NCBI RefSeq assembly: GCF_009363095.1
Contig: NZ_CP045295.1
Span: 62,001 to 126,000, forward strand
Reading direction: 5' to 3'
Source of the DNA: Paenibacillus cellulositrophicus
Lineage (GTDB): Bacteria > Bacillota > Bacilli > Paenibacillales > Paenibacillaceae
Length of the DNA stretch: 64,000 nucleotides
Part shown: positions 1 to 64,000 of the stretch, in pieces
Position numbering within the stretch: position 1 is the first letter of the stretch
Layout of the letters: each line of letters opens with the position of its first letter
Notes under the pieces: model-generated
What the model was told of the DNA's origin: nothing
Seen by the model: only the letters and a program-made list of their open reading frames with translations
Database searches by the model: none
Made by a program: the position numbers and the translations under genes

Positions 1-1498
1 ATACGCTCCCTTTATGGTGGGGACCGAGTCCATGGAAGGCATGGCGCACGGCATTTTCGACCAAGGGCTGCAGCGTAAACGGCGGTATCTCCAAATTCGC
101 AAGTTCCGGTTCGATATCGAATGTCATCTCAAATTTATCAGGGAAGCGCGCCTTCTCCAACGTCAAGTAGGCTTCCACATGCCTCAGCTCCTGGCTGAGC
201 GGGATCAGGATCTGCCGTGCGCCATGAAGGTTGCTGCGGAAAAAGACTCCGAGCTGAATGAGCAGCTCCCGTGCTTTGTCCGGATCGGTCCGGCACAGCG
301 CTGAAATTGTATTGATCGCGTTAAACAGAAAATGGGGATGCACCTGCGCCTGAAGTGCTTTGACTTCGGCATCCCTCAGCAGCCTGCTCTGCATCTCCGC
401 CTCGGCCAGCTCAAGCTGCGTGGAGAACAAGCGGCCGAGGCCTTCCGCCATTTCCCGCTGAACACGGTCCAGCCGGTCCGGGTTCGTATAATAAAGCTTC
501 AGCGTCCCGACAGTGGCGCTCCGAACCTGCAGCGGAAGCACGATCGCAGCCTGCAGGCTGCAGCCATCATGGAAGCATTGTATGTCTTCCTTCGATGTCG
601 CAACAGACATTCGTCCCTGTTCCAGTACAGACCGGGTAAGCTGTGTCGCCAGGCTGTGGAGCGGGACATGATGGTCCGAGCCGGCACCTACATGCGTAAG
701 CACCTGCTCCCGATCCGTGATCGAGATCGCATCCGCATCAGTGGCCTCCAGAATGACGCTTGCCGCTTCCCGGCACGATGCCGGGTTCAGGCCCTGACGG
801 AAAAAGGGCAGCGTCCGGTCGGCAATATGAAGCACCTGGTTGGTCTGCAGAGCGCGAGTCCGCTCCTCCTCCTGCAGGATAGACTGAATGATCAGCATAA
901 ACATCAGGGTGCCAAATCCGTTCATGACGATCATCGGCAGGGCGATGACCGAAACCAACTGAACTGCGGCGTCGAAAGGGCGGGCTACTAGCAAAATAAT
1001 CCCCATCTGTATGCATTCCATCAGGATTCCGATGGCAACCGCACGCCATGGCGCGCCGGGATCGGACCTCCGGAACCGCCTGCCGATCCAGCCGGTGACC
1101 AAACCTGCGAGTATGGTAGATATAGAGCAGGCGGCAGCCGTATATCCGCCAAGCGTCAGCCGATGGAGACCGGCGATCAGCCCGGCCCCAAGTCCGACCA
1201 GCGGTCCGCCAAGCAAACCGCCGATGGCCACGCCCATAATCCGCGTATTGGCCAGTGCACTGTCAACCTGCACGCCGGCCTGCCAGATTTCGGAGCCGAT
1301 GGCACCTCCATGAATTTCTACACCGGTATAGTTACTGATCATGCCGAACACGCCAAAAATGACGATCAGCAGCAGCTTCGCGGGAAGCCGATCCTCATGA
1401 TGCAGCGTCTGGCGGAACGACGTCATCCTGGACAGCAGAAAGGCGACGATAATCAGGATGCCGACTCTTTCCAGCATAAGAGGCAATAAATAGAACAT
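1..1498 (-). CDS. LytS-type sensor histidine kinase (3' end beyond window)
   Basis: This is a membrane sensor kinase of the LytS/BtsS type, which phosphorylates a LytTR-type response regulator. The reading frame is open from the ATG at 1498 to the window edge. The N-terminal ~200 residues hold several hydrophobic segments of the 5TM-5TMR LYT sensor kind (for example GLLGGPLVGLGAGLIAGLH). A GAF-like region follows, then the phosphoacceptor motif AQVHPHFLFNAINT near residue 365 and the start of the ATPase domain (PLVENAVRHAF). A GGAGG at about 1509-1513 sits 10 bases before the ATG. The partner regulator would lie downstream, left of the window. The catalytic G-boxes are cut off. The family is secure; the signal sensed is not known. 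Confidence 0.9.
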   Translation of the reverse strand, partial: MFYLLPLMLERVGILIIVAFLLSRMTSFRQTLHHEDRLPAKLLLIVIFGVFGMISNYTGVEIHGGAIGSEIWQAGVQVDSALANTRIMGVAIGGLLGGPLVGLGAGLIAGLHRLTLGGYTAAACSISTILAGLVTGWIGRRFRRSDPGAPWRAVAIGILMECIQMGIILLVARPFDAAVQLVSVIALPMIVMNGFGTLMFMLIIQSILQEEERTRALQTNQVLHIADRTLPFFRQGLNPASCREAASVILEATDADAISITDREQVLTHVGAGSDHHVPLHSLATQLTRSVLEQGRMSVATSKEDIQCFHDGCSLQAAIVLPLQVRSATVGTLKLYYTNPDRLDRVQREMAEGLGRLFSTQLELAEAEMQSRLLRDAEVKALQAQVHPHFLFNAINTISALCRTDPDKARELLIQLGVFFRSNLHGARQILIPLSQELRHVEAYLTLEKARFPDKFEMTFDIEPELANLEIPPFTLQPLVENAVRHAFHGLGPHHKGSV

Positions 1499-1938
1499 GT
1501 CAGCATCATCCTCCGCAATCGTTCGTTGTTCGTTGATTTACCCGCGGAGCTAGTATAATCGGAAATTGCAGCGTTTTCAATCAGTGCTGTTTCGACAGAT
1601 TGCCTCAATCATTTAACGGCATGAACGACATAGAGGGACATCAGCGGATGTCGAACCTATGAACATTTTGCGATTACCCAAGAAATAATTTGATCGTTCG
1701 GAGCGCGGATTACCCGTTTGGGTAGAGCTTCATTGGGTAGGGCTTCATCATCTCATTTGCCACCGTTTATGCGAAGAAGAACATGAAGCCTAGGCGGCAT
1801 ATGGAGTAGTCAGGGCAACCAGTAAGCGCAACATCTCACCGAACTTAACCGTCTGACCTTAATGGGCTAGCTTAAGTAGAAGCTTACCGGAATATTTCCT
1901 AAAGTCGTCCAAGACATTTGTACACCAGAGGCGTTATG
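1499..1938. other. Intergenic, no gene seen
   Basis: No supported gene lies here. A short direct repeat, GGGTAGAGCTTCAT then GGGTAGGGCTTCAT, occurs around 1720-1750. The sequence otherwise carries stop codons in all frames and no convincing ribosome binding site. Confidence 0.5.
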
Positions 1939-2160
1939 TTATTGTGTGTGAACCAGCGACGTCATGAATCCAGCCTGCTTCAGCTGCAGAGAGAACGAAT
2001 CCCAATACAATAGCGCTAGAACTTCAAGTGATCTTTGGTATACAAGATGATGTTTGTATGCATCATTCCGGAAGCACCATTGGCTGTGTAGATCACCAAG
2101 ATGCTCAACGTCCACAGCAGCAGGCCCACGGCCTAGCTCGGCCCAGCGTTCGAAGGTCAT
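1939..2160 (-). CDS. Hypothetical protein, possibly a C-terminal remnant
   Basis: The 73-residue frame has a protein-like composition rich in W, H and L (for example DVEHLGDLHSQWCF). The same frame stays open for about 30 more codons upstream of the ATG before a stop near 2250, reading PYRSFPWKPVIYRPWIIDTT, so the fragment may be the end of a longer lost gene. No ribosome binding site is visible before the ATG. I do not recognise the family. It may equally be a chance frame. Confidence 0.3.
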   Translation of the reverse strand: MTFERWAELGRGPAAVDVEHLGDLHSQWCFRNDAYKHHLVYQRSLEVLALLYWDSFSLQLKQAGFMTSLVHTQ

Positions 2161-2315
2161 CAGCAGAAACCCGGTTGTATCGATGATCCACGGTCGGTAA
2201 ATGACCGGTTTCCAGGGAAATGAACGGTATGGGAGAGAACATCATTCCGCGTACATAGACATGACGAGCGAAGATTATGTAAGATCATACATAGAAGGGC
2301 AGCGCCAGTTCATAC

Positions 2316-2427
2316 ATTTCCTCCGGAGCCGGGATGGCGATGGATGCAAGAAAGCATCATGAGGAGTGTGTTATTTCCTCCGGAGCCAGGATGGCGACGG
2401 ATACAAGAAAGCATCAAGTAAGAAGTG
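2316..2427. repeat. Tandem duplication, period 57 bp, two copies
   Basis: A unit beginning ATTTCCTCCGGAGCC and ending in GAGGAGTGT or AGAAGTGT is present twice in tandem, at 2316-2369 and 2373-2427. The copies differ at a handful of positions. It lies in the noncoding space upstream of the SgrR-like gene. Each unit contains the inverted repeat CTCCGGAG. Confidence 0.8.
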
Positions 2428-2600
2428 TTCCATAAGAATAGTAGGCGCCCGGACCTTGCCGGGGCTCTGCCGAAAACATGTTTCAATACCTCCTCTTTAC
2501 GTTTCATACAAGTCAAATTATAATTTTGAAAAAGGCGAAGGGAAAGGCGAAAGCTACAAGCTTATTTTTCACCTTTTCATGGCAAAGGAGGGGAATTCAT

Positions 2601-4388
2601 ATGGACGTTGTCCATTACTACAATAAACTGAATCAACACTTTGCTTCCGAGCCCCGAGGCTCCTCGATCCAGGTGACGATGCAGGAGCTGGAGGACATAT
2701 GGGAATGCACCCGGCGAAATGCACAGCTGCTCGTTCAGAAAATGAAGGAACTGGGGCTTATTGATTGGCAGAGCGGTTTGGGTCGGGGCAATACGTCGCG
2801 GCTCGTTCTGGTTGCCGATGCACAGGAGCTGCTACTGGACAAAGCCAAAGAACTGGCTTTAAAAGGACATGTCGGCGAGGCGTTCGGGCTGCTGCATGCG
2901 CATACGGACCCCCTGGCCGAATCCCAATTTTCCGATTGGCTGGCCGGGCAGTTTGGTGCACAGAAGGCTTCCGACCATAAGGACATTCTCCGTTTCCCGT
3001 TTTACCGACCGGTGCTCGATCTCGAGCCGCTGTTCGTCATTCGCCGCACGGAGACCCACCTGATTCGACAGATTTTGAACACGCTGGTGGAGTTCGACAC
3101 GACCGGTCATGTGATCAAGCCGGGGCTCGCCCATTACTGGGAATCGGATCGCGAGTACTCCGAATGGACCTTTTATTTGCGGAAAGGCGTGCTGTTTCAT
3201 CACGGGAAGGTGATGACGGCTGAAGACGTTCAATTTACGTTTCAGCGCTTTGGGCAGCTGAATCCGCCGGACTGGTTCATGGCGAATGTGGCAAGGGTTG
3301 AGGTCCTCAGCGATATCAGCGTACGTTTTCACCTAAGCGAACCTAACGCCCTTTTTCTGCATCTACTGGCTTCGGAACGCTTCTCCATCGTACCTAAGGA
3401 CCTGGACCGCATTGCGGCGACCCGGGATATACGGCGGATGCCGGTAGGTACAGGCCCATTTGTCATGAAGGAGAACAGCGACAACGGCATGATCCTCGAA
3501 GCGAACGAGCGGTATTTCCAGGGCCGGCCGATGATGGATCGCATCGAGATTTGGGTTTGGCCGAACTATTTGGAGCATCTGAAGCCCGACAGACTTCAGG
3601 AACGTGACACGCAGGTGCTCTATTTTGAACCGATAGGTAAGAAGAAAACGGGCACTTTGCTGACCCGGCTCGAAGAGGGCAGTACTTATCTGACTTTTAA
3701 TCTGTCGAGGGACGGAATACTTCATGACATGAAGCTTCGGGAGGCAATCCATTTAGCTATTAACCGCGAACAGATGGTCAAGGAGCTGGGAGGAAAGAGA
3801 GAACAGCCCTCCTCGGGCTTTAATCCGTATGACCATGACGAGGCGTACGGGCGGGGCGGGGAATTGATGCTCGCAAGAGCCTGCCTGGCCGAATCCGCCT
3901 ACCGTGGAGAAATGCTGACCCTGTACACTTACGAAATGACCAGTAACGAGCTGGATACCGAATGGATCCGTCGGGCCTGCGAAGACATCGGGGTGAAGAT
4001 GGAAGTCCATGTGATGCCGATCCGTGAGCTCACGAATCCATCCGTCTTTAAACAAGCCGATATGATTTATGCCGGAGAGGTACTCGGTAACGAGCCTTCC
4101 GTGTCTTTGATCGAAATGTACCGTTCCCATTACGGATATATCCGCAACCACTTGGACGATGCCGCGAGGGATGGGGTAGACCGGGCGCTGTCCGAGGTTC
4201 TGGCAGAACCGGATTACACCGTAAGAAGGATTTTGCTGAGGCGGATTGAAGATCAGTTAAAGAGAGACCATCATCTGTTATTTATGTACCACAGCATCCA
4301 CATCATCGGACATGATCAATCCTTAGGCGGCATCACCTTGGATACCTGGGGTAAAATCAACTACAAAGATGTGTGGGTCAAGCGCTGA
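2601..4388 (+). CDS. SgrR-like transcriptional regulator with solute-binding domain
   Basis: This is a predicted cytoplasmic DNA-binding regulator of 595 residues. Residues ~1-70 resemble the SgrR N-terminal winged helix (QELEDIWECTRRNAQLLVQ). Residues ~150-595 resemble the family 5 extracellular solute-binding domain (SBP_bac_5) used in peptide and nickel ABC import, here without a signal peptide. Characterised relatives such as enteric SgrR bind a small molecule through that domain and regulate transport genes. The start at 2601 has AAAGGAGGGG just upstream; an in-frame ATG at 2478 adds a low-complexity Lys/Phe extension without a binding site and is rejected. It lies upstream of an AraC regulator and an oligopeptide-type transporter, so control of those genes is a reasonable inference. 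Confidence 0.85.
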   Translation: MDVVHYYNKLNQHFASEPRGSSIQVTMQELEDIWECTRRNAQLLVQKMKELGLIDWQSGLGRGNTSRLVLVADAQELLLDKAKELALKGHVGEAFGLLHAHTDPLAESQFSDWLAGQFGAQKASDHKDILRFPFYRPVLDLEPLFVIRRTETHLIRQILNTLVEFDTTGHVIKPGLAHYWESDREYSEWTFYLRKGVLFHHGKVMTAEDVQFTFQRFGQLNPPDWFMANVARVEVLSDISVRFHLSEPNALFLHLLASERFSIVPKDLDRIAATRDIRRMPVGTGPFVMKENSDNGMILEANERYFQGRPMMDRIEIWVWPNYLEHLKPDRLQERDTQVLYFEPIGKKKTGTLLTRLEEGSTYLTFNLSRDGILHDMKLREAIHLAINREQMVKELGGKREQPSSGFNPYDHDEAYGRGGELMLARACLAESAYRGEMLTLYTYEMTSNELDTEWIRRACEDIGVKMEVHVMPIRELTNPSVFKQADMIYAGEVLGNEPSVSLIEMYRSHYGYIRNHLDDAARDGVDRALSEVLAEPDYTVRRILLRRIEDQLKRDHHLLFMYHSIHIIGHDQSLGGITLDTWGKINYKDVWVKR

Positions 4389-4563
4389 GATTGCAGGTGC
4401 ATGCAAGGCGTGACAGGCGTCAATGCATGTAGAGAACCCTTTTTTAAAGCTGGCAGGGGCCATTCGTCCCCATACTTCCGTCTGACATACAGTTTTTAGG
4501 GTATGTGTTATCGTAAGGCTACCGTTTTCAACCAATTTCATTCGAAAAGGATAGGGATCTCTG

Positions 4564-5403
4564 ATGGATATCGGATTTATGGACTGCATCGCGAACTTTC
4601 ATACAAATCCGAGCGACAAGGATAACAAGGAAGGAATATTTCAATCCCATTCCCACCTATCCGCCGAGATCACCCTCCTGGTGAGGGGCGAAGGCTTTTA
4701 TGCTGCAGGGGAACAGAACGTTGAAGTACTTCCCGGGGATCTTCTGTTAATTCCGGCGGATCTGAAGCACAGCTACGTCTGTATCAAAGCTTGGGAAGGT
4801 TATTCGTTGCACATCTATGATCAGAACCTTCCCCCTTACTGCCAGTACTTGTTGTCGCATGCGTTTTCGCAGCGTCCGGGTCCGATCCTGAAAGCCTCTT
4901 TGACCCCTGGCGCCGCAGAGCGTGCGTTAGCCGCCATGCACCAGATCGAGGAAGAATGCAGGCGGGAAGAGAATAGCGAATATTCCTATGATCTGCTTCG
5001 CAATGCTTTGGAGACACTGCTGCTGGCTTATCATACGGGAACTTGCGACCAAGCGACTGAAGCACCCTCGGAGCATCCTGAAGAGCAAATGATTCAGGAC
5101 GCGCTGAAGGAAATTCACCAGAATTACCATACATCGCTGAAGGTGTCGGATCTGGCGGCGAACCACTATTTGTCGGAAAGCATTTTCCGCAAAAAGTTTA
5201 CCGACCGCATCGGCATGTCACCTAAACAGTACATTATTTCCCTGCGGATTGACGAAGCCAAGCGGCTGCTGCACACCTCGCGCAAGCCCGTTGAATTTAT
5301 CGCCTCCGAAGTCGGCTTCAGCTCGTCCAGCCGTTTTCATGACTTATTCGTCAAGCATGTGGGCATGACGCCGATGGAATGGAGGCGCAGCGGGGAAAGT
5401 TAA
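4564..5403 (+). CDS. AraC family transcriptional regulator
   Basis: This is a 279-residue regulator. The N-terminal half has a cupin-like sensor pattern (HSHLSAEITLLVRGEG, then LPGDLLLIPADLKHSY). The C-terminal ~100 residues hold the two helix-turn-helix motifs of AraC proteins, ending in EVGFSSSSRFHDLFVKHVGM. It lies between the SgrR-like gene and the ABC importer on the same strand and is followed by a terminator-like hairpin, so it is probably transcribed separately from the importer. Control of the downstream transporter is inferred from position. Confidence 0.9.
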   Translation: MDIGFMDCIANFHTNPSDKDNKEGIFQSHSHLSAEITLLVRGEGFYAAGEQNVEVLPGDLLLIPADLKHSYVCIKAWEGYSLHIYDQNLPPYCQYLLSHAFSQRPGPILKASLTPGAAERALAAMHQIEEECRREENSEYSYDLLRNALETLLLAYHTGTCDQATEAPSEHPEEQMIQDALKEIHQNYHTSLKVSDLAANHYLSESIFRKKFTDRIGMSPKQYIISLRIDEAKRLLHTSRKPVEFIASEVGFSSSSRFHDLFVKHVGMTPMEWRRSGES

Positions 5404-5420
5404 TGCTGTGAATAACTCGG

Positions 5421-5446
5421 AAGGTCCTTGTCCAAAGGGCCTTTTT
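5421..5446 (+). terminator. Rho-independent terminator after the AraC gene
   Basis: The stem AAGGTCC / GGGCCTT (one G-T pair) with a nine-base loop is followed by a run of five T residues. It lies 18 bases after the AraC stop codon. Confidence 0.75.
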
Positions 5447-5504
5447 GCGTTAACAGGGGCTGTGCCAGCCGTTTGCTGGCATCTGGTAAAGAATGAATAT
5501 AAAA

Positions 5505-5523
5505 GTTTTCGACCGTCGAAAAC
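5505..5523. promoter_or_regulatory. Palindromic operator candidate upstream of the importer
   Basis: GTTTTCGA, three bases, then its reverse complement TCGAAAAC form a perfect 8+8 inverted repeat. It lies about 130 bp before the binding-protein gene and upstream of a TATAAT hexamer at 5593-5598. The two local regulators (SgrR-like, AraC-like) are the obvious candidate binders, but this is inference. Confidence 0.45.
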
Positions 5524-5553
5524 GAAACGATTCTATACATTTTCGGGAGAGTA

Positions 5554-5567
5554 TGTAAGCGTTTTTA
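5554..5567 (+). promoter_or_regulatory. Candidate CcpA cre site
   Basis: TGTAAGCGTTTTTA matches the catabolite-responsive element consensus TGWAANCGNTNWCA at 12 or 13 of 14 positions. It lies just upstream of the likely promoter of the ABC importer (TATAAT at 5593-5598; no well-spaced -35 is evident). Catabolite control of the importer is inferred only from this match. Confidence 0.4.
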
Positions 5568-5655
5568 TGAACTTGATTCTGAAATCGTTCGCTATAATAG
5601 GGAATACTCCAGGAGCCAATCTTCTGGAGAAGATAACCTAGACGGGAGGAACTGC

Positions 5656-7629
5656 ATGAACCTCTTGAGCGGACGCAAAAGATTATCAGGCCTTTGTTTA
5701 AGCATTGTGCTCGGAGCCGTAATGATCGTCTCAGGCTGCGGCACCTCAGCTCCCGGCCTGGTGGACCGGCTCAGCGCCGGCGAAGTGAAAGATATGCAGC
5801 AGCCGATTCCGGATGCGCAGATCAAGTACAACAAGGACAAGATTTTCCACGTCTTGGGCGGATGGCCCAAGCCCCCGCTGTACCAAGGCAACCCGTTCGG
5901 CTCCGGAGGAACCGGGGATACGAACAACCGCTACATGTTTGAGGGCCTCTTCTTCTTTATCCGGTCAATGAACAATGTGTACAACCGGCTGGCGGAATCC
6001 TCCGAGGATACCGAGCAAACGACGACCGTACATCTGCATCAGAACGTAAAGTGGCATGACGGAGCCCCTTTTACCAGTAAAGATGTATGGGCGTACTACC
6101 GGCTGAACAACGGGGCCGAAGTGACGAAGTATTTGACTTCGATCGAAACCCCTGATGACTACACCATTGTTTTTCACTGGATGAACCCTGCGCCGTATCC
6201 CGAACTCAGAAAGCTGCTCCTCGCCCAGGATCTCCAGGGCCAAATCCCTTACCACATCTACAAGAAATACGTGGATAAGGCCGACGCTTTGCTGAAAGAA
6301 GCGAAACCGCTTACAGACAAATCCAAGGACGGACCGTTCAACTTGGATATTACGGATGAGCTCAGCAAAAAAATTGCCCTGAACTGGAATGAATTCACCC
6401 GTGCGGGCCCGAAAATTCCGGTCGGCACCGGACCGTATAAGTTTGAAAAAGTGACGACGACCGATATGCTGTTGGATAAGTTTGAAGATTACTGGAGACC
6501 CGATGCGGTCCATTTTGACAAGATCTGGATCAAAAACGTACCGGAGCTCTCGGCCCAATACGCTCTCGTCAAAGCAGGCAAGCTCGACTGGTACGACGGC
6601 ACCCCGCCGAAGGACATCCTCGAATCGCTGCTGAAGCAGAACAAAGATCTGGTTCACTACCGGATGTATGATCCGGCGAGCGTGGGGCTGATGTACAACA
6701 TCCGCAACAAGCCGTTCGACAACCTCAAATTCCGGCAGGCGCTGACCTATGTGCTGGATAAGAAAAAGCTGCGTGAAATCGGCAACTTTTACGGCCAGGA
6801 ATACCCGAAAATTTCGATGACGGGCATCATGCCTTCGTCACTCGAAAAAGAAGTCGACAAATCCGTCCTTGATCAGATGACCGATTATACGACGAACCTG
6901 GATAAGGCGGCCGAGCTGCTGAAGGAGATCGGCTGGACCAAAGGATCCGATGGTTTATGGCGCGATCCTGACGGTAAGGTGCCTTCCTTCATCATCGGAG
7001 CGCCGAACAACTGGGCACCAGGCGTGAACTCGGCGCAAATCGCCGCGGAGCAGTTCACCAAATTCGGTATACCTACGAAGCTGAAGGCGGTGGACAGCAC
7101 TATCTATTTCTCGAACGCCGACAAGGGACAATACGATATGTCCATGGACTGGGTTGACGTGTCCTGGGGCTTCCAGAATCCGTGGAGCTCGATGCGGGTG
7201 CTGTTCTGGCAGGGAACGAAAACGAAGGTCGGCTTCCCGAACGTCAAGAAGAAAGACGCGGACGGCAACGAAGTCGATACCGGCAAACTCGATCTGAAGC
7301 TGAAGGGCATTGACGGGAAAGTATACGATATCGACAAGGAGATGAAGCGGTTCCCTTATGTTCAGGACGAACAGGAGCGCCGCAAAATCATCGACAACTT
7401 GGCCTGGATCGCCAACGAAAACTGCTGGGGCGTGAACTTCTTCCAGAACGCCACAGGCGCCTGGCTGAATACCAAAACGATGTCCGGGAACTTCCCGATG
7501 ATGGACCAAATCGTTCAATACAACCGGGATATGCCGCTCGCTACCGATCCGGATGAGCAGCTGGCCATCACCCACCTGAACCACGGCTTCAACTCAACGT
7601 ACATGCCGGAAGAGTATTGGCCGAGATAA
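5656..7629 (+). CDS. Peptide/nickel-type ABC transporter substrate-binding lipoprotein
   Basis: This 657-residue protein begins with a lipoprotein signal peptide (LGAVMIVSGCG, lipobox Cys near residue 28), so it is anchored to the outer face of the membrane. The body matches the SBP_bac_5 family: KWHDGAPFTSKDVWAYYRL and VGTGPYKFEKV are typical segments. It delivers its ligand to the two permeases encoded just downstream. A GGGAGG lies 7 bases before the ATG. It is longer than the usual ~540 residues, with an insertion around residues 210-250. The ligand cannot be told from sequence; peptides are typical of the family, but some members bind oligosaccharides or nickel. Confidence 0.92.
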   Translation: MNLLSGRKRLSGLCLSIVLGAVMIVSGCGTSAPGLVDRLSAGEVKDMQQPIPDAQIKYNKDKIFHVLGGWPKPPLYQGNPFGSGGTGDTNNRYMFEGLFFFIRSMNNVYNRLAESSEDTEQTTTVHLHQNVKWHDGAPFTSKDVWAYYRLNNGAEVTKYLTSIETPDDYTIVFHWMNPAPYPELRKLLLAQDLQGQIPYHIYKKYVDKADALLKEAKPLTDKSKDGPFNLDITDELSKKIALNWNEFTRAGPKIPVGTGPYKFEKVTTTDMLLDKFEDYWRPDAVHFDKIWIKNVPELSAQYALVKAGKLDWYDGTPPKDILESLLKQNKDLVHYRMYDPASVGLMYNIRNKPFDNLKFRQALTYVLDKKKLREIGNFYGQEYPKISMTGIMPSSLEKEVDKSVLDQMTDYTTNLDKAAELLKEIGWTKGSDGLWRDPDGKVPSFIIGAPNNWAPGVNSAQIAAEQFTKFGIPTKLKAVDSTIYFSNADKGQYDMSMDWVDVSWGFQNPWSSMRVLFWQGTKTKVGFPNVKKKDADGNEVDTGKLDLKLKGIDGKVYDIDKEMKRFPYVQDEQERRKIIDNLAWIANENCWGVNFFQNATGAWLNTKTMSGNFPMMDQIVQYNRDMPLATDPDEQLAITHLNHGFNSTYMPEEYWPR

Positions 7630-7668
7630 TGGCCGCACAAGCCGGATAAACACTTGGAGGTGACAGGA

Positions 7669-8670
7669 ATGAGCCTGAAAGGGGTCTTAAAAAGAATCGG
7701 TGTTTCCCTGATCACGGTCTTCCTCGCGATGCTGCTTACGTTTTTCCTGCTGCGGATGACGCCCGGCAGTGCGATCGATACGTGGGCGAGGGACTTTGCC
7801 ACCCAGCGCGGGATGAGTCTCGAGGAAGCGTACCGTCAGATTACGGCCATGATCAATTATAATCCGAAGGAGCCGATCTTCACCCAGCTGGGACGGTACC
7901 TGGGAGGACTGCTGCACGGCAATCTGGGCATGTCCATGATCTATCAGAACGTTTCGGTAAACGAAATTATCGCCAACGCGCTGCCTTGGACGCTGTTTGT
8001 GCTCAGCGTGTCGCTCGTTATCAGCTTCTTGATCGGCATTAACCTGGGCGCCATGATGGCGTTCAAGCGCAAGACAGTCCTGGATCCGATCATTTCGATC
8101 TATGCGATCCTGACGTCCTCGGTGCCTAATTTTATTGTCGGCATCCTGCTGCTGGTTATTTTCGCCTTTCAATTTGGCTGGTTCCCGGTCAACGGGGCTT
8201 ATGACCCGATCGTGGAGCCCGGCTTCAACCTTCCGTTTATCCTAAACGTGCTGTATCACGGCGCGCTGCCGATTCTGACTTACGTCATTACGACGATCGG
8301 CACATGGGCATTGACGATGAAGGGGAGCGCGGTCAACGTGCTGGGTGAGGATTATATCGTCGCCGCCAGCATCCGCGGGGTCTCCGAACGGACGCTGATG
8401 AGCCGTTACGTCAAGCGCAACGCCATGCTGCCGCTGATTACGACGCTGGCCGTCAATTTCGGCTTTATGCTCGGCGGATCGCCGCTGATCGAAAATGTGT
8501 TCAGTTATCCCGGTATGGGCTATTACATCGGGCAGGCAACACAGCAGCGCGACTATACTTTGATGCAGGGCTTGCTGCTCGTGACCAGCATCGCGGTCAT
8601 TCTGGCCAACCTGGCCTCGGACCTCATTTATGCCAAGCTGGATCCGCGCGTCAAGCTGGAGGAGGGCTGA
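7669..8670 (+). CDS. ABC transporter permease, DppB/OppB type
   Basis: This 333-residue integral membrane protein has an N-terminal membrane segment, a periplasmic-side loop and a cluster of further segments typical of BPD_transp_1 permeases, including the coupling-helix region EDYIVAASIRGVSERTLM. The start at the ATG at 7669 is chosen because GGAGG lies 8 bases upstream; a TTG at 7654 would overlap that site. It forms the translocation pore with the next gene's product. Confidence 0.93.
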   Translation: MSLKGVLKRIGVSLITVFLAMLLTFFLLRMTPGSAIDTWARDFATQRGMSLEEAYRQITAMINYNPKEPIFTQLGRYLGGLLHGNLGMSMIYQNVSVNEIIANALPWTLFVLSVSLVISFLIGINLGAMMAFKRKTVLDPIISIYAILTSSVPNFIVGILLLVIFAFQFGWFPVNGAYDPIVEPGFNLPFILNVLYHGALPILTYVITTIGTWALTMKGSAVNVLGEDYIVAASIRGVSERTLMSRYVKRNAMLPLITTLAVNFGFMLGGSPLIENVFSYPGMGYYIGQATQQRDYTLMQGLLLVTSIAVILANLASDLIYAKLDPRVKLEEG

Positions 8671-8673
8671 CGG

Positions 8674-9528
8674 ATGAGTCAAGGATTTATCGATTTCTGG
8701 CAGACGATGTACCGCAACAAGAAAGCGTTCTCAGGTATGATCATCCTGGCGATCTTCATCTTTATGGCCATCTTCGGGCCCATGATGGCCTCGCTGGACA
8801 TGACCGTCAACTTCGACGGCCGGTATAAGAGCCCGTCCTTCGCCCATTGGCTTGGCACCGACTACGGCGGCAGGGATACATTCCTGCAGCTGGTATACGG
8901 TTCCCGGGATGTGCTGTCGATCGGGCTGTTCGCCGCCCTGTTTACGCTGGTGCTCGGATTCGTGATTGGGGCGGTATCCGGCTTTGTCGGAGGCAAAACC
9001 GACACGGTGCTGATGTTCATCACCAACCTGTTTCTAACCGTTCCGAGCTTTCCCGTGCTGATGATCGTCGCCGCGCTCGTGCAGATCAAGAATCCGGTCA
9101 TGTTCTCCTTTATATTGGCGGCATGGTCATGGGCGCCGCTCGCAAGGGCGATCCGGTCCCAGCTGCTGTCGTTGAAAAACCGCGAATTTATTATCGCCTG
9201 CCGGATTATGGGCCTGAAAACGCCCTATATCTTATTCAGGGAGATTCTTCCAAACCTGACGCCGTATCTGGCGATCAACTTTATTATGGCGGCCCAAGGG
9301 GCCATCGTTGCCAGCGTCGGACTGATGATGCTCGGTCTTGCCCCATATTCCCCGACCAACTGGGGGATGATGATCCAGCTGGCCGTACAGAACACCGGCG
9401 GCATTTTCAACCCCAAAGGCTATATCTACCTGATCTCGCCGATCATGTGCCTTGGGCTGTTCCAAATGGCCTGCATCTTTTTCAGCAACGGGCTGGAAGA
9501 GGCGCTGAATCCGAGACTGAGATCGTAA
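8674..9528 (+). CDS. ABC transporter permease, DppC/OppC type
   Basis: This 284-residue membrane permease begins with the OppC N-terminal segment (FWQTMYRNKKAFSGMIILAI) and has the coupling motif REFIIACRIMGLKTPYILF. The gene starts three bases after the stop of the preceding permease gene, with its ribosome binding site GGAGGAGGG inside that gene's end. The two permeases are expected to pair as a heterodimer. Confidence 0.93.
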   Translation: MSQGFIDFWQTMYRNKKAFSGMIILAIFIFMAIFGPMMASLDMTVNFDGRYKSPSFAHWLGTDYGGRDTFLQLVYGSRDVLSIGLFAALFTLVLGFVIGAVSGFVGGKTDTVLMFITNLFLTVPSFPVLMIVAALVQIKNPVMFSFILAAWSWAPLARAIRSQLLSLKNREFIIACRIMGLKTPYILFREILPNLTPYLAINFIMAAQGAIVASVGLMMLGLAPYSPTNWGMMIQLAVQNTGGIFNPKGYIYLISPIMCLGLFQMACIFFSNGLEEALNPRLRS

Positions 9529-9555
9529 AGGCCGGCGATGAAGGAGGAGTAATTG

Positions 9556-10551
9556 ATGGAACCATTGGTGGAAGTGAGGGGGCTGACGATCGAATTCCCG
9601 ATGCGCGCAGGTCTGCTGCGGGCTGTCAATGAAGCCGATTTTGTCATCCCCAAGGGACAGATCACTGCCCTGGTCGGGGAGAGCGGAAGCGGCAAATCCA
9701 CGATGGCATCCGCCATCATGCGGGCGATTTCGGTTCCCGGACGCGTTGCCGGCGGATCGATCACGTTTGATGGCCGCGATGTAATGAGCCTGAGTAAAAA
9801 AGAACTGCAGACTTATAAATGGGAGCAAGTGTCGATGGTGTTTCAGGCGGCGCAGAACGCGCTTAATCCCGTCGCCCGAATCAAGGATCAGATCATCGAG
9901 ACGTTTCGGGCCCATTCCAAATCGTATACGGAAAAGCAGATGGTGGATAAAGCGCGGAATCTGCTCGATTATGTCCGGCTTGATCCGGACCGGGTACTGA
10001 ATTCGTTCCCCCATGAGCTCTCGGGCGGGATGAAGCAGCGGGTCATGATCGCCTTCAGCCTGCTGCTCGATCCGCAGCTCGTCATCCTCGATGAACCGAC
10101 GACTGCGCTGGACGTAATCACTCAAGCTTATATATTCGATATTTTGAAAAAGATCCACAAAGACATGAATATTACCATGCTGCTCCTAACCCACGATATC
10201 GGCGTCGTCGCCAAAGCCGCCGACCGGGTCGGCGTGATGTATGCAGGCAACGTCGTCGAAGCCGGCGACGTCTACGATATGTTCAAGCGGCCGAAGCATC
10301 CTTACACCGCGAAGCTCATGAAAGCTGTTCCGAGCTTGTATGAAGACGTGTCGGAACGGAAGGGGATCCCCGGATCTCCGCCGGATTTGCTCAACATGCC
10401 GCCGGGATGTCCGTTTCACCCACGCTGCGAATATGCGCACGCGAAATGCAAGGAACAGAATCCGATCAAAGTGTATACGCCCGCCGGGCATGAAGTCGCT
10501 TGTCATTTATATCCGAATCCCGAGTCGGTTGCGGAGGTGCGTACGTCATGA
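9556..10551 (+). CDS. ABC transporter ATP-binding protein, DppD/OppD type
   Basis: This 331-residue ATPase has Walker A GESGSGKST (residues ~36-44), the signature LSGGMKQR, and Walker B LVILDEPTTALD. The C-terminal oligopeptide/dipeptide transporter extension carries PPGCPFHPRCEYAHAKC, whose cysteines are usual in this subfamily. AAGGAGGAG precedes the ATG at 9556; the upstream TTG is not used. Its stop overlaps the next start as ATGA, indicating translational coupling. Confidence 0.94.
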   Translation: MEPLVEVRGLTIEFPMRAGLLRAVNEADFVIPKGQITALVGESGSGKSTMASAIMRAISVPGRVAGGSITFDGRDVMSLSKKELQTYKWEQVSMVFQAAQNALNPVARIKDQIIETFRAHSKSYTEKQMVDKARNLLDYVRLDPDRVLNSFPHELSGGMKQRVMIAFSLLLDPQLVILDEPTTALDVITQAYIFDILKKIHKDMNITMLLLTHDIGVVAKAADRVGVMYAGNVVEAGDVYDMFKRPKHPYTAKLMKAVPSLYEDVSERKGIPGSPPDLLNMPPGCPFHPRCEYAHAKCKEQNPIKVYTPAGHEVACHLYPNPESVAEVRTS

Positions 10552-11660
10552 ATGCCAGAAATATCGAATTTGAGGTAGAGCCCAGACAGCGGCTGCGGGA
10601 AGCGGCCAGAACGGAGAGTTCCGAGGTGCTGATGCGGCTCGATAGCGTAAGCATGTACTTTGAGCGGAGCCAGGGCATGTTTGGTCCCCCCCAAAAAGTG
10701 GGGGCAGTCGTCGATGTCAGCCTGGATATTCATCCCGGCGAAATCATCGCACTGGTTGGCGAGAGCGGATGCGGAAAAACGACGCTTGGGAGCATCATCA
10801 CGGGCCTGCAGAAGCCGACTTCAGGCAAGGTGCTGTACAAGGGGCAGGAGGTAACCAAGCTGAGCGGCGAGAAGGCGAACCAATTCCGCGGCGACGTTCA
10901 GTTGGTGCAGCAGGATTCCTACGCCGCGCTGAACCCGATGCGGACCATTTACCAGTCGCTGTCAGCCCCCATCCTGCAGCGTAAAATCGTCCGCGGCCGC
11001 AAGGCGGCCCGAGCGCGGGTCATCGAGCTGCTGCAGACCGTCGGCCTGACGCCGCCGGAACGCTTCCTCGATAAATACCCGCATCAGCTGTCAGGCGGCC
11101 AGCGCCAGCGGATTCTGATGGCCCGCGCCATCTCGCTGAATCCAAAGATCATCGTGGCCGACGAGCCCGTCTCCATGATCGACGTGTCGCTGCGCATCTC
11201 GATCCTGAACCTGATGTCAGAGCTGAACCGCAAGCTGGACATCGCCATCATCTATATTACGCACGACCTGGCAACGGCCCGCTACATCGCCGGAAGGGGC
11301 CGCATGGCCGTCATGTATCTCGGACGTGTGATGGAGCTTGGCGGGGTCAACGATGTCCTCAGCCATCCGAAGCACCCTTATTTGCAGGCGCTGCTGTCCG
11401 CCGTTCCGACGCCCGATCCCGAAATCGCCAAAGCGATGGCGGAGCTGCCACTGCGCAGTCTGGAGATGCCGAACGCGGCCAAACCGCCGACTGGCTGCCG
11501 CTTCCATCCGCGGTGCCCGATGGCCACGGACCGCTGTTCCTCGGAAGAGCCCCAGCTCCGCTTAGTAGGCTCGGAACAGACGGCTTGTCATTACGCGGAG
11601 GAGGCGCATGAGCTGTGGCAGCGCAAGATGGCTGACATCGGCGCCATCAAAAGCGTGTGA
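10548..11660 (+). CDS. ABC transporter ATP-binding protein, DppF/OppF type
   Basis: This 370-residue ATPase has Walker A GESGCGKTT, signature LSGGQRQR, Walker B IIVADEP and a C-terminal cysteine segment (GCRFHPRCPMATDRC). It pairs with the preceding ATPase. The start at 10548 overlaps the upstream stop by four bases and has GGAGGT nearby; an earlier in-frame ATG at 10500 lies inside the previous gene and is rejected. An N-terminal extension of ~20 residues before the ATPase fold is a little longer than usual. Confidence 0.94.
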   Translation: MNARNIEFEVEPRQRLREAARTESSEVLMRLDSVSMYFERSQGMFGPPQKVGAVVDVSLDIHPGEIIALVGESGCGKTTLGSIITGLQKPTSGKVLYKGQEVTKLSGEKANQFRGDVQLVQQDSYAALNPMRTIYQSLSAPILQRKIVRGRKAARARVIELLQTVGLTPPERFLDKYPHQLSGGQRQRILMARAISLNPKIIVADEPVSMIDVSLRISILNLMSELNRKLDIAIIYITHDLATARYIAGRGRMAVMYLGRVMELGGVNDVLSHPKHPYLQALLSAVPTPDPEIAKAMAELPLRSLEMPNAAKPPTGCRFHPRCPMATDRCSSEEPQLRLVGSEQTACHYAEEAHELWQRKMADIGAIKSV

Positions 11661-11899
11661 TGGGCGACTTCGGAGCACTGTCCAGAATCGTTCTTTCGAT
11701 GTCACTAGTCCTGCTGCTGCTCTGTTTCGTCTCCCTGACGGCGGTAAAGCCAGGCACCGGGCCGTATGTAGTAGTTGTTCTGTCGGTCTGGATCAATATC
11801 ATTCTCTCCGGCTGCATCATTCTCGTTTCCGTCTGGCGGAAAATGCGGGATGCCAAGCGGCGCAGGTTGGAAGAGGTGCAGGAGCCTGATGGGAAATGA
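11660..11899 (+). CDS. Small two-TM membrane protein coupled to the ABC importer
   Basis: This 79-residue protein has two hydrophobic helices (residues ~10-30 and ~37-58) and a basic cytoplasmic tail (WRKMRDAKRRRLEEVQ). Its ATG shares a base with the stop of the ATPase gene (TGATG), so translation is very likely coupled. I recognise no family. A role as an accessory subunit or stabiliser of the importer is inferred only from the coupling. A terminator follows. Confidence 0.6.
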   Translation: MGDFGALSRIVLSMSLVLLLLCFVSLTAVKPGTGPYVVVVLSVWINIILSGCIILVSVWRKMRDAKRRRLEEVQEPDGK

Positions 11900-11962
11900 A
11901 TTTCGGACTAAAGGACGGACATCCAATGATTAATGGCATGAATTAATTACCGAATCACCCTT

Positions 11963-11998
11963 AAAAAGCACGATTCCCGCTGTGGGGAGCGTGCTTTT
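11963..11998 (+). terminator. Terminator of the ABC importer operon
   Basis: The stem AAAGCACG...CGTGCTTT is extended inward by ATTCCC/GGGGAG with loop GCTGT and followed by T residues. Confidence 0.85.
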
Positions 11999-12298
11999 CG
12001 GTTTCATAGACACGATGTTAAAGGAAAAAGAGGGTGTTACAATTTTTATTTAATTACATTAACTATATATCTCATTAATAAATATCGATTCCCGCCATGA
12101 CCCGGCAGAGTATTGCCCCGCATATACAGGTTAATATCAAGTTGAAATCATATGTAACTGATCCTCCAGAAGTACCCGCGCCCAACTTAATTAAATTTAT
12201 AATTCGTATCGGGTTAACCCCCGTAACTCTTGCCCGTATACTCACGTCGTTAATATAAACACACGTATATTCAAGCCGTAGCGGGAAGGAGCAGACAG
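11999..12298. other. AT-rich intergenic region, promoter region of the next operon
   Basis: No gene is seen in these 300 bases. AT-rich stretches (TTTTTATTTAATTACATTAAC at the left) and several TATA-like hexamers are present but no single promoter stands out. It separates the importer operon from the protease/toxin operon. Confidence 0.4.
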
Positions 12299-12760
12299 TT
12301 GGAAAAGGAAAGCAGACAGCTTCTTTTTATACTAATCAGTGCAATGTCTGTTACAACCTTGATCGTACTGTTTATTTTGTGTGCAGGCCATTTTTTGGAC
12401 CGAAACCTGCGCCCAAGTACGATGCAGGAGGCGAGGGTGCTTCTTCGAAGCGAACTTCGTTTTCCGGATGAAGATCAGATTGGCTCTGTCCAGGTGTATG
12501 ACGATATATTTATGGAACCGGAGATTCGAATCCGTTACCTGAATGGATTACGCTTGTCCGTTACCCGGCTGCGTGGTCCGTCCCCTTATCCGGTTCTGTC
12601 TCACCAGAAAGCCGTTCCATCCACGAAGGAGCTTCGTGATGACCAAACGGAGAAAGCGGTGTATCGTTTCGTGAAGGATGATTTTCTGTATACGCTGCAC
12701 GGAGACGTCCCGGAGCAGGTTATCTCAGATACGGTCCTGCAGATCTTCAAAAACGAGTGA
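12299..12760 (+). CDS. Unknown membrane-anchored protein, first gene of the PrsW-toxin operon
   Basis: This 153-residue protein has one N-terminal hydrophobic helix (residues ~8-30) and a soluble remainder with no motif I recognise. It would be a single-pass protein or be held by an uncleaved signal. The start is TTG, chosen because GGAAGGAG lies 8 bases upstream and no ATG fits. It lies on the same strand as the PrsW-nuclease fusion about 220 bases downstream and is likely co-transcribed; whether it takes part in the same system is unknown. Confidence 0.55.
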   Translation: MEKESRQLLFILISAMSVTTLIVLFILCAGHFLDRNLRPSTMQEARVLLRSELRFPDEDQIGSVQVYDDIFMEPEIRIRYLNGLRLSVTRLRGPSPYPVLSHQKAVPSTKELRDDQTEKAVYRFVKDDFLYTLHGDVPEQVISDTVLQIFKNE

Positions 12761-12785
12761 ACAGGGCGGATTGATTATAGGAGCT

Positions 12786-12986
12786 ATGCACCACTCGTGC
12801 CGGTTAACAGCGGCCTTTCGGCTGACCTTAGTCCCGTTGGAGGGGGAAAATGGTCCAGTTTTGGTTTACATCCCCATATTCATTGCCCTACCCAAGACGA
12901 ATATAAGGTATATTGGGGAGGAAGCCGATCTTATAACTTCACAGCTCTTGTCAGGACAGCCCCTCAGAAGCAGGGTGATGCCATGA
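12786..12986 (+). CDS. Possible small ORF overlapping the PrsW-nuclease start
   Basis: A 66-codon frame beginning MHHSCRLTAAF ends in a TGA that overlaps the ATG of the next gene as ATGA, which is typical of coupled genes. AGGAG lies only two bases before its ATG, which is too close to be ideal. No family is recognised. It could be a coupling leader or chance. Confidence 0.3.
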   Translation: MHHSCRLTAAFRLTLVPLEGENGPVLVYIPIFIALPKTNIRYIGEEADLITSQLLSGQPLRSRVMP

Positions 12987-15154
12987 AGGAGGAGATTGAC
13001 ACGGATACGATCTGGAACATCCGAAACGGAATCAGGGATATCGCCGAAGGGGTGTATCGGTGGGTGCAGGAAACGCTCCGGCGCCTCCCCTGGCTCAAAA
13101 CCTTATATACGATATGGTGCTGGATATCCCTTTTGTTTTTTATCCTGGGCCTGCTCCTGTACCGGGATTCACGCACGATGCTCGTCCAGTATTTATGGTC
13201 TTTTTATGTCATGCTGCAGTTTTGGTTTCTTTGCCGGAGCAAAACATTTACCTGGAAGCAGGCGGCCATGTTTATGCTGCTGGGCATCTTTCTCGTCATC
13301 CCGGTTACGGCGCTGACGCTGCTCGCGGCTCACGGCCTGTTTGGCGGGGATACGCGGGACACCTGGTCCCAGGCTGTCCTGACTCCGATCTTCGAGGAAG
13401 TGTGGAAGCTGCTGCCGCTCGGGCTGTTTCTGCTCTTTTCACGGCGCGCCTCTTCCATGAGCCTTGCCGATTATACGCTGGCCGGAGCCGGGGCGGGCGT
13501 GGGCTTTCAATTGATGGAAGAGCTGACGCGCCGCTGGCTGAACTCCGGCATCATCGGGCGGACGTACGGCTATAGTGTGACGATGCTTGGAGGGGAAACC
13601 ATCCATTGGGATTTTTGGACGCTGTTCCCCGGCCGGTTTGAAGAAAGCATCTTTCCGACCATCATGTCGGTCAGTCATCCTGTGCACACCGGCATGATAA
13701 CCTTAGGGCTCGGTTTGGCCGTGCGTTTGCGCAAGCGGCTGAGCGATGCTATCTTCGCCCTGCCCGCACTGCTGCTCGTCTGGTCGATCATCGATCATGC
13801 CGCCTATAACGGGCAGGGCTCCTTGCCGGACTGGTTTATGAAAATCAGCGACCTGACGGGGAGCGGATACCGCACGAAAGGCGTGTTCCTCCTGATGCTG
13901 GCGATTGGGCTCGTGCTGGATTACGTCTCGTTGAATCGGGTGAAAAGCCGGCTGCCGAGAATGGAAGGCGAAGGATGGATCAACCCGGTGTCAGAGCTGT
14001 GGTATATGCTGGAGTCTCTCTTGACCCGCAGGGAACGGCTCGGGAGTGTCATGTCCTGGACCCGGGAACGCAGGGAGCTGGGCTTCTCGCTCCTATACGG
14101 CAATCAGGAAGCCGCCGCGCTGCAGGGTGACCTGCAGACGAGGATGCTAAAGCACTTCCGTGCCGCCGCCGGTGTGACCGCGGCCCTTCTGGTGGTCGCC
14201 GGGCTGGCGGGCTTCGCCGCTTATTTCCAGGCGCACGTCCATCCCGCCTATCCGGCTTGCTTCTCATGCATGTTCGATTCGCTGCAGAACTGGTGGGACC
14301 GCCTCGGTTTTTGGGAAAAAAGCGCCATCGTGCTCGGAGCGTTCGCTTTGTCCTTGATGTTCGTCAGCTTCTGGCCGGCACTCGGTATTGCTTTAACAGC
14401 AGCGAGCATACCGGCGAGCGGCCACGAAATCGCCAAGGATATCCGCGATCCGAAAAGACTGCTCACCCCCGAAAATGTGATCTCTACGCTGCTTGCGCTG
14501 GCGCTGAGCCGTGTTCCGTTCGGCAGGCTGGCCGAACGCTTCGGTAAGAAGGGCGGCAGCAGGCTGAAGGATTGGCTGGAGAAGCTGCTTAAACGGCGAA
14601 AGGAGTCGAAGCCGGAACCCGACCTGCCCAAGAAGCCGCATAAGCCTGATGTGGAGGATCCACCGCCAAAGAAGGAGAAAGATCCTGAGGAGCAGCCGCC
14701 GAAGAACGATGGGGACGATTATGTGCATTGGAGCAAAGCGAAGTACCGCGGGGTAGAGCTCCACGATGCCAAGAACGGAGCGCTTGGGGAGTTTGACGGC
14801 GTCGATTTGGAGAAGGGCATCTTCTATGAAGCCAAGTCGGCGCAAGGGCTCGACCGCATCCATCCAAAAACGGGCAAGCCGCAGCAGACGCCGCAGCAAT
14901 TTACAGATAAGCAGTTGTACCAGAAAACGAAGGTGCGGATCAACAACCTGATGCAGAAGGCGGTTGGGACGCGAACAACGCCTGATGGAACGACGGAGAT
15001 CCCGACGCTGGAGCAAATCAAAGGAATCAGGCATTTCGAGTTTCAGCTGGACGGGGACTCGCCGGCGTTACGGGCAGCCGCGGAGAACAGCTTGAACAAG
15101 CTGCGTCAAGAATTCCCGGATTATACATTCAACATTCGATTTGGGGTGAAATAA
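12983..15154 (+). CDS. PrsW-type membrane protease fused to a C-terminal nuclease-toxin-like domain
   Basis: This 723-residue protein has two parts. Residues ~40-320 are multi-spanning and carry PrsW-like protease motifs: EEVWK (E138, E139, K142; the family EExxK box), a second conserved-type glutamate pair in GFQLMEE (E179/E180) and HPVHT (H232, H235). More membrane helices lie at ~395-416 and ~447-475. A Lys/Pro/Glu-rich linker (~540-578) leads to a soluble domain ~580-723 with EFDGVDLEKGIFYEAKSA (E603, D605, D608, E616, K618), a D...ExK arrangement like the PD-(D/E)XK restriction-endonuclease-fold toxins, closest in my recollection to Tox-REase-7. The start at 12983 is preferred over an earlier ATG whose 62-residue extension looks noncoding. 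The next gene starts one base after the stop, the order of a toxin and its immunity gene. Protease and nuclease activity are inferred from motifs. Confidence 0.75.
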   Translation: MKEEIDTDTIWNIRNGIRDIAEGVYRWVQETLRRLPWLKTLYTIWCWISLLFFILGLLLYRDSRTMLVQYLWSFYVMLQFWFLCRSKTFTWKQAAMFMLLGIFLVIPVTALTLLAAHGLFGGDTRDTWSQAVLTPIFEEVWKLLPLGLFLLFSRRASSMSLADYTLAGAGAGVGFQLMEELTRRWLNSGIIGRTYGYSVTMLGGETIHWDFWTLFPGRFEESIFPTIMSVSHPVHTGMITLGLGLAVRLRKRLSDAIFALPALLLVWSIIDHAAYNGQGSLPDWFMKISDLTGSGYRTKGVFLLMLAIGLVLDYVSLNRVKSRLPRMEGEGWINPVSELWYMLESLLTRRERLGSVMSWTRERRELGFSLLYGNQEAAALQGDLQTRMLKHFRAAAGVTAALLVVAGLAGFAAYFQAHVHPAYPACFSCMFDSLQNWWDRLGFWEKSAIVLGAFALSLMFVSFWPALGIALTAASIPASGHEIAKDIRDPKRLLTPENVISTLLALALSRVPFGRLAERFGKKGGSRLKDWLEKLLKRRKESKPEPDLPKKPHKPDVEDPPPKKEKDPEEQPPKNDGDDYVHWSKAKYRGVELHDAKNGALGEFDGVDLEKGIFYEAKSAQGLDRIHPKTGKPQQTPQQFTDKQLYQKTKVRINNLMQKAVGTRTTPDGTTEIPTLEQIKGIRHFEFQLDGDSPALRAAAENSLNKLRQEFPDYTFNIRFGVK

Positions 15155-15155
15155 C

Positions 15156-15485
15156 ATGTCAATCAGCGCAATTATTGTGGACCCGGAAGACGAATTTGAA
15201 CGGTCCTTTATGCTTCCTTTGGCGACGGAATCCTTTTTCCAGAAATATTGGGTGCCGGCGGTGGAAGAGTTGAACTTGCAGTGGGCCGCACTTTTCCAGG
15301 ACGGTACGGACGTGGAGTCCGAGGACATCCCGGCTGTCTTGGGCGAAGTGTCCCAGCTTAAAGAATGGGCGCGAATCCACATGCATGGGGACGACCTCGA
15401 CCACATGTTACGCAGACTCGAGCTGCTCGAGACGGAACTGCCGAAAGCGTACAGGCGCGCCGGAGCGGTTGTCTACATCGGTTAA
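15156..15485 (+). CDS. Candidate immunity protein
   Basis: This 109-residue acidic, apparently soluble protein has no signal peptide or membrane segment. Its ATG is one base after the stop of the PrsW-nuclease gene and its ribosome binding site (GGGGTG) lies inside that gene, so the two are translationally linked. Acidic small proteins directly behind toxin-domain genes are usually immunity proteins, hence the call. I recognise no immunity family in the sequence. A strong terminator follows, closing the operon. Confidence 0.55.
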   Translation: MSISAIIVDPEDEFERSFMLPLATESFFQKYWVPAVEELNLQWAALFQDGTDVESEDIPAVLGEVSQLKEWARIHMHGDDLDHMLRRLELLETELPKAYRRAGAVVYIG

Positions 15486-15545
15486 CATTGCCGGTTAACA
15501 TCGGTGAATGAATGAAAGATTGTTTTAATCTCATAAGATTTGAAT

Positions 15546-15589
15546 GCGATCAAGTCCGGGTTACACAGACGCCGGGCTTGATTGCTTTT
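15546..15589 (+). terminator. Terminator of the PrsW-toxin/immunity operon
   Basis: GCGATCAAGTCCGG pairs with CCGGGCTTGATTGC (with G-T pairs) around a loop of about 12 bases and is followed by TTTT. Confidence 0.85.
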
Positions 15590-15628
15590 AACCGCGCTAC
15601 GTGATGAAAAGGGAAAGGGGAGAGCGTA

Positions 15629-16660
15629 GTGAGGCAGTCTTATCGAATGGACGAAGGGGCTTTTGTGCATCACTTGAACGAAGCTTACGGACTCGCTGCC
15701 CGGAGGCTTATTTTTATCCCTTATGGAGATTCGGCCTATTCTTACCGGGTGGAGGGAGAAAACGGGACGCGATACTATCTGAAACTGTTTGACCATGGCA
15801 ATGACAGCCACCGCCAAGGCATCCTTCGGTGCAGTCGTTATGTGCCGTTTATGTGGGAAATGCATCAGACCGGTCGATTTGTGGAGTTGTCTTGTCCGTA
15901 CCGAACCTCAAGCGGCGCTTTTCTGCTACCCCTCTCCGGCTGTACTGCGGTTCTGTTTCAATTTATCGAAGGGGAGACCTGGGCTGAGGCTTACCCGTTT
16001 TCCAAGCACAAATTGGAGCGTATTGGACGGCTGGCTGCGCGGATTCGGCAGTTGACTCCCTTTACTGCCACATCCGGCCTTACGAGTGAAACGTATGATG
16101 TCTCCTTCTCCGAACATTTGATCCAATGCTTGCAGCAGCTTGAGCATCTTCAGACCGGTGCAAGTCCCGCTAGCCAGCTGCTGCGTGAGCTTGTTATCCC
16201 TCAGCAAACGCGCATAACCGAGCTGCTGCACCAGATGACAGAGGTTCGTGAACGTCTCGTGCTTGACCCGGCCCCCTATGTGCTCTGCCACGGTGATCTG
16301 TGGGGAGGGAATCTGATGGAGACCGCAGACGGACGGCTTGTCGTCCTGGACTGGGAAGCGGCCATGCTTGCGCCAGCAGAGCTGGATATCGTAGGGTATA
16401 TCGGGGACGGACTGGATCATTTTCTCACAGGGTATGAGCAGGAACTAAGACAACAGATAGAGCTAAACCCCGATTTGCTGCGTTATTATGCATACCGCCA
16501 TCATTTGAGGAACCTGACCCATTGGTGCATGAATATTTTGCAGCGCGACCTGGAGCCAGACCAGCTGGATAACGACCTCGAAATGGTCCGGCATCACTGT
16601 TTGAACCGACTGGATACCGTAGAGGCTTCGCTGAGGAATGCGGCGGATCGAAATATTTAG
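15629..16660 (+). CDS. Aminoglycoside phosphotransferase (APH) family protein
   Basis: This 343-residue kinase-fold protein has the Brenner motif HGDLWGGNLM and the metal-binding segment VVLDWEAA. The family phosphorylates small molecules such as aminoglycosides, choline or homoserine; family membership alone does not show resistance. The start is GTG with AAAGGGGAG upstream; an ATG 18 bases later is possible. It stands alone between a terminator and the riboswitch region. Confidence 0.85.
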   Translation: MRQSYRMDEGAFVHHLNEAYGLAARRLIFIPYGDSAYSYRVEGENGTRYYLKLFDHGNDSHRQGILRCSRYVPFMWEMHQTGRFVELSCPYRTSSGAFLLPLSGCTAVLFQFIEGETWAEAYPFSKHKLERIGRLAARIRQLTPFTATSGLTSETYDVSFSEHLIQCLQQLEHLQTGASPASQLLRELVIPQQTRITELLHQMTEVRERLVLDPAPYVLCHGDLWGGNLMETADGRLVVLDWEAAMLAPAELDIVGYIGDGLDHFLTGYEQELRQQIELNPDLLRYYAYRHHLRNLTHWCMNILQRDLEPDQLDNDLEMVRHHCLNRLDTVEASLRNAADRNI

Positions 16661-16872
16661 AAGCCCGATATGAATTTAATAGCGTAAACAAGCGATATGC
16701 ACAGCTACAGCCAGAAATTAATAGATTGCCTCCATTGTAAGCGTTGACATGAAGTTCTTTTGAATTTTTTCATACGTATCTCAAACCGTTTGCTTCTTTA
16801 CAGCAGGCATCCGGAAGGAGTAAGATTCAATTCGTAATCGTGAACTTGTGAACCTGAAACGTAATACTCCTT

Positions 16873-17015
16873 GATCGCTGAATTCTGAAATCAGGAGCGG
16901 GGGAACCAAAGGGAGGAAGTTAAGCCTTCGTCCCAGGGGTGAATCACTTGATGTTCATTTATTGAGTGTAGGGATACTTTCGGTCCCGAATCCGTCAGCT
17001 AACCTCGTAAGCGTT
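16873..17015 (+). ncRNA. c-di-AMP (ydaO/yuaA) riboswitch
   Basis: The leader contains the conserved blocks of this class in order: ATCGCTGAAT, then GGAGCGGGGGAACCA, then GGGGTGAATC, and the closing CTCGTAAGCG. A terminator hairpin with seven T residues follows at 17042-17080 and a KimA-like potassium importer comes next, the classical target. Known members bind c-di-AMP and turn expression off. The boundaries are approximate. Confidence 0.9.
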
Positions 17016-17041
17016 ATGAAAGAGGGATTTGTCGTGCGCGT

Positions 17042-17080
17042 AAAGCCACGGGAAGGTCCAGCTTTCCTGCGGCTTTTTTT
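17042..17080 (+). terminator. Expression-platform terminator of the c-di-AMP riboswitch
   Basis: AAGCC.CGGGAAG pairs with CTTTCCTG.GGCTT and is followed by TTTTTTT. It lies between the aptamer and the kimA-like gene and is the likely ligand-controlled off switch. Confidence 0.85.
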
Positions 17081-17164
17081 GTTGTGCCCAAAAAGGGTTG
17101 AGCACGTGTCTAACGGGTACATCATGAGCATTTCAACTCTAACAGTGGCGGTGACAAACATTTT

Positions 17165-18988
17165 ATGGCAGCATTGAAAAGACTTCTGATCGGACGGCCG
17201 CTGAAGTCTACCGAATTGGGAGAACAAAAACTGAATAAGAAAAAAGCTTTGGCCATTCTATCCTCCGATGCGCTGTCGTCCGTAGCGTATGGGCCGGAGC
17301 AAATTTTGCTGGTTCTGGTCACGGTCAGCACGGCGGCGTTCTGGTATTCGATACCGATCGGAATCGGCGTACTGATTTTGCTGGCTGCACTCATTTTATC
17401 CTACCGGCAGATCATCTTCGCTTATCCGCATGGCGGCGGCGCTTACGTCGTCTCCAAACAGAATCTGGGAATCTATCCCGGGCTGGTGGCCGGCGGATCG
17501 CTGCTGGTAGATTACATTTTGACTGTTGCGGTCAGCGTTTCGGCTGGCACGGACGCGCTGACTTCGGCGTTTCCGGCGCTGCATGAGCATACGGTGGGGA
17601 TTGCCGTCACCTTCGTTATCCTCATTACGCTGCTGAATTTGCGGGGCGTCACCGAGTCGGCCTCCATCCTTGCTTATCCAGTGTATCTGTTCGCCTTCGC
17701 TCTGTTCATTTTGATCGGCGTTGGAATGTACAACATCGTGACCGGTCACGTTTCGCCGCATTTGCATACGCCGCTCGGGACGCCGGTGGCGGGGATCAGC
17801 CTGTTCCTGCTCTTAAAAGCTTTTGCCTCGGGCAGCTCCGCCCTGACCGGGGTCGAAGCGATCTCAAACGCCATCCCGAATTTCAAGGATCCGGCCCCAA
17901 ACAATGCGGCCAAAACCTTGATGGCAATGGGGATTCTGCTGGCTGTACTCTTCTCGGGTATCGTATTTCTTGCTTATTATTTGGGCATATCCCCAAATCC
18001 CCAGGAGACGGTCGTATCCCAGATTGCCAATCAGACGTTCGGACGAAATTTTATGTACTTTTTCATCCAGGGCACGACGGCACTGATCTTGATCCTGGCG
18101 GCCAATACCGGATATTCGGCGTTTCCGCTGCTGGCGGTCAATTTAGCCAAAGACCGGTTTATTCCCCGGATGTTTACTGTCCGCGGCGACCGATTGGGAT
18201 ATTCGAACGGAATCATCATCCTTGGGCTACTGTCCATCGTGCTGATCGTCGCCTTCCACGGACAGACGGAACATTTGATCCCACTGTACGCGGTAGGGGT
18301 ATTTATCCCTTTCACGCTCTCGCAAACGGGGATGATCGTCAAGTGGATCCGGGAAAAACCGCAGGGTTGGGTAACGAAGCTCGTCATCAATACGATCGGC
18401 GCGTTGATCAGCTTCACGGTGTCGGTGATGTTCTTCGCAACCAAGTTTGCGCAGATCTGGCCGGTACTGATCTTTTTGCCGCTGATCGTGTATCTGTTCC
18501 ACCGGATCAAGAAGCATTATGAGGCGGTTGGCGAGCAGCTGCGGCTATCGACGTGCGAGCCGGCGGTACCGATTGAAGGCAATGTGATCATTCTCCCTGT
18601 CTCGGGCATTACGCATGTCGTGGAACATTCCCTGAATTATGCGCAGTCGCTGGCGGCGGATCAGATCATTGCGGTATATATTCCGTTTGAACGGGAAGAA
18701 GAGAACCGGTTTGAGGAAAAATGGCAAAAATGGCGGCCCGACGTGCGCCTTGTGACGCTGCATTCTCCGTACCGGAGCATTATTCATCCGCTAAGCAAAT
18801 TTATCGATACGGTGCACCGGAAAGCCAGCGAATCCAACTACCAGGTCACGGTGATCATTCCGCAGTTTATTCCAAAGCGGAGCTGGCACAATCTGCTGCA
18901 CAACCAGACGAGCTTGATGATCCGGACTTATCTTTTATTCCGCAAAGATGTTGTTGTGACGACGGTACCGTATCATTTAAAAAAATAG
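17165..18988 (+). CDS. kimA: KimA-like potassium importer, APC superfamily
   Basis: This 607-residue membrane protein has about 12 hydrophobic helices in the first ~450 residues and a cytoplasmic C-terminal domain from ~460. The N-terminal stretch LNKKKALAILSSDALSSVAYGPEQ and PHGGGAYVVSK are typical of the YdaO/KimA branch. KimA is a high-affinity proton-coupled K+ importer inhibited by c-di-AMP, and the upstream c-di-AMP riboswitch strongly supports this assignment over an amino acid permease. A weak GGCGGTGA precedes the ATG. Confidence 0.88.
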   Translation: MAALKRLLIGRPLKSTELGEQKLNKKKALAILSSDALSSVAYGPEQILLVLVTVSTAAFWYSIPIGIGVLILLAALILSYRQIIFAYPHGGGAYVVSKQNLGIYPGLVAGGSLLVDYILTVAVSVSAGTDALTSAFPALHEHTVGIAVTFVILITLLNLRGVTESASILAYPVYLFAFALFILIGVGMYNIVTGHVSPHLHTPLGTPVAGISLFLLLKAFASGSSALTGVEAISNAIPNFKDPAPNNAAKTLMAMGILLAVLFSGIVFLAYYLGISPNPQETVVSQIANQTFGRNFMYFFIQGTTALILILAANTGYSAFPLLAVNLAKDRFIPRMFTVRGDRLGYSNGIIILGLLSIVLIVAFHGQTEHLIPLYAVGVFIPFTLSQTGMIVKWIREKPQGWVTKLVINTIGALISFTVSVMFFATKFAQIWPVLIFLPLIVYLFHRIKKHYEAVGEQLRLSTCEPAVPIEGNVIILPVSGITHVVEHSLNYAQSLAADQIIAVYIPFEREEENRFEEKWQKWRPDVRLVTLHSPYRSIIHPLSKFIDTVHRKASESNYQVTVIIPQFIPKRSWHNLLHNQTSLMIRTYLLFRKDVVVTTVPYHLKK

Positions 18989-19018
18989 CGATTCAGATGG
19001 TTCAAACCATTCGTAATC

Positions 19019-19052
19019 AGGCCCCGGCATCTGTGCCGGCGGTCTTTTTTTG
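19019..19052 (+). terminator. Terminator after kimA-like gene
   Basis: CCGGCA, loop TCTG, TGCCGG, followed within a few bases by TTTTTTT. Confidence 0.75.
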
Positions 19053-19259
19053 CGTAAAAGCAGCGGATATATAGGAAGGGAAAGAGTAATCCCGTGGGAA
19101 TAATGGCATGAGCGTAATGGCTAAGAGTAAGGGCTTATTTCCTGTAGAGTAGGGGATCTGTATATTTCACGATGTGCAGGGTGTCATAGTATTAACGCAA
19201 CAAAAATTCATCCATTGCGTCTAATCAACGTATATAGAAAAGCATCAGGGGTGGAAAAG

Positions 19260-21524
19260 ATGAATGGGAAACTAATAACGATATTCGGTGCCGTGCTCGG
19301 TTCTGTGCTCATATGGGCAGGAAGCGCAGCTGCGGAAGAACGGTTTACCGATTTGCAGCACTCGAAGTGGGCGGAAGACGGCATCACCTATATGGCCGAA
19401 CGGGGAACCGTCGCTGGATACGGTAACGGGAAGTTTATACCCGAAAGGCAAGTCACAAGAGCGCAAGCCGTCACTTTCATGGTGCGGGAACTCTATCCGC
19501 AGGAGCTGCAGCAAGAAACGGGCGGCGGCATGACCTATACGGATGTGCCTAAGAACCATCCGTTTTATCTTGAAATTGCCATTGCCGCAAAACATGGGCT
19601 GACCAGCGGATTTCCTGACAGCACCTTCCATCCGGATGCACCGATGAGCCGTGCCGAAACGGCGGCGTTTCTTACACGGGCCTATTCACTCGTAAAAGGC
19701 CAGCAACCCGTAACATTAACGGATACAGCAAAGCATTGGGCGGCAGCGCCTATTCTCATCATGAGCTCCAACGGATTGATCGGCGGATATTCAGATAGCA
19801 CCTTTCGTCCGGACCGATCTGTGACGCGAGCGGAGTTTGCCGTATTTATGTCACGGGTCATTCGCTTCGAACGTCAAGGAGCCATTCAGACACGGGATTG
19901 GGATAAGCTGATGTCCTATATGACGGTCAGCGAGCAGGTCGGCCAAATGCTCATGCCTGACATCAGGCAATGGAACGGGCAAGTGACGACTACGGTCAAT
20001 GAAGGAGTCAAACGCAGCATCCATGATCAGGATTTGGGCGGACTTATTCTTTTTGATAAAAATATCGTAGACGCTCGGCAGGTCACCACTCTGACGCATG
20101 ATCTGCAGATGGAGGCAGGCGATATTCCGCTGTTCCTTGGCATCGACCAGGAAGGCGGGGTCGTTAAACGAATCCCCGGAGGTACGAATCTGCCTGGCCA
20201 AATGGCGCTCGGCGCAACCGGAGATACAACGCTCGCCGAAGCGGCCGGACGGCTGACCGGGGAGGAGCTAAAGGCGCTCGGGCTTCGTGTCAATTTTGCG
20301 CCGGTGCTCGACATTAACAGTAATCCGGATAATCCGATTATCGGAATGCGTTCGTTTAGCTCGGATCCGGATTTGGTGACACGACTGGGTCTCGCAGAGA
20401 TCCAAGGACTGCGGCAATCGGGAGTCATCGCGGCGGTCAAGCATTTTCCAGGCCATGGCGATACGGTAGTAGACTCCCACTTAGGAATGCCGGTGCTTTC
20501 GCATGATCGGGAGCGGCTCGATACCGTCGAGCTCAAACCGTTTCGGGCAGCCATCGATAACGGAGTAGAGATGATCATGACCGCACATATTGCGTTTCCA
20601 GCAGTAGACAACGAACACAACACATCACTTAAGGACGGAAGCAGCGTGCCGATTCCTGCCACGTTATCCAAGAAGGTACTGACCGGGCTGCTCCGGGGGG
20701 AGCTTGGATATAAAGGCGTCATCATTTCCGATGCCTTCACGATGAATGCAATCGCGGAGCATTTTGGCGAAAATCAAGCGGTGGTGCGTGCCGTTTCCGC
20801 AGGTGTGGATATCATTCTCATGCCGCAAGATCCGGCAGCCGCGCACCAAACGCTGGTGAACGCGGTGAAGAGCGGGGCGATACCGATCGAAACCATCCAT
20901 TCGTCAGTGAAACGGATTTTGGAGCTGAAAGCGAAATACGGTTTGTTTGACCGCAGTGGAAGCCTTACGCAGCAATTGGCCGCGCTTAATGGTGTCATTG
21001 GTTCCGAAAAGCATCGGACTGTGGAGCGGGAAATCGCAGAGCGAGCGGTCACCTTGTTAGCCAGTCGTGATGGTGCGCAGCCGGATTCCATTCGTCAAGG
21101 CGATCGGGTTGCGATTGTCGCAGCCGATGAGGAGCAAGCGAAGCAGCTCGAGAGACAGCTGAAGCAAGCCGCAAATAACCTATCGCTGAAAACAGTAACA
21201 GCCCTAGTCGGTCAAGGAAAAACGAATGAGGCGCTTCAGGCGGTGGATCAGGCGGATTACGTCATCCTGGCTTCATATCAGTTCCGTAACGTGGCCAGTC
21301 AATTTGGCTGGGCCGATGATCAAACGTTGATCGATGAGATGAACAAACGTAACAAGCGTTATACGCTGTTATCGCTGGGCAATCCGTATGAGACGATCTA
21401 CATTCAGAACGTGCGTTCGGGGATCGCAGTTTACGGTAAGCAGGAGCCAAATACAGCCGCCGGGATCAAAGTGCTGCTAGGCCAACTGAAGGCCGGCGGG
21501 GTGCTGCCGGTGACAATGAAGTAA
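19260..21524 (+). CDS. S-layer-anchored beta-N-acetylhexosaminidase (GH3, NagZ-like)
   Basis: This 754-residue exported enzyme has a signal peptide (1-25, ending AGSAAA), then three SLH domains (~26-80, ~92-145, ~152-205; GYGNGKFIPERQVTRAQA, GFPDSTFHPDAPMSRAE, GGYSDSTFRPDRSVTRAE) that bind pyruvylated wall polymer. The GH3 catalytic domain follows (~215-560), with the NagZ motif KHFPGHGDTVVDSH (residues 394-407, acid/base dyad D405-H407) and the nucleophile in SDAFTM (D491). A C-terminal GH3 domain follows. NagZ-type enzymes remove N-acetylglucosamine from muropeptides, so this cell-surface form probably works in wall turnover or scavenging. The start at 19260 has AGGGGTGG upstream; the 15-residue longer version weakens the signal peptide. 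Confidence 0.9.
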   Translation: MNGKLITIFGAVLGSVLIWAGSAAAEERFTDLQHSKWAEDGITYMAERGTVAGYGNGKFIPERQVTRAQAVTFMVRELYPQELQQETGGGMTYTDVPKNHPFYLEIAIAAKHGLTSGFPDSTFHPDAPMSRAETAAFLTRAYSLVKGQQPVTLTDTAKHWAAAPILIMSSNGLIGGYSDSTFRPDRSVTRAEFAVFMSRVIRFERQGAIQTRDWDKLMSYMTVSEQVGQMLMPDIRQWNGQVTTTVNEGVKRSIHDQDLGGLILFDKNIVDARQVTTLTHDLQMEAGDIPLFLGIDQEGGVVKRIPGGTNLPGQMALGATGDTTLAEAAGRLTGEELKALGLRVNFAPVLDINSNPDNPIIGMRSFSSDPDLVTRLGLAEIQGLRQSGVIAAVKHFPGHGDTVVDSHLGMPVLSHDRERLDTVELKPFRAAIDNGVEMIMTAHIAFPAVDNEHNTSLKDGSSVPIPATLSKKVLTGLLRGELGYKGVIISDAFTMNAIAEHFGENQAVVRAVSAGVDIILMPQDPAAAHQTLVNAVKSGAIPIETIHSSVKRILELKAKYGLFDRSGSLTQQLAALNGVIGSEKHRTVEREIAERAVTLLASRDGAQPDSIRQGDRVAIVAADEEQAKQLERQLKQAANNLSLKTVTALVGQGKTNEALQAVDQADYVILASYQFRNVASQFGWADDQTLIDEMNKRNKRYTLLSLGNPYETIYIQNVRSGIAVYGKQEPNTAAGIKVLLGQLKAGGVLPVTMK

Positions 21525-21601
21525 TTATTATCAAGTTGGTGGTTATTTGGCTTAACCGGGTTTAAGTGGTTGGTTAAGTAAGAGCAACTTAGCAATAATA
21601 G

Positions 21602-21620
21602 CCGCGCATAAGCGCGGTTT
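21602..21620 (+). terminator. Terminator after the SLH-GH3 gene
   Basis: CCGCGC, loop ATAA, GCGCGG, followed by TTTTATTG. Confidence 0.75.
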
Positions 21621-21920
21621 TATTGTGCTTTTTTTTAAATAGACGGAAATAAATGATCAGGCTCATTATTACAAGTACGATTTAGATGAAATTACTGTCC
21701 ATAAGCAGTGCAAATCTATAACTGGGCGATTGTTCGATGACGTAATATATAAATTAATAAGCTAAGCCAACTGACACTAACACTAATGCACAATGAAGAT
21801 GATAATAAGTATCGCGGAACTTTTTGGAGCTTGGGTATAGAGGATGTGATGGGATAAGCGCCGCATACTGAATAGTGACTGACTAAGATGAATAGATGAA
21901 TCTTATAAGGCCATCTTTAT

Positions 21921-21940
21921 ATTTTATAATTACGTAAAAT
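21921..21940. other. Short inverted repeat upstream of xerS (possible dif-like site)
   Basis: ATTTTA and its complement TAAAAT flank an 8-base AT-rich core 60 bp upstream of the XerS start. In streptococci and lactococci the XerS target difSL lies just upstream of xerS. I cannot match this sequence to difSL, so the call rests only on position and symmetry. Confidence 0.2.
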
Positions 21941-21946
21941 AATAAT

Positions 21947-21975
21947 TTGACGAATAAATGAATATAAGTTATTCT
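21947..21975 (+). promoter_or_regulatory. Promoter of xerS
   Basis: TTGACG at 21947-21952 and TATTCT at 21970-21975 are separated by 17 bases, a sigma-A type arrangement 25 bases before the ATG. Confidence 0.6.
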
Positions 21976-21999
21976 GTACATAAGGAGGTTTAGCAATAA

Positions 22000-23070
22000 A
22001 TGGATAAAAATACGAAGCTGCATTACATGAAACGCGTTGATGATAAATGTGCGGAGCTTCCTTGGTACGTGACCGAATACATCGATAGCCGCAAACGCAA
22101 GCTGTCGCACACGACGCTGCTGAATTACTGCCACGATTACCTCATCTTTTTTGATTGGCTTGTGGCTGAGAAACTGGCTGCAGATGATCGTAAAGACATT
22201 GAATTGAATGTTCTGGAATCACTGACTGTGCGCGAAGTCGAAAATTTTCTGTCATTTCTGGAGTATCAGCTGGGCAACAACAAATACACGATCAACCGGA
22301 AATTGTCGGCGTTAAAGTCGTTGTTTGATTACCTGCAAAACAAGGCTGAAACGTCAGACCTCAATCCGTATATTCAAAGAAATGTGATGGCCAAGATCGA
22401 CTTTAATTCCATTAAGGAAAGCCAAGAAACTGTGGCGAACCGCATTGAGGGCAAAATTTTACGTGAAGACGATTTTGAGAAGTTCCGGCAGTTTGTGGCA
22501 CATGATTTCGGTGAACTGAACAAAAGCAACAAACGTATGGTCCGGTTCCACGAATTTAATCGTGAGCGGGATACGGCCATCGTATCGCTGATCCTCGGGT
22601 CAGGACTGCGTTTATCCGAGGTAGCGGGAATCAATATTGAGGATTTGGATATGAACAAAGGCCAAGTGCGCGTGCTGCGTAAAGGCAACAAAGAACAATA
22701 TGTATATTTTAGCCAGCAAGCCTTATTAGACCTGGAAAGCTACTTGAAAATCCGGGAAACACGATATGTACCGGGAAAATCGGAAAATTACTTATTTATA
22801 GCAGCACCAATCGGCCGCAAAGGAAAAAGCCGGCGGTTAACACCGAGATCGATTGAAAAGCTTATCGAAAAATACGCTGCTGCGTTTGGTAAACCGGCAC
22901 TGACGGTGCATTCTTTGAGACATTCCTTCGCAACCCGCTACCACCTGGAGAACAACGACGTACCGAGGCTGAAGAACCAGCTGGGGCATTCATCGATCCA
23001 GACGACGATGATCTATACGCATTTAACGGATGAAGAGATGAGAAAAGCCGTTAACAATATGGATAAGTGA
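22000..23070 (+). CDS. xerS: Tyrosine recombinase XerS
   Basis: This 356-residue recombinase has the length of streptococcal XerS, the single-subunit resolver of chromosome dimers. The N-terminal SAM-like core-binding domain is followed by the catalytic domain with the Arg of GSGLRLSEV, the HSLRHSFAT box, and LGHSSIQTTMIYTH with the nucleophilic Tyr. AAGGAGG lies upstream of the ATG. No phage genes flank it, which favours a housekeeping role over a phage integrase. Confidence 0.85.
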   Translation: MDKNTKLHYMKRVDDKCAELPWYVTEYIDSRKRKLSHTTLLNYCHDYLIFFDWLVAEKLAADDRKDIELNVLESLTVREVENFLSFLEYQLGNNKYTINRKLSALKSLFDYLQNKAETSDLNPYIQRNVMAKIDFNSIKESQETVANRIEGKILREDDFEKFRQFVAHDFGELNKSNKRMVRFHEFNRERDTAIVSLILGSGLRLSEVAGINIEDLDMNKGQVRVLRKGNKEQYVYFSQQALLDLESYLKIRETRYVPGKSENYLFIAAPIGRKGKSRRLTPRSIEKLIEKYAAAFGKPALTVHSLRHSFATRYHLENNDVPRLKNQLGHSSIQTTMIYTHLTDEEMRKAVNNMDK

Positions 23071-23132
23071 TGAAGTAGTGTAAACTTTGGCACATTTTCA
23101 CAAAACTCGTATTTTGTACATATGTATGCTAT

Positions 23133-23201
23133 TTAATCATCCGTGCGGCGCTTCTCACCTTCAAACGGCGTTTCCGGATCTACTTGTCCTCTTCGTCGCA
23201 T
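23133..23201 (-). pseudogene. Remnant encoding a ...EGEKRRTDD tail
   Basis: A short frame reads MRRRGQVDPETP then FEGEKRRTDD and stops. The same C-terminal ending (IEGEKRTDD) and its surrounding DNA recur at 24049. It is too short to be a typical gene and lies just downstream of pyrE, so it is probably the stranded end of a duplicated gene. Confidence 0.4.
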
Positions 23202-23221
23202 TTGAAAACTTTGAATTAAGC

Positions 23222-23761
23222 TCAATATAAGATAATCGAAATATTCTGTAAATAATTCTCCATCTTAAATAAGGAGTAGAAATTAAGACCGTCACTTTCA
23301 AGATTGTTTCTTCCTTGTTGTTCCCTTTCAATTACACAAAGGACGCTCACAACATTGGCTCCAGCGTTACGCAAATCAGTCGCACTTAAGAGGATCTGTC
23401 CTCCAGTTGTAACGACATCCTCGATGATACAAACAGTTTTTCCTTCTACCTCAATGCCTTCTGCAAGCTTGCATGTTCCATATTCTTTTGCTTTTTTTCG
23501 AACAAATGCCGCTGGTATACCTGTCTTTAAAGATAGTGCAGTTGCGACTGGAATACCGCCCATTTCAAGCCCTGCCAAAACCTCGGTGCCTGGAGGGATT
23601 AACTTAGACAGATGCTCAGCTATTTCGTTGAGTAAGACAGGGTTAGACTCAAACAGGTATTTATCAAAATAGTCGTTTGATTCCTTTCCAGATCTTAATT
23701 TAAAGCTTCCTGTTAAGTGTGCTGTTTCGTAAACCTGCTTGGCTAACAATTCTCTTTCCAC
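23222..23761 (-). CDS. pyrE: Orotate phosphoribosyltransferase (PyrE-like)
   Basis: This 179-residue phosphoribosyltransferase has the PRPP-binding loop VCIIEDVVTTGGQ and the N-terminal pattern LTGSFKLRSGKESNDYFDK typical of orotate phosphoribosyltransferase, which makes OMP from orotate and PRPP. The start is GTG. It stands apart from any pyrimidine operon and lies in a region rich in remnants, so it may be a second, laterally gained copy or another OPRT-like enzyme. Confidence 0.8.
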   Translation of the reverse strand: MERELLAKQVYETAHLTGSFKLRSGKESNDYFDKYLFESNPVLLNEIAEHLSKLIPPGTEVLAGLEMGGIPVATALSLKTGIPAAFVRKKAKEYGTCKLAEGIEVEGKTVCIIEDVVTTGGQILLSATDLRNAGANVVSVLCVIEREQQGRNNLESDGLNFYSLFKMENYLQNISIILY

Positions 23762-23825
23762 AACTTCACCAGCCTTAAAAATTTTCTTTATTTTACCACA
23801 ATTTGATTTTGCATGATTGATTTAA

Positions 23826-23913
23826 AACTATCTTGCTCGTTAGCGTAATGAAGTTGCCGATCAGCATTGGCAGCTCTTCCTGTTTGTTTATTCAACTATC
23901 GTTTTCCGTTAGA
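23826..23913. repeat. Dispersed intergenic repeat, CCGTTAG family, copy 1
   Basis: The unit begins ACTATCTTGCTCGTTAG, contains the hairpin TTGCC...GGCAG, and ends CAACTATCGTTTTCCGTTAG. Other copies are at 25041-25132 and 61555-61650. Confidence 0.7.
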
Positions 23914-24008
23914 GGACTTACCTGAAATAGAACAGGTTTTTTACGAGTATTTAAGTGTAAATATTAACTTTTTGTTGATTCTCTATGTTGAACTGTTAGT
24001 TCAATGAA

Positions 24009-24044
24009 AACAGGGAGCAGATACCACAGTAATCTGCTCCCTGG
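24009..24044 (-). terminator. Terminator for the minus-strand small gene
   Basis: CAGGGAGCAGAT and ATCTGCTCCCTG form a perfect 12-base stem around TACCACAGTA-type loop sequence; on the minus strand it is followed by TTTT. Confidence 0.7.
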
Positions 24045-24048
24045 CTAT

Positions 24049-24222
24049 TTAATCATCCGTGCGCTTCTCACCTTCAATCGGAACGACTCTTCCTTCGACT
24101 TCTTCAGATCGAAGCTTGCCAAGCTCCTGACTATTCCCTTGTGCATCGGTCTTGCCGAAAGTATATAAACCGCTCACCCACTGATTTAAGAAATAGACCG
24201 AGCTTTTAAACTTCGGTTTCAC
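24049..24222 (-). CDS. Small hypothetical protein
   Basis: A 57-residue frame starts at a GTG three bases after the stop of the stalk-domain frame and reads MKPKFKSSVYFLNQW at its N-terminus and VVPIEGEKRTDD at its end. A terminator follows, as for a real gene. I recognise no family. It may be a coupled gene or the frameshifted end of the preceding disrupted gene. Confidence 0.4.
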   Translation of the reverse strand: MKPKFKSSVYFLNQWVSGLYTFGKTDAQGNSQELGKLRSEEVEGRVVPIEGEKRTDD

Positions 24223-24225
24223 ACC

Positions 24226-24923
24226 CTATTCACGCTTAGCTACATCATCATACTGCCATTTCTTGATCGCTAATCCTTCTTCATTGACCTCGTAGTACCC
24301 ATAGTCGTAACCTGCATTATCGATAATAAATCGCAAGGCTTCTCCTTCGGGGAATGTGAAACCATAATGATGATACCCTTCACCACCTTTCAACATTGGC
24401 GCATCCCCCGAGATCTCCGGCAGTTTTAACGCGATCTCGCGTGCTTCCGTCAAATCGCCGTGCATCAGCGTCTCGTATTCTTGCTGAGCTGTAGGAGTTC
24501 GCACGATGACACGGTTGTCTTTCGCGTTATACTTTACATAGGCGCCTAGCGTCTCGCTGATGAACCGAAGCGGCACATAAGTCAGTCCGTTCTTGTTCAC
24601 GACTCCGGCGTCAATCGACACGGATTTACCGTTCACGTTCGCTTTCTTCTCCCCTTCCTTCAATTTCACCATAATCTTGTTATCTTTTGTATGAAACATC
24701 ACAACACGCGTCTTCGGATCATATGCAAACACAATCCACGCCTGATCCGTCAGATAGCCCGCAATTTGATCATGGCATTTCCCTTGACCATCATCGCGTC
24801 GTATTGAAGCTCCCCGTTCACGAAGACAGAAGGAGCTGCTGCATAAGCTGATGAACCGTTGAAGAGGACACTGGCAAGCAGAGCGGAGCCAACTATGTAT
24901 TTGAGCCTTTTATTCCATTGCAT
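24226..24923 (-). pseudogene. Frameshifted copper-amine-oxidase-N (stalk) domain protein
   Basis: An ATG at 24923 with GGGGATGAG upstream opens a signal peptide (LLASVLFNGSSAYAAAP) and the start of a stalk domain (VFVNGELQYDA, NAMIKLRAI), then meets a TGA near 24762. The same domain continues in another frame as AWIVFAYDPKTRVVMFH and LTYVPLRFISETLGAYV, ending at 24226. The junction needs two small indels, or one two-base change. Stalk domains are common in exported Paenibacillus proteins. A sequencing error cannot be excluded. Confidence 0.7.
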
Positions 24924-25040
24924 TATTTCTCATCCCCTAGATAAAAATAGCATTTCATACTTATGTTGACGGGATTGATAGTGATAAGTTGCAGATATAA
25001 CGAATTCGTCTTACTCGTTTTACCCGATTCATATTTCCCC

Positions 25041-25132
25041 ACTATCCAGCCCGTTAGCTTAATGAAGCTGCATATCAGCACTGGCAGTTCCTTCCTAGTC
25101 GGTTATTCAACTATCGTTTCCCGTTAGCTTAG
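25041..25132. repeat. Dispersed intergenic repeat, CCGTTAG family, copy 2
   Basis: The unit runs from ACTATCCAGCCCGTTAG to CAACTATCGTTTCCCGTTAG with an internal CTGC...GCAG hairpin. Its last bases TTA supply the stop codon of the minus-strand amidase gene. Confidence 0.75.
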
Positions 25133-26604
25133 CCCACTTCTGGTTGACGACGGATTTGTGTTGCCTGCTCAAAACTATAGGCGATGCTGATTAGTGTGGG
25201 CTCACTTAAAGCCCTCCCGGAAAAGACAACACCAAATGGCCCCTGCGTCGAATCGCCATCAGCATCAATTGTTCCTTTTGCTGAATAACCGGCGGGCACC
25301 GTAATAAGGGGATACCCTAACCGGGCAGCAATGTACATGCCATCAACGTCACCAGGTAACATTAAAGCATCTAAGCCGTGTTGATCGAGTACATAGTCAA
25401 TCCCTTGCGTTACAGCCGGATGGTTATATTCTTGTCGTTTAAGTTGATATGTTGTCTCGTTTAGCGCATTTTGTTCCGAACGAATCAGATTATCTTGGCC
25501 AAACTTCAATGCGGATGCAGCGTGTTTCTGATTATAAGCTATCAGATCTTGAAGAGAATGTACGGGCAGATCCGAGTTCAACTTTGATAAATAGCGATTC
25601 AGGCCTGTTTTGAATTCGTAGCAGATAACATCATTGTTCCATGGATGCTGTTCCAAATGGAGGTCCACAGGATCGATAACTGTAGCACCTTGCTCACGCA
25701 GAACATTAATGGCGGATTCCATGATGGAAAGTCTTTCTTCATCCAACGACCGATAGTAATGTCTAGGAATCCCAATTCGAGTTTTACACAGAAAGTCTCG
25801 GTCTAGATAAGTTGTGTAGTCATGAAAAGTACGATGTGTGCTAGTCCAAGTTGCCTTATCGTTTTCGTCAATCCCGACGATTGCCCCAAGTAGAATCGCT
25901 GCATCAGTGACTGTCTTTGAAATCGGTCCTGGCGTATCCTGACTTATAGAGATTGGGATAATTCCGCTGCGACTCGCAAGCCCTACAGTAGGTTTTATTC
26001 CGACGAGAAAGTGTTGGCTGGCCGGCCCAATAATCGAACCTGCGGTTTCTGTTCCGATCGCTGCTGCTGTCAGGTTCGCCGCTACGGCTGCAGCCGATCC
26101 TGAACTTGATCCGCTGACGAAGATCTTGCCAGGTCCATATGGATTCAACACATATCCTCCTCTGGAACTGTATCCAGCTGGCATACGATTGGACATAAAG
26201 TTCGACCACTCGGTCATATTGGCCTTACCTAGAAGAACAGCGCCAGCAGCCCGGAGCTTTGCGGCTACGAACGCATCTTCAGGAGCAAACGACTCAGCCA
26301 ATGCGATTGAACCAGCGCTCGTATGCATCCGGTCGTACGTATCGATGTTATCCTTTAGCAGGATTGGAATTCCGTGCAGCGGCCCCCTACTACCTGTTGT
26401 ATTTCGCTCAAGGTCAAGATTCCTTGCTATTTCAAGAGCATCTGGATTGATCTCTAATACGGCATTGATCAGAGGATTATACCTATGAATGTGTTCGATA
26501 TATGCAAGGACGAGGGCTTCGGATGTACATTCACCCGAAGACATTGCCTTTTGCATGCTCACCAAATCGGCTTCCTGAATCCAATCTTGTAAGTTAATGC
26601 TCAT
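25129..26604 (-). CDS. Amidase signature family protein
   Basis: This 491-residue hydrolase has the Ser-cisSer-Lys triad: K84 in ILLKDNIDT, the Ser run GSSSGSAAAVA (cis-Ser near 168) and the nucleophile S190 in TETAGSIIGPAS. The family cleaves amide bonds in varied substrates. It resembles the standalone amidases rather than GatA because there is no gatB/gatC neighbour. The stop codon overlaps a dispersed repeat. Confidence 0.88.
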   Translation of the reverse strand: MSINLQDWIQEADLVSMQKAMSSGECTSEALVLAYIEHIHRYNPLINAVLEINPDALEIARNLDLERNTTGSRGPLHGIPILLKDNIDTYDRMHTSAGSIALAESFAPEDAFVAAKLRAAGAVLLGKANMTEWSNFMSNRMPAGYSSRGGYVLNPYGPGKIFVSGSSSGSAAAVAANLTAAAIGTETAGSIIGPASQHFLVGIKPTVGLASRSGIIPISISQDTPGPISKTVTDAAILLGAIVGIDENDKATWTSTHRTFHDYTTYLDRDFLCKTRIGIPRHYYRSLDEERLSIMESAINVLREQGATVIDPVDLHLEQHPWNNDVICYEFKTGLNRYLSKLNSDLPVHSLQDLIAYNQKHAASALKFGQDNLIRSEQNALNETTYQLKRQEYNHPAVTQGIDYVLDQHGLDALMLPGDVDGMYIAARLGYPLITVPAGYSAKGTIDADGDSTQGPFGVVFSGRALSEPTLISIAYSFEQATQIRRQPEVG

Positions 26605-26817
26605 ATATTAAAATACCCCCGGTACTGGTAAATTTTCGGACAACAGTAATATGGTAACATGCTGCCTTGCCAAGGGTATAGGTAAAGTTTTGATTAGATA
26701 AGAATGTATCGGTTGGGCATCGCAGTAGAGCTTGTATTTTCCCGAAGGTTAATGTTGTATCTAAAGTAATCTGCCCGTTAGCTTAATGAATTTGTGTAGT
26801 GAAATGTAGTTTGAAGC

Positions 26818-27093
26818 TTATCTAATCGGTAATCGGATTATGTTCTTGTCCTTTACGGCAATCGGTACAAGTTCTTGTCTTTGGTTCGGGACAAGAACTT
26901 GTACCGATAAAACAAAAAAGCCGCTAAAATAGCGACTTTCAATGGGACTATGTTCTTGTCCTTCGACAGCGGCATATTGGCGACCGACACCAGGGTATAC
27001 CCAACCACCGTCACGAGTTTTTACTAAAAGTATATTTCCTTGCCCATCTTCTACAAATCCACCTGTGGCAACGATATGCGTTGGAAATGGCAT
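26818..27093 (-). pseudogene. Nudix hydrolase N-terminus truncated by a palindromic element
   Basis: The first 35 residues read like a Nudix protein (PTHIVATGGFVEDGQGNILLV, then DGGWVYPG), where the family continues into the GGxVExGE catalytic box. Here the frame instead runs into the dispersed palindromic element after residue 35 (about 26989), so the catalytic helix is missing. The ribosome binding site AAGGAGG is intact. The product is probably non-functional. Confidence 0.75.
26819..26960. repeat. Dispersed palindromic element (ACAAGTTCTTGT family), copy A
   Basis: The element has a half-site ATGTTCTTGTCC, then a perfect hairpin with 17-base arms (CGGTACAAGTTCTTGTC at 26863-26879 and its complement at 26890-26906), then a small hairpin CGCTA...TAGCG that reads as a minus-strand terminator with T6, and a second half-site ATGTTCTTGTCC. 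Each arm of the big hairpin is itself a near palindrome (ACAAG-TT-CTTGT). Confidence 0.85.
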
Positions 27094-27200
27094 ATTACGA
27101 CCTCCTTATGCAGTAATGTTTGTATATTTATTTCCACAGCCTTCTCGCACTACCCTGCCCGTTAGCTTAATGAAATTGCATGGAAACATAGTTAGATACT

Positions 27201-27306
27201 TATCTAATCGGTAATCGGCTCATGTTCTTGTCCATTACGGCAAGCGGTCCAAGTTCTTGTCCTTGGCTCGGGACAAGAACTTGGACCGATAAAACAAAAA
27301 AGCCGC
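27201..27306. repeat. Dispersed palindromic element (ACAAGTTCTTGT family), copy B
   Basis: The hairpin has 18-base perfect arms (27245-27262 and 27271-27288) beginning CGGTCCAAG. Copy A has CGGTACAAG, and the opposite arm changes to match (GGACCG versus GTACCG), so the pairing is conserved by compensating change. The preceding TATCTAATCGGTAATCGG is shared with copies A and C. Confidence 0.85.
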
Positions 27307-27403
27307 AAAGGGGTAGTCCAAGAGGACTATCGGACAACCCCTGATTAAATAAAAGCAAATAAATAGCTTAAAACGCTCACGCCACTAACGTTCGCTATAC
27401 AGT

Positions 27404-27832
27404 CTACAGGTCTTTCTTAATAGTAGAAGTACAATTAGTATCGTTAAGATCTGGATTTTGGGTGATCTTACGATAGTGATCAATTTTATATTCAATGATT
27501 TTTTGGACTTCAAACAATCTAGAGATTTCATTTTGAATCTTATGATGGTGATTTTCCAATATAGAGAGTCTTAAAGGTACCGTATCTTTATCAAGACTTG
27601 AAAGTTCTCGATAACTTTTCATTTCTTCTAACGTCATCCCTGTTGCCTTCAATCGGGTTAAAAATATGATACTTTGGATCTGTTCTCTACTATAAACCCG
27701 ATGCCCGTTTCGTTTTCGGTCTGCATAAGGCAGCAGTCCAATTTTCTCATAATATCGAATTGTATCTTCCGTTAAACCTGTTAATTCTGCAGCTTGCTTT
27801 ATGGAGGTTACAATCTCCGGAATTTCTTGCAT
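27404..27832 (-). CDS. MerR family transcriptional regulator
   Basis: This 142-residue regulator has the N-terminal MerR helix-turn-helix and wing (ELTGLTEDTIRYYEKIGLLP) and a C-terminal coiled coil (~85-120) for dimerisation. There are no cysteines placed for metal binding, so an organic effector or redox signal is more likely. It lies 22 bases after the SDR gene in the same operon, whose promoter carries a perfect MerR-type palindrome. Confidence 0.9.
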   Translation of the reverse strand: MQEIPEIVTSIKQAAELTGLTEDTIRYYEKIGLLPYADRKRNGHRVYSREQIQSIIFLTRLKATGMTLEEMKSYRELSSLDKDTVPLRLSILENHHHKIQNEISRLFEVQKIIEYKIDHYRKITQNPDLNDTNCTSTIKKDL

Positions 27833-27854
27833 AGGATCGTCTCCTTAATTATAG

Positions 27855-28583
27855 TTACCAAGGAACTTCGCCATTTTCATCAAAGAAACCACCTGTTGGC
27901 CCATCTTCCGGAAATGTTGCAAGGCGAACTACAATCCCGGCGGCTTGCTCGACCGAACGATAGCCCGAATGTCGATTTAAATCCGTGGCCGTATAACCAG
28001 GATCAGCAGAATTGATTTTTAGTGACGTATTTTTAAATTCTTTGGCAAGCATTACGGTTAAAGCGTTAACAGCCGTTTTGGAGCTACTGTAAGCTAGCAA
28101 ATTGAAACGTGCGAATTCGGATTCGGGATCACTATTTAATATTAATGAACCGAGGCCGCTTGATAGGTTGACAATTCTACCGCATGGAGACTTTTTTAGT
28201 AAGGGAAGCATTGCTCTCGTCACTGCAAACATGCCGAAAAAGTTAGTCTCAAAGGTTTCTTTTAAAACAGACAACTCCAGTTGACTGGGGGAAATGCCTC
28301 TTTCCAATGATACTCCAGCGTTATTTATCAAAACGTCCAGCGACCCAAATTCTTCTTCAATATTCTTGAATGCAGCTTCAATTGTATGTTGGTTTGTAAC
28401 GTCTAACAAAATATGGTGAGCATTTACCCCTTCATTTACTAACCCAGCTGCTGCTTCCTTTCCTTTCTCCTCGTTTCGCGTTCCAAGCAGGATTGTAAAC
28501 CCCATAGCTCCCAATTGTCTTGCCGTTTCGTATCCAATACCTTTGTTAGCTCCGGTAATCAGAACGGTCTTTACATGATGCAT
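27855..28583 (-). CDS. Short-chain dehydrogenase/reductase
   Basis: This 242-residue oxidoreductase has the nucleotide-binding TGANKGIG (residues ~10-17), NNAG, the catalytic Ser of NLSSGLGS and the YSSSK box. It has the extended form seen in carbonyl-reductase-like SDRs paired with MerR regulators and probably reduces a carbonyl compound with NADPH. It is the first gene of a two-gene operon with the MerR gene. Confidence 0.9.
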   Translation of the reverse strand: MHHVKTVLITGANKGIGYETARQLGAMGFTILLGTRNEEKGKEAAAGLVNEGVNAHHILLDVTNQHTIEAAFKNIEEEFGSLDVLINNAGVSLERGISPSQLELSVLKETFETNFFGMFAVTRAMLPLLKKSPCGRIVNLSSGLGSLILNSDPESEFARFNLLAYSSSKTAVNALTVMLAKEFKNTSLKINSADPGYTATDLNRHSGYRSVEQAAGIVVRLATFPEDGPTGGFFDENGEVPW

Positions 28584-28634
28584 GGTTTAACCTCTTTTCA
28601 CTATAGAATTGGTTTGACTTTGCTGACATACCTG

Positions 28635-28665
28635 AGTTTACGACTTGGAGTATACTCCAAGTCAA
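28635..28665 (-). promoter_or_regulatory. MerR-type promoter with perfect palindrome
   Basis: On the minus strand, -35 TTGACT (28665-28660) and -10 TAAACT (28640-28635) are 19 bases apart, the over-long spacing that MerR proteins correct. GACTTGGAGTA and its complement form a perfect 22-base palindrome at 28642-28663 covering the spacer. The MerR protein two genes downstream is the likely binder. Confidence 0.8.
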
Positions 28666-28708
28666 GAGAAATTATACAGGCCAAATTCATTTTCCGCCTA
28701 CAATGCGG

Positions 28709-28744
28709 AACAAACGTTTGATATGCTAATATCAAACGTTTGTT
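28709..28744. promoter_or_regulatory. Long palindromic operator
   Basis: Arms of 16 bases beginning AACAAACGTTTG are perfectly inverted around GCTA. Each arm itself contains the palindrome CAAACGTTTG. It sits 17 bases before a small plus-strand frame with a good ribosome binding site. The binder is unknown; the TetR gene next to it is one candidate, but that gene has its own tetO-like sites. Confidence 0.6.
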
Positions 28745-28760
28745 CAGGGGGGCGATTCTT

Positions 28761-28850
28761 ATGGCTAAGAAAGAACCTACATCGCTACTAGAAAAAAGTA
28801 AAAGTAAAATCAGTGATTCTAAATTTGGGGAAGCGAATCCCGTTATCTAA
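28761..28850 (+). CDS. Very small ORF behind a long palindrome
   Basis: A 29-codon frame (begins MAKKEPTSLLEKSK, ends GEANPVI) follows AGGGGGG with 9-base spacing. It is either a genuine small protein or the truncated start of a lost gene, with the promoter and operator left behind. No family is recognised. Confidence 0.35.
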   Translation: MAKKEPTSLLEKSKSKISDSKFGEANPVI

Positions 28851-28905
28851 AATTACGACGAAGGATGTTCACTGCGAACATCCGAAACGGTTCCCTTCGG
28901 CCGCT

Positions 28906-29526
28906 CTATTTTTTCAATCCCTTAACAATAAGTTGTATTCCAAACTCAAAAGCCATTTCTGCCTCGTTCTCAATCGTATTCATTACATCAGAAGTTAATG
29001 TATCCATATCTGCATTGGGTTGAGACTCTTTAACCTTCTCCATTTGGGATGGTGTTAATATTCTCCTTTTTTTTCGTGTTTGTTCTTCCATTACAGATCC
29101 CAAAACAAATTGCCCCATGGTAAGCATAGCCATTTGAGCTTCTTTCTGAGAAAAACCTGCTCGTACTAAATATTCAACTTTAAGCTCTAGTTGAGCAAGG
29201 TCATTAAAAGTGGGAATTGAGCCGGCATGGAGCATCGCTCCATCCGGATAAGCTAATAAAGCATTTCTAAAGCTGTAAGCATGATCTATGAACCATTTCT
29301 CCCAATCTTTCGGATCATGCGGCGTCTGAATGGTATGATATCTGGCGATTATTCTAGAAGCCATCTCACCAAGCAGCGTTGCTTTATCTTTTACATGCCA
29401 ATAAAGTGATGCTGATTCAACTCCCAATCTCTGAGCCAAACGCCTTGTTGTAATCGCCTCTAATCCACCCTCCTTAAGAAGTTCAAGCGCCTTCTCTATA
29501 ACATCTTCACGTTTTATCTTTGCCAT
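28906..29526 (-). CDS. TetR family regulator, tetracycline-repressor type
   Basis: This 206-residue regulator has the N-terminal helix-turn-helix (TTRRLAQRLGVESASLYWHVKDKATLL) very like TetR itself, and a C-terminal domain of the TetR_C type. It starts at 29526, where GGAGAA lies 9 bases upstream; an earlier in-frame start lacks a site. It is divergent from a multidrug-type MFS gene, with tetO-like palindromes between, the classic repressor-pump arrangement. Confidence 0.9.
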   Translation of the reverse strand: MAKIKREDVIEKALELLKEGGLEAITTRRLAQRLGVESASLYWHVKDKATLLGEMASRIIARYHTIQTPHDPKDWEKWFIDHAYSFRNALLAYPDGAMLHAGSIPTFNDLAQLELKVEYLVRAGFSQKEAQMAMLTMGQFVLGSVMEEQTRKKRRILTPSQMEKVKESQPNADMDTLTSDVMNTIENEAEMAFEFGIQLIVKGLKK

Positions 29527-29587
29527 ATTTAGAAGTTCTCCTTTATTCGTACTAAAACCTATCAATGATCAGTATATCATATTGACA

Positions 29588-29644
29588 AATCTATCAATGA
29601 TAGATTATCATCAAAACATCCTAAAATCTATCAATGGTAGATTT
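29588..29644. promoter_or_regulatory. Two tetO-like operators
   Basis: AATCTATCA-A-TGATAGATT at 29588-29606 is a perfect palindrome, and a second near copy at 29624-29644 reads AAATCTATCAATGGTAGATTT. The core CTATCANTGATAG is that of tetO. A TTGACA at 29582 overlaps the first site. Binding by the divergent TetR protein is inferred. Confidence 0.75.
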
Positions 29645-29675
29645 TTTGTTATTTATATCGAGAGGAGCTCGCATA

Positions 29676-29810
29676 ATGAATTTAAAAACTGCAGAGTACA
29701 TGCAAATCAATTGGGGTGAGCCCGATGAAATCAAGCTCGAAGCCTCTGGTACCAGGTCAAATTTTCAAGGTCGATATGGAATTAAGAACAAAGCTCCATC
29801 TTTCAGCTGA
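29676..29810 (+). CDS. Small hypothetical ORF
   Basis: A 44-codon frame (begins MNLKTAEYMQINWGEPDE) follows AGGAG with 8-base spacing and lies directly behind the tetO-like sites, ahead of the MFS gene. I recognise no family. It may be the remnant of an enzyme gene once controlled by the same operator. Confidence 0.35.
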   Translation: MNLKTAEYMQINWGEPDEIKLEASGTRSNFQGRYGIKNKAPSFS

Positions 29811-29967
29811 TTGCAGTAAAGGAGATGGTTCCACGCATAATGATCCTGTAGACTGACCTACATAAATTTTTACTACATCGTTATCACATTCACTGCAATA
29901 TACATGAATTCTCAGCTTCTTGACCCGTTGTTATTTTACACATTGATCATTTGGGAGGAAATTTGTA

Positions 29968-31380
29968 ATGAATAGCTCTGACAAACAATCCGCTAAACTT
30001 GCCGCTATACCCTTTATATTATGGGGACAAGCCATAATTATTGTTCTTGGTGCATTTACATCTATGTTGTCTTCTACAATGCTTAACACAGCCCTACCCT
30101 CAATCGCAGCAAGTCTGAATACTTCAAGTTCCATTGCACAATGGATAGCTACAGGATACTTTTTATCTTTAGCTGCAGGTGTCCCCCTCAGTGCCTGGTT
30201 ATCCCGTAAACTCGGACCAACCAAACTCTGGCTAATTAGCCTTGTTTTGTTCATGGTTTTTTCAATATTGTGTGCAGTATCAACAGGGATTTATATGCTT
30301 ATCATCTGTAGAGTTCTGCAGGGTTTATCAGGTGGTTTACTTGTACCTGCTGGGCAAATTGTCACAAGCATAGCAGCAGGTCCGAAGCGTCTTGGTAGAG
30401 TGGTGAGCATCGTCGGCATAACCGTTGTAGTTGCTCCAACGTTAGGTACCACCTTAAGCAGTGCAATTCTTAGTAGTTTAAGCTGGCCTTGGCTATTCTG
30501 GATCAACATCCCTCTTGGTGTGATAGCGTTCTTTGCTGGTTTGAAGTGGCTTCCAAAAATCGAGGTTTCTGAGGCTGGAAAATTTGATTGGATTGGCTTT
30601 TTATTCGTTTTAAGCGGCGTACCCCTGCTCATTTATGGTGTAACCTCCATTGGAAACACCGCAAACGCAGTTCCGATTGGCACTTCTATCATGATAGGAG
30701 CCGTTCTTATCACTGGCTTTGTTGTAAGGTCATTAAAACTTGAAAAACCCATATTACAACTAAGACTTTTTGGTAATGGAGTATTTTCAGTAGCTGCTGT
30801 CGTTATGTTTTTGGGTGGTGCAATAAACTTCGGAGCACAGCTGCTTCTCCCCCTTTACTTAACTGATGTCCGCCACTTGAGTCTGCTTACTGCAAGTCAA
30901 CTAATCTTGCCTCAAGTTATAGGCACAGCTGTTGGTTTTCCGCTTGCAGGTCGTTTTACAGACCGATATGGAGCTGGAAGACTTATATTTACAGGCGGTA
31001 TCATAATGATGATATCCATGCTTTCGCTAATTTTTATTGAAGTAAATGCAGGCACTACATGGGTTGCCCTCATTTTCTTCATCTGGGGGCTAGGTACAGC
31101 ATTAGCAACTGTTCCAGCTATGACCGCCGGTTTAACCACGGTTGCTCCCGATCAAATACCCGATTCTTCGCCTATCCTAAACATGCTGCAACGAATTGGA
31201 GCATCTATAGGCACAGCTGTAATCACCTTGCTATATACTAAGAATTTAACTAGTGGCCTGGACCAAGCCCATACTTTAGTTGTTTTTAAAAATGTCGTTT
31301 GGGTGTTATTGGGAAGTATACTAATACTCCTGGTATCATCCTTAATATTGGTACTAAGAGAAAATACCAACTCACGTTAA
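29968..31380 (+). CDS. MFS drug:H+ antiporter, DHA2 (EmrB/QacA) type
   Basis: This 470-residue membrane protein has about 14 hydrophobic helices and the DHA2 motif C-like segment GITVVVAPTLGTTLSSAI, as well as WIATGYFLSLAAGVPLSAWLSRKLG. GGGAGG lies 9 bases before the ATG. Control by the divergent TetR regulator is supported by the operators. The substrate is not visible from sequence; the TetR resemblance does not prove tetracycline export. Confidence 0.9.
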   Translation: MNSSDKQSAKLAAIPFILWGQAIIIVLGAFTSMLSSTMLNTALPSIAASLNTSSSIAQWIATGYFLSLAAGVPLSAWLSRKLGPTKLWLISLVLFMVFSILCAVSTGIYMLIICRVLQGLSGGLLVPAGQIVTSIAAGPKRLGRVVSIVGITVVVAPTLGTTLSSAILSSLSWPWLFWINIPLGVIAFFAGLKWLPKIEVSEAGKFDWIGFLFVLSGVPLLIYGVTSIGNTANAVPIGTSIMIGAVLITGFVVRSLKLEKPILQLRLFGNGVFSVAAVVMFLGGAINFGAQLLLPLYLTDVRHLSLLTASQLILPQVIGTAVGFPLAGRFTDRYGAGRLIFTGGIIMMISMLSLIFIEVNAGTTWVALIFFIWGLGTALATVPAMTAGLTTVAPDQIPDSSPILNMLQRIGASIGTAVITLLYTKNLTSGLDQAHTLVVFKNVVWVLLGSILILLVSSLILVLRENTNSR

Positions 31381-31466
31381 TACTTATAAGATATTACATG
31401 TCGTTCAAACTGGTCTTGCTATTTAAATAGAAAGCTTTGAGTGATACAAACCTTGTTAATAGATGA

Positions 31467-31515
31467 AAACCGTTAATCATAATTACGTAAAGATTAACGG
31501 TTATAACCTTTTTTA
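31467..31515 (+). terminator. Terminator after the MFS gene
   Basis: AACCGTTAATC and GATTAACGGTT form an 11-base stem with a 13-base loop, followed by a T-rich stretch (CCTTTTTT). Confidence 0.65.
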
Positions 31516-31695
31516 ATGCATCTTATATTCATCACTTTTGTTACTTATTGTGATATGTATGACATAACTAACTCCTCTTTAAAAGCCCGTAATTTGCATA
31601 TTTCTTAGACCGTCTTAATGGGCCCGCCAATGAATAAAAGTAGCCGATCACGTTATCAGCTGCTTTCATTAGTTTTATATAACTTTATACTTTTA

Positions 31696-31738
31696 ATAAT
31701 CCGGTACCCTGCCAGGTACCGGATTATTTATTTTTTTT
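31696..31738. terminator. Hairpin at the end of the Spo0E-like gene
   Basis: AATAATCCGGTACC and GGTACCGGATTATT are perfectly paired around CTGCCA-type loop sequence, with TTTTTTTT on the plus-strand side. The stop codon of the minus-strand gene lies within the stem. It can work from either side. Confidence 0.7.
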
Positions 31739-31930
31739 ACAAAGCTCTTTTTTAAGTCTCATTAATTTTGTGATTTTTTCGTCCAACCTTTGAGAAATTC
31801 CCACAACCTGGTCACTGGCCAGCTTTAAGCCGCTACCCAGTCGGTTAAGTTCCTCGCGCAGCTCTTCAACTTCTTTTTGCAGGACATCCAACTTTCCAAT
31901 TGAATCAACAACCTGGTTACCATCACTCAT
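31724..31930 (-). CDS. Spo0E-family aspartyl-phosphate phosphatase
   Basis: This 68-residue, two-helix protein matches the Spo0E-like signature: LREELNRLG, then VVGISQRLDEKITKLMR, with the SQxLD motif of the phosphatase active region. Spo0E proteins remove phosphate from Spo0A and delay sporulation. AGGAGGGAGGAG lies upstream. It is monocistronic. Confidence 0.8.
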   Translation of the reverse strand: MSDGNQVVDSIGKLDVLQKEVEELREELNRLGSGLKLASDQVVGISQRLDEKITKLMRLKKELCKKNK

Positions 31931-32255
31931 GACTCCTCCTCCCTCCTCATAAATGGTTGAAGCCCCATATGCTGGCTTCTTCTAGCTCTTTTGGCGGCCA
32001 CATGGGAGCGGGCTCCGAAGGGGCCGCAAAGCTTGGGAACAAATGAAGATGGAACGTTCATGGACGGCATGCAACATCTCCTTGGTCAACATCCGATATA
32101 TCCCGGTAACCCCCGGGCCAAATAATATCTTTCCTGCAGATACCGTCCCAAAAGCAAATGACGGCCCTTGCATTTTGCAACTCGCTGAAATCAAGTAATC
32201 TTAGCTCCATTTCGGAATTAGCAAAATACTAGTAAATTCCTAGTGGAAACAAAAG
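31931..32255. other. Intergenic, no gene supported
   Basis: A minus-strand frame of 70 codons exists here but has no ribosome binding site and an unlikely composition. Nothing else is seen. Confidence 0.4.
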
Positions 32256-32295
32256 GAACGGTTGAAGTTAAGATCAGCTTCAATCGTTCCTTTTT
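32256..32295. terminator. Terminator of the glycosidase operon
   Basis: GGAACGGTTGAAG pairs with CTTCAATCGTTCC; TTTTT follows on the plus side and TTTT on the minus side. It lies 67 bases after the glycosidase stop on the minus strand. Confidence 0.75.
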
Positions 32296-32361
32296 AACAC
32301 TAGCAACAAGGCCTGTTAGTTCCTAACATATGCACAGCTCCTAGGTGGCTCTAAGAAAACA

Positions 32362-34233
32362 CTAATCAGCCAGTACTGGATATTCGGCGATCCGAAGTCT
32401 AGCGCATCCATATGGAATGAGTTCCAACTGCTCATCCGGCTCCTTGCTTCGCACGGGTCCAACCGGAACGGTCCCCGCAGAGTTCATTTCCATGGTCCAC
32501 TCAGGGATGCGTCTTCCGTACACTTTCAGACGCACAGGGGCATGTTTTGCCATAAACGGCTGCCGGGTAACCTCGCCCAAATTAACCTGTACCGAGTTGC
32601 CGGGATCACGGAGAATCAGGTGCAGGCCATAATTCCAAGGGGTTTCAGGGTAGATTTCCCAGTCATGATAGGGTTCATAAATGCGGTGCCTCTGCCAGCG
32701 TTCTTTCACGGGGATCACATACATCAACGGTCCCCTTTGAAGACCAACCGTGCCGTTTGCACGGGTCACCGTGCTAACACTCATCGGTAGTTCAAGCGAA
32801 ATGGAATCGCCATCATTCCAGCTTCGGTGAATGGCTGCAAAGCCTTGGACCACACTGAATTCTACCGTCTGGCCATTAATCTTGACCACAGGTGACAAGC
32901 ACCATCCGGGTATTCTTAATTTCACAGGAAATTCTAATGCCTGATCCAAAGAAAGGGCCATCTTAATACTCTCTTTAAAAGGATACTCCGTCGTCACCAG
33001 AATCGAAACCTGCTGGCCGTCTGCCACCAAAGCCGTTACCGTGCAGGGCGCATAAGATACCGCTGCCAGGCCGTTATCCTCAGTCGCCATCCATAATCTC
33101 GCAGCAAATTTCGGCCATCCTTGATGCATATTAGCCGTGCAGCAGCCAAAATGAGGTTCAATACCAAACAGATTGGCTTCATTATTATTTTCCGTCCAGT
33201 TGCGCTTAGCATGCGTACACATAATCTGGTTCGCTTGCTGATCATATTGGTGAACTTTCCAATCTGGACTGATCGCGGCAGGCAGCGCATTAAAAGCGAC
33301 CTTCTCTAGCACATCGCCAAAGCTCCCGTCACCGGTAATCCGGATCAGATGCTCAAGTGTATACATGTATTCAACGACGGCACAGAGTTCTGTGCCTTGG
33401 CTTGGATGGGTTCCCGCAAGCCATTCATCGCCGGAGAACATCCCACTCAATTGACCATGATACGTCATCACGCTTTGAATTCCCTGATAGACGGATTTTA
33501 ACTCTTCAGGATCTTTCGTCAACAGATAGGCAAGAGCCGGTTCCTTAAACGACATGGCGACATTCACCACATGCACCCTGTGGTCGAAAGCAGTCTGACG
33601 GTTCCAGTAAGGGTAATTTCTAAACAAGCCTGACCAATCCATCGTCTGGTTCCGGATTAGCTCCATCAATTCCAGCAAAAAGTTTTCGCCCGTCCGGTTG
33701 TACAGCCATTGAATACTGATCAGGTTCTCCCCTCCCCTGGCTTTCGCCCATTCGGAAAGAGGCCGTTTTGGAAGTTCCTGCAGTTGGTACCGGAAATAAG
33801 CAGTCATCAAGGTTTCCACTCGCGGATCCCCTGTATATTCCGCATGCTGTATCAGAACTTTAAGCATAATCATGCGGCTCCACCAATCATCAATGGTTTC
33901 CGGCCCGAATTGTCCATCTGCTCGAGAGCTGGAAAGAGTCCATTCGATCCAAGGCTGAACTTTCTCAATCAGCTCCTCGTCGCCGAGAAGATAAGCCAGC
34001 GGCAGGAGTCCGTCTAGATAATACGGTCCTCTTTCCCAGCTGTCTCCACGACCTCCCAGCCAACCGTTATCCGGACCTACATAGCTCCAGAATTCGTCAA
34101 GATGTCCTGTTAGACCGTTCCTTTGAATCTCGAGCTGGTCTTTCAGCCAGCCTGCAGGTTGGATCGAACCAAGCGGTAGCTCCATATAGGGAGTCGTTGC
34201 CAGCGGTTCACGGTTTATCACTGTACGCGTCAC
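32362..34233 (-). CDS. GH127-superfamily glycosidase (DUF1680-like)
   Basis: This 623-residue apparently cytoplasmic enzyme resembles the beta-L-arabinofuranosidase superfamily (GH127 and relatives). It has an all-alpha barrel N-terminal region, TELCAVVEYMYTLEHL (the Glu-x-Cys segment), and FGIEPHFGCCTANMHQGWPK, whose Cys pair matches the Zn-binding/nucleophile cysteines of GH127. A C-terminal beta-sandwich follows. There is no signal peptide, so it would act on imported oligosaccharides, consistent with the ABC importer genes just upstream. The start is GTG. The exact sugar (L-arabinofuranose or another) cannot be read from sequence. Confidence 0.85.
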   Translation of the reverse strand: MTRTVINREPLATTPYMELPLGSIQPAGWLKDQLEIQRNGLTGHLDEFWSYVGPDNGWLGGRGDSWERGPYYLDGLLPLAYLLGDEELIEKVQPWIEWTLSSSRADGQFGPETIDDWWSRMIMLKVLIQHAEYTGDPRVETLMTAYFRYQLQELPKRPLSEWAKARGGENLISIQWLYNRTGENFLLELMELIRNQTMDWSGLFRNYPYWNRQTAFDHRVHVVNVAMSFKEPALAYLLTKDPEELKSVYQGIQSVMTYHGQLSGMFSGDEWLAGTHPSQGTELCAVVEYMYTLEHLIRITGDGSFGDVLEKVAFNALPAAISPDWKVHQYDQQANQIMCTHAKRNWTENNNEANLFGIEPHFGCCTANMHQGWPKFAARLWMATEDNGLAAVSYAPCTVTALVADGQQVSILVTTEYPFKESIKMALSLDQALEFPVKLRIPGWCLSPVVKINGQTVEFSVVQGFAAIHRSWNDGDSISLELPMSVSTVTRANGTVGLQRGPLMYVIPVKERWQRHRIYEPYHDWEIYPETPWNYGLHLILRDPGNSVQVNLGEVTRQPFMAKHAPVRLKVYGRRIPEWTMEMNSAGTVPVGPVRSKEPDEQLELIPYGCARLRIAEYPVLAD

Positions 34234-34310
34234 TGTCCATAGTCACCTCGATTATAAAATGACATTAGGGACAGTCCAAAGTGAATCCTGCCCCTAATGT
34301 TTGTCCAAAT

Positions 34311-35627
34311 TCACTTTTGCTTCAATAAATTATCCAGTTCGGGAGCCAAATCATCTGCAGCTTTGGATGCGTCCAATTGCTTCAGGCCGACCAGATCCAT
34401 CTTCTTCATGATCGTATCTACAACTTCCTGCCAATTGTTTGTAAACGGGATGGCCCGGGAAAATTCAACAGACTGGAACCATACTTCTTTCTCTTCAGGG
34501 GACAGTGGATTGAACATATCTTCCTTCCGGGATTCCGCGACGGACTTTAATACAGGCATTCCGCCGACATTCTTGTCCACCAATATATTTTCGGCTTCCT
34601 TGGAAATAAAGAATTTAATGGCTTCCGCCGCTTCCTTCACATGCTTTGAGCCTTTATAAACCACATACGTATCCACAAAGTTCGGTGTAAACGCCTTTCC
34701 GCTTGCGCCCATGGGAATCGGTGCTACGCCCCATTTGAACTTGTCGATCTTGCTGAATCCTGGCATCATCCACTGCCCTTCAATCAGGATGCCTAGCTTC
34801 CCTGACAGAAACAGCTGATCTGGTGGCATTGTTTGGGTCTCGGCAGGTGTCGGGGAGTATCCATCTTTGATCAATCCTTGAAGATAGGAAAGCGCACCCT
34901 TGGATTCCGGGCTATTGATCATCGATTTGGACTTGTCCTCATTAAACAGGTCCCCTCCGTTTGTCCATAGATACTGGGTTGCCCGCTCTGGATTAAGATT
35001 GACGTAGACGCCGTACTGCTTGCTGGCTCCCTTGCCACTAGAGAGCTTCGATGCAGCGTTCTTCAGATCGTCAAAGGTCCATGCTTTATTCCAATCGGTT
35101 GGAGGCTCCGGAATGCCTTCCTTCTCGAACATATCTTTATTGTAGTACATCGCCATAGTGTAAATTCCAGCAGGCACACCGTACATTTTACCGTCCTGTT
35201 TATACTGATCAAATGCGGAGCTGTAATAATCCTCCATCTTCAAATCCCCTGTATAAGGTGCCAGGTCTTCAAGCTGCCCCTTGGAGGAGAACATCGGCAT
35301 ATACGCCGCCCCTACCCGGCCGATATCCGGCGGGTTGCCCGCGGCAATTTGGGCAGTCATCTTCTGAATATATTCGTTCCATCCGCCGGGAAGACGTTCA
35401 AGTTTAATTTCCGTTTTGGGATGAGATTGGTTAAAGGCATCCACAATGCTTTGCCAAGCCGACATTTCGTCCGTTCCGGCAACGATCGACATCCGGAGAG
35501 TGACCTTCTCCTCTTTCCCTGGAGTTCCCTCTTCGCTTGAGGTTGATGATCCGCCAGATGAACAACCAGAGATAAAAAGTGCAACGATGCAGCTGATAAA
35601 CGTAAGCCTGAATACCATTTTTTTCAT
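34311..35627 (-). CDS. Sugar ABC transporter substrate-binding lipoprotein
   Basis: This 438-residue lipoprotein has the signal peptide and lipobox ALFISGCSSG (Cys ~22), then a family 1 solute-binding fold (SIVAGTDEMSAWQSIVDAFNQ, DIGRVGAAYMPMFSSKG). It captures a sugar for the two permeases encoded upstream in the operon. GGAGAG lies before the ATG. No ATPase gene is in the operon, so a shared MsmX-type ATPase is expected. Confidence 0.92.
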   Translation of the reverse strand: MKKMVFRLTFISCIVALFISGCSSGGSSTSSEEGTPGKEEKVTLRMSIVAGTDEMSAWQSIVDAFNQSHPKTEIKLERLPGGWNEYIQKMTAQIAAGNPPDIGRVGAAYMPMFSSKGQLEDLAPYTGDLKMEDYYSSAFDQYKQDGKMYGVPAGIYTMAMYYNKDMFEKEGIPEPPTDWNKAWTFDDLKNAASKLSSGKGASKQYGVYVNLNPERATQYLWTNGGDLFNEDKSKSMINSPESKGALSYLQGLIKDGYSPTPAETQTMPPDQLFLSGKLGILIEGQWMMPGFSKIDKFKWGVAPIPMGASGKAFTPNFVDTYVVYKGSKHVKEAAEAIKFFISKEAENILVDKNVGGMPVLKSVAESRKEDMFNPLSPEEKEVWFQSVEFSRAIPFTNNWQEVVDTIMKKMDLVGLKQLDASKAADDLAPELDNLLKQK

Positions 35628-35660
35628 AGAAACACTCTCTCCTTTTCTACATAATTTGTG

Positions 35661-36539
35661 TTACCCTTTCATACCGCTGAGTGTAATTCCTTCAATAAAG
35701 TACCGCTGTGCAAAGATATACACGATTAGCACAGGAATCAGGGAAATACACGAAGCTGCCATCAAGAGGGGCCAATCCGTCGAGTAAAGCCCTTGAAAAG
35801 AAGCGATGATGAGCGGCAGCGTAAATTTCTTCTGATCATCCAAATAAATCAGCGGCGTAAGGAAGTTGTTCCAGTTACCCATAAGGGTGAAGATCCCGAG
35901 TGCAGCCAATGCCGGTTTGCAGTTGGGGAGCACGATTTTCCAATAAATTTGCCATGGATTCAGTCCATCCACCCTCCCGGCATCCTCCAACTCTTTCGGG
36001 ATAGAGCTCATATACTGGCGCAGTAAAAATACACCAAACGCGTTGCTAAGTACCGGGGGAATGATAAGAGGCCAGTGCGTATTCACCCAGTTAATTTTGC
36101 TGAACCACATAAACATCGGAATCAGGGTCACCTGACCTGGAATCATCATGGTTGCCAACATCAGCATAAACAGAAATTTCTGTCCTACAAACTGCATCTT
36201 GGCAAATGCGTACCCTGCCATCGAACAGGTCAGCAGCGAACCTGCCGTTACAATAACGGCAATTTTCAAGCTGTTCAGATAAGCGATCCCGATCGGAAGT
36301 GTTGTCCAAGCTTGTTTGTAATTATCATAGTGAAGAGGGTTGGGAATGACTTTAGGCGGATATTCGAATACCGCTCCCTCCCCTTTGAGAGATGTCGAGA
36401 CCATCCATACAAAAGGAGTGACCATAAGGACCGCTCCGAAGATCAGGACCAGATACAGCAGCGGCCTGGCGAGAAACTTATTTTTTCCACTGTTCCATAC
36501 CGAAACCTCCGCACGTTTTGCCGGCTGTATGTCAGACAT
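35661..36539 (-). CDS. Sugar ABC transporter permease, MalG type
   Basis: This 292-residue membrane permease has six predicted helices and the coupling motif ELEDAGRVDGLNPWQIYWKI. Its start overlaps the end of the MalF-type gene by eight bases, so translation is coupled. Confidence 0.93.
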   Translation of the reverse strand: MSDIQPAKRAEVSVWNSGKNKFLARPLLYLVLIFGAVLMVTPFVWMVSTSLKGEGAVFEYPPKVIPNPLHYDNYKQAWTTLPIGIAYLNSLKIAVIVTAGSLLTCSMAGYAFAKMQFVGQKFLFMLMLATMMIPGQVTLIPMFMWFSKINWVNTHWPLIIPPVLSNAFGVFLLRQYMSSIPKELEDAGRVDGLNPWQIYWKIVLPNCKPALAALGIFTLMGNWNNFLTPLIYLDDQKKFTLPLIIASFQGLYSTDWPLLMAASCISLIPVLIVYIFAQRYFIEGITLSGMKG

Positions 36540-37419
36540 CGTAATTCACCCACTTTGAGAATTTGAATTGGATCAGCGTCACGATCAGAATAATAACGAA
36601 CAGAATGAAGGAAATCGCTGATGCTTCGCCCATCCGGAAAAACTGAAATGCTGTATTGTAAATGTGAAGTACCAATACATTTGTGGCATCCGCAGGACCT
36701 CCGCGGGTCATCATATAAGGCTCTGAGAATACCTGCATAGAACCGATCAGAAGCATAATGACAACAAAGAACGTTGTTGGAGAAATCATGGGAATGGTGA
36801 TTCTCCAGAATCGCTGCCAGCTTCCAGCCCCGTCTATCTTCGCAGCTTCATGAAGCTGTGAGGGCACCCCTTGCAGACCGGCCAAGAAAAGAATCATGTT
36901 ATAGCCCACACCCTGCCATACCGTCATAATGACAATGGAAGGCAGCGCCCATTTCATATCGGATAACCAGCCTGGTCCTTCAATTCCAAGTGACATCAAT
37001 ACCGAGTTGATGAGCCCGTAGCTCGGATTGTAAAGCCAAGTCCATACGAGAGCAACCGCAACGGAAGAGGTCACGACAGGTATAAAGTAAGCAGCCCGCA
37101 GCAGTGTTTTCCCTTTCAAATTTTGGTTTAGCATTAGAGCAAGGACCAACGCACCAATAACTGTCAAAGGAATATTCAGCAATGCAAACACTGAAGTGTT
37201 TTTTAATACTTTCCAGAATATCGGATCAGAGACCTGCTTGCTGTAATTGGTGAGGCCAACCCACTCAGGCGTAGATCCAATGTCCCATTTCATAAAACTG
37301 ATGACAAAAGCGAAGATGACCGGACCAATGACAAACACGAGTAATCCAAGAATCTGCGGGGCGATAAACAGGTACGCCCATGCGTTGTCTCTGACCCATC
37401 GCCGTGTCCATGTACTCAA
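36532..37419 (-). CDS. Sugar ABC transporter permease, MalF type
   Basis: This 295-residue permease has the coupling motif LHEAAKIDGAGSWQRFWRIT and six hydrophobic helices. The start codon is TTG with GGGGG about 7 bases upstream; no ATG fits better. It is the first gene of the transport operon, downstream of the two-component genes. Confidence 0.92.
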   Translation of the reverse strand: MSTWTRRWVRDNAWAYLFIAPQILGLLVFVIGPVIFAFVISFMKWDIGSTPEWVGLTNYSKQVSDPIFWKVLKNTSVFALLNIPLTVIGALVLALMLNQNLKGKTLLRAAYFIPVVTSSVAVALVWTWLYNPSYGLINSVLMSLGIEGPGWLSDMKWALPSIVIMTVWQGVGYNMILFLAGLQGVPSQLHEAAKIDGAGSWQRFWRITIPMISPTTFFVVIMLLIGSMQVFSEPYMMTRGGPADATNVLVLHIYNTAFQFFRMGEASAISFILFVIILIVTLIQFKFSKWVNYDV

Positions 37420-37584
37420 ATTTCAACCCCCTTTGTTATTCAAACACTTTGATGTGTCTAGACTCCCATAAATCCATGGTGACGTGGATCCCGGTTTGGA
37501 AGCACTTACAGGAGCTATTGTATCAACGAATAACAAAGCGAAAAATAAGGCGATTCTTTGATTATGTTTGGTGATATTACAATA

Positions 37585-37613
37585 TAAGACCGCTGCTTGA
37601 AGCAGCGGTCTTA
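37585..37613. terminator. Hairpin between regulator and transport genes
   Basis: TAAGACCGCTGC and GCAGCGGTCTTA form a strong hairpin just after the response-regulator stop. The T-run on the minus side is weak (TATATTG), so termination may be partial. Confidence 0.55.
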
Positions 37614-37617
37614 CGAT

Positions 37618-39189
37618 TTACTCATTTATCAGCTCGTCGTGTTCAGTAAATATCCCATTGCGATTCCGATACTCTAAAGGTGTCAATCCTTGGCTTCTTC
37701 GGAACAGCTGGCTGAAATGTCTCCCATCGGTGTAACCAACTCTCTGCGCCACTTCGTAAATCTTAAGGTTGGCTTCTTTAAGAAATAACTTAGCTCTTTC
37801 GATCCGGTAACGACTTAAATAATCGCTAAAAGACACCCCTGTTTCCTGTTTGAATAGCGTGCTTAGATAGCTTGGGTTCACCCCCAACACCTCTGCAATT
37901 TCGCCAAGCTTGAGATTTGTGGCATATTTCTCATGAATTATCCTAATGACCCGCTGAATCACATGGTTCATTTGAATATTCAGATAGCTTCGTGTCCGTT
38001 CTGCATAATCCTTAACTACCTGTCTAAGTCTCATAATAATTGTTGATATGTTTTCGCTATCTCCATCTACAACATAATTAAGAAGCATGTTCCCGTCATC
38101 TAGCCGCTCATTTCCATTCTGAAGTTGTATCAGAAAATGGACTGCATGCTTTTCTAGCTCCCGAATTGTCATTTTACTATAGTGATCTGCAACCTTATCG
38201 AAAATACGCAAAGCTTCATCTGGATTCCCCTCTCTAACATGCTGGATAATCGCATATTCCAGATCGATGGGGATAAGCAGCAACGTTGCATCCATGTCCG
38301 TTAATTTTTCATAGAAAACAATTTTTTTATCCTTGCTGGCAAAATATGCAGCAAATTTACTCTGTTCGTATGACTTACTGGCCTGTGCAAATTGTATTTT
38401 TTGTCCGATCCCTATTCTCCAATTGACAATCCCTGCCGCACAGAGCTCTAGGCCAATTTTGTCGAATAACTGATTTAGCTCAAGAGATGGTGTTCTAATA
38501 CTTCTCCCACCCAGTAAAATCGTCCACTCCGAAAGACCATCCTGCAATACTAAGAATGGTGAAGCATACTCCATTTGCAATTCATTCCTTAAGATATTTT
38601 CGCAAGGTCCACGAAGTGAATTATTATTAGAGTCTAATAGAATACTGGCTACTGTTAACCGGTCACAATCCGAAAACATGGACAAATTAGATATGGATAA
38701 CTCATCCAGTGTTCCGCCGTAGATCACCTCACGCATATTTCTTTCAAGCAGCTCCCGTTCATAATCTTTGGCCATTCGGAGTGACTCCTCATATTCCTGT
38801 TTTACATGACTCGCCTCATCGAGATGAATTTCCGCCTTATTAATAATTTCAATGATATCCGGTGCTCGCATCGGCTTCAGTAAATAATCAAACGCCCCAT
38901 AACGTATCGCCTTTTGCGCATACTCAAAATCTGGATGGCCTGTAAGGAACACTACCAAAGTATCTAATCCCATTTCTCTAATTTTTCCGAGGAGTGACAA
39001 CCCATCCATCTCCGGCATGCGGATATCCAATAAAATCAAGTCAGGTTTATGAAGTTTGATTTTCTCCAATGCAGTAACCCCATTCGTAGCCTCTCCAGCC
39101 CAAACCCACTCTTTCAGGGTGTTGACCATCATTCTTAGTCCATCCCTCGCCATTCTCTCATCGTCAACAATTAAAATTTTGTATGGCAT
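37618..39189 (-). CDS. AraC-type response regulator (YesN-like)
   Basis: This 523-residue regulator has an N-terminal receiver domain (VDDERMARDG; phosphoacceptor D55 in ILLDIRMPEMDG), a long middle region, and a C-terminal AraC DNA-binding domain (LGVNPSYLSTLFKQETG, VGYTDGRHFSQLFRRSQG). It pairs with the histidine kinase gene directly upstream and probably activates the following transport and glycosidase genes. Confidence 0.93.
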   Translation of the reverse strand: MPYKILIVDDERMARDGLRMMVNTLKEWVWAGEATNGVTALEKIKLHKPDLILLDIRMPEMDGLSLLGKIREMGLDTLVVFLTGHPDFEYAQKAIRYGAFDYLLKPMRAPDIIEIINKAEIHLDEASHVKQEYEESLRMAKDYERELLERNMREVIYGGTLDELSISNLSMFSDCDRLTVASILLDSNNNSLRGPCENILRNELQMEYASPFLVLQDGLSEWTILLGGRSIRTPSLELNQLFDKIGLELCAAGIVNWRIGIGQKIQFAQASKSYEQSKFAAYFASKDKKIVFYEKLTDMDATLLLIPIDLEYAIIQHVREGNPDEALRIFDKVADHYSKMTIRELEKHAVHFLIQLQNGNERLDDGNMLLNYVVDGDSENISTIIMRLRQVVKDYAERTRSYLNIQMNHVIQRVIRIIHEKYATNLKLGEIAEVLGVNPSYLSTLFKQETGVSFSDYLSRYRIERAKLFLKEANLKIYEVAQRVGYTDGRHFSQLFRRSQGLTPLEYRNRNGIFTEHDELINE

Positions 39190-39200
39190 TGTTAATCTCC

Positions 39201-40943
39201 TTAGATGTTATTATCATTTAACGGCAATTTGTAAAGCACCTTTGTGCCTTTCCCTTCTACACTCGTAATTGTCAAGCCGTAGGCCTCCCCAAAGGTTAGT
39301 CTCAACCGCTCATCCACATTTTGAATTCCGTGTCCATCACGAACATGTCCTGGCTCCATTAACTGGGCCAGTCTCTCTGCAGAAATTCCAACCCCGTTAT
39401 CCGAAATTTCAATCCGACATTCTCTTTCATAACGATAAATACGAGTACAAATAATCCCTTGCCGAACACTGGGCTCAAGACCGTGAGTAATAGCATTTTC
39501 GATCGTAGGTTGCAGCATTAATTTAAGAACCCGGGTATCCTCGAGTGAGTGGTCTATATCATACTCAAATGTTATTCGATCCTGATAGCGGGTTGATTGA
39601 ATATGAATATAGTTGGACAGGTTGTCAAGCTCATCTTTCAGCGTAACAACTGGGCCGTTCTTTCCGATGCTGTACCTTAGCATATTGGACATGGCAACAA
39701 CAACATCGCCAATTTTCTCTTGCCCACGCATATATAGCATCCAATAGATGGTATCTAATGTGTTATATAAAAAATGTGGATTGATTTGAGCTTGAAGAGC
39801 ACGAAGTTGAGCACTTTTTTCTTTAAGTTCCTCTTCATAAACACGGCTGATCAGTTCTTTGAGCCTTGAGGTCATTTTATTAAAATTGCTGCTTAATATT
39901 AAGGCCTCCTCATTACCGGTTAAATGAGTCTGCACGCTAAAATCCCCACTTTCTACACTGCGCATTGCCCGTATTAATTGCTTAATTGGTGTGACAACAG
40001 TTCTTGTAATAAGGAGAGAAAGCAAAATACTAATTAAAATCCATCCTCCAAGATAGAGAATGTTACTTTTGTACACACCTTGAAGTCCTGGAGTCATCTC
40101 GGCGATCGGTACTAACCCCATCGTTTTCCAGCCCGTCGTTTCTGAGGTGTGGAATGCCATAAAATAGGTCTGACCATCAATCTTATCAATGAACGCCCCC
40201 TCGGAATTGGCGTACAATTTGTTTAAAATATTACCGTCTAGACGGCGACCCACCCAGTTTCGGTTTTGCCCAGAGAGAACAGTACCCGTAGTATCTACAA
40301 TAATTGCTTGTCCTGTTTGTCCAAGCTGAAGTTCCTTAATCGAATCATAAATAATATTTTCAGGCATTTTGAACGTTAAATATCCAATTGGAATGATTTC
40401 AGGGCCTAACATGTTTTTGATTAATCGAACCCCTTGAATATGAGCTTCGTGAAACGTGTCATAGCCGGCAAAGTTCCAATAAATCTGTCCATCAAGTTTC
40501 GTCACTTTACTTATAAGCTCTCCACTCAGAGGTGTGTAATTATCTGATAAACCAATGAGGAATATCCCTTTAGTTGAATAGACGCTGATGTCTGACATTT
40601 TTGGTGAAACGACGTTATATTGGGCCAATTCCTTTGATAGCGCTTTCCTCTCCTGGTATGAAATATCTCTATGAAATTGTTTATTAAGGAGTTGTTGCAC
40701 AACGGGATTAATCAAAAATGAGGCATCACTGTTAAACTGTTGTAGGTTTAGGTCAATCTCTCCGTTGGTTTGTTTCAGCATCTGGATAATATACTGTGAA
40801 GTATTACTATTTATAATATCCTTACTTTTGAAATACGTTCCGATAGAGGTGGATACGACAGGGACTGTTGAGATGAAGATAAAGCTGAGAATTAGAATAT
40901 ACGTCAAACTTAAGTTTTTTCCGAAGAAACGTGGTTTTCTCAA
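39201..40943 (-). CDS. Sensor histidine kinase (YesM-like)
   Basis: This 580-residue kinase has a membrane helix at ~12-32, an extracellular dCache-like sensor, a second helix at ~295-315, a HAMP linker, the phosphoacceptor motif QINPHFLYNTL and the ATPase boxes (PTIENAITHGL, DNGVGIS, GHGIQNVDERL). The start is TTG with AAGGTGTGA upstream. It lies 11 bases before the response-regulator gene. Confidence 0.92.
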   Translation of the reverse strand: MRKPRFFGKNLSLTYILILSFIFISTVPVVSTSIGTYFKSKDIINSNTSQYIIQMLKQTNGEIDLNLQQFNSDASFLINPVVQQLLNKQFHRDISYQERKALSKELAQYNVVSPKMSDISVYSTKGIFLIGLSDNYTPLSGELISKVTKLDGQIYWNFAGYDTFHEAHIQGVRLIKNMLGPEIIPIGYLTFKMPENIIYDSIKELQLGQTGQAIIVDTTGTVLSGQNRNWVGRRLDGNILNKLYANSEGAFIDKIDGQTYFMAFHTSETTGWKTMGLVPIAEMTPGLQGVYKSNILYLGGWILISILLSLLITRTVVTPIKQLIRAMRSVESGDFSVQTHLTGNEEALILSSNFNKMTSRLKELISRVYEEELKEKSAQLRALQAQINPHFLYNTLDTIYWMLYMRGQEKIGDVVVAMSNMLRYSIGKNGPVVTLKDELDNLSNYIHIQSTRYQDRITFEYDIDHSLEDTRVLKLMLQPTIENAITHGLEPSVRQGIICTRIYRYERECRIEISDNGVGISAERLAQLMEPGHVRDGHGIQNVDERLRLTFGEAYGLTITSVEGKGTKVLYKLPLNDNNI

Positions 40944-41427
40944 TCAGAATCACACCTTGATGAATAAATTGTAATAAGTTATCTTCTTGCACCTGATTAT
41001 GCATGGAATCACAAAATCCGTCCAGCTAAAATCATTTTTAAAATCATCACCATCAAATATAAATCTTGGAAGCTCTGTTGAGATTTCGGATCGGCGCATT
41101 CTCTTGGGCCACGTTCTCCACGTTATATTCCATTTCCAATTTATTATTGAACGTACGCAGGTAGCGTGTAGTTCTTAATCAAGGTGCTTATCTTAATCTA
41201 AGCATTAAGAAATTACTTTAATTGTCTCTGAATTCCTGTAGGGTAAGAGTCGAATGCTTGAAGGTATATGAACGTTGATAAGAGCTAGATGAAAACAGAA
41301 CCTTTAGTGGCGTCAGTTGCGCGGTTTTTTAACTAATATGGTGATGTGTTCGAACACCGAAACACCGGAAAGGGAGAGAGGCCTATTACAATCATCTCCA
41401 AAGTGTTCGTAGTTTAATGATGAAACA
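40944..41427. other. Intergenic region, promoter side of the two-component operon
   Basis: No supported gene. A minus-strand frame of about 35 codons near 41060-41170 (NLNRASKIYI end) is too short to call. Confidence 0.4.
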
Positions 41428-41467
41428 GCGGCAGTTTAGGACCTTAATCTCGGTCCAAAGCTGCCGC
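41428..41467. terminator. Strong hairpin after the nitroreductase gene
   Basis: GCGGCAG..TTAGGACC pairs with GGTCC..AAGCTGCCGC. It lies about 80 bases downstream of the nitroreductase stop on the minus strand; the T-run is short. Confidence 0.5.
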
Positions 41468-41543
41468 CGCTTAGTTCTGCATATCCGATTAGATGCTCTC
41501 CATGATGAATGAATACACTGACGGGCTCCTTAAGATCTTGTGT

Positions 41544-42179
41544 TTATTTCCACTGAGCAATATCGTGAACTGGGAATCGAACGGGAGGGCGGCTCTCGGC
41601 AGCCGCTTTACCAATCGAAATAATAATGATTGGGATGTAACGCTCAGCATCAAGTTCAAACGCTTCTGCAATCTTTTCTTTGTTAAACCCGGCCATCGGA
41701 TTGGTGGCATAGCCATGTGCGTAAGCTGTTAGTAATAATTGCATAGATACCAGTCCGCCATCAACCATAATGGATTCTCGTTTTTCTTGAACGGAGAAAC
41801 GATCAAATAGCGGTACGACAGTCGAAAGGATTTTTTCTTTCATCTCCTGTGGCATGTGGCCTAGTTCTACTGCCTTACTATAAATTTCATCGGCACGGTC
41901 CGCAAACTGGAGATCGCCAAATACGGCAATGACAGCAGATGAGGTATAGATTTGCGTTGAATTAAATGGTGCAAGCTCAATCAACTTCTCCTTGGCTTCC
42001 TGACTTTCTATAACAACAAACCGCCAAGGTTGCAGATTGAACGATGAAGGCGCAAGAGTTGCTTCCTTCAAGATTTGGCTCATTTCCTCACGGCTGATTT
42101 TCACCTCCGGATCGTATTTTTTTATGGTACGTCGATTGTGAATAACCTCGTTAAAATCCAGATTAGATGTAGATATCAT
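41544..42179 (-). CDS. Nitroreductase family protein
   Basis: This 211-residue flavoenzyme has the FMN-binding N-terminal pattern NRRTIKKYDP and APSSFNLQPWRFVVI, and the C-terminal GKAAAESRPPVRFP typical of NAD(P)H-dependent nitroreductases. AAAGGAGG lies before the ATG. It is downstream of a TetR gene on the same strand (20-base gap), so the regulator and enzyme are probably one operon. Confidence 0.9.
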   Translation of the reverse strand: MISTSNLDFNEVIHNRRTIKKYDPEVKISREEMSQILKEATLAPSSFNLQPWRFVVIESQEAKEKLIELAPFNSTQIYTSSAVIAVFGDLQFADRADEIYSKAVELGHMPQEMKEKILSTVVPLFDRFSVQEKRESIMVDGGLVSMQLLLTAYAHGYATNPMAGFNKEKIAEAFELDAERYIPIIIISIGKAAAESRPPVRFPVHDIAQWK

Positions 42180-42199
42180 TTTTTTCTACCTCCTTTAAA

Positions 42200-42811
42200 T
42201 TATAGAACATCGGGAGAAGCGGGAGGGTTGCCGACAAGCAAACGGTCGATAATGTCGGTCAGCGCTTGTCTTTTCGCTTCATATTCTTGTTCGTTCCAGT
42301 CAAAAATACCTTTGTCAAACCAGAATGAAGCGCCAACTAATAAAAATTCCACAACCAATTCTGGCTGCCGAACATGGAATATCCCCTCTTCTACACCTAG
42401 TTGAACGATCTGTCGAGCATAGGGGAGTAAACCCATAATCTCGGCGACTATCCATTTCTGATGCAATGTACTGTTGATTTCTTGATGAAGGTAACCAAAT
42501 ACATCCACGTCTTCTTCGTTCGGGGAAGCATCCGTAAACAGACGTGTAAGTTTCTCAAGTGCATTCCATTGTGAACTTTCAACCAAGTTCTTTACACTTT
42601 CGAGTCGCGAGGCCAAGGTACGCTCGCAAGCGGCATTGACGACTTCTTCTTTGGACTGGAAATAGTAGTAGAACGTTCCTTGGGCAACTCCGATTTTCTT
42701 GACGATATCGCTGACCGAAGTCTGTTCATAGCCCTTCGAGGCAAATAACTCCATTGCGGCATTCAAAATCTCATCTTTTCGTTCCTGAGGGTCCTTTGAA
42801 ACTCTTGGCAC
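42200..42811 (-). CDS. TetR family transcriptional regulator
   Basis: This 203-residue regulator has the N-terminal helix-turn-helix ASKGYEQTSVSDIVKKIGVA and GTFYYYFQSKEEV. The start is GTG with AAGGAGG 8 bases upstream. It is divergent from an MFS gene, and two TGACTGA palindromes lie between them. Confidence 0.92.
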   Translation of the reverse strand: MPRVSKDPQERKDEILNAAMELFASKGYEQTSVSDIVKKIGVAQGTFYYYFQSKEEVVNAACERTLASRLESVKNLVESSQWNALEKLTRLFTDASPNEEDVDVFGYLHQEINSTLHQKWIVAEIMGLLPYARQIVQLGVEEGIFHVRQPELVVEFLLVGASFWFDKGIFDWNEQEYEAKRQALTDIIDRLLVGNPPASPDVL

Positions 42812-42859
42812 TTGAAGACCTCCTTTTTATCACTCCTGTCATATTTTTAATATATCCAA

Positions 42860-42917
42860 TTGACTGAATGTCAGTCAACGATATAAACTATTTTACATAC
42901 TGACTGACAATCAGTCA
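42860..42917. promoter_or_regulatory. Two TetR operators, TTGACTGA palindromes
   Basis: TTGACTGA-ATG-TCAGTCAA at 42860-42878 and TGACTGA-CAA-TCAGTCA at 42901-42917 share the same arms and three-base spacer. They lie in the divergent TetR/MFS promoter region. The arms are spread 41 bases centre to centre. Confidence 0.8.
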
Positions 42918-42939
42918 ATAAATGAATAGGAGGACTTTT

Positions 42940-44118
42940 ATGAACAAACAAAAGATTTTATTTGTGCTTGGACTCTCTGCAGCGATAGTTTCACTAGCGC
43001 AAAGCTTGTATGTCCCGCTGCTCCCCGACATGCAGCGTGACCTTCACACTTCCTTGTCTATGGCCAACCTCACCGTTACATTATTTACGATCGCAATGGC
43101 CGTAATGCAGGTAGTACTCGGACCGGTTGTAGACCGAAACGGTCGCAAAAAAATACTGATACCCGGCATGATTGTATATGTATTGGCTACGATTGGTTGT
43201 ATGTTTTCTTTTTCGATTGAAATGCTTCTGATCTTCCGCGTCATTCAAGGAATTGGTGCGGCTGCTGTACCTCTCGTTGCCGCAACCATGATTGGAGATA
43301 TCTTTGAAGGAAAGAAGCGGGCCGAAAGTATGGCTACATACCAAATGATCTTAGGAATCTCGCCTGCAATTGGCCCTTTGATTGGGGGCTTCATTGGATC
43401 CGTGTTCGGATATTCTGGTACCTTTGGTTTTGCGGCGGCAAGTGCCGTGATCATGATGTTTATCGCTCTGTTCCTGCTTCCGGAAACCAAACCGACAACT
43501 ACAACCTTAACTGAAAAACAGTTTGGACTAAAGGCATTCGGACGAATTTTTAAAAGTAAGACCGGCCGTGTCGTGTTGTTGAGTGGTTTTGTTCTCTATG
43601 ATGTCTTTTACACATTTATCGTATTTCTGCCAATGATATTGGAGTCCCAATATCACTTGGGTGCTGCGAACATCGGCGTTTTTTCGCTTGCGTTAATGGC
43701 CCTTAATCTTGTGGGTAGCAAACTCAGTGGAAAACTTCAAACCAAAATCGGTTCAATAATATCGTTATTATGGGTCAGTTTCTCCATTGTAATATGTCTT
43801 GTGATTTTTATTTTTGCCGCTAAATTTTCGCTTATAACACTGCTTCTAGCATTAATGCTCACTGGCTTCGTGAGCGGATTGGCTATGCCTACGATGCCTA
43901 CCTTGTTATCTGCAGAATTCGTTCAAGAGAGAGCAACTGCGATGGGAATCTACAACTTTGTTCGCTACTTGGGCATGGCTTCAGCGCCGATGATCGGGAG
44001 TGTTTTATATCCTCTTGGGGGTACAGCCTTGTTAATCGGCGTAACGGCTGCTTTGGTTGGAGTGATTGTCATTGCCACTCGTCAATTATTGCCATTGAAG
44101 AATAAACAGAGAGCATAA
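42940..44118 (+). CDS. MFS transporter, DHA1 type
   Basis: This 392-residue membrane protein has 12 predicted helices and motif A (GPVVDRNGRKKILIPG) of drug:H+ antiporters. It starts at 42940, with TAGGAGG upstream; an earlier in-frame ATG lies ahead of that site and is rejected. It is expected to be repressed by the divergent TetR protein. Confidence 0.9.
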   Translation: MNKQKILFVLGLSAAIVSLAQSLYVPLLPDMQRDLHTSLSMANLTVTLFTIAMAVMQVVLGPVVDRNGRKKILIPGMIVYVLATIGCMFSFSIEMLLIFRVIQGIGAAAVPLVAATMIGDIFEGKKRAESMATYQMILGISPAIGPLIGGFIGSVFGYSGTFGFAAASAVIMMFIALFLLPETKPTTTTLTEKQFGLKAFGRIFKSKTGRVVLLSGFVLYDVFYTFIVFLPMILESQYHLGAANIGVFSLALMALNLVGSKLSGKLQTKIGSIISLLWVSFSIVICLVIFIFAAKFSLITLLLALMLTGFVSGLAMPTMPTLLSAEFVQERATAMGIYNFVRYLGMASAPMIGSVLYPLGGTALLIGVTAALVGVIVIATRQLLPLKNKQRA

Positions 44119-44213
44119 CTTTCAAGACTAGTTCTTAAGGTGAAAAGTGAAATTCAACAAAACAAAACGCTTCTTTATACCTAACATATATGCACCCCGA
44201 TCCGGATCGCATA

Positions 44214-44469
44214 AGAATTCGGATCGTTCAGCTGGACTTCATGAACATTCACATGCCCGATATTGATGGTACAACCAGCGGCCTTTAAATTCTTTCTTCC
44301 ACTCCTTCCCCTCTATCTATATATCATCGCAATTACGGGGGATGTAGATAAACGCAAAAGGTGTATAGAACTTGGAATGGTACACTTTATTGAACAACCC
44401 GTTGGAATTCAGCGAATTAGAAACTCTATAGATTCTCTTTTCTTAAGTCCTGAAACGGCCGGATCGTGA
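44214..44469 (+). pseudogene. Response-regulator receiver domain remnant
   Basis: One frame reads LDFMNIHMPDIDGTTSGL and then stops; another continues the same domain as YIIAITGDVDKRKRCIELGM and HFIEQPVGIQRI, as in receiver domains of hybrid kinases. The frame changes near 44290-44330. Upstream residues with the acidic pocket are absent. Confidence 0.7.
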
Positions 44470-44505
44470 GTCTTGACTAATATGTAGTCAAACCATGACT
44501 TTACA

Positions 44506-44541
44506 CAAAAAAGCCAACTCATTCATCTGAGTTGGCTTTTT
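44506..44541. terminator. Bidirectional terminator
   Basis: AAAAAGCCAACTCA, loop TTCATC, TGAGTTGGCTTTTT. Confidence 0.8.
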
Positions 44542-44553
44542 CCATAGTTCGAA

Positions 44554-44850
44554 TCAAATAACTGACATAACCTTAAGTGATTCCGAGCATTCCTGTCTAT
44601 TCATTTGAGTAGCATTAGGATAAATGGTGACCTCAGTCAATCGTTCCTGAGTATCAACTTGTTTTTCCCTTGTCTTCTCTTGGCCAAATGAGGTGCAGTT
44701 TCTCTTATATTCCGTAAACAAGACGTATAGATCAATCGGCCCTTGAAATAGTTTAATGCTTCGATGGATTCGCAAGATAAGCGTCTTTCCTTGTCGGCTG
44801 TACTTAAATATAAGATAACGAGCGAAATCGCCGCCATATTTTGCACCCTT
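44554..44850 (-). CDS. Unrecognised short frame
   Basis: A minus-strand frame reads KYGGDFARYLIFKYSRQGKT and IHRSIKLFQGPIDLYVLFTE, with a protein-like make-up and a terminator after it. The only ATG is at 44775 and has no clear ribosome binding site, so it is probably the remaining end of a larger gene. No family recognised. Confidence 0.25.
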   Translation of the reverse strand, partial: KGAKYGGDFARYLIFKYSRQGKTLILRIHRSIKLFQGPIDLYVLFTEYKRNCTSFGQEKTREKQVDTQERLTEVTIYPNATQMNRQECSESLKVMSVI

Positions 44851-44880
44851 TTGTCTGTTAGGAAAGAAAGAATCGGCTTC

Positions 44881-45735
44881 TTACCACATAGTCAGAACAG
44901 CTTCGGCGATAGAGCATCCCTGCTCCCGCCCGGCTTCCGCTGTTACTCTGCTGCGAGCCGGGTCGTACGGATTCGGGCCGATGGCCACAACGCTGCGTTC
45001 ATCGGGTGTTATGAGATAAACGTCCGAGCTTGTACGCATGCTTGCCGCATCCTCCGCCGCTCCCGGGATGGAGCCATAACCATTTGGCATCGGGGAGAGA
45101 ATCACGATCCGTTCATAACCTTCAGCCAGCCTTGAATTGGTCGTGGACACCATTCCTCCGTCGGTCCAGAAGCGGTCACCGATCGATACAAGCGGCCAAA
45201 CTCCCGGAACGGCTCCGCTGGCCGACACGGCATCGAGCAAAGAAATTCCCGATTGATGATCGAAAGTATGAAGTTGCCCGGTATCGGCATCGATAGCGGT
45301 CACCTTAAGATTCGCCGGCCATTTTCTAGTCACAAGGCGACTCTCGACCACGGTGCGCCGCTGTTCAGGCGATACAGGAGAGGGATTATTTTTGGCGATA
45401 AGGCCGAATTCTGCCCCGACTTTTCGCGGGTCGCTTCCTCCCGTGTCAAATGCCTTATACCACGCTTGCATTAATTCTTTGGACGCGGCGACCGGTATCT
45501 CGGCCGAGTTCGTCTCCAACTGGGCGGCAAACAGTTTATTCATGTCGTACCCACTGGCCAGGGCTGCTCCGACAAAGGCACCGGCGGACGTTCCGATGAT
45601 CACGTCAGCTTGATGGAGGTCTACTCCGGATTCGAGCAGTCCCGCTAAGACGCCAACCTCCCATGCGATGCCCGTCACGCCACCGCCCCCCAAAACTACA
45701 GCTCTGGTCGGTGAATTCCTTTTCTGAGCGTTCAT
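44881..45735 (-). CDS. Patatin-like phospholipase family protein
   Basis: This 284-residue hydrolase has the oxyanion-hole stretch VVLGGGGVTGIAWEVG, the nucleophile elbow GTSAGAFVG and the dyad aspartate in WTDGGM. The family are serine lipases/acyl hydrolases. AGAAGGAGGAA lies upstream. It is divergent from a MerR gene with a MerR-type promoter between. Confidence 0.9.
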   Translation of the reverse strand: MNAQKRNSPTRAVVLGGGGVTGIAWEVGVLAGLLESGVDLHQADVIIGTSAGAFVGAALASGYDMNKLFAAQLETNSAEIPVAASKELMQAWYKAFDTGGSDPRKVGAEFGLIAKNNPSPVSPEQRRTVVESRLVTRKWPANLKVTAIDADTGQLHTFDHQSGISLLDAVSASGAVPGVWPLVSIGDRFWTDGGMVSTTNSRLAEGYERIVILSPMPNGYGSIPGAAEDAASMRTSSDVYLITPDERSVVAIGPNPYDPARSRVTAEAGREQGCSIAEAVLTMW

Positions 45736-45798
45736 TCACAGTTCCTCCTTCTGATCGACAATGGTGTCAATTGGTTTGACATGGTTCCATTAGACCTC

Positions 45799-45835
45799 TA
45801 AAGTATAAACTATAAAGTATACTTGAAGGTCAAGC
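45799..45835 (-). promoter_or_regulatory. MerR-type promoter of the patatin gene
   Basis: On the minus strand TTGACC and TATACT are about 20 bases apart, and the spacer contains the palindrome AAGTATACTT. The outer arms GACCTTCA / CTAAAG-GTC are imperfectly symmetrical. The divergent MerR protein is the likely activator. Confidence 0.5.
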
Positions 45836-45855
45836 ATTTCGCGGGAGGAAGAAAA

Positions 45856-46248
45856 ATGAAAATCCATGTGCTGGCACAGAAGACCGGTTTAAATCCACCG
45901 ACCATTCGTTATTACGAGAAGGAAGGATTGCTGGATAGACGCCACGTTGAGCGCAGGGACAATAACTATCGTGAGTATACCGAGGAAGCGGTCGAACACC
46001 TTTTATTGATCAAAAGAGTTCAGGCTGCGGGTTTTACGATAAGGGAAATCAAAGTTATTTTGAAGGAAGAAGATGGGAACAAACTTGAGCTCTCCCGGGC
46101 CATTGAATTTTTGCGGAAGAAGATGAAGGAAATGGACCGTAGAAAAAGAGAATTGGAAGAATCGCAGTCTCTTCTCGCTCGGATGCTAAACAACAAATTG
46201 GCGCTACTGGCGAAGAAGGGAACATCAGAAAATAAGCCGTTGCCGTAA
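45856..46248 (+). CDS. MerR family transcriptional regulator
   Basis: This 130-residue regulator has the MerR helix-turn-helix (TGLNPPTIRYYEKEGLLDRR) and a C-terminal coiled coil (~80-115, rich in K, E, R). It starts at 45856, with GGGAGGAA upstream. It likely controls the divergent patatin-like gene. Confidence 0.88.
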   Translation: MKIHVLAQKTGLNPPTIRYYEKEGLLDRRHVERRDNNYREYTEEAVEHLLLIKRVQAAGFTIREIKVILKEEDGNKLELSRAIEFLRKKMKEMDRRKRELEESQSLLARMLNNKLALLAKKGTSENKPLP

Positions 46249-46331
46249 TGAAGGATAGACTTCTGTAACCGTAACTCGTTTTGGCGCTAAAAACCACATA
46301 TGTATTGAGGATCTTATCAATCACGGTTAAC

Positions 46332-46378
46332 CATATGTGTTCTTGTCTTTTTCGGCAAACGATATATGTTCTTGTCGT
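46332..46378. repeat. Divergent copy of the palindromic element (copy D)
   Basis: Two half-sites TTCTTGTC are separated by CTTTTTCGGCAAACG, matching the spacing and the CGGCAA block of copies A-C, but the large hairpin's right arm is missing. An inverted pair ACATATG/CATATGT brackets the left side. Confidence 0.5.
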
Positions 46379-46451
46379 CTTGCAATTGGTTACTTTTCTA
46401 ATGCATCCTTACATTCAACTGAGAGCAATCAAAACGTGATATGCCTTCAAA

Positions 46452-46622
46452 TTAATCCTTGTAGCTGCCTCCGGCAAATGCTCCCTTAATTTCCATATCG
46501 TTCACATACTGGAGGTAATAACTAAGCACTCATTTCCCCATCGTATTTCCAACATACGTTCCCCAAAGTTTTCCCATCTCCGCTGCGGTTAATTGTGATT
46601 GCTCTGTTTTCACAAAGCTCAT
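46452..46622 (-). pseudogene. DUF3231 protein remnant
   Basis: An ATG frame reads SQLTAAEMGKLWGTYVGNTM, GK, a TGA, then VLSYYLQYVNDMEIKGAF before a second stop. This is the N-terminal pattern of DUF3231 proteins, which are usually over 300 residues. The first stop and the truncation show it is dead. Confidence 0.7.
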
Positions 46623-46763
46623 TCCTTTTATGGTCTATTGGGAACCCATGCCTAGGATATCCAGGGAAAAGATTCGAAATACACTAAAAATATACCTTAA
46701 AATGCCATTTCCTCGGACGCAGAGAATGGGGAGGTTGCCGACCAACAGTGAATAACAAAATTC

Positions 46764-46918
46764 AGTTAGATATTTAACTAATCGGTAATCGGAACATGTT
46801 CTTGTCCTTTACGGCAATCGGTACAAGTCCTTGTCCTCGACTCGGGACAAGAACTTGTACCGATAAAACAAAAAAGCCGCTAAAATAGCGACTTCATATG
46901 GGACCATGTTCTTGTCCC
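46764..46918. repeat. Dispersed palindromic element (ACAAGTTCTTGT family), copy C
   Basis: The layout is that of copy A including the AATCGGTAATCGG lead, the large hairpin (here with one mismatch, CAAGTCCTTGTCC), the CGCTA...TAGCG terminator and the final ATGTTCTTGTCC. Orientation is the same as copies A and B. Confidence 0.85.
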
Positions 46919-46945
46919 CCGACATCGTTTTAAACAAAAAATAAA

Positions 46946-46980
46946 AAAACCGTTGGGATTAATCATCAACGGTTTTTTAA
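46946..46980. terminator. Bidirectional terminator hairpin
   Basis: AAAAAACCGTTG and CAACGGTTTTTT pair around GGATTAATCAT. Confidence 0.75.
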
Positions 46981-47092
46981 AATTCAACTTTTTAATAAAT
47001 AGATCAACCGATTTTTGGAGTTGTCGGATGTTCTCATCATCATCAGGTTCGCTCATGACTTTCCCGCGCAAGATCGAAGCTTGCTCAAAATA

Positions 47093-47516
47093 TTACTTCT
47101 GCACCGCTTCTTTCAGAATTTCGACCTTCTGATCCTTGGACATATCCCATGTGGTTGAAATGCTGTATTCGAAGCCACCTTCATGCCAAAAAACGTATTT
47201 TGGATAGATATGTGCCGGTAATTCATCCTCAAAGAAACCTTTTTTCTTGCTTCCTTCTGAGTCCAACGTATATTTCGAAATGGCCAGCGTATCTTTCCCG
47301 TTCGTATATTCAAGACGGATGGTTGCCGCCTCTTTCCAGTCTATCTTTTTCGCATAGACGGGTTTACCGCTCTTCTTGCCTTCGGCCCTTACTTCATCAA
47401 GGAATTTTCCTTCGGTTGGACCTTCAATTCTTGCTTTGGAAAACTTATATCCCTCCGGCAAGTTGGCGGGCTGCTTCAGAATGGAGCCCTCGAGCGTAGC
47501 GCCTAGCTTGCAAAGG
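47093..47516 (-). pseudogene. C-terminal fragment of a DUF4367-like protein
   Basis: The frame from ~47516 reads LEGSILKQPANLPEGYKFS onwards and ends EYSISTTWDMSKDQKVEIL plus EAVQK, the pattern of DUF4367 domains found at the end of membrane-anchored, sometimes anti-sigma-like, proteins. No start codon with a binding site is present upstream and the N-terminal membrane part is missing. The ATG at 47461 lies within the domain. Confidence 0.6.
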
Positions 47517-47517
47517 A

Positions 47518-48052
47518 TTGACGATAATGAAACTTGTACTTTCTGGCGCTATAAAAAAGCACTCCAACGACGACCTTATAGGCTATTATTGGAGTGTTTC
47601 CCTATTTGGTTATTCGGTTGTCCCTATAATAAATCTAAGCGCTGTTACTCAACCAACACAAAAAGATACAGCATTTGTTTGCCCTCAAGGTCACCTCAAT
47701 AGTTTCGTTTCGAATTCCCGGCAGCTCCGATTTAACTCGTGCAAGTCCCAATACCCAATCCTCAGTTGCCTGGCACATCTCGATCGTTTGGTCGATATAA
47801 TTCTGTTGCATCTCAAGCAAGATAGGCTGTGCTGAGTATAACCAACGTCCAAGACTGTGATGCAGCATGAGCACTTCCTTTTCCTTGTCATAATTGTACC
47901 CATTCCTTTCGCTTTTCTCGAGACACAAGACGGAATGAAATACTTGAGCATTGAGCGATTGTTATACTCTTGAGTACATGGATGTCAGTACACTACAAAT
48001 CTCGCAGAGGGGAATGGGCGACCCCCTTACGAGGTGACCGCAAGTCCGGAAC
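47518..48052. other. Intergenic region with an unrecognised frame
   Basis: A hairpin with arms CACTCCAA/TTGGAGTG lies at about 47560-47603. A minus-strand frame at ~47635-47928 (MLHHSLGRWLYSAQPILLEM within it) has protein-like composition but I recognise nothing and it lacks a convincing ribosome binding site. Confidence 0.3.
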
Positions 48053-49636
48053 TCAGTCTTTAGTATTATATTGTGAGTAAACTTCCTGAGCCTCTTTCAT
48101 CACTTTATCTCCACCCATACTCATCCATTCAGAAACAAATTTGTCGAAGTTCTTTAAGTCACGGCGACCGGTAATGAAATCAATAAACGTCTTCAACGTA
48201 TACTGATCAAGACGATCAAAGTACTCGTTGTAAATGGGCTTATGAATTGGGAACAATATATCATATTTCCCTACCCCCACTTTTTCCGCATTCTTCCGCA
48301 ATTCAGCATATTTAGGAGCAGTCATAAATGGTGCCTGTATATCGTAATTGTTAAACATTCCATCGTAGTGATACACGCTGCGATCAATCCCAAACTTCAA
48401 TTGCTCGTCTTTTTTGTCATAGGGCGGAATCCATTCATAAGAATCACCATTCTTATTGTAAGTAACCCCTTCCTTTCCAAAGTAAGAAACTTCTAAATAG
48501 TCTTCGTCAAAGTTAAACGCTTCAATCATTTCAATATACTTAATCATCTTCTCAGGCTCTTTCTCCATATGCTTCATAAATTGAAGACCTGTATTGCTCA
48601 TCGGTTGAATTTGTCCGATTCCAAATGCACCATTCGGGCCCTTAGGACCGCTCGAAAGCAACCATTTTGCATTTGGGATTTTCTCAACGTATTTCCCATC
48701 AAAGAAAGCAGCTGCCGGGAGAAAACTCCACCAGCCCCCTTGTATCATTCCCACCTTAGAGTCAAAGACTTTCTGATCCAAATTGTCCGATTTATTAATC
48801 ACAAACTCAGGATCAATCAATTGCTCGTCGTACCAACGCTTCAAGACAGCGAGTGCTTCCTTAGTCTCTGGTTCAATTTCACCGCGAGTAATCTTTCCAT
48901 CCTTCTCATAGAATATTCCTAGATAGCTGTCGAACGCTCCGAATACAGAACTGAACAGCCCTCCTAGATCGCTAGGAGATCCCAAGGAAGTGGTTAGCCC
49001 GTAGGTATCCTTCTTCCCATTATGATCAGGATCATCATTTCGAAACTTGATCAACATATCTTCAAATTCAGCTAGCGTTTCAGGTTTTTTATTAATTCCG
49101 AGCTTATCAAGCCAGTCTTGACGTATACCGAGAACGTTCATGGACGGTCCGAGTGTCCATATATTAGGCATGGTATAATTCTTCCCATTACGATTAAAAT
49201 ATTTGAACAGATCTTCATCCGTATTCTCTTTAAGCCAAGCCATGTACTTAGGTGCATGTTTTTCCAACAACTCAACAGGGATTTCTGCAAATTGCCCTTG
49301 CTCTACATATTTATCATATTCTGAGAGAGTAATATTTTTAATGTAGTCAGGAGCCTCGCCTGATACGATCATAAGATTCATCTTTTCCTTATAGTTCTCG
49401 CCCCCGACCAGATGCTCTATATCAACATTAAAACGGTTTTCTGCATATTCTTTTGTAAAAGCATGGTCCACTGGTAGAGCTGAAGTCCAAAACTCCATAT
49501 GCATCTTTTTTGAGCCGTTTCCACCTTTTTGGGATTCTTGCGAATTTTGATTTTCTTTCTCTGCACATCCAGCCACAACAGTAGCCGCCAGAATAATGAA
49601 TAATCCCATTTTAAACCATACGATCCTCTTCTTCAT
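48053..49636 (-). CDS. ABC transporter substrate-binding lipoprotein (LplA-like)
   Basis: This 527-residue lipoprotein has signal peptide and lipobox AATVVAGCAEKE (Cys ~24) and the long family 1 binding-protein fold of the LplA/YtcQ type (NVLGIRQDWLDKLGINKKPE). These bind oligosaccharides for permeases of the LplB/LplC type, which are encoded upstream. No ATPase is in the operon, so a shared ATPase is expected. Confidence 0.92.
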   Translation of the reverse strand: MKKRIVWFKMGLFIILAATVVAGCAEKENQNSQESQKGGNGSKKMHMEFWTSALPVDHAFTKEYAENRFNVDIEHLVGGENYKEKMNLMIVSGEAPDYIKNITLSEYDKYVEQGQFAEIPVELLEKHAPKYMAWLKENTDEDLFKYFNRNGKNYTMPNIWTLGPSMNVLGIRQDWLDKLGINKKPETLAEFEDMLIKFRNDDPDHNGKKDTYGLTTSLGSPSDLGGLFSSVFGAFDSYLGIFYEKDGKITRGEIEPETKEALAVLKRWYDEQLIDPEFVINKSDNLDQKVFDSKVGMIQGGWWSFLPAAAFFDGKYVEKIPNAKWLLSSGPKGPNGAFGIGQIQPMSNTGLQFMKHMEKEPEKMIKYIEMIEAFNFDEDYLEVSYFGKEGVTYNKNGDSYEWIPPYDKKDEQLKFGIDRSVYHYDGMFNNYDIQAPFMTAPKYAELRKNAEKVGVGKYDILFPIHKPIYNEYFDRLDQYTLKTFIDFITGRRDLKNFDKFVSEWMSMGGDKVMKEAQEVYSQYNTKD

Positions 49637-49671
49637 ATTGGCCGCAACCCCTTAATATTAGTCAATGCCAC

Positions 49672-50547
49672 CTATCCTTTCACTGCACCAACCATTATGC
49701 CTTTAACAAAATATTTTTGTACAAATGGGTATACGATCAGCATCGGAATAACAGAGAGACATATAACTGTTGCTTGGAGTTGTTTGGTGCTGAACAAATC
49801 TTTCAATGGAACTCCCTGAGTCATTCGTTCCATATCATTCAGGTTGTTTTCAATAATAATCTTGCGCAAGATCACCTGAAGAACTTGTTTATGTGGATCC
49901 TGAATGTAGATCATAGAATCGAACCAAGCATTCCAGTGTGCGACAGCGATCCATAGTGAGACGGTAGCTAAAACTGGAGAAGAGATCGGCAGGATAATTT
50001 TAGTGAAAATAGAGAAATAACCTGCGCCATCAATTTGAGCCGATTCTTCCAAGCTATCTGGTAAGGAACGAAAAAAGTTTCGCATGATGAAAACATTAAA
50101 TGCCCCAGTAAGCCCAGGAAGAATCAGCGCCCAAAATGTGTTAATTAATCCAAGGGACTTAATTAGCAAATAGTTTGGGATAAGTCCTCCGCTAAATAAC
50201 ATAGTAAACAATACCAAAGCCGTGAAAAATCGATTGAAGGGAAGTTGTGCTTTTGCCAGAGGGTAGGCAAGTAACGCAGTTACTGTAGTGCCAAGGAGAA
50301 CACCGCAAACTGTACGCAATATCGTGTTTCGGTAACCGCTCCAAAGCCCCGGATAGTCAAGGGAGAGAAGAAAACTACCAAACGAAAGTCCCTTAGGCAG
50401 CAGCGTGATAGCTTCCTCCTGCTTGCTGGACAGAGCGGTAACCACTTGATTCCAGAACGGATAGATTGTGATAAGAAATATGCAACCCAACAAGAAATAA
50501 ATCAGAGAATCGCATAGCACATCGGCAGGTGTTCGATTTTTTACCAT
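49672..50547 (-). CDS. Sugar ABC transporter permease, LplC/YtcP type
   Basis: This 291-residue permease has six hydrophobic helices and the coupling motif SLEESAQIDGAGYFSIFTKI. It ends in YFVKGIMVGAVKG, a usual tail for this subfamily. The start overlaps the previous gene by seven bases. Confidence 0.93.
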   Translation of the reverse strand: MVKNRTPADVLCDSLIYFLLGCIFLITIYPFWNQVVTALSSKQEEAITLLPKGLSFGSFLLSLDYPGLWSGYRNTILRTVCGVLLGTTVTALLAYPLAKAQLPFNRFFTALVLFTMLFSGGLIPNYLLIKSLGLINTFWALILPGLTGAFNVFIMRNFFRSLPDSLEESAQIDGAGYFSIFTKIILPISSPVLATVSLWIAVAHWNAWFDSMIYIQDPHKQVLQVILRKIIIENNLNDMERMTQGVPLKDLFSTKQLQATVICLSVIPMLIVYPFVQKYFVKGIMVGAVKG

Positions 50548-51488
50548 AACGCGTACTCCCTCCCTCCGACAGTCCTAACAATACGGTTTACAACCAGCAC
50601 CAAGATTAATGCAATGACAGATTTGAACAGCCCAACGGCGCTGGAGTAGCTGTATTGCATTTCAACCAATCCTTTGCGATAAACATAGGTGTCGATAATG
50701 TCAGAAACGTTTAATACACTTGGATTATACATGTTAAAGATTTGATCGAAGCCCGCATCTAAAATATTGGACATGCTTAAAATAAGCATAATTGCCATGA
50801 CTGGAACGAGCATTGGCAAAGTGATCATAGTCGTTCTTTTCCACCGTCCAGCTCCATCTATTACGGCTGCCTCGTACAATTGAGGATCAATTCCCGAAAT
50901 GGCGGCAAAGTATATGATCGAGCCCCAGCCAAAACCTTTAAAAATGTCGGTTATGACTAGCAACGAACGAAAGTAACGCTCATCAGCCATGAACAAAACC
51001 GGATTTCCGCCAAACAGTTTAATCAACTCATTGATGGGACCGTCAAACGAAAAGATCATAATGAAAATGCCACCCATAACTACCCACGATATAAAATGAG
51101 GCAAGTAAGAAGCGGTCTGAACTGCTTTTCTAAAGCGGAGCGATGATACCTCGTTTACGAGAATAGCGAAAATGATAGGAACTGGAAAACCAAAAATCAG
51201 CTTATAAATACTGATTAGAAGCGTGTTTTTGAGGATTTGATAAAAAGAAGGATCTGTGAAAGCCTTTTCAAAATGCTTCGAACCGACCCAAGGGCTTCCT
51301 AATATACCCTCCTTAATAATAAAGTCTTTAAACGCCAAGGTGACTCCATACATGGGGATGTAGTGAAAAATAATGAAATAAACGATTCCCGGAAGTAACA
51401 TGAAATATAAAACTCTGTATTGAATTAGTCTTTTCCGCAGTCCACTTCCACCCGCAAATCTTGATACAATACCATGATGTCCTGCCAC
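50541..51488 (-). CDS. Sugar ABC transporter permease, LplB/YteP type
   Basis: This 315-residue permease has the coupling motif LYEAAVIDGAGRWKRTTMIT and the LplB-type N-terminus (YFMLLPGIVYFIIFHYIPMYG). The start is GTG, with GGAGGAGG upstream. A 195-base gap separates it from the kinase gene, so it probably has its own promoter. Confidence 0.93.
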   Translation of the reverse strand: MAGHHGIVSRFAGGSGLRKRLIQYRVLYFMLLPGIVYFIIFHYIPMYGVTLAFKDFIIKEGILGSPWVGSKHFEKAFTDPSFYQILKNTLLISIYKLIFGFPVPIIFAILVNEVSSLRFRKAVQTASYLPHFISWVVMGGIFIMIFSFDGPINELIKLFGGNPVLFMADERYFRSLLVITDIFKGFGWGSIIYFAAISGIDPQLYEAAVIDGAGRWKRTTMITLPMLVPVMAIMLILSMSNILDAGFDQIFNMYNPSVLNVSDIIDTYVYRKGLVEMQYSYSSAVGLFKSVIALILVLVVNRIVRTVGGREYALW

Positions 51489-51641
51489 ATACTTCCTCCT
51501 CCACTGTAAAGTAATGCTTCCTCCTTCTAATAAAATATTATCCTAATTCAACCGAGGCAGTATATGATGGTGTTTTTTGAAACATACAAATATCTTTAGT
51601 TCTTTGGTCAAGACACCGAATTGTAAACATTGAGAATAAAT

Positions 51642-51676
51642 GCACCCCCAGAATTCATCGGATAACCTAGGGGGTT
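51642..51676. terminator. Hairpin after the kinase gene
   Basis: ACCCCCAG and CTAGGGGGT flank a 15-base loop directly after the minus-strand kinase stop region; there is no long T-run, so it may attenuate rather than end transcription. Confidence 0.4.
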
Positions 51677-51683
51677 CCAATGT

Positions 51684-53375
51684 CTATTCTAAGGGGTGCG
51701 CGTTACTTTTATTTTGCCGGTACGCAGGGATGACAATAGTCATTTTCGTCCCAACCATGGGCTCGCTTTCAATTCGAACACCATAATTTGGCCCAAAAAA
51801 TAATTGGATTCGTTCTCTAATATTGAATATTCCATAGCCGTTTCCTTTCCGGAGTTGAAGGCGTTCTATCGCCTCTATATCCATGCCGGGTCCATTATCC
51901 TCCACAGAAATCTCAATCCGTTCATCAACAACGACCCCTGTTAAACGCAGCTTACCGCCCTCTTTCCTGCGGTGATAAATCCCATGCTCAATTGCATTCT
52001 CCACAATCGGTTGAAGGAGAAGATTAAGAGTTTCGTAGGAATAGATGTCTTCATCTATTTCAAACTCTACCTCAAAGCTGTTGTCATGCATGATTAACTG
52101 AATATCGATATAGGCTTTTACAATCTCTAATTCATCCCGTACTGAAATTATATTGTCCCCTTGATTCAATGCCTTTCTATAAAATCGTGCCAACGTTATA
52201 ACAATTCGGCTTATTTCTTCGGAACCCAGATAAAGGGCCTTCCAATTAATAGTGGATAACGTGTTATATAAAAAATGAGGATTAATTTGAGCTTGAAGTG
52301 CTGTTAACTGTGCTTTTCGTTTTTGATTTTGTACTTCATACACCTCGTTAATGAGCTTATTGATTTTTACAAGCATTTCAGCAAACTGATTCGTAAGTAG
52401 CCCCATTTCATCTTTCGCAGTACTATGAATCTGTACAGTAAGATCACCATTTTTGACCAAATTCATTTTACTATGCAAATATAATATGGGTCTCACCAAT
52501 GTTTTGGTGAAAATCCATCCGAGAATAATCAACATTACAATACAAATACCAATAATAAGGAACATGGTATACAAAATACTTTCCGTTTCGTTTAAAACAA
52601 CATTAGGAGACACACCATATTTAATCGTCCAACCGGACGTTGACATTTTACGTTCCATCATAAGTTGATACTTATCCACATTTGTATTGTTCCGTGCAAC
52701 GGAATTAGCATACAAAACCTGCCCGTCCTCATCGATTATCTCCAGACACCCTTGATTATTTGCCATCTGCTCAAGTCCCCCGAAAAATTTCTTAATACTT
52801 AGTCCTATATAGAGAATTCCTAAATCGGACGTAGACGCAGTTTCAGGGATAACACGAATAGCAATAACTCTATTTTGCTTTTTGTCTATGTACCATTTAA
52901 CTTCATTAGGCCGCAAATGCGAAGCAAGATCCCACAGCTCAGTTTTTTCAGGTGGCGCATATATAAGGTAATCACCGTAGTTGGAAATTTTCTTGCGAGA
53001 ATAAATCGTCATTTGCTCCATTTCCTTGTTGCTTAACAAAATGATGTTGAAAAGGGGATCCATAGTTCCTCTTAGGTCTTGTGATAAATTAATATAATCT
53101 ATATAATTATTCGTTAATATTTTTTGTGTTGTGGAGTTAAAAATAATAATATCCTCTATGGATTGATAATGATCCAGTTTGTAAGATAGATGGCTTTCGA
53201 ATGTTTTAAGCTGCGTTTCTATTCCTTGATAGGCCCGTTTCTCAAGCAGAATACGACTTTGAATAAAAGCAAAGCTCCCTAGCACGACAAGAGGTATAAA
53301 AATCATAACAGAGTAGGTCATAATTAATTTTCTCTGCAGTGACATGTCTCTAAAAAAAGCGGGCAAAGCATTCAT
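51684..53375 (-). CDS. Sensor histidine kinase (YesM-like)
   Basis: This 563-residue kinase has a membrane helix at ~20-40, an extracellular sensor, a second helix at ~280-305, HAMP, the phosphoacceptor motif QINPHFLYNTLSTI and ATPase boxes (PIVENAIEHGI, DNGPGMD, GNGYGIFNI). It starts at the ATG at 53375, which overlaps the response-regulator stop as ATGA, so the two are coupled; a longer frame into the regulator gene is rejected. Confidence 0.92.
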   Translation of the reverse strand: MNALPAFFRDMSLQRKLIMTYSVMIFIPLVVLGSFAFIQSRILLEKRAYQGIETQLKTFESHLSYKLDHYQSIEDIIIFNSTTQKILTNNYIDYINLSQDLRGTMDPLFNIILLSNKEMEQMTIYSRKKISNYGDYLIYAPPEKTELWDLASHLRPNEVKWYIDKKQNRVIAIRVIPETASTSDLGILYIGLSIKKFFGGLEQMANNQGCLEIIDEDGQVLYANSVARNNTNVDKYQLMMERKMSTSGWTIKYGVSPNVVLNETESILYTMFLIIGICIVMLIILGWIFTKTLVRPILYLHSKMNLVKNGDLTVQIHSTAKDEMGLLTNQFAEMLVKINKLINEVYEVQNQKRKAQLTALQAQINPHFLYNTLSTINWKALYLGSEEISRIVITLARFYRKALNQGDNIISVRDELEIVKAYIDIQLIMHDNSFEVEFEIDEDIYSYETLNLLLQPIVENAIEHGIYHRRKEGGKLRLTGVVVDERIEISVEDNGPGMDIEAIERLQLRKGNGYGIFNIRERIQLFFGPNYGVRIESEPMVGTKMTIVIPAYRQNKSNAHPLE

Positions 53376-54874
53376 GATTTTAAATCCTCTCTGTATTTCT
53401 GAGGTGTTTTCCCATAATATGTCCTGAACAACGAACAAAAGTATGATTGATTAATGTATCCTACTTGTTGTGAGATATTAATAATCTTCATACTCGTTTC
53501 TCGTATCAGTTTTTCAGCCTGTTCCATTCGAAAAGATGTAATGAACTTTTGAAGGCTAATGCCTGTCTCTTTTCTAAACAGGAAACTTAAATAACTCGGC
53601 GTCAAATAAACCTTATTCGCTAACCACTCTAACGAAATACGGTCCATATAGTGTTTATTAATCAGCTTTTTGACTTGCTGTATTTGTGAGTTGTAATTCG
53701 GACTCGACATCAGTCCATGCTCCCATCGATCGACTAGACTATCTATTAATGACCGAGCACCACTCATATGCCTGGTATTCTCTATAAGTTCCGCAATTTG
53801 TTGTTCATCTTCCTTCAAATCTGTCAATTTGGTCTTAACTAACTTTAGAATTTCAAACAGCATTACTTTAATATAGAACCGAGAGTAATTGGTCTTTTCT
53901 TGTAATTGAATGAACAAAATGTTGAGGTGATATTTTACCTTACTGACGTCTTCCGCCCCAAAAGCCTTTCTGATATCGTCCATACTTGTCTTTATCAATT
54001 CGCTGTCTTGCACTGACTGTTCATTTTGTATCAGAATTCGACTATTTTCCGCAAAAATTTGGTAGGCCAATAACTGCTCTAACTTCTCAAATTCCGTCTT
54101 ATATTGCGAGTAATCGGTTATTGAAATACTTCCAGTAATAAATACTAGCTGGTGAAAAACGTTCTGAAACATTTGCTGAATCGCTATTGCAAAATCGGAA
54201 AAATGATATTCCTTATATTCCTCTATAATGATAAGACATTGCGTTTCATTTAACACAAGTTCATAGCTTCTTTCAGGTAGTAATTGATGCAATTCACCGA
54301 CCCAATCTTGTTTATCTCTATCAAAAAATGAGTTTTTGCAAGAGATAAGAATCATTCGTTTTGCTGAAAGAACCGTTTCCCCTGATGTGGAGGAATATAA
54401 TCCATTGATGAGCTCAAACGTCTTGCGTTCCTTTTCATACTTGAGATTTTCCATCGATACTTTCTCCAAATGAATGGCTTGTTTTCTTAAGTCCTCCTCT
54501 TCCTTGCATGCAGCTAATAGATTGTTCATCAAAGCAGAAAATTCTTCGGGGACAATTGGTTTTAACAAATAACCATAGACCCCCAGCTCTATCGCCTGTT
54601 TAGCAAAAGAAAATTCTGCATGGGCAGTAAGAAAAACAATTTTGACCAGCGGATTAATCGACTTTATTACCGCACATAACTCCAATCCATTCATGTGGGG
54701 CATCATAATGTCACAAAGAACAATATCAAAGGACTCACGGTTAAACCGTTCTAGCGCTTCCTCGCCATTTGTCGCTTCTCGGCAAGAAAGCGGGAATTCA
54801 AACATTTTAGTAAGGAATGATATCCCTTTCCGCTCGATCTCCTCATCATCCACAACTAAAACATTGTATGGCAT
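53372..54874 (-). CDS. AraC-type response regulator (YesN-like)
   Basis: This 500-residue regulator has receiver domain residues VVDDEEIER and phosphoacceptor D55 in IVLCDIMMPHMNG, and a C-terminal AraC domain (VYLTPSYLSFLFRKETG, VGYINQSYFCSLFRTYYG). It starts at 54874, with AAGGAG upstream; a 19-residue longer version has none. It likely switches on the downstream LplB/LplC/LplA-like transport genes. Confidence 0.92.
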   Translation of the reverse strand: MPYNVLVVDDEEIERKGISFLTKMFEFPLSCREATNGEEALERFNRESFDIVLCDIMMPHMNGLELCAVIKSINPLVKIVFLTAHAEFSFAKQAIELGVYGYLLKPIVPEEFSALMNNLLAACKEEEDLRKQAIHLEKVSMENLKYEKERKTFELINGLYSSTSGETVLSAKRMILISCKNSFFDRDKQDWVGELHQLLPERSYELVLNETQCLIIIEEYKEYHFSDFAIAIQQMFQNVFHQLVFITGSISITDYSQYKTEFEKLEQLLAYQIFAENSRILIQNEQSVQDSELIKTSMDDIRKAFGAEDVSKVKYHLNILFIQLQEKTNYSRFYIKVMLFEILKLVKTKLTDLKEDEQQIAELIENTRHMSGARSLIDSLVDRWEHGLMSSPNYNSQIQQVKKLINKHYMDRISLEWLANKVYLTPSYLSFLFRKETGISLQKFITSFRMEQAEKLIRETSMKIINISQQVGYINQSYFCSLFRTYYGKTPQKYREDLKS

Positions 54875-55058
54875 GACAACAAGTCTCCTTTTCATGAATT
54901 TGTATATATTGGCACATACGATCATAGCCAAGGATATCCTGATGCGTAGGAAGCCCGTTGAAATATTGTTTTAATTCATTTAGATTCAGTATCAATTTTG
55001 TATTCGGAAAATGCGGGATCAGAAGCGTTTATGAAGGGCTATATAAAATGTATCCATA

Positions 55059-55327
55059 GGTCTTGCCGGACAAATAGTTACTGTGTATTCCATTGCCTAC
55101 GCAGTCGGTACGCCGATTCTAATCGCAATCACATCAAATGTAGATCGAAAAAAGCTATATTATAGGCAGCACTATGTATCTTCGTTTTCGGCAATATCAT
55201 CTTTGTTCAAAGCCCAGATCATGCAATGCTTATGATTTCCCGGGCTGTGTTGGGAGTAAGCGCAGGTGTTTTCGCCGTAGTTGCCACTTTAGGAACTTTG
55301 ATCGGGGAGTATACGGGAGGGTGCTGA
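55059..55327 (+). pseudogene. MFS transporter fragment
   Basis: One frame gives GLAGQIVTVYSIAYAVGTPI and LIAITSNVDRKKL, then a shift leads to ALCIFVFGNIIF and ISRAVLGVSAGVFAVVATLG, the helix 2 to helix 4 part of a DHA1 transporter. Both ends are missing, and the frame shifts near 55165. Confidence 0.7.
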
Positions 55328-55403
55328 AGTACACTAAACCGTCTTGTCTGTCTTAAATGCCAAAAAATAATGATTTTCAATTATCTCCTTACACTAAAGA
55401 GCG

Positions 55404-55448
55404 GATGTTGTGCGGAGTCGTGTTGCCGCATAGCGTTCCGCACAACAA
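55404..55448. terminator. Hairpin downstream of the FAH operon
   Basis: GTTGTGCGGA and TCCGCACAAC form a perfect 10-base stem about 130 bases after the minus-strand hydrolase stop. Confidence 0.5.
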
Positions 55449-55579
55449 TTAATACGTTATTCCATTGTGTATAAGACTTCTTAATTGCAATGTACCATGC
55501 TGTCATACAAAAATGTATTCCACTATGTTCTCCCAAATAATGTTTGCGTGTTCAGTTCGTGTTTTTCACCTTTCTATCT

Positions 55580-56488
55580 TTAATACGGTTCGTCCACCAT
55601 GCGATTGGTCAATTTACCCAACTTCTCGATTTCTATGGTAACAACATCTCCATGCTTCAAGTAGACGCGTCGATCTTCGGGATAACCAAGCACAACGCCT
55701 TCCGGGGTTCCTGTCAAAATAATGTCCCCCGGGTCGAGCGTCATATGCTGCGAGATGTAGCTTACGATTTCTTCACAGGAAAAAATCATATCGGATGTGT
55801 TGGACTGCTGGCGAATTTCCCCGTTTACGGTGGACTGTATAGCCAGCTGATTCGGGTTGCCGACTTCATCGGAGGTGACCAGATAGGGTCCCAACGGGCT
55901 GAAGTGGTCGCAGGACTTCCCAATCAGCCATTGGGGGGTTCTCATTTGCAAGTCGCGGGCCGACAGATCGTTCACGTTCGTATACCCGAACACATAGTCC
56001 AACGCTCCTTCCTTCCGTACATATTTTGCCTTCTTCCCGATGACAATCACGAGTTCAGCCTCATAATCTACCTCTTGAGTAACCCGGTTGGGCAGGGCTA
56101 TGTCATGCCCGTGTCCGGTTAACGTATTATTGAATTTATTGAAAATAATCGGGTATTCCGGAATCGGCGCATGGGTCTCTTCCGCATGTCGACGGTAGTT
56201 CAGTCCGATACAGATGATTTTGCCGGGACGGGTTACGCTCGCGCCATAGACTTGATCATTTCCATCCAGAACATAGCCTGTATCCGAAGAACCTTCGCTT
56301 GGAAGCGCGGCCAGGTACGCCCTTAATCGTTCAAGTCCCTGTTCGCCGCCTGCAATAACTTCCATAACGTCGGTTGGAATTCCCTCCGCCGGGTAAGCTT
56401 CCAACGCTTTACCGATATCGATAATATGGCTGTCCTGTTCAATTACTAGGCGATACTCGCCTTGTTGTTCAATTGTTGCCAATCTCAT
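55580..56488 (-). CDS. Fumarylacetoacetate hydrolase (FAH) family protein
   Basis: This 302-residue protein has the FAH fold with ICIGLNYRRHAEET and the metal-ligand segment VDYEAELVIVIGKKAKYV, plus GYTNVNDLSARDLQ. In the diketo-hydrolase pathway such enzymes split 2,4-diketo-3-deoxy sugar acids into pyruvate and a hydroxy acid. The ATG at 56488 is chosen because GGGAG lies ~10 bases upstream; the GTG at 56500 would overlap that site. It is the last gene of the sugar-acid operon. Confidence 0.88.
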   Translation of the reverse strand: MRLATIEQQGEYRLVIEQDSHIIDIGKALEAYPAEGIPTDVMEVIAGGEQGLERLRAYLAALPSEGSSDTGYVLDGNDQVYGASVTRPGKIICIGLNYRRHAEETHAPIPEYPIIFNKFNNTLTGHGHDIALPNRVTQEVDYEAELVIVIGKKAKYVRKEGALDYVFGYTNVNDLSARDLQMRTPQWLIGKSCDHFSPLGPYLVTSDEVGNPNQLAIQSTVNGEIRQQSNTSDMIFSCEEIVSYISQHMTLDPGDIILTGTPEGVVLGYPEDRRVYLKHGDVVTIEIEKLGKLTNRMVDEPY

Positions 56489-56509
56489 CTTTTTTTTCAC
56501 TCCCTTTGA

Positions 56510-57283
56510 TTATGCGTTCTTGCCGAACGTGACTCCCCCATCGATGTAAAGAGGCGATCCCATCATGAATTTGGATTCATCGGAAGCGAGGAACAGTGCC
56601 GCATTCGCTACGTCTTCCGGGCTGCCAAGGTCATTGCTGAGCTGTCTGGATTTCAACGAACGCTTAGCTTCCTCAGGGTCGGCATAGGAGGTTTTAAGAT
56701 AGTTTTCTACGAAGGGGGTTAGAATCGTTCCCGGCAGCAAGGCGTTGACTCGAATATTATAGGGCGCATAATCCACCTGCATGGACTTTGTTAATGAAAG
56801 CACCGCCCCTTTGGTCGCTGCGTAAGAAGCTCTCCTCGCCAATCCGATCTCGGCAATGCAAGAGGACATATGAATAATGCTGCCCGATCTGCGCTCCATC
56901 ATATGAGGTACCACGTACTTGGTAGGCAAGAACACGCCGCGGATATTCACGCTGATGACCTTGTCCCATTGCTCGGGCTCAATCTCGTGAATCATGCCGA
57001 CTCCGCTAATGCCTGCGTTGTTGAACAGCACGTCAATGTGGCCGACAAGATTCAAAGCTGTGTCCACCATCGCTTGAACCGCCTGCACGTCGGTAACGTC
57101 GGCCTGGATGGAGTGGGCAATGCCCCCGGCATCCCGGATTTCCTTAACCGTCTGCTCGCCGGCAGACTCTTGAAGATCGTTAACGATCACGGTAGCCCCT
57201 TCGCGGGCGAACAATAGCGCCGAGCTTTTGCCGATTCCGGAGCCAGCCCCAGTGATGAACACCGTTTTGTTGCGTAATATCAT
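56510..57283 (-). CDS. SDR oxidoreductase, candidate keto-deoxy sugar acid dehydrogenase
   Basis: This 257-residue SDR has TGAGSGIG, NNAG, the catalytic Ser of HMSS and YAATKGA. Its position between the dehydratase and the FAH hydrolase fits a 2-keto-3-deoxy-L-rhamnonate (or fuconate) 4-dehydrogenase. The SDR family is certain; the substrate is inferred from the operon. Confidence 0.85.
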   Translation of the reverse strand: MILRNKTVFITGAGSGIGKSSALLFAREGATVIVNDLQESAGEQTVKEIRDAGGIAHSIQADVTDVQAVQAMVDTALNLVGHIDVLFNNAGISGVGMIHEIEPEQWDKVISVNIRGVFLPTKYVVPHMMERRSGSIIHMSSCIAEIGLARRASYAATKGAVLSLTKSMQVDYAPYNIRVNALLPGTILTPFVENYLKTSYADPEEAKRSLKSRQLSNDLGSPEDVANAALFLASDESKFMMGSPLYIDGGVTFGKNA

Positions 57284-57381
57284 TTCGGTTCCCCCCGATT
57301 TGTACGGATGTTATGTTCAACAGAGCGACAACTACGGCATAGTTGCTCTGCTATTCGTGGCCTATTTAACGATGTGCCTGA

Positions 57382-58479
57382 TTACCTGACCCGATATTCG
57401 TTAAAATAGCGAGGGATAATCGACGTCGAAGCACCCGGCTGTTGCGGGAGCGTGTAGAAGCCATTGACTACATTAATCGGTTCTTCGAAAATGTGCTTGA
57501 TCCATGGGATGTATTCCAGCATGATCGCGTTCGGCGTAGCGGCCACAAGATGCTGATGAATTTGTCCCATATCTCCGACATGAGGACACACAGGAAGATC
57601 GTGAGCAGCAGCAAGGCCTGCAACTTGCAGCCATTCGGTGATCCCGGCTACCCGAGTAACGTCCACCTGCACATACTCGACGGCTCCTTGCGTGATATAG
57701 TCCCGGAAAGCATACTTATTGTACACATGCTCTCCAAGCGCGATAGGAACGTTCAATTCATCCGCAAGCTTGCGGTGTCCCGAAATGTCGTCCGGATTGA
57801 GCGGTTCTTCCAGCCAGATCAAATCGAACTGCTCCAGTCTCTTGCCCCAGGTCATGGCGGTCGTAATGTTCCATTGCTGGTTGACGTCGATCATCAGACC
57901 AATCTCATCGCCGATTGCACGCCGGACGGCCTGCACCCGATCGAAGTCCTCCCGCGGATCTGGCTTACCTACTTTCATCTTGACTGCCGTGAAGCCTTGC
58001 TCCAGAATCCCTGTGATGTCTTTAATCAATTGGTCCTTGCTCCAGTTCAGCCAGCCGCCATTTGTATTGTAGGCCTTAATCTTACCCATCTTATGGCCCC
58101 CCAAATATTGCCACAGCGGTTTTCCGGCCGCCTTAGACATAATGTCCCACAGCGCGATGTCGACGGCTGCTAATGCCATATGCGTAATGCCGGAGCGTCC
58201 GATCCAGTGCATCGGACCAAAGCGGAGCTCGTCCCATATTTGTTTAACGTTAAAAGGGTCTTTACCGATAAGCGCGGGTGCATAATACCGGTCGATCGTG
58301 TCGGCAATCATTTCATCGCCTTTAGCCGTCGTACCGGTATAGCCGTAGCCGACAATCCCTTCATCCGTTTCGATGTGAACGCCGGTGACTCCCCAATGCG
58401 TGGCCACGTTGATGGCATCGGTAATCGGCGGAGTGATCGGGACATGCAAAATGAAGCTTTCTGCTTTTGTAATTTTCAT
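57382..58479 (-). CDS. Enolase-superfamily sugar-acid dehydratase
   Basis: This 365-residue enzyme belongs to the mandelate racemase/muconate lactonizing group: KxK-like base VKMKVG, metal ligands in DVNQQW, EEPLNP and GEHVYNK, and CPHVGDMGQ near the C-terminus. It resembles acid-sugar dehydratases. With two SDRs and an FAH hydrolase it probably dehydrates an aldonate such as L-rhamnonate or L-fuconate to a 2-keto-3-deoxy acid. Confidence 0.88.
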   Translation of the reverse strand: MKITKAESFILHVPITPPITDAINVATHWGVTGVHIETDEGIVGYGYTGTTAKGDEMIADTIDRYYAPALIGKDPFNVKQIWDELRFGPMHWIGRSGITHMALAAVDIALWDIMSKAAGKPLWQYLGGHKMGKIKAYNTNGGWLNWSKDQLIKDITGILEQGFTAVKMKVGKPDPREDFDRVQAVRRAIGDEIGLMIDVNQQWNITTAMTWGKRLEQFDLIWLEEPLNPDDISGHRKLADELNVPIALGEHVYNKYAFRDYITQGAVEYVQVDVTRVAGITEWLQVAGLAAAHDLPVCPHVGDMGQIHQHLVAATPNAIMLEYIPWIKHIFEEPINVVNGFYTLPQQPGASTSIIPRYFNEYRVR

Positions 58480-58511
58480 AGAGTCATCATCCTTCGGGTG
58501 TAATGCTGAAA

Positions 58512-59279
58512 TTAGTATCCAAGAGACGCTCCGCCGTCAACCGGCAGCGCCACACCTGTAACGAACCGCGAACCGCGCGAAGCCAGAAATAACGCAGCAT
58601 CGGCAATTTCCTCGGAATCGGCCGGACGGCCGAGAGGATGCATATTATTAAGAAGGCGAGTCGTCTCCTCCGGATCGTCTTGCTCAAGCCTCCACTTCTC
58701 CAAGAGCGGTGTCATGACTCCAGCAGGGCACAGACAATTTACCCTGACGCCGTCCGGCGCATAATCGAGTGCTAACGCTTTCGTTAACGCCACGATTGCA
58801 CCCTTCGTCGAAGCGTATACCGCATTTTGCTTCTGACCGATGAGACCGTTCAGCGAAGCCATATTGACGATGTTCCCTTGCGACTTGCGAAGCGCAGGGA
58901 TGCACGTCTTGATCATCAGAAATACGCTTTTGAGGTTGATATTAATAACCCGGGTCCATTCGTCTACCGTTACTTCTTCCAACGCCTTGGGCAAGATGGT
59001 CGCTGCATTATTGAACAGGATGTCGATACGACCTAATCGATCTTCGACTTCAGCGACAGCTCTTTGTACATCCTGCTCCGATGACACATCCGCCTTGATC
59101 GCATAGGCCCGCCGTCTCCCCGGCTTGGACGAGATGCTTTCCGCTACCCGCCGACCACTCGCTTCCTCGATATCCACGATGATGACGCTGGCGCCTTCCT
59201 CCGCGAATCGCTCCGCTGCGACTTCGCCGATACCTGAACCTCCGCCCGTTATGATGCATACCTGATCTTCCAGCATCAT
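58512..59279 (-). CDS. SDR oxidoreductase, candidate sugar dehydrogenase
   Basis: This 255-residue SDR has TGGGSGIG, NNAA (in place of NNAG), the catalytic Ser in NMASLNG and YASTKGA. It starts at 59279, with AAGGAGG 10 bases upstream; a TTG eight codons earlier overlaps that site. Position suggests the first oxidation of the sugar, giving a lactone; no lactonase gene is in the cluster. Confidence 0.85.
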   Translation of the reverse strand: MMLEDQVCIITGGGSGIGEVAAERFAEEGASVIIVDIEEASGRRVAESISSKPGRRRAYAIKADVSSEQDVQRAVAEVEDRLGRIDILFNNAATILPKALEEVTVDEWTRVININLKSVFLMIKTCIPALRKSQGNIVNMASLNGLIGQKQNAVYASTKGAIVALTKALALDYAPDGVRVNCLCPAGVMTPLLEKWRLEQDDPEETTRLLNNMHPLGRPADSEEIADAALFLASRGSRFVTGVALPVDGGASLGY

Positions 59280-59309
59280 AGATTCGCCGACCTCCTTATC
59301 CAAAATCGT

Positions 59310-60512
59310 TTACCTGTACGCTCCAACTACCTTGCCGATTTCGAAGGCCGCCTTATCCAGCGCCTCCTGCGGCTCGAGACGACCGACGATTGCTCTTTGA
59401 AAAGTCTGCCAAAGAATGTCTTCCGTTAGCGGATATTCCGGGAACTTCGGAGGAATGACCACGCTCGTAAGAATCGTTTCCTCCAATAGAGACAACCTGC
59501 GTGCTTCCAATGCATCCTCGGCCGCCGCTTTTTTCAGCTTGTCCATTACCGACGTTCTGACCGGCACATGACCGTGGTGCGCATCGAAGAGCTGGCTCTC
59601 GTGAGAGGTCAGATGACGCAGCAACTGCACAGCTTGTTCCGGATGCCGCGTTCCAGCAAGAACTGCGAACGAATGGCTGCCGCAGTAGACGGCGCGTCTG
59701 CCTTGCGAGCCCGCCGGCGTTAATGCCAAGTCGAAGCGCCCGGCCAACGGAGACGCATGATCGGTCAACAGGCTGAAATAGCCCGGCCAATCCGTGACGA
59801 ACGTGCTGTCCCCGTTGCGGAAGTTGGCCGATACTTCGTCGTACTCCATCTCCGGCAGACCTTCAGGAGTCAATCCTTCTTTATACCACTCCCGCAGCCG
59901 CTGTAACGCCGCAAGGCCAGCCGCGCTGTTGAACGCCGGTTGGAGCCGCTCGTCGAACAGCTTGCCGTCCTCGCTGGACAGCAGTTCGAAGAAAGTGCCG
60001 AACAGTCCTGACCCCTTGCCCGGGTAAACCAATCCGGTATAGCCCGCCGCTTTAGCCCTGCGTGACGCTTCACTCAACTCTTCCCAGGTTTCAGGTACGC
60101 CGATGTTCAGTTCGGCAAGGCGATCCGAACGATACACCAGCAATCTGGCATCAAAGTTTCGAGGAATGCTCTTCAGATTCCCTCCAACCCGGCAAAGTTC
60201 AACCAGGGTCGGAGAGAAATCAGCCAGAGCGCTCTGGTCGAAATAGGGATCCAACGACAGCAGGTGCTCCGCTTGGGAAGGCGCATATTTCGAATGCGTG
60301 GACACGAGATCGAAAGGACTCTCTTTCGTTTCGAAAGCTTCCTTCAGCAATGCGTTCAACTGCGGATGCGTGCCTTTGAATGCGACGTTAACGGCAATTC
60401 CTGATCTTTGTTCGAATACCTCAAGGCTCCGATAGAGTGGCCCATACATGGGGCCGTCTATTAAGGCCACTTTCAAGGAGGTAATTGGCAATGGTTCTCC
60501 CCCCATATTCAT
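59310..60512 (-). CDS. Family 1 solute-binding-like protein lacking a signal peptide
   Basis: This 400-residue protein has the fold pattern of sugar-binding proteins (LEVFEQRSGIAVNVAFKG, VPETWEELSEASRRAKAAGY, AVQLLRHLTSHESQLF) but the N-terminus MNMGGEPLPITSLKVALIDG has no signal peptide or lipobox, and no permease gene lies in the operon. It may be a cytoplasmic ligand sensor or have lost its export signal. ATG at 60512 has no clear binding site; an in-frame TTG at 60491 lies behind GGGGGGAG and also gives a signal-less protein. Confidence 0.75.
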   Translation of the reverse strand: MNMGGEPLPITSLKVALIDGPMYGPLYRSLEVFEQRSGIAVNVAFKGTHPQLNALLKEAFETKESPFDLVSTHSKYAPSQAEHLLSLDPYFDQSALADFSPTLVELCRVGGNLKSIPRNFDARLLVYRSDRLAELNIGVPETWEELSEASRRAKAAGYTGLVYPGKGSGLFGTFFELLSSEDGKLFDERLQPAFNSAAGLAALQRLREWYKEGLTPEGLPEMEYDEVSANFRNGDSTFVTDWPGYFSLLTDHASPLAGRFDLALTPAGSQGRRAVYCGSHSFAVLAGTRHPEQAVQLLRHLTSHESQLFDAHHGHVPVRTSVMDKLKKAAAEDALEARRLSLLEETILTSVVIPPKFPEYPLTEDILWQTFQRAIVGRLEPQEALDKAAFEIGKVVGAYR

Positions 60513-60529
60513 TATAAAGCGGTTACAAT

Positions 60530-60561
60530 ATCATGTACGATTTTAATATATCATACATGAT
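60530..60561. promoter_or_regulatory. Two GntR-type operator sites before the sugar-acid operon
   Basis: ATCATGTACGAT (60530-60541) and ATCATACATGAT (60550-60561) are 20 bases apart, two helical turns on the same face. A third site, ATCATGCTTGAT, lies at 61322-61333 upstream of the GntR gene. The GntR protein probably represses both promoters. Confidence 0.65.
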
Positions 60562-60615
60562 TTTAGGTGTAAATAAACTTGGGCCGGCTTTTCGATCTGA
60601 TTCACTTAACCCTAA

Positions 60616-61281
60616 TTATTTCTCGAAATTGATACGAAGTCTTTCGTGAGCGTTCCTTAAATGGTTACGCATTGCCTCTGCAGCCTGTTCGGTATCGCGC
60701 GTAAGAAGCGCACGGACAATGATTTCGTGCTCGATCTTTTCGGCTTCCATATCAATGTTGCAACGCGTATCATTCAGATATCGATGGATGCGCTGAATCA
60801 GGCTTGTCACCATGTCCTTCAAATTTTCGTTCTTCGCGTAATGTAGAATTGTGCCGTGCAAGTCGCCATTCATCTTAAAGATTGTGGTTTCCCGGTCTAC
60901 TTCCCCTCGCCCCGGTTCGTGGGATAGAAGGTCCTCAAGAACAGCCTCAAGCCTATGGGGCGGAATATGCGCTATCGATTTGCGTATCGACAAATCTTCG
61001 AGTTGACTTCGAATCTCAAAAATTTCGTCGATGTCCTTCAAACTCATTTCGGCAACGTACATCCCCTTAAACGGAATTAGCGTTACGAACCCTTCCGAAG
61101 CCAGACGGGACAAGGATTCTCTAATCGGAATATTGCTTACGCCAAGTTCCCGAGACAAGCTATCGATATTTATTTTATCTCCGGCCGCCATCCTGTGGGA
61201 CAAAATTTGTTGCTTCAATATGTCATACAGCTCTTCTGTAAGAACGTACCGGTTCAATTTCTTATCTTTCTTTTCCGTCAT
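60616..61281 (-). CDS. GntR family regulator, FadR/FCD type
   Basis: This 221-residue regulator has an N-terminal winged helix (ELYDILKQQIL, LSRELGVSNIPIRESLSRLA) and a helical FCD ligand domain with the usual metal-binding Asp/His positions (NGDLHGTILHYA, EHEIIVRALL). It precedes the sugar-acid genes on the same strand and probably responds to a pathway acid. Confidence 0.92.
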   Translation of the reverse strand: MTEKKDKKLNRYVLTEELYDILKQQILSHRMAAGDKINIDSLSRELGVSNIPIRESLSRLASEGFVTLIPFKGMYVAEMSLKDIDEIFEIRSQLEDLSIRKSIAHIPPHRLEAVLEDLLSHEPGRGEVDRETTIFKMNGDLHGTILHYAKNENLKDMVTSLIQRIHRYLNDTRCNIDMEAEKIEHEIIVRALLTRDTEQAAEAMRNHLRNAHERLRINFEK

Positions 61282-61321
61282 ATCTTTTAACTCTCCATTG
61301 TCTTTTTTTAAATTATACTAC

Positions 61322-61333
61322 ATCATGCTTGAT
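61322..61333. promoter_or_regulatory. GntR-type operator before the GntR gene
   Basis: ATCATGCTTGAT resembles the two sites at 60530 and 60550 and suggests autoregulation. Confidence 0.5.
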
Positions 61334-61436
61334 ATACCGAAATTATATTCGTAATACAACAGGGGCCTACTGGGCTTGCATAAAAATCAGGTAGGAAACT
61401 ACCCATAAATTGAGTAACCGACTCCGGGTAGAAATG

Positions 61437-61505
61437 GCCACCTAAATGGTGGCCCGAACCCCCACAGAACCCGGCGTACGCATTTCCCGCACCGGGCTCT
61501 TTAGA
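61437..61505 (-). other. Group II intron domain V-like remnant
   Basis: On the minus strand at 61499-61465, GAGCCCG and CGGGTTC form the lower stem, a two-base bulge GC lies on the 3' side, and GTGCG/CGTAC form the upper stem. A short hairpin GGCCACC...GGTGGCC follows. This is the layout of intron domain V followed by a 3' hairpin, but the loop is GGAAATG rather than a GNRA tetraloop. No reverse transcriptase gene is near. Confidence 0.45.
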
Positions 61506-61554
61506 AATAGATTGCATATCATGACCTTTTATAAGGCGTCGTACATAATCTTAA

Positions 61555-61650
61555 ACTATCCAGTCCATTAGTTTAGAAATAGGCAGCCGGTCTTATTGAT
61601 CGGCTGCCTTCAAATATCTTTATTGAGCTATCGTTTCCCGTAAGCTGAAT
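61555..61650. repeat. Dispersed intergenic repeat, CCGTTAG family, copy 3
   Basis: The unit runs from ACTATCCAGTCCATTAG to GAGCTATCGTTTCCCGTAAG; its internal hairpin is GGCAGCCG...CGGCTGCC, longer than in copies 1 and 2 but at the same place. Confidence 0.7.
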
Positions 61651-61656
61651 ACCAAA

Positions 61657-61746
61657 TTAACAATCTTTAATGATGATAAGATAGCCCTCTGAATCGGTTA
61701 CGTGAAAACTTTCAATCACGCCGTTTGGTAAACGCGGACCGATAGC
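61657..61746 (-). pseudogene. C-terminal remnant behind the VOC gene
   Basis: Directly after the VOC stop, in the same frame, the sequence reads IGPRLPNGVIESFHVTDSEG and YLIIIKDC before a TAA. It looks like the end of another small enzyme, left behind after a deletion. Confidence 0.45.
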
Positions 61747-62166
61747 TCAAAAGCCATTAATATGTAAATCGGGATAGTTCGCTACATTTATAACATTGCC
61801 TGAAGGGTCTGTAACGTTGAATTCAGGGAATCGATCAATTCCCCAAGTATACGTTATTTCCGTTACTTCTTCACCTGCATCGAGGAATCTTTGGTAACAT
61901 TCAAAAACATCAGATGTTTTTATACAAAGTACCGCATAGGGTTTTCCGTCCGATACAATATGGACTGGAATGGGTTGTTCTACTCGTTTTAAAAACAAAT
62001 AGGGTCCTGGTTCAAGCTTCAGGTCCGATTCTTCTTCAGTTTTCCAGCAATGTGTAAAGCCGAAATTCAGTTCATACCATGCAACGGATTCATCGATATT
62101 TCTAACTGGCAGTCTAACCTGAACTACAGTATTAACAAGTGTTTTACTCTTTGATGTGGTGTTCAT
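61747..62166 (-). CDS. VOC (glyoxalase/bleomycin resistance) superfamily protein
   Basis: This 139-residue protein has the paired beta-alpha-beta-beta-beta units of the VOC fold (VQVRLPVRNIDESVAWYELN, then FPEFNVTDPSGNVINVANYP). Members bind or modify small molecules, including thiol adducts and antibiotics. It starts at 62166, with GGGAGGGA 8 bases upstream; a nine-residue longer frame overlaps that site. Confidence 0.85.
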   Translation of the reverse strand: MNTTSKSKTLVNTVVQVRLPVRNIDESVAWYELNFGFTHCWKTEEESDLKLEPGPYLFLKRVEQPIPVHIVSDGKPYAVLCIKTSDVFECYQRFLDAGEEVTEITYTWGIDRFPEFNVTDPSGNVINVANYPDLHINGF

Positions 62167-62371
62167 TTGAATCCCTCCCTCAAGAGAAATCATTCAATAC
62201 CTTCCATATCTTCTCCACTGCAATAAATAATCCTCTGTACCACCGCATCCGTTCGTTAACCTTGTGTAACATCCCTACAGAGATTGGCTTAAACAATCCG
62301 ATTGATTTTTGAAGATAAAACTATCGTGTCCCGTTAGTGTAATCCTCGCTCGTTTAGTAACGAGGAATTGC

Positions 62372-63253
62372 CTACCTAATCTCCTCTCTTATATACGCTT
62401 CACGATACTCTTTCGGCGGCATCCCTGTTAACTGCTTGAATAATTTAGAGAAATAATGAACCGACGAGAAGCCGTATTTCTCAGAGATCTCCGTGATGCT
62501 TATTTTAGAGAACCGTAGATCATCTTTGGCGCGGTTTATTCGGAATTGATTCATATATTGTATCGGCGATAACCCGGTTGCCTGATGAAATAGTTCAAAA
62601 AAATAGCCGCGGCTGATGCGAAGTTCTCGAAAATAAAACTCAAGCGGCTTAACGTTGCCGGTCATCAAATCATGATCCAGTCGTTCCAAGATCTTGAGCA
62701 CTCGTGGATCAGGGATATTTTTCTTCTTGAGGGCGAAAGTGAGAAAGTACTCCATGAACTGCTGAAAATTGGACTGAATCTTCAACCCCCTGTAATACGT
62801 GCGCTTGTTCGTGTATTCATTGTTTATAAAAAAAGTCTCAAACCAATCTATCCAAATCTGTAGCTTGCCCACCGTCATATATTCGGGAATCGGCACAGGA
62901 AACGAAGGCCCAATTAACGATGACTGCAATTGAGAAGTGTCGAAACAGATCATGTTCGGCGTCAAAAAGGCTTCTCGACGATCAATATGCTTCCAATCGA
63001 AGTAACAGCAATAATGAATCATCGGCTGTTCCTGATTGGCATACCAGTCGTGAAGCAGACCAGGCGGCATATATACAAGCGAACCGGGGCCTACCGGGTG
63101 ATCTTCTCCTCGAAAGTGAACCATGCCTTTCCCCTCGCTGATCAGATAGAGCGATGAAGCGTAGCAAACACGCGATATGCTATTCTGGCCTTTGGAAAAT
63201 AGATATCGGCTGGCGTTGTATACGTAAGGATGAAGATTTGCAAAATCTATCAC
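62372..63253 (-). CDS. AraC family transcriptional regulator
   Basis: This 293-residue regulator has an N-terminal cupin-like sensor (YLISEGKGMVHFRGEDHPVG, PPGLLHDWYANQ) and two C-terminal helix-turn-helix motifs ending YGFSSVHYFSKLFKQLTGMP. It starts at a GTG at 63253, with GAAGGAGAGG just upstream. It is divergent from the GH38-like gene and probably controls it. Confidence 0.9.
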   Translation of the reverse strand: MIDFANLHPYVYNASRYLFSKGQNSISRVCYASSLYLISEGKGMVHFRGEDHPVGPGSLVYMPPGLLHDWYANQEQPMIHYCCYFDWKHIDRREAFLTPNMICFDTSQLQSSLIGPSFPVPIPEYMTVGKLQIWIDWFETFFINNEYTNKRTYYRGLKIQSNFQQFMEYFLTFALKKKNIPDPRVLKILERLDHDLMTGNVKPLEFYFRELRISRGYFFELFHQATGLSPIQYMNQFRINRAKDDLRFSKISITEISEKYGFSSVHYFSKLFKQLTGMPPKEYREAYIREEIR

Positions 63254-63416
63254 GACCCTCTCCTTCTTTTTGAAAATATGTATGACGATTGTATAAAAGA
63301 TATACGTTTCTGTAAATACGAAGACAACCGTACTTGATACACTTCTTAAGAGATTCAATCATCATGAACAAAGATGAAGGTTGACGAATGCATAAAATCA
63401 AAGGAGCGTGACAGGA

Positions 63417-64000
63417 ATGGCGAAAATCAAAGAAATATTATGTTTGCACCATAGTCACCTGGATATTGGTTACACACATCCCCAGCCGTTATTGCTGGAG
63501 CTGCAGAAAGACTATATTGACGAAGCGATCAAGCTTTGCCTCCAATCGGAGAATGAGCCAGAGGATGCGAAATTCCGTTGGACCTGCGAGGCGACTTATC
63601 CGGTGATGCAATGGCTGGAGACAGCTACCGAGGAGCAAGTTGCAGATTTCCGCCGATTGGTGAACAATGGACAGCTTAGTATTGCAGCACTTCCTATGCA
63701 CACTACCCCGCTAGTATCAGCGGATCAGCTTGCGCGGATGCTGCATCCTGTTCGTGAGCTGCGGGAGAAGTATGGCATTTCCGTAAAAAGCGCAATTAAT
63801 CATGATGTTAACGGGCAGCCATGGCCGCTTAGCCAAATATTACTCGATGCAGGTATCGAGTTTTATATCACGGGGATTAATGTACACTTTGGGGGAATTC
63901 CGTTGCCGCGCCCTTCCGCATTTAACTGGAAAACCCCTGACAATCGAGAGCTTTTGACTTTCTTGGGTGAGCATTACTCTCTTTTCAGTCAGTTCTTCTT
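63417..64000 (+). CDS. GH38-like alpha-mannosidase N-terminal domain protein (partial)
   Basis: The frame from ATG 63417 runs off the window edge after ~194 codons. It begins [19 protein letters not shown], which carries the HxHxD-type metal motif of family 38 glycoside hydrolases (H..HLD), and has the [16 protein letters not shown] segment of the (beta/alpha) barrel. It resembles the DUF5054/GH38-like branch. AAGGAG lies upstream. The catalytic nucleophile region [10 protein letters not shown] is present. Confidence 0.8.

Follow-up and report, generated by a model that had tools for sequence, protein, structure and literature searches.

The attC sites of integrons consist of two pairs of arms around a variable stem, much like the class II double sites described below, and have an R box with the consensus GTTRRRY. 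In the pdif modules of Acinetobacter plasmids, accessory genes lie between short Xer-type sites and are shuffled by XerC/XerD supplied in trans; these dif modules lie between oppositely oriented sites. Integrons are known mostly from Gram-negative bacteria, as the abstract of PMC11641012 also words it. Searches of the open-access literature for integrons and attC sites in Paenibacillus, XerS, MITEs, pdif, tyrosine-recombinase cassettes and Gram-positive integrons returned, by titles and the first lines of abstracts, no system of the kind described here, and CCCGTTAG gave no match together with Paenibacillus. Here, we follow up a hairpin repeat that a sequence-only reading had reported from a 64-kb stretch of DNA (the window) and had explained as a mobile element moved in trans, a REP-like element or a protein-binding array, an interpretation that is partly supported by our results. 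We call the reported repeat class I and a second, interleaved site family class II; the analysis covered the window, its own genome and relatives. Judged from the sequences compared, we lean towards reading the class I repeat as a site of site-specific recombination at the borders of mobile gene cassettes, integron-like in its working.

The class I copies of the window and their parts are as follows.
26761-26968, plus strand: copy A, full, delimited by boundary profiles, with a class II-type left site at 26761-26786 (left arm weak) and boxes at 26841-26850, 26870-26879, 26890-26899 (inverted) and 26951-26960
26861-26908, plus strand: main hairpin of copy A, arms 26861-26879 and 26890-26908, supported by covariation
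26914-26939, minus strand: intrinsic terminator of copy A, called from its sequence and identical with helix 2 of the covariation test
26951-26968, plus strand: 18-bp right-end core of copy A, TGTTCTTGTCCTTCGACA, from the core pattern and the boundary profile
27145-27306, plus strand: copy B, truncated, with a left site at 27145-27170 and hairpin arms 27243-27261 and 27272-27290, lacking the right end
46338-46384, plus strand: copy D, a short form of another subclass, with boxes 46338-46347 and 46367-46376 and no hairpin
46766-46924, plus strand: copy C, with hairpin arms 46817-46835 and 46846-46864 and core 46907-46924, lacking a class II left site but complete on the right

Three full copies and one divergent copy had been counted before; all four are where they were placed, but copy B breaks off inside the terminator, and both the second arm of this terminator and the right end are absent. 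The element is also longer than first described, given that copies A and B begin at a CTGCCCGTTAG site (26761 and 27145); that of copy A, with its weak left arm, falls under the threshold of the class II scan. The box TGTTCTTGTC occurs 14 times in the window with up to one mismatch, against 4.25 expected, and none of 100 shuffles reaches this number. No encoded protein is seen in the repeat, in agreement with the sequence-only reading, which had also noted the minus-strand terminator of copy A; genes read leftwards would be served by it. Separately, a 569-bp stretch is present twice at 100% identity, in the window at 46932-47500 (C1:108932-109500) and at C1:142752-143320, starting at the 8th and 9th base past two different class I cores 34 kb apart and ending inside a gene.

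The right end of class I is TGTTCTTGTC-N4-GACA, and it is sharp because base composition drops to background straight after GACA in the 174 of 216 cores with that ending. The left end is sharp where a class II site heads the copy; in the 44 copies without such a head, conservation fades over about 30 bp to the left of the first box. An A-to-C change in one hairpin arm of copies A and B had been reported as matched in the other, and this holds (GGTACAAG/CTTGTACC versus GGTCCAAG/CTTGGACC), together with a second arm change in copy B, T to G at 27244, that has no partner change. The class I hairpin is under selection, as had been suggested from this one pair: across 82 aligned copies (82 of 84 references; 51 of 63 for the class II alignment), 12 of 24 pairs are altered on both sides compared with 5.5 in shuffles, 94.1% of cells are paired compared with 88.8%, and the covariation score is 0.144 compared with 0.058, values that 0 of 500 shuffles attained in each case. 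Ten of the two-sided changes fall in the 19-pair hairpin and two in the five-pair terminator stem, and both shuffles and slid partners fall short of this. A pattern demanding the inner nine pairs (up to three substitutions in the pattern) had been used to preselect the copies; of the 10 pairs that covary in the main hairpin, 9 fall beyond those nine. Mean column identity is 83% for class I and 62% for class II.

Few copies is not what we find. In the own genome, 29 matches reduce to 20 places once 9 cases of the hairpin meeting itself in reverse are removed, and 18 of these places are on the plus strand: 12 long copies at C1:88.8-323 kb, all plus, and six weaker ones (two near 2.76 Mb); the remaining two are weak, on the minus strand at 5.74-5.75 Mb. 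The exact core pattern occurs 18 times forward and once in reverse (control, 0 and 0). An exact 37-base centre was found in 27 stretches of genome contigs, 25 from Paenibacillus, one from Fontibacillus and one filed as Neobacillus. The core pattern is present in 87 of 120 genomes, own genome included, while controls give 32 hits over the 120; single hits may therefore be chance, whereas arrays of 9 to 40 hits, as seen in G000, G004, G005, G010, G046, G055, G063, G065 and G110, cannot be. Seven Paenibacillus plasmid records carry the repeat at 31 places, and the gene tables of two P. urinalis plasmids that we compared are the same at the site. No class I match was found in phages by distant blastn, and no viral contig matched two exact patterns.

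Class II sites consist of two 11-bp arms around 4-5 bp and share regions and direction with class I. They come in two forms, IIa (TTrAACTATC-CTGCC-CGTTAGYTYAA) and IIb (TTGARCTATCG-TTTCC-CGTTAGYTYAA), which are often paired around a stem, and for 47 of 51 such pairs the fold is more stable than the average over 20 shuffles of the same pair. A pattern scan placed the following in the window.
23823-23917, plus strand: class II double site (IIa, stem, IIb)
25037-25132, plus strand: class II double site
61551-61649, plus strand: class II double site
62316-62342, plus strand: single class II (IIb) site

The own genome has a second dense class II cluster at 2.71-2.77 Mb, and CTATCGTTTCCCGTTAG with up to one mismatch is found in 78 of 120 genomes, compared with two hits in all for the reversed control. 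The two families are often adjacent: TGCCCGTTAG (up to one mismatch) lies within 300 bp to the left of 63 of 149 class I cores, 46 times at 143-189 bp, compared with 9 of 149 on the right; for the other 86 cores, the 300 bp to the left hold no class II motif.

Next to the array, the window holds the gene of an XerS-family tyrosine recombinase, P0001, which scores 391 bits against NF003462 (cut-off 267).
21928-21957, plus strand: upstream block, dif candidate, conserved in 17 of 17 aligned genomes
22000-23070, plus strand: XerS-family tyrosine recombinase P0001, at the GC-skew inversion and neighbour of the array
23096-23125, plus strand: downstream block, second dif candidate, conserved in 15 of 17

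GC skew of the own genome switches sign at this gene and again near dnaA at 3.78 Mb, and over up to 9 kb it is positive to the left and negative to the right of XerS in all 18 genomes covered, of which 17 have a XerS of this type at intact length and one has a broken copy. This window appears to contain the replication terminus, at XerS, and one of the two flanking blocks is probably dif. Because the skew inverts there in 18 of 18 genomes, P0001 is best read as the dimer resolvase and a landmark; it has what belongs to an XerS/dif pair, an XerS protein at the terminus and an adjacent conserved site. Site orientation flips at the terminus, with 58 of 65 sites in the 18 neighbourhoods on the minus strand to the left of XerS or on the plus strand to the right (four genomes have no site there, and G036 and four further broken XerS copies are outside this set); the seven exceptions, one each in G005, G012, G028, G039 and G071 and two in G065, include six within 1.6 kb of XerS. 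Three further observations were made: contig C2 of G000 has its own dnaA (328098-329417) and is a second replicon or a contaminant; the Alkalihalophilus pseudofirmus plasmid NC_013792.1 has a 60% identical XerS-like gene at 32125-33165 and three matching places; and a c-di-AMP riboswitch lies at 16866-17029 of the window (Rfam RF00379, 97 bits).

Over six arrays in five genomes, 341 sites of both families are on the plus strand and 10 on the minus strand, and they lie between genes. Of the ORF bases in these arrays, 82-87% are on the minus strand, compared with 0.69 in eight samples from outside the array on the same replichore. Site direction is stricter than gene direction and thus does not arise from leading-strand genes alone. 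Of 253 grouped sites, 227 have a right-hand gene on the minus strand, with its 3' end towards the site, and 205 have a left-hand gene on that strand; 10 further grouped sites lie inside an ORF. Across the own genome, orientation follows GC skew for all 19 of the exact class I cores, for 20 of 21 copies of CTGCCCGTTAGYT and for all 12 IIb sites. ORFs near sites in the window encode an amidase, MerR and TetR regulators, a short-chain dehydrogenase, two MFS transporters, a patatin-like protein and a weak match to a solute-binding protein, with one of ten lacking a Pfam match, and similar accessory functions, named by reading of the sequences, lie near sites elsewhere.

DNA shared between arrays often ends at sites. 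We compared 191 segments with 745 usable ends (at least 300 bp, at least 85% identity), leaving out shorter segments, segments that are more than half sites and 11 loci (8 duplicate stretches, one further G005 contig and 2 plasmid loci). Of these ends, 79 lie no more than 10 bp from a class II site, compared with a mean of 5.0 and a maximum of 9 in 20 random placements, and 21 are equally close to a class I core (mean 3.1, maximum 7). Fourteen of the 191 segments run from site to site, each end being at most 20 bp from a site in one and the same partner (3 within G005 and 2 within G010), a few of them being one cassette seen in several pairs. Around class I cores of seven genomes, only the left flank is shared in 10 pairs, only the right in 4 and both in none; 6 pairs of overlapping cores of one locus were set aside, and the pairs are not all independent, six of the ten involving G110. 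A wider comparison gave 30 left-only pairs and none with both, and its 664 right-only pairs, inflated by class I tails, were set aside. At some class I sites the right joint is ragged, over about 7 to 60 bp.

Alignment of flanks, as the sequence-only reading had proposed, gave no empty site among 470 elements, with few close strains in the comparison; 8 duplicate loci, elements less than 200 bp from a sequence end and class II sites that head a class I copy were left out. At two places, both partners are occupied and both flanks are shared (L032 with G110 at 98% and 96%, L032 with L261 at 88%), so flanks are not always exchanged. For nine of the 470 elements the flanks are further apart in the partner, all within one array; the best size difference, in G010, has a gene truncated 26 bp before the site and is not a clean cassette gain.

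An XerC/D-like protein encoded inside the G010 array, here called IntP, has relatives in 29 of 120 genomes (E 1e-40 or better); at that threshold, none is found in the own genome. Among 30 IntP loci, a class II site lies no more than 260 bp upstream in 15 (13 at 125-151 bp) and downstream in 15 (12 at 42-45 bp), with sites on both sides in 8 and on at least one in 22. The class II scan gave 47 hits on one strand of the real loci, compared with 2 in shuffled loci, and a terminator-like stem adjoins IIa in the six loci inspected. The 8 loci without class II sites comprise five distant relatives (38-53% identity), the partial copies L235 and L236, and L224 (74%). Framed by class II sites, IntP is a candidate enzyme for class II. 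More IntP gene pieces, 77-98% identical, lie at 47653-48882 of the G010 array (reverse orientation), beside an intact-looking copy.

No recombinase was found linked to class I. No class II site lies within 1.5 kb of the Y-type recombinases L189-L192 and L194-L196 or of a 298-aa recombinase situated 41 kb from the second cluster; near L190 there are three class I boxes, at a distance of about 480 bp, and near L196 there is one. The 25 largest gene families adjoining sites include no recognisable transposase, and the top family, XerS, is probably a sampling effect, XerS loci having been chosen for the set. Unpaired hairpin arms enclose a gene in four cases, and the two inspected have no recombinase inside. 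In L044, a 658-aa protein with an apparently sigma-factor-like start (2486-4973) lies between a half element and the complementary half element, which looks as if two sites had recombined around the gene.

On the cassette reading, the array would start at the replication terminus and extend over one replichore (in G005, to either side of the terminus), and a cassette would be a gene, usually read towards the terminus, that carries a site at its 3' end. Cassettes would be joined and released by a trans-acting tyrosine recombinase at the 18-bp core TGTTCTTGTC-N4-GACA, and the same recombination may take place at the class II site, often at the left end. Its hairpin may enable the class I site to fold as a single strand, and the minus-strand terminator would insulate neighbours. 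Several results stand against cassettes: the 470 elements include no empty-versus-filled pair, two places keep both flanks in both partners, the size difference in G010 is no clean cassette gain, the ragged class I joints are unlike those of integron cassettes, no recombinase was found linked to class I, IntP is absent from the own genome at E 1e-40, and 86 of 149 class I cores lack a class II motif on the left. Moreover, RecA recombination between dispersed repeats could also place breakpoints at repeats, despite the mean column identities of 62% and 83%. Because of the lack of an empty site, the partly ragged joints and the missing class I enzyme, MITE-like elements stay in contention, although we regard them as unlikely; they would hop near gene 3' ends with a strand preference from replication, and the array look and exchanged flanks would come from later recombination between copies. 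The sharp right end of class I, its ragged right joints, the own-genome orientation that tracks GC skew and the class II form in which the same ends enclose a recombinase gene, as in autonomous elements, all suit such elements; whole segments with genes that span from site to site, a left end that is only partly seen and the same lack of an empty site, among few close strains, do not. Of the three explanations offered at first, a mobile element moved in trans comes nearest, given the sharp right end, the covarying hairpin, the many copies, including those on plasmids, and the lack of a gene of its own, with the missing empty site as the part that did not hold.

XerS was at first our working hypothesis for the integrase of the array, and the first class II site does start 770 bp to the right of the gene, in 5 of 18 genomes there are class I sites no more than 250 bp from it, and a streptococcal difSL half, TTTTCTTGAAA, given in PMC5357621, has TTCTTG in common with TGTTCTTGTC. 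We dropped it after GC skew, the position of dnaA and the flank alignment had marked the terminus, and now consider it very unlikely: the skew switches at the gene in all 18 genomes, the flanking dif-like blocks are unlike either site class, and arrays occur in G010, G046, G063 and G110, which have no close XerS relative. Spread of a REP-like element by a RAYT or an IS200/IS605-type transposase is hardly credible to us; extragenic hairpins and a strand bias with replication would agree with it, but one IS200/IS605 TnpA query found nothing linked in 2.39 Mb beyond the plasmid of that TnpA itself and a G055 fragment, and class II has paired arms of the tyrosine-recombinase type. We give as little weight to immobile terminators, operators or replication-terminus signals under selection, for which the minus-strand terminator (helix 2) and the flip of orientation at the terminus speak, given the breakpoint enrichment, the plasmid copies and the second class II cluster at 2.71-2.77 Mb. 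The repeated boxes would fit a protein-binding array, but the sites mark the ends of exchanged DNA, which a plain operator would not explain.

Beyond the site itself, we propose, tentatively and with slightly less than even confidence, that Paenibacillus has an integron-like system independent of IntI integrons, with chromosomal arrays of hundreds of kb and two site families, one served by XerC/D-like recombinases that themselves travel as cassettes and the other, the reported repeat with its covarying hairpin, by an undiscovered enzyme. If true, soil Firmicutes would have a cassette platform, with transporters, regulators and metabolic genes near sites and with copies on plasmids; it would account for much of the gene traffic near the Paenibacillus chromosome terminus and help to find movable genes, and hairpin-site cassette capture would have evolved more than once.

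Among known systems, REP/RAYT elements are alike in being extragenic palindromes in many copies, but the element here is longer, composite and asymmetric, lies at the ends of exchanged DNA and has no linked Y1 transposase with the one query used. The XerS/difSL system is alike in that XerS, by its NCBIfam model, lies beside the array and TGTTCTTGTC resembles one difSL half as given in PMC5357621; however, XerS here lies where the skew inverts and has conserved blocks beside it, which the array sites do not match. Acinetobacter pdif modules share accessory genes between short Xer-type sites, an enzyme in trans and shuffling, whereas the sites here are mainly chromosomal, have 4-5 bp between arms and point nearly all in one direction (341 plus, 10 minus) rather than against each other, and class I has a long hairpin and a terminator. 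Integrons are alike in having gene cassettes with a hairpin site at the gene 3' end, one orientation and long arrays, and both the one-way sites at gene 3' ends (341 versus 10; 227 of 253) and exchange with breakpoints at sites, the latter from comparison and with class I joints partly ragged, are found here. By its defining parts, the evidence favours that the class I system is not an integron: against the integron-integrase model TIGR02249 (cut-off 265 bits), IntP, P0001 and the L169 protein score 77.3, 78.5 and 71.4 bits, all far below an IntI-family integrase, and in place of the attC R box the class II arm has GTTAGYT and the class I consensus has no such box. The arms here are CGTTAGYTYAA and not the attC consensus, the class I site carries a terminator and partly ragged right joints, and two site families are mixed in the same arrays.
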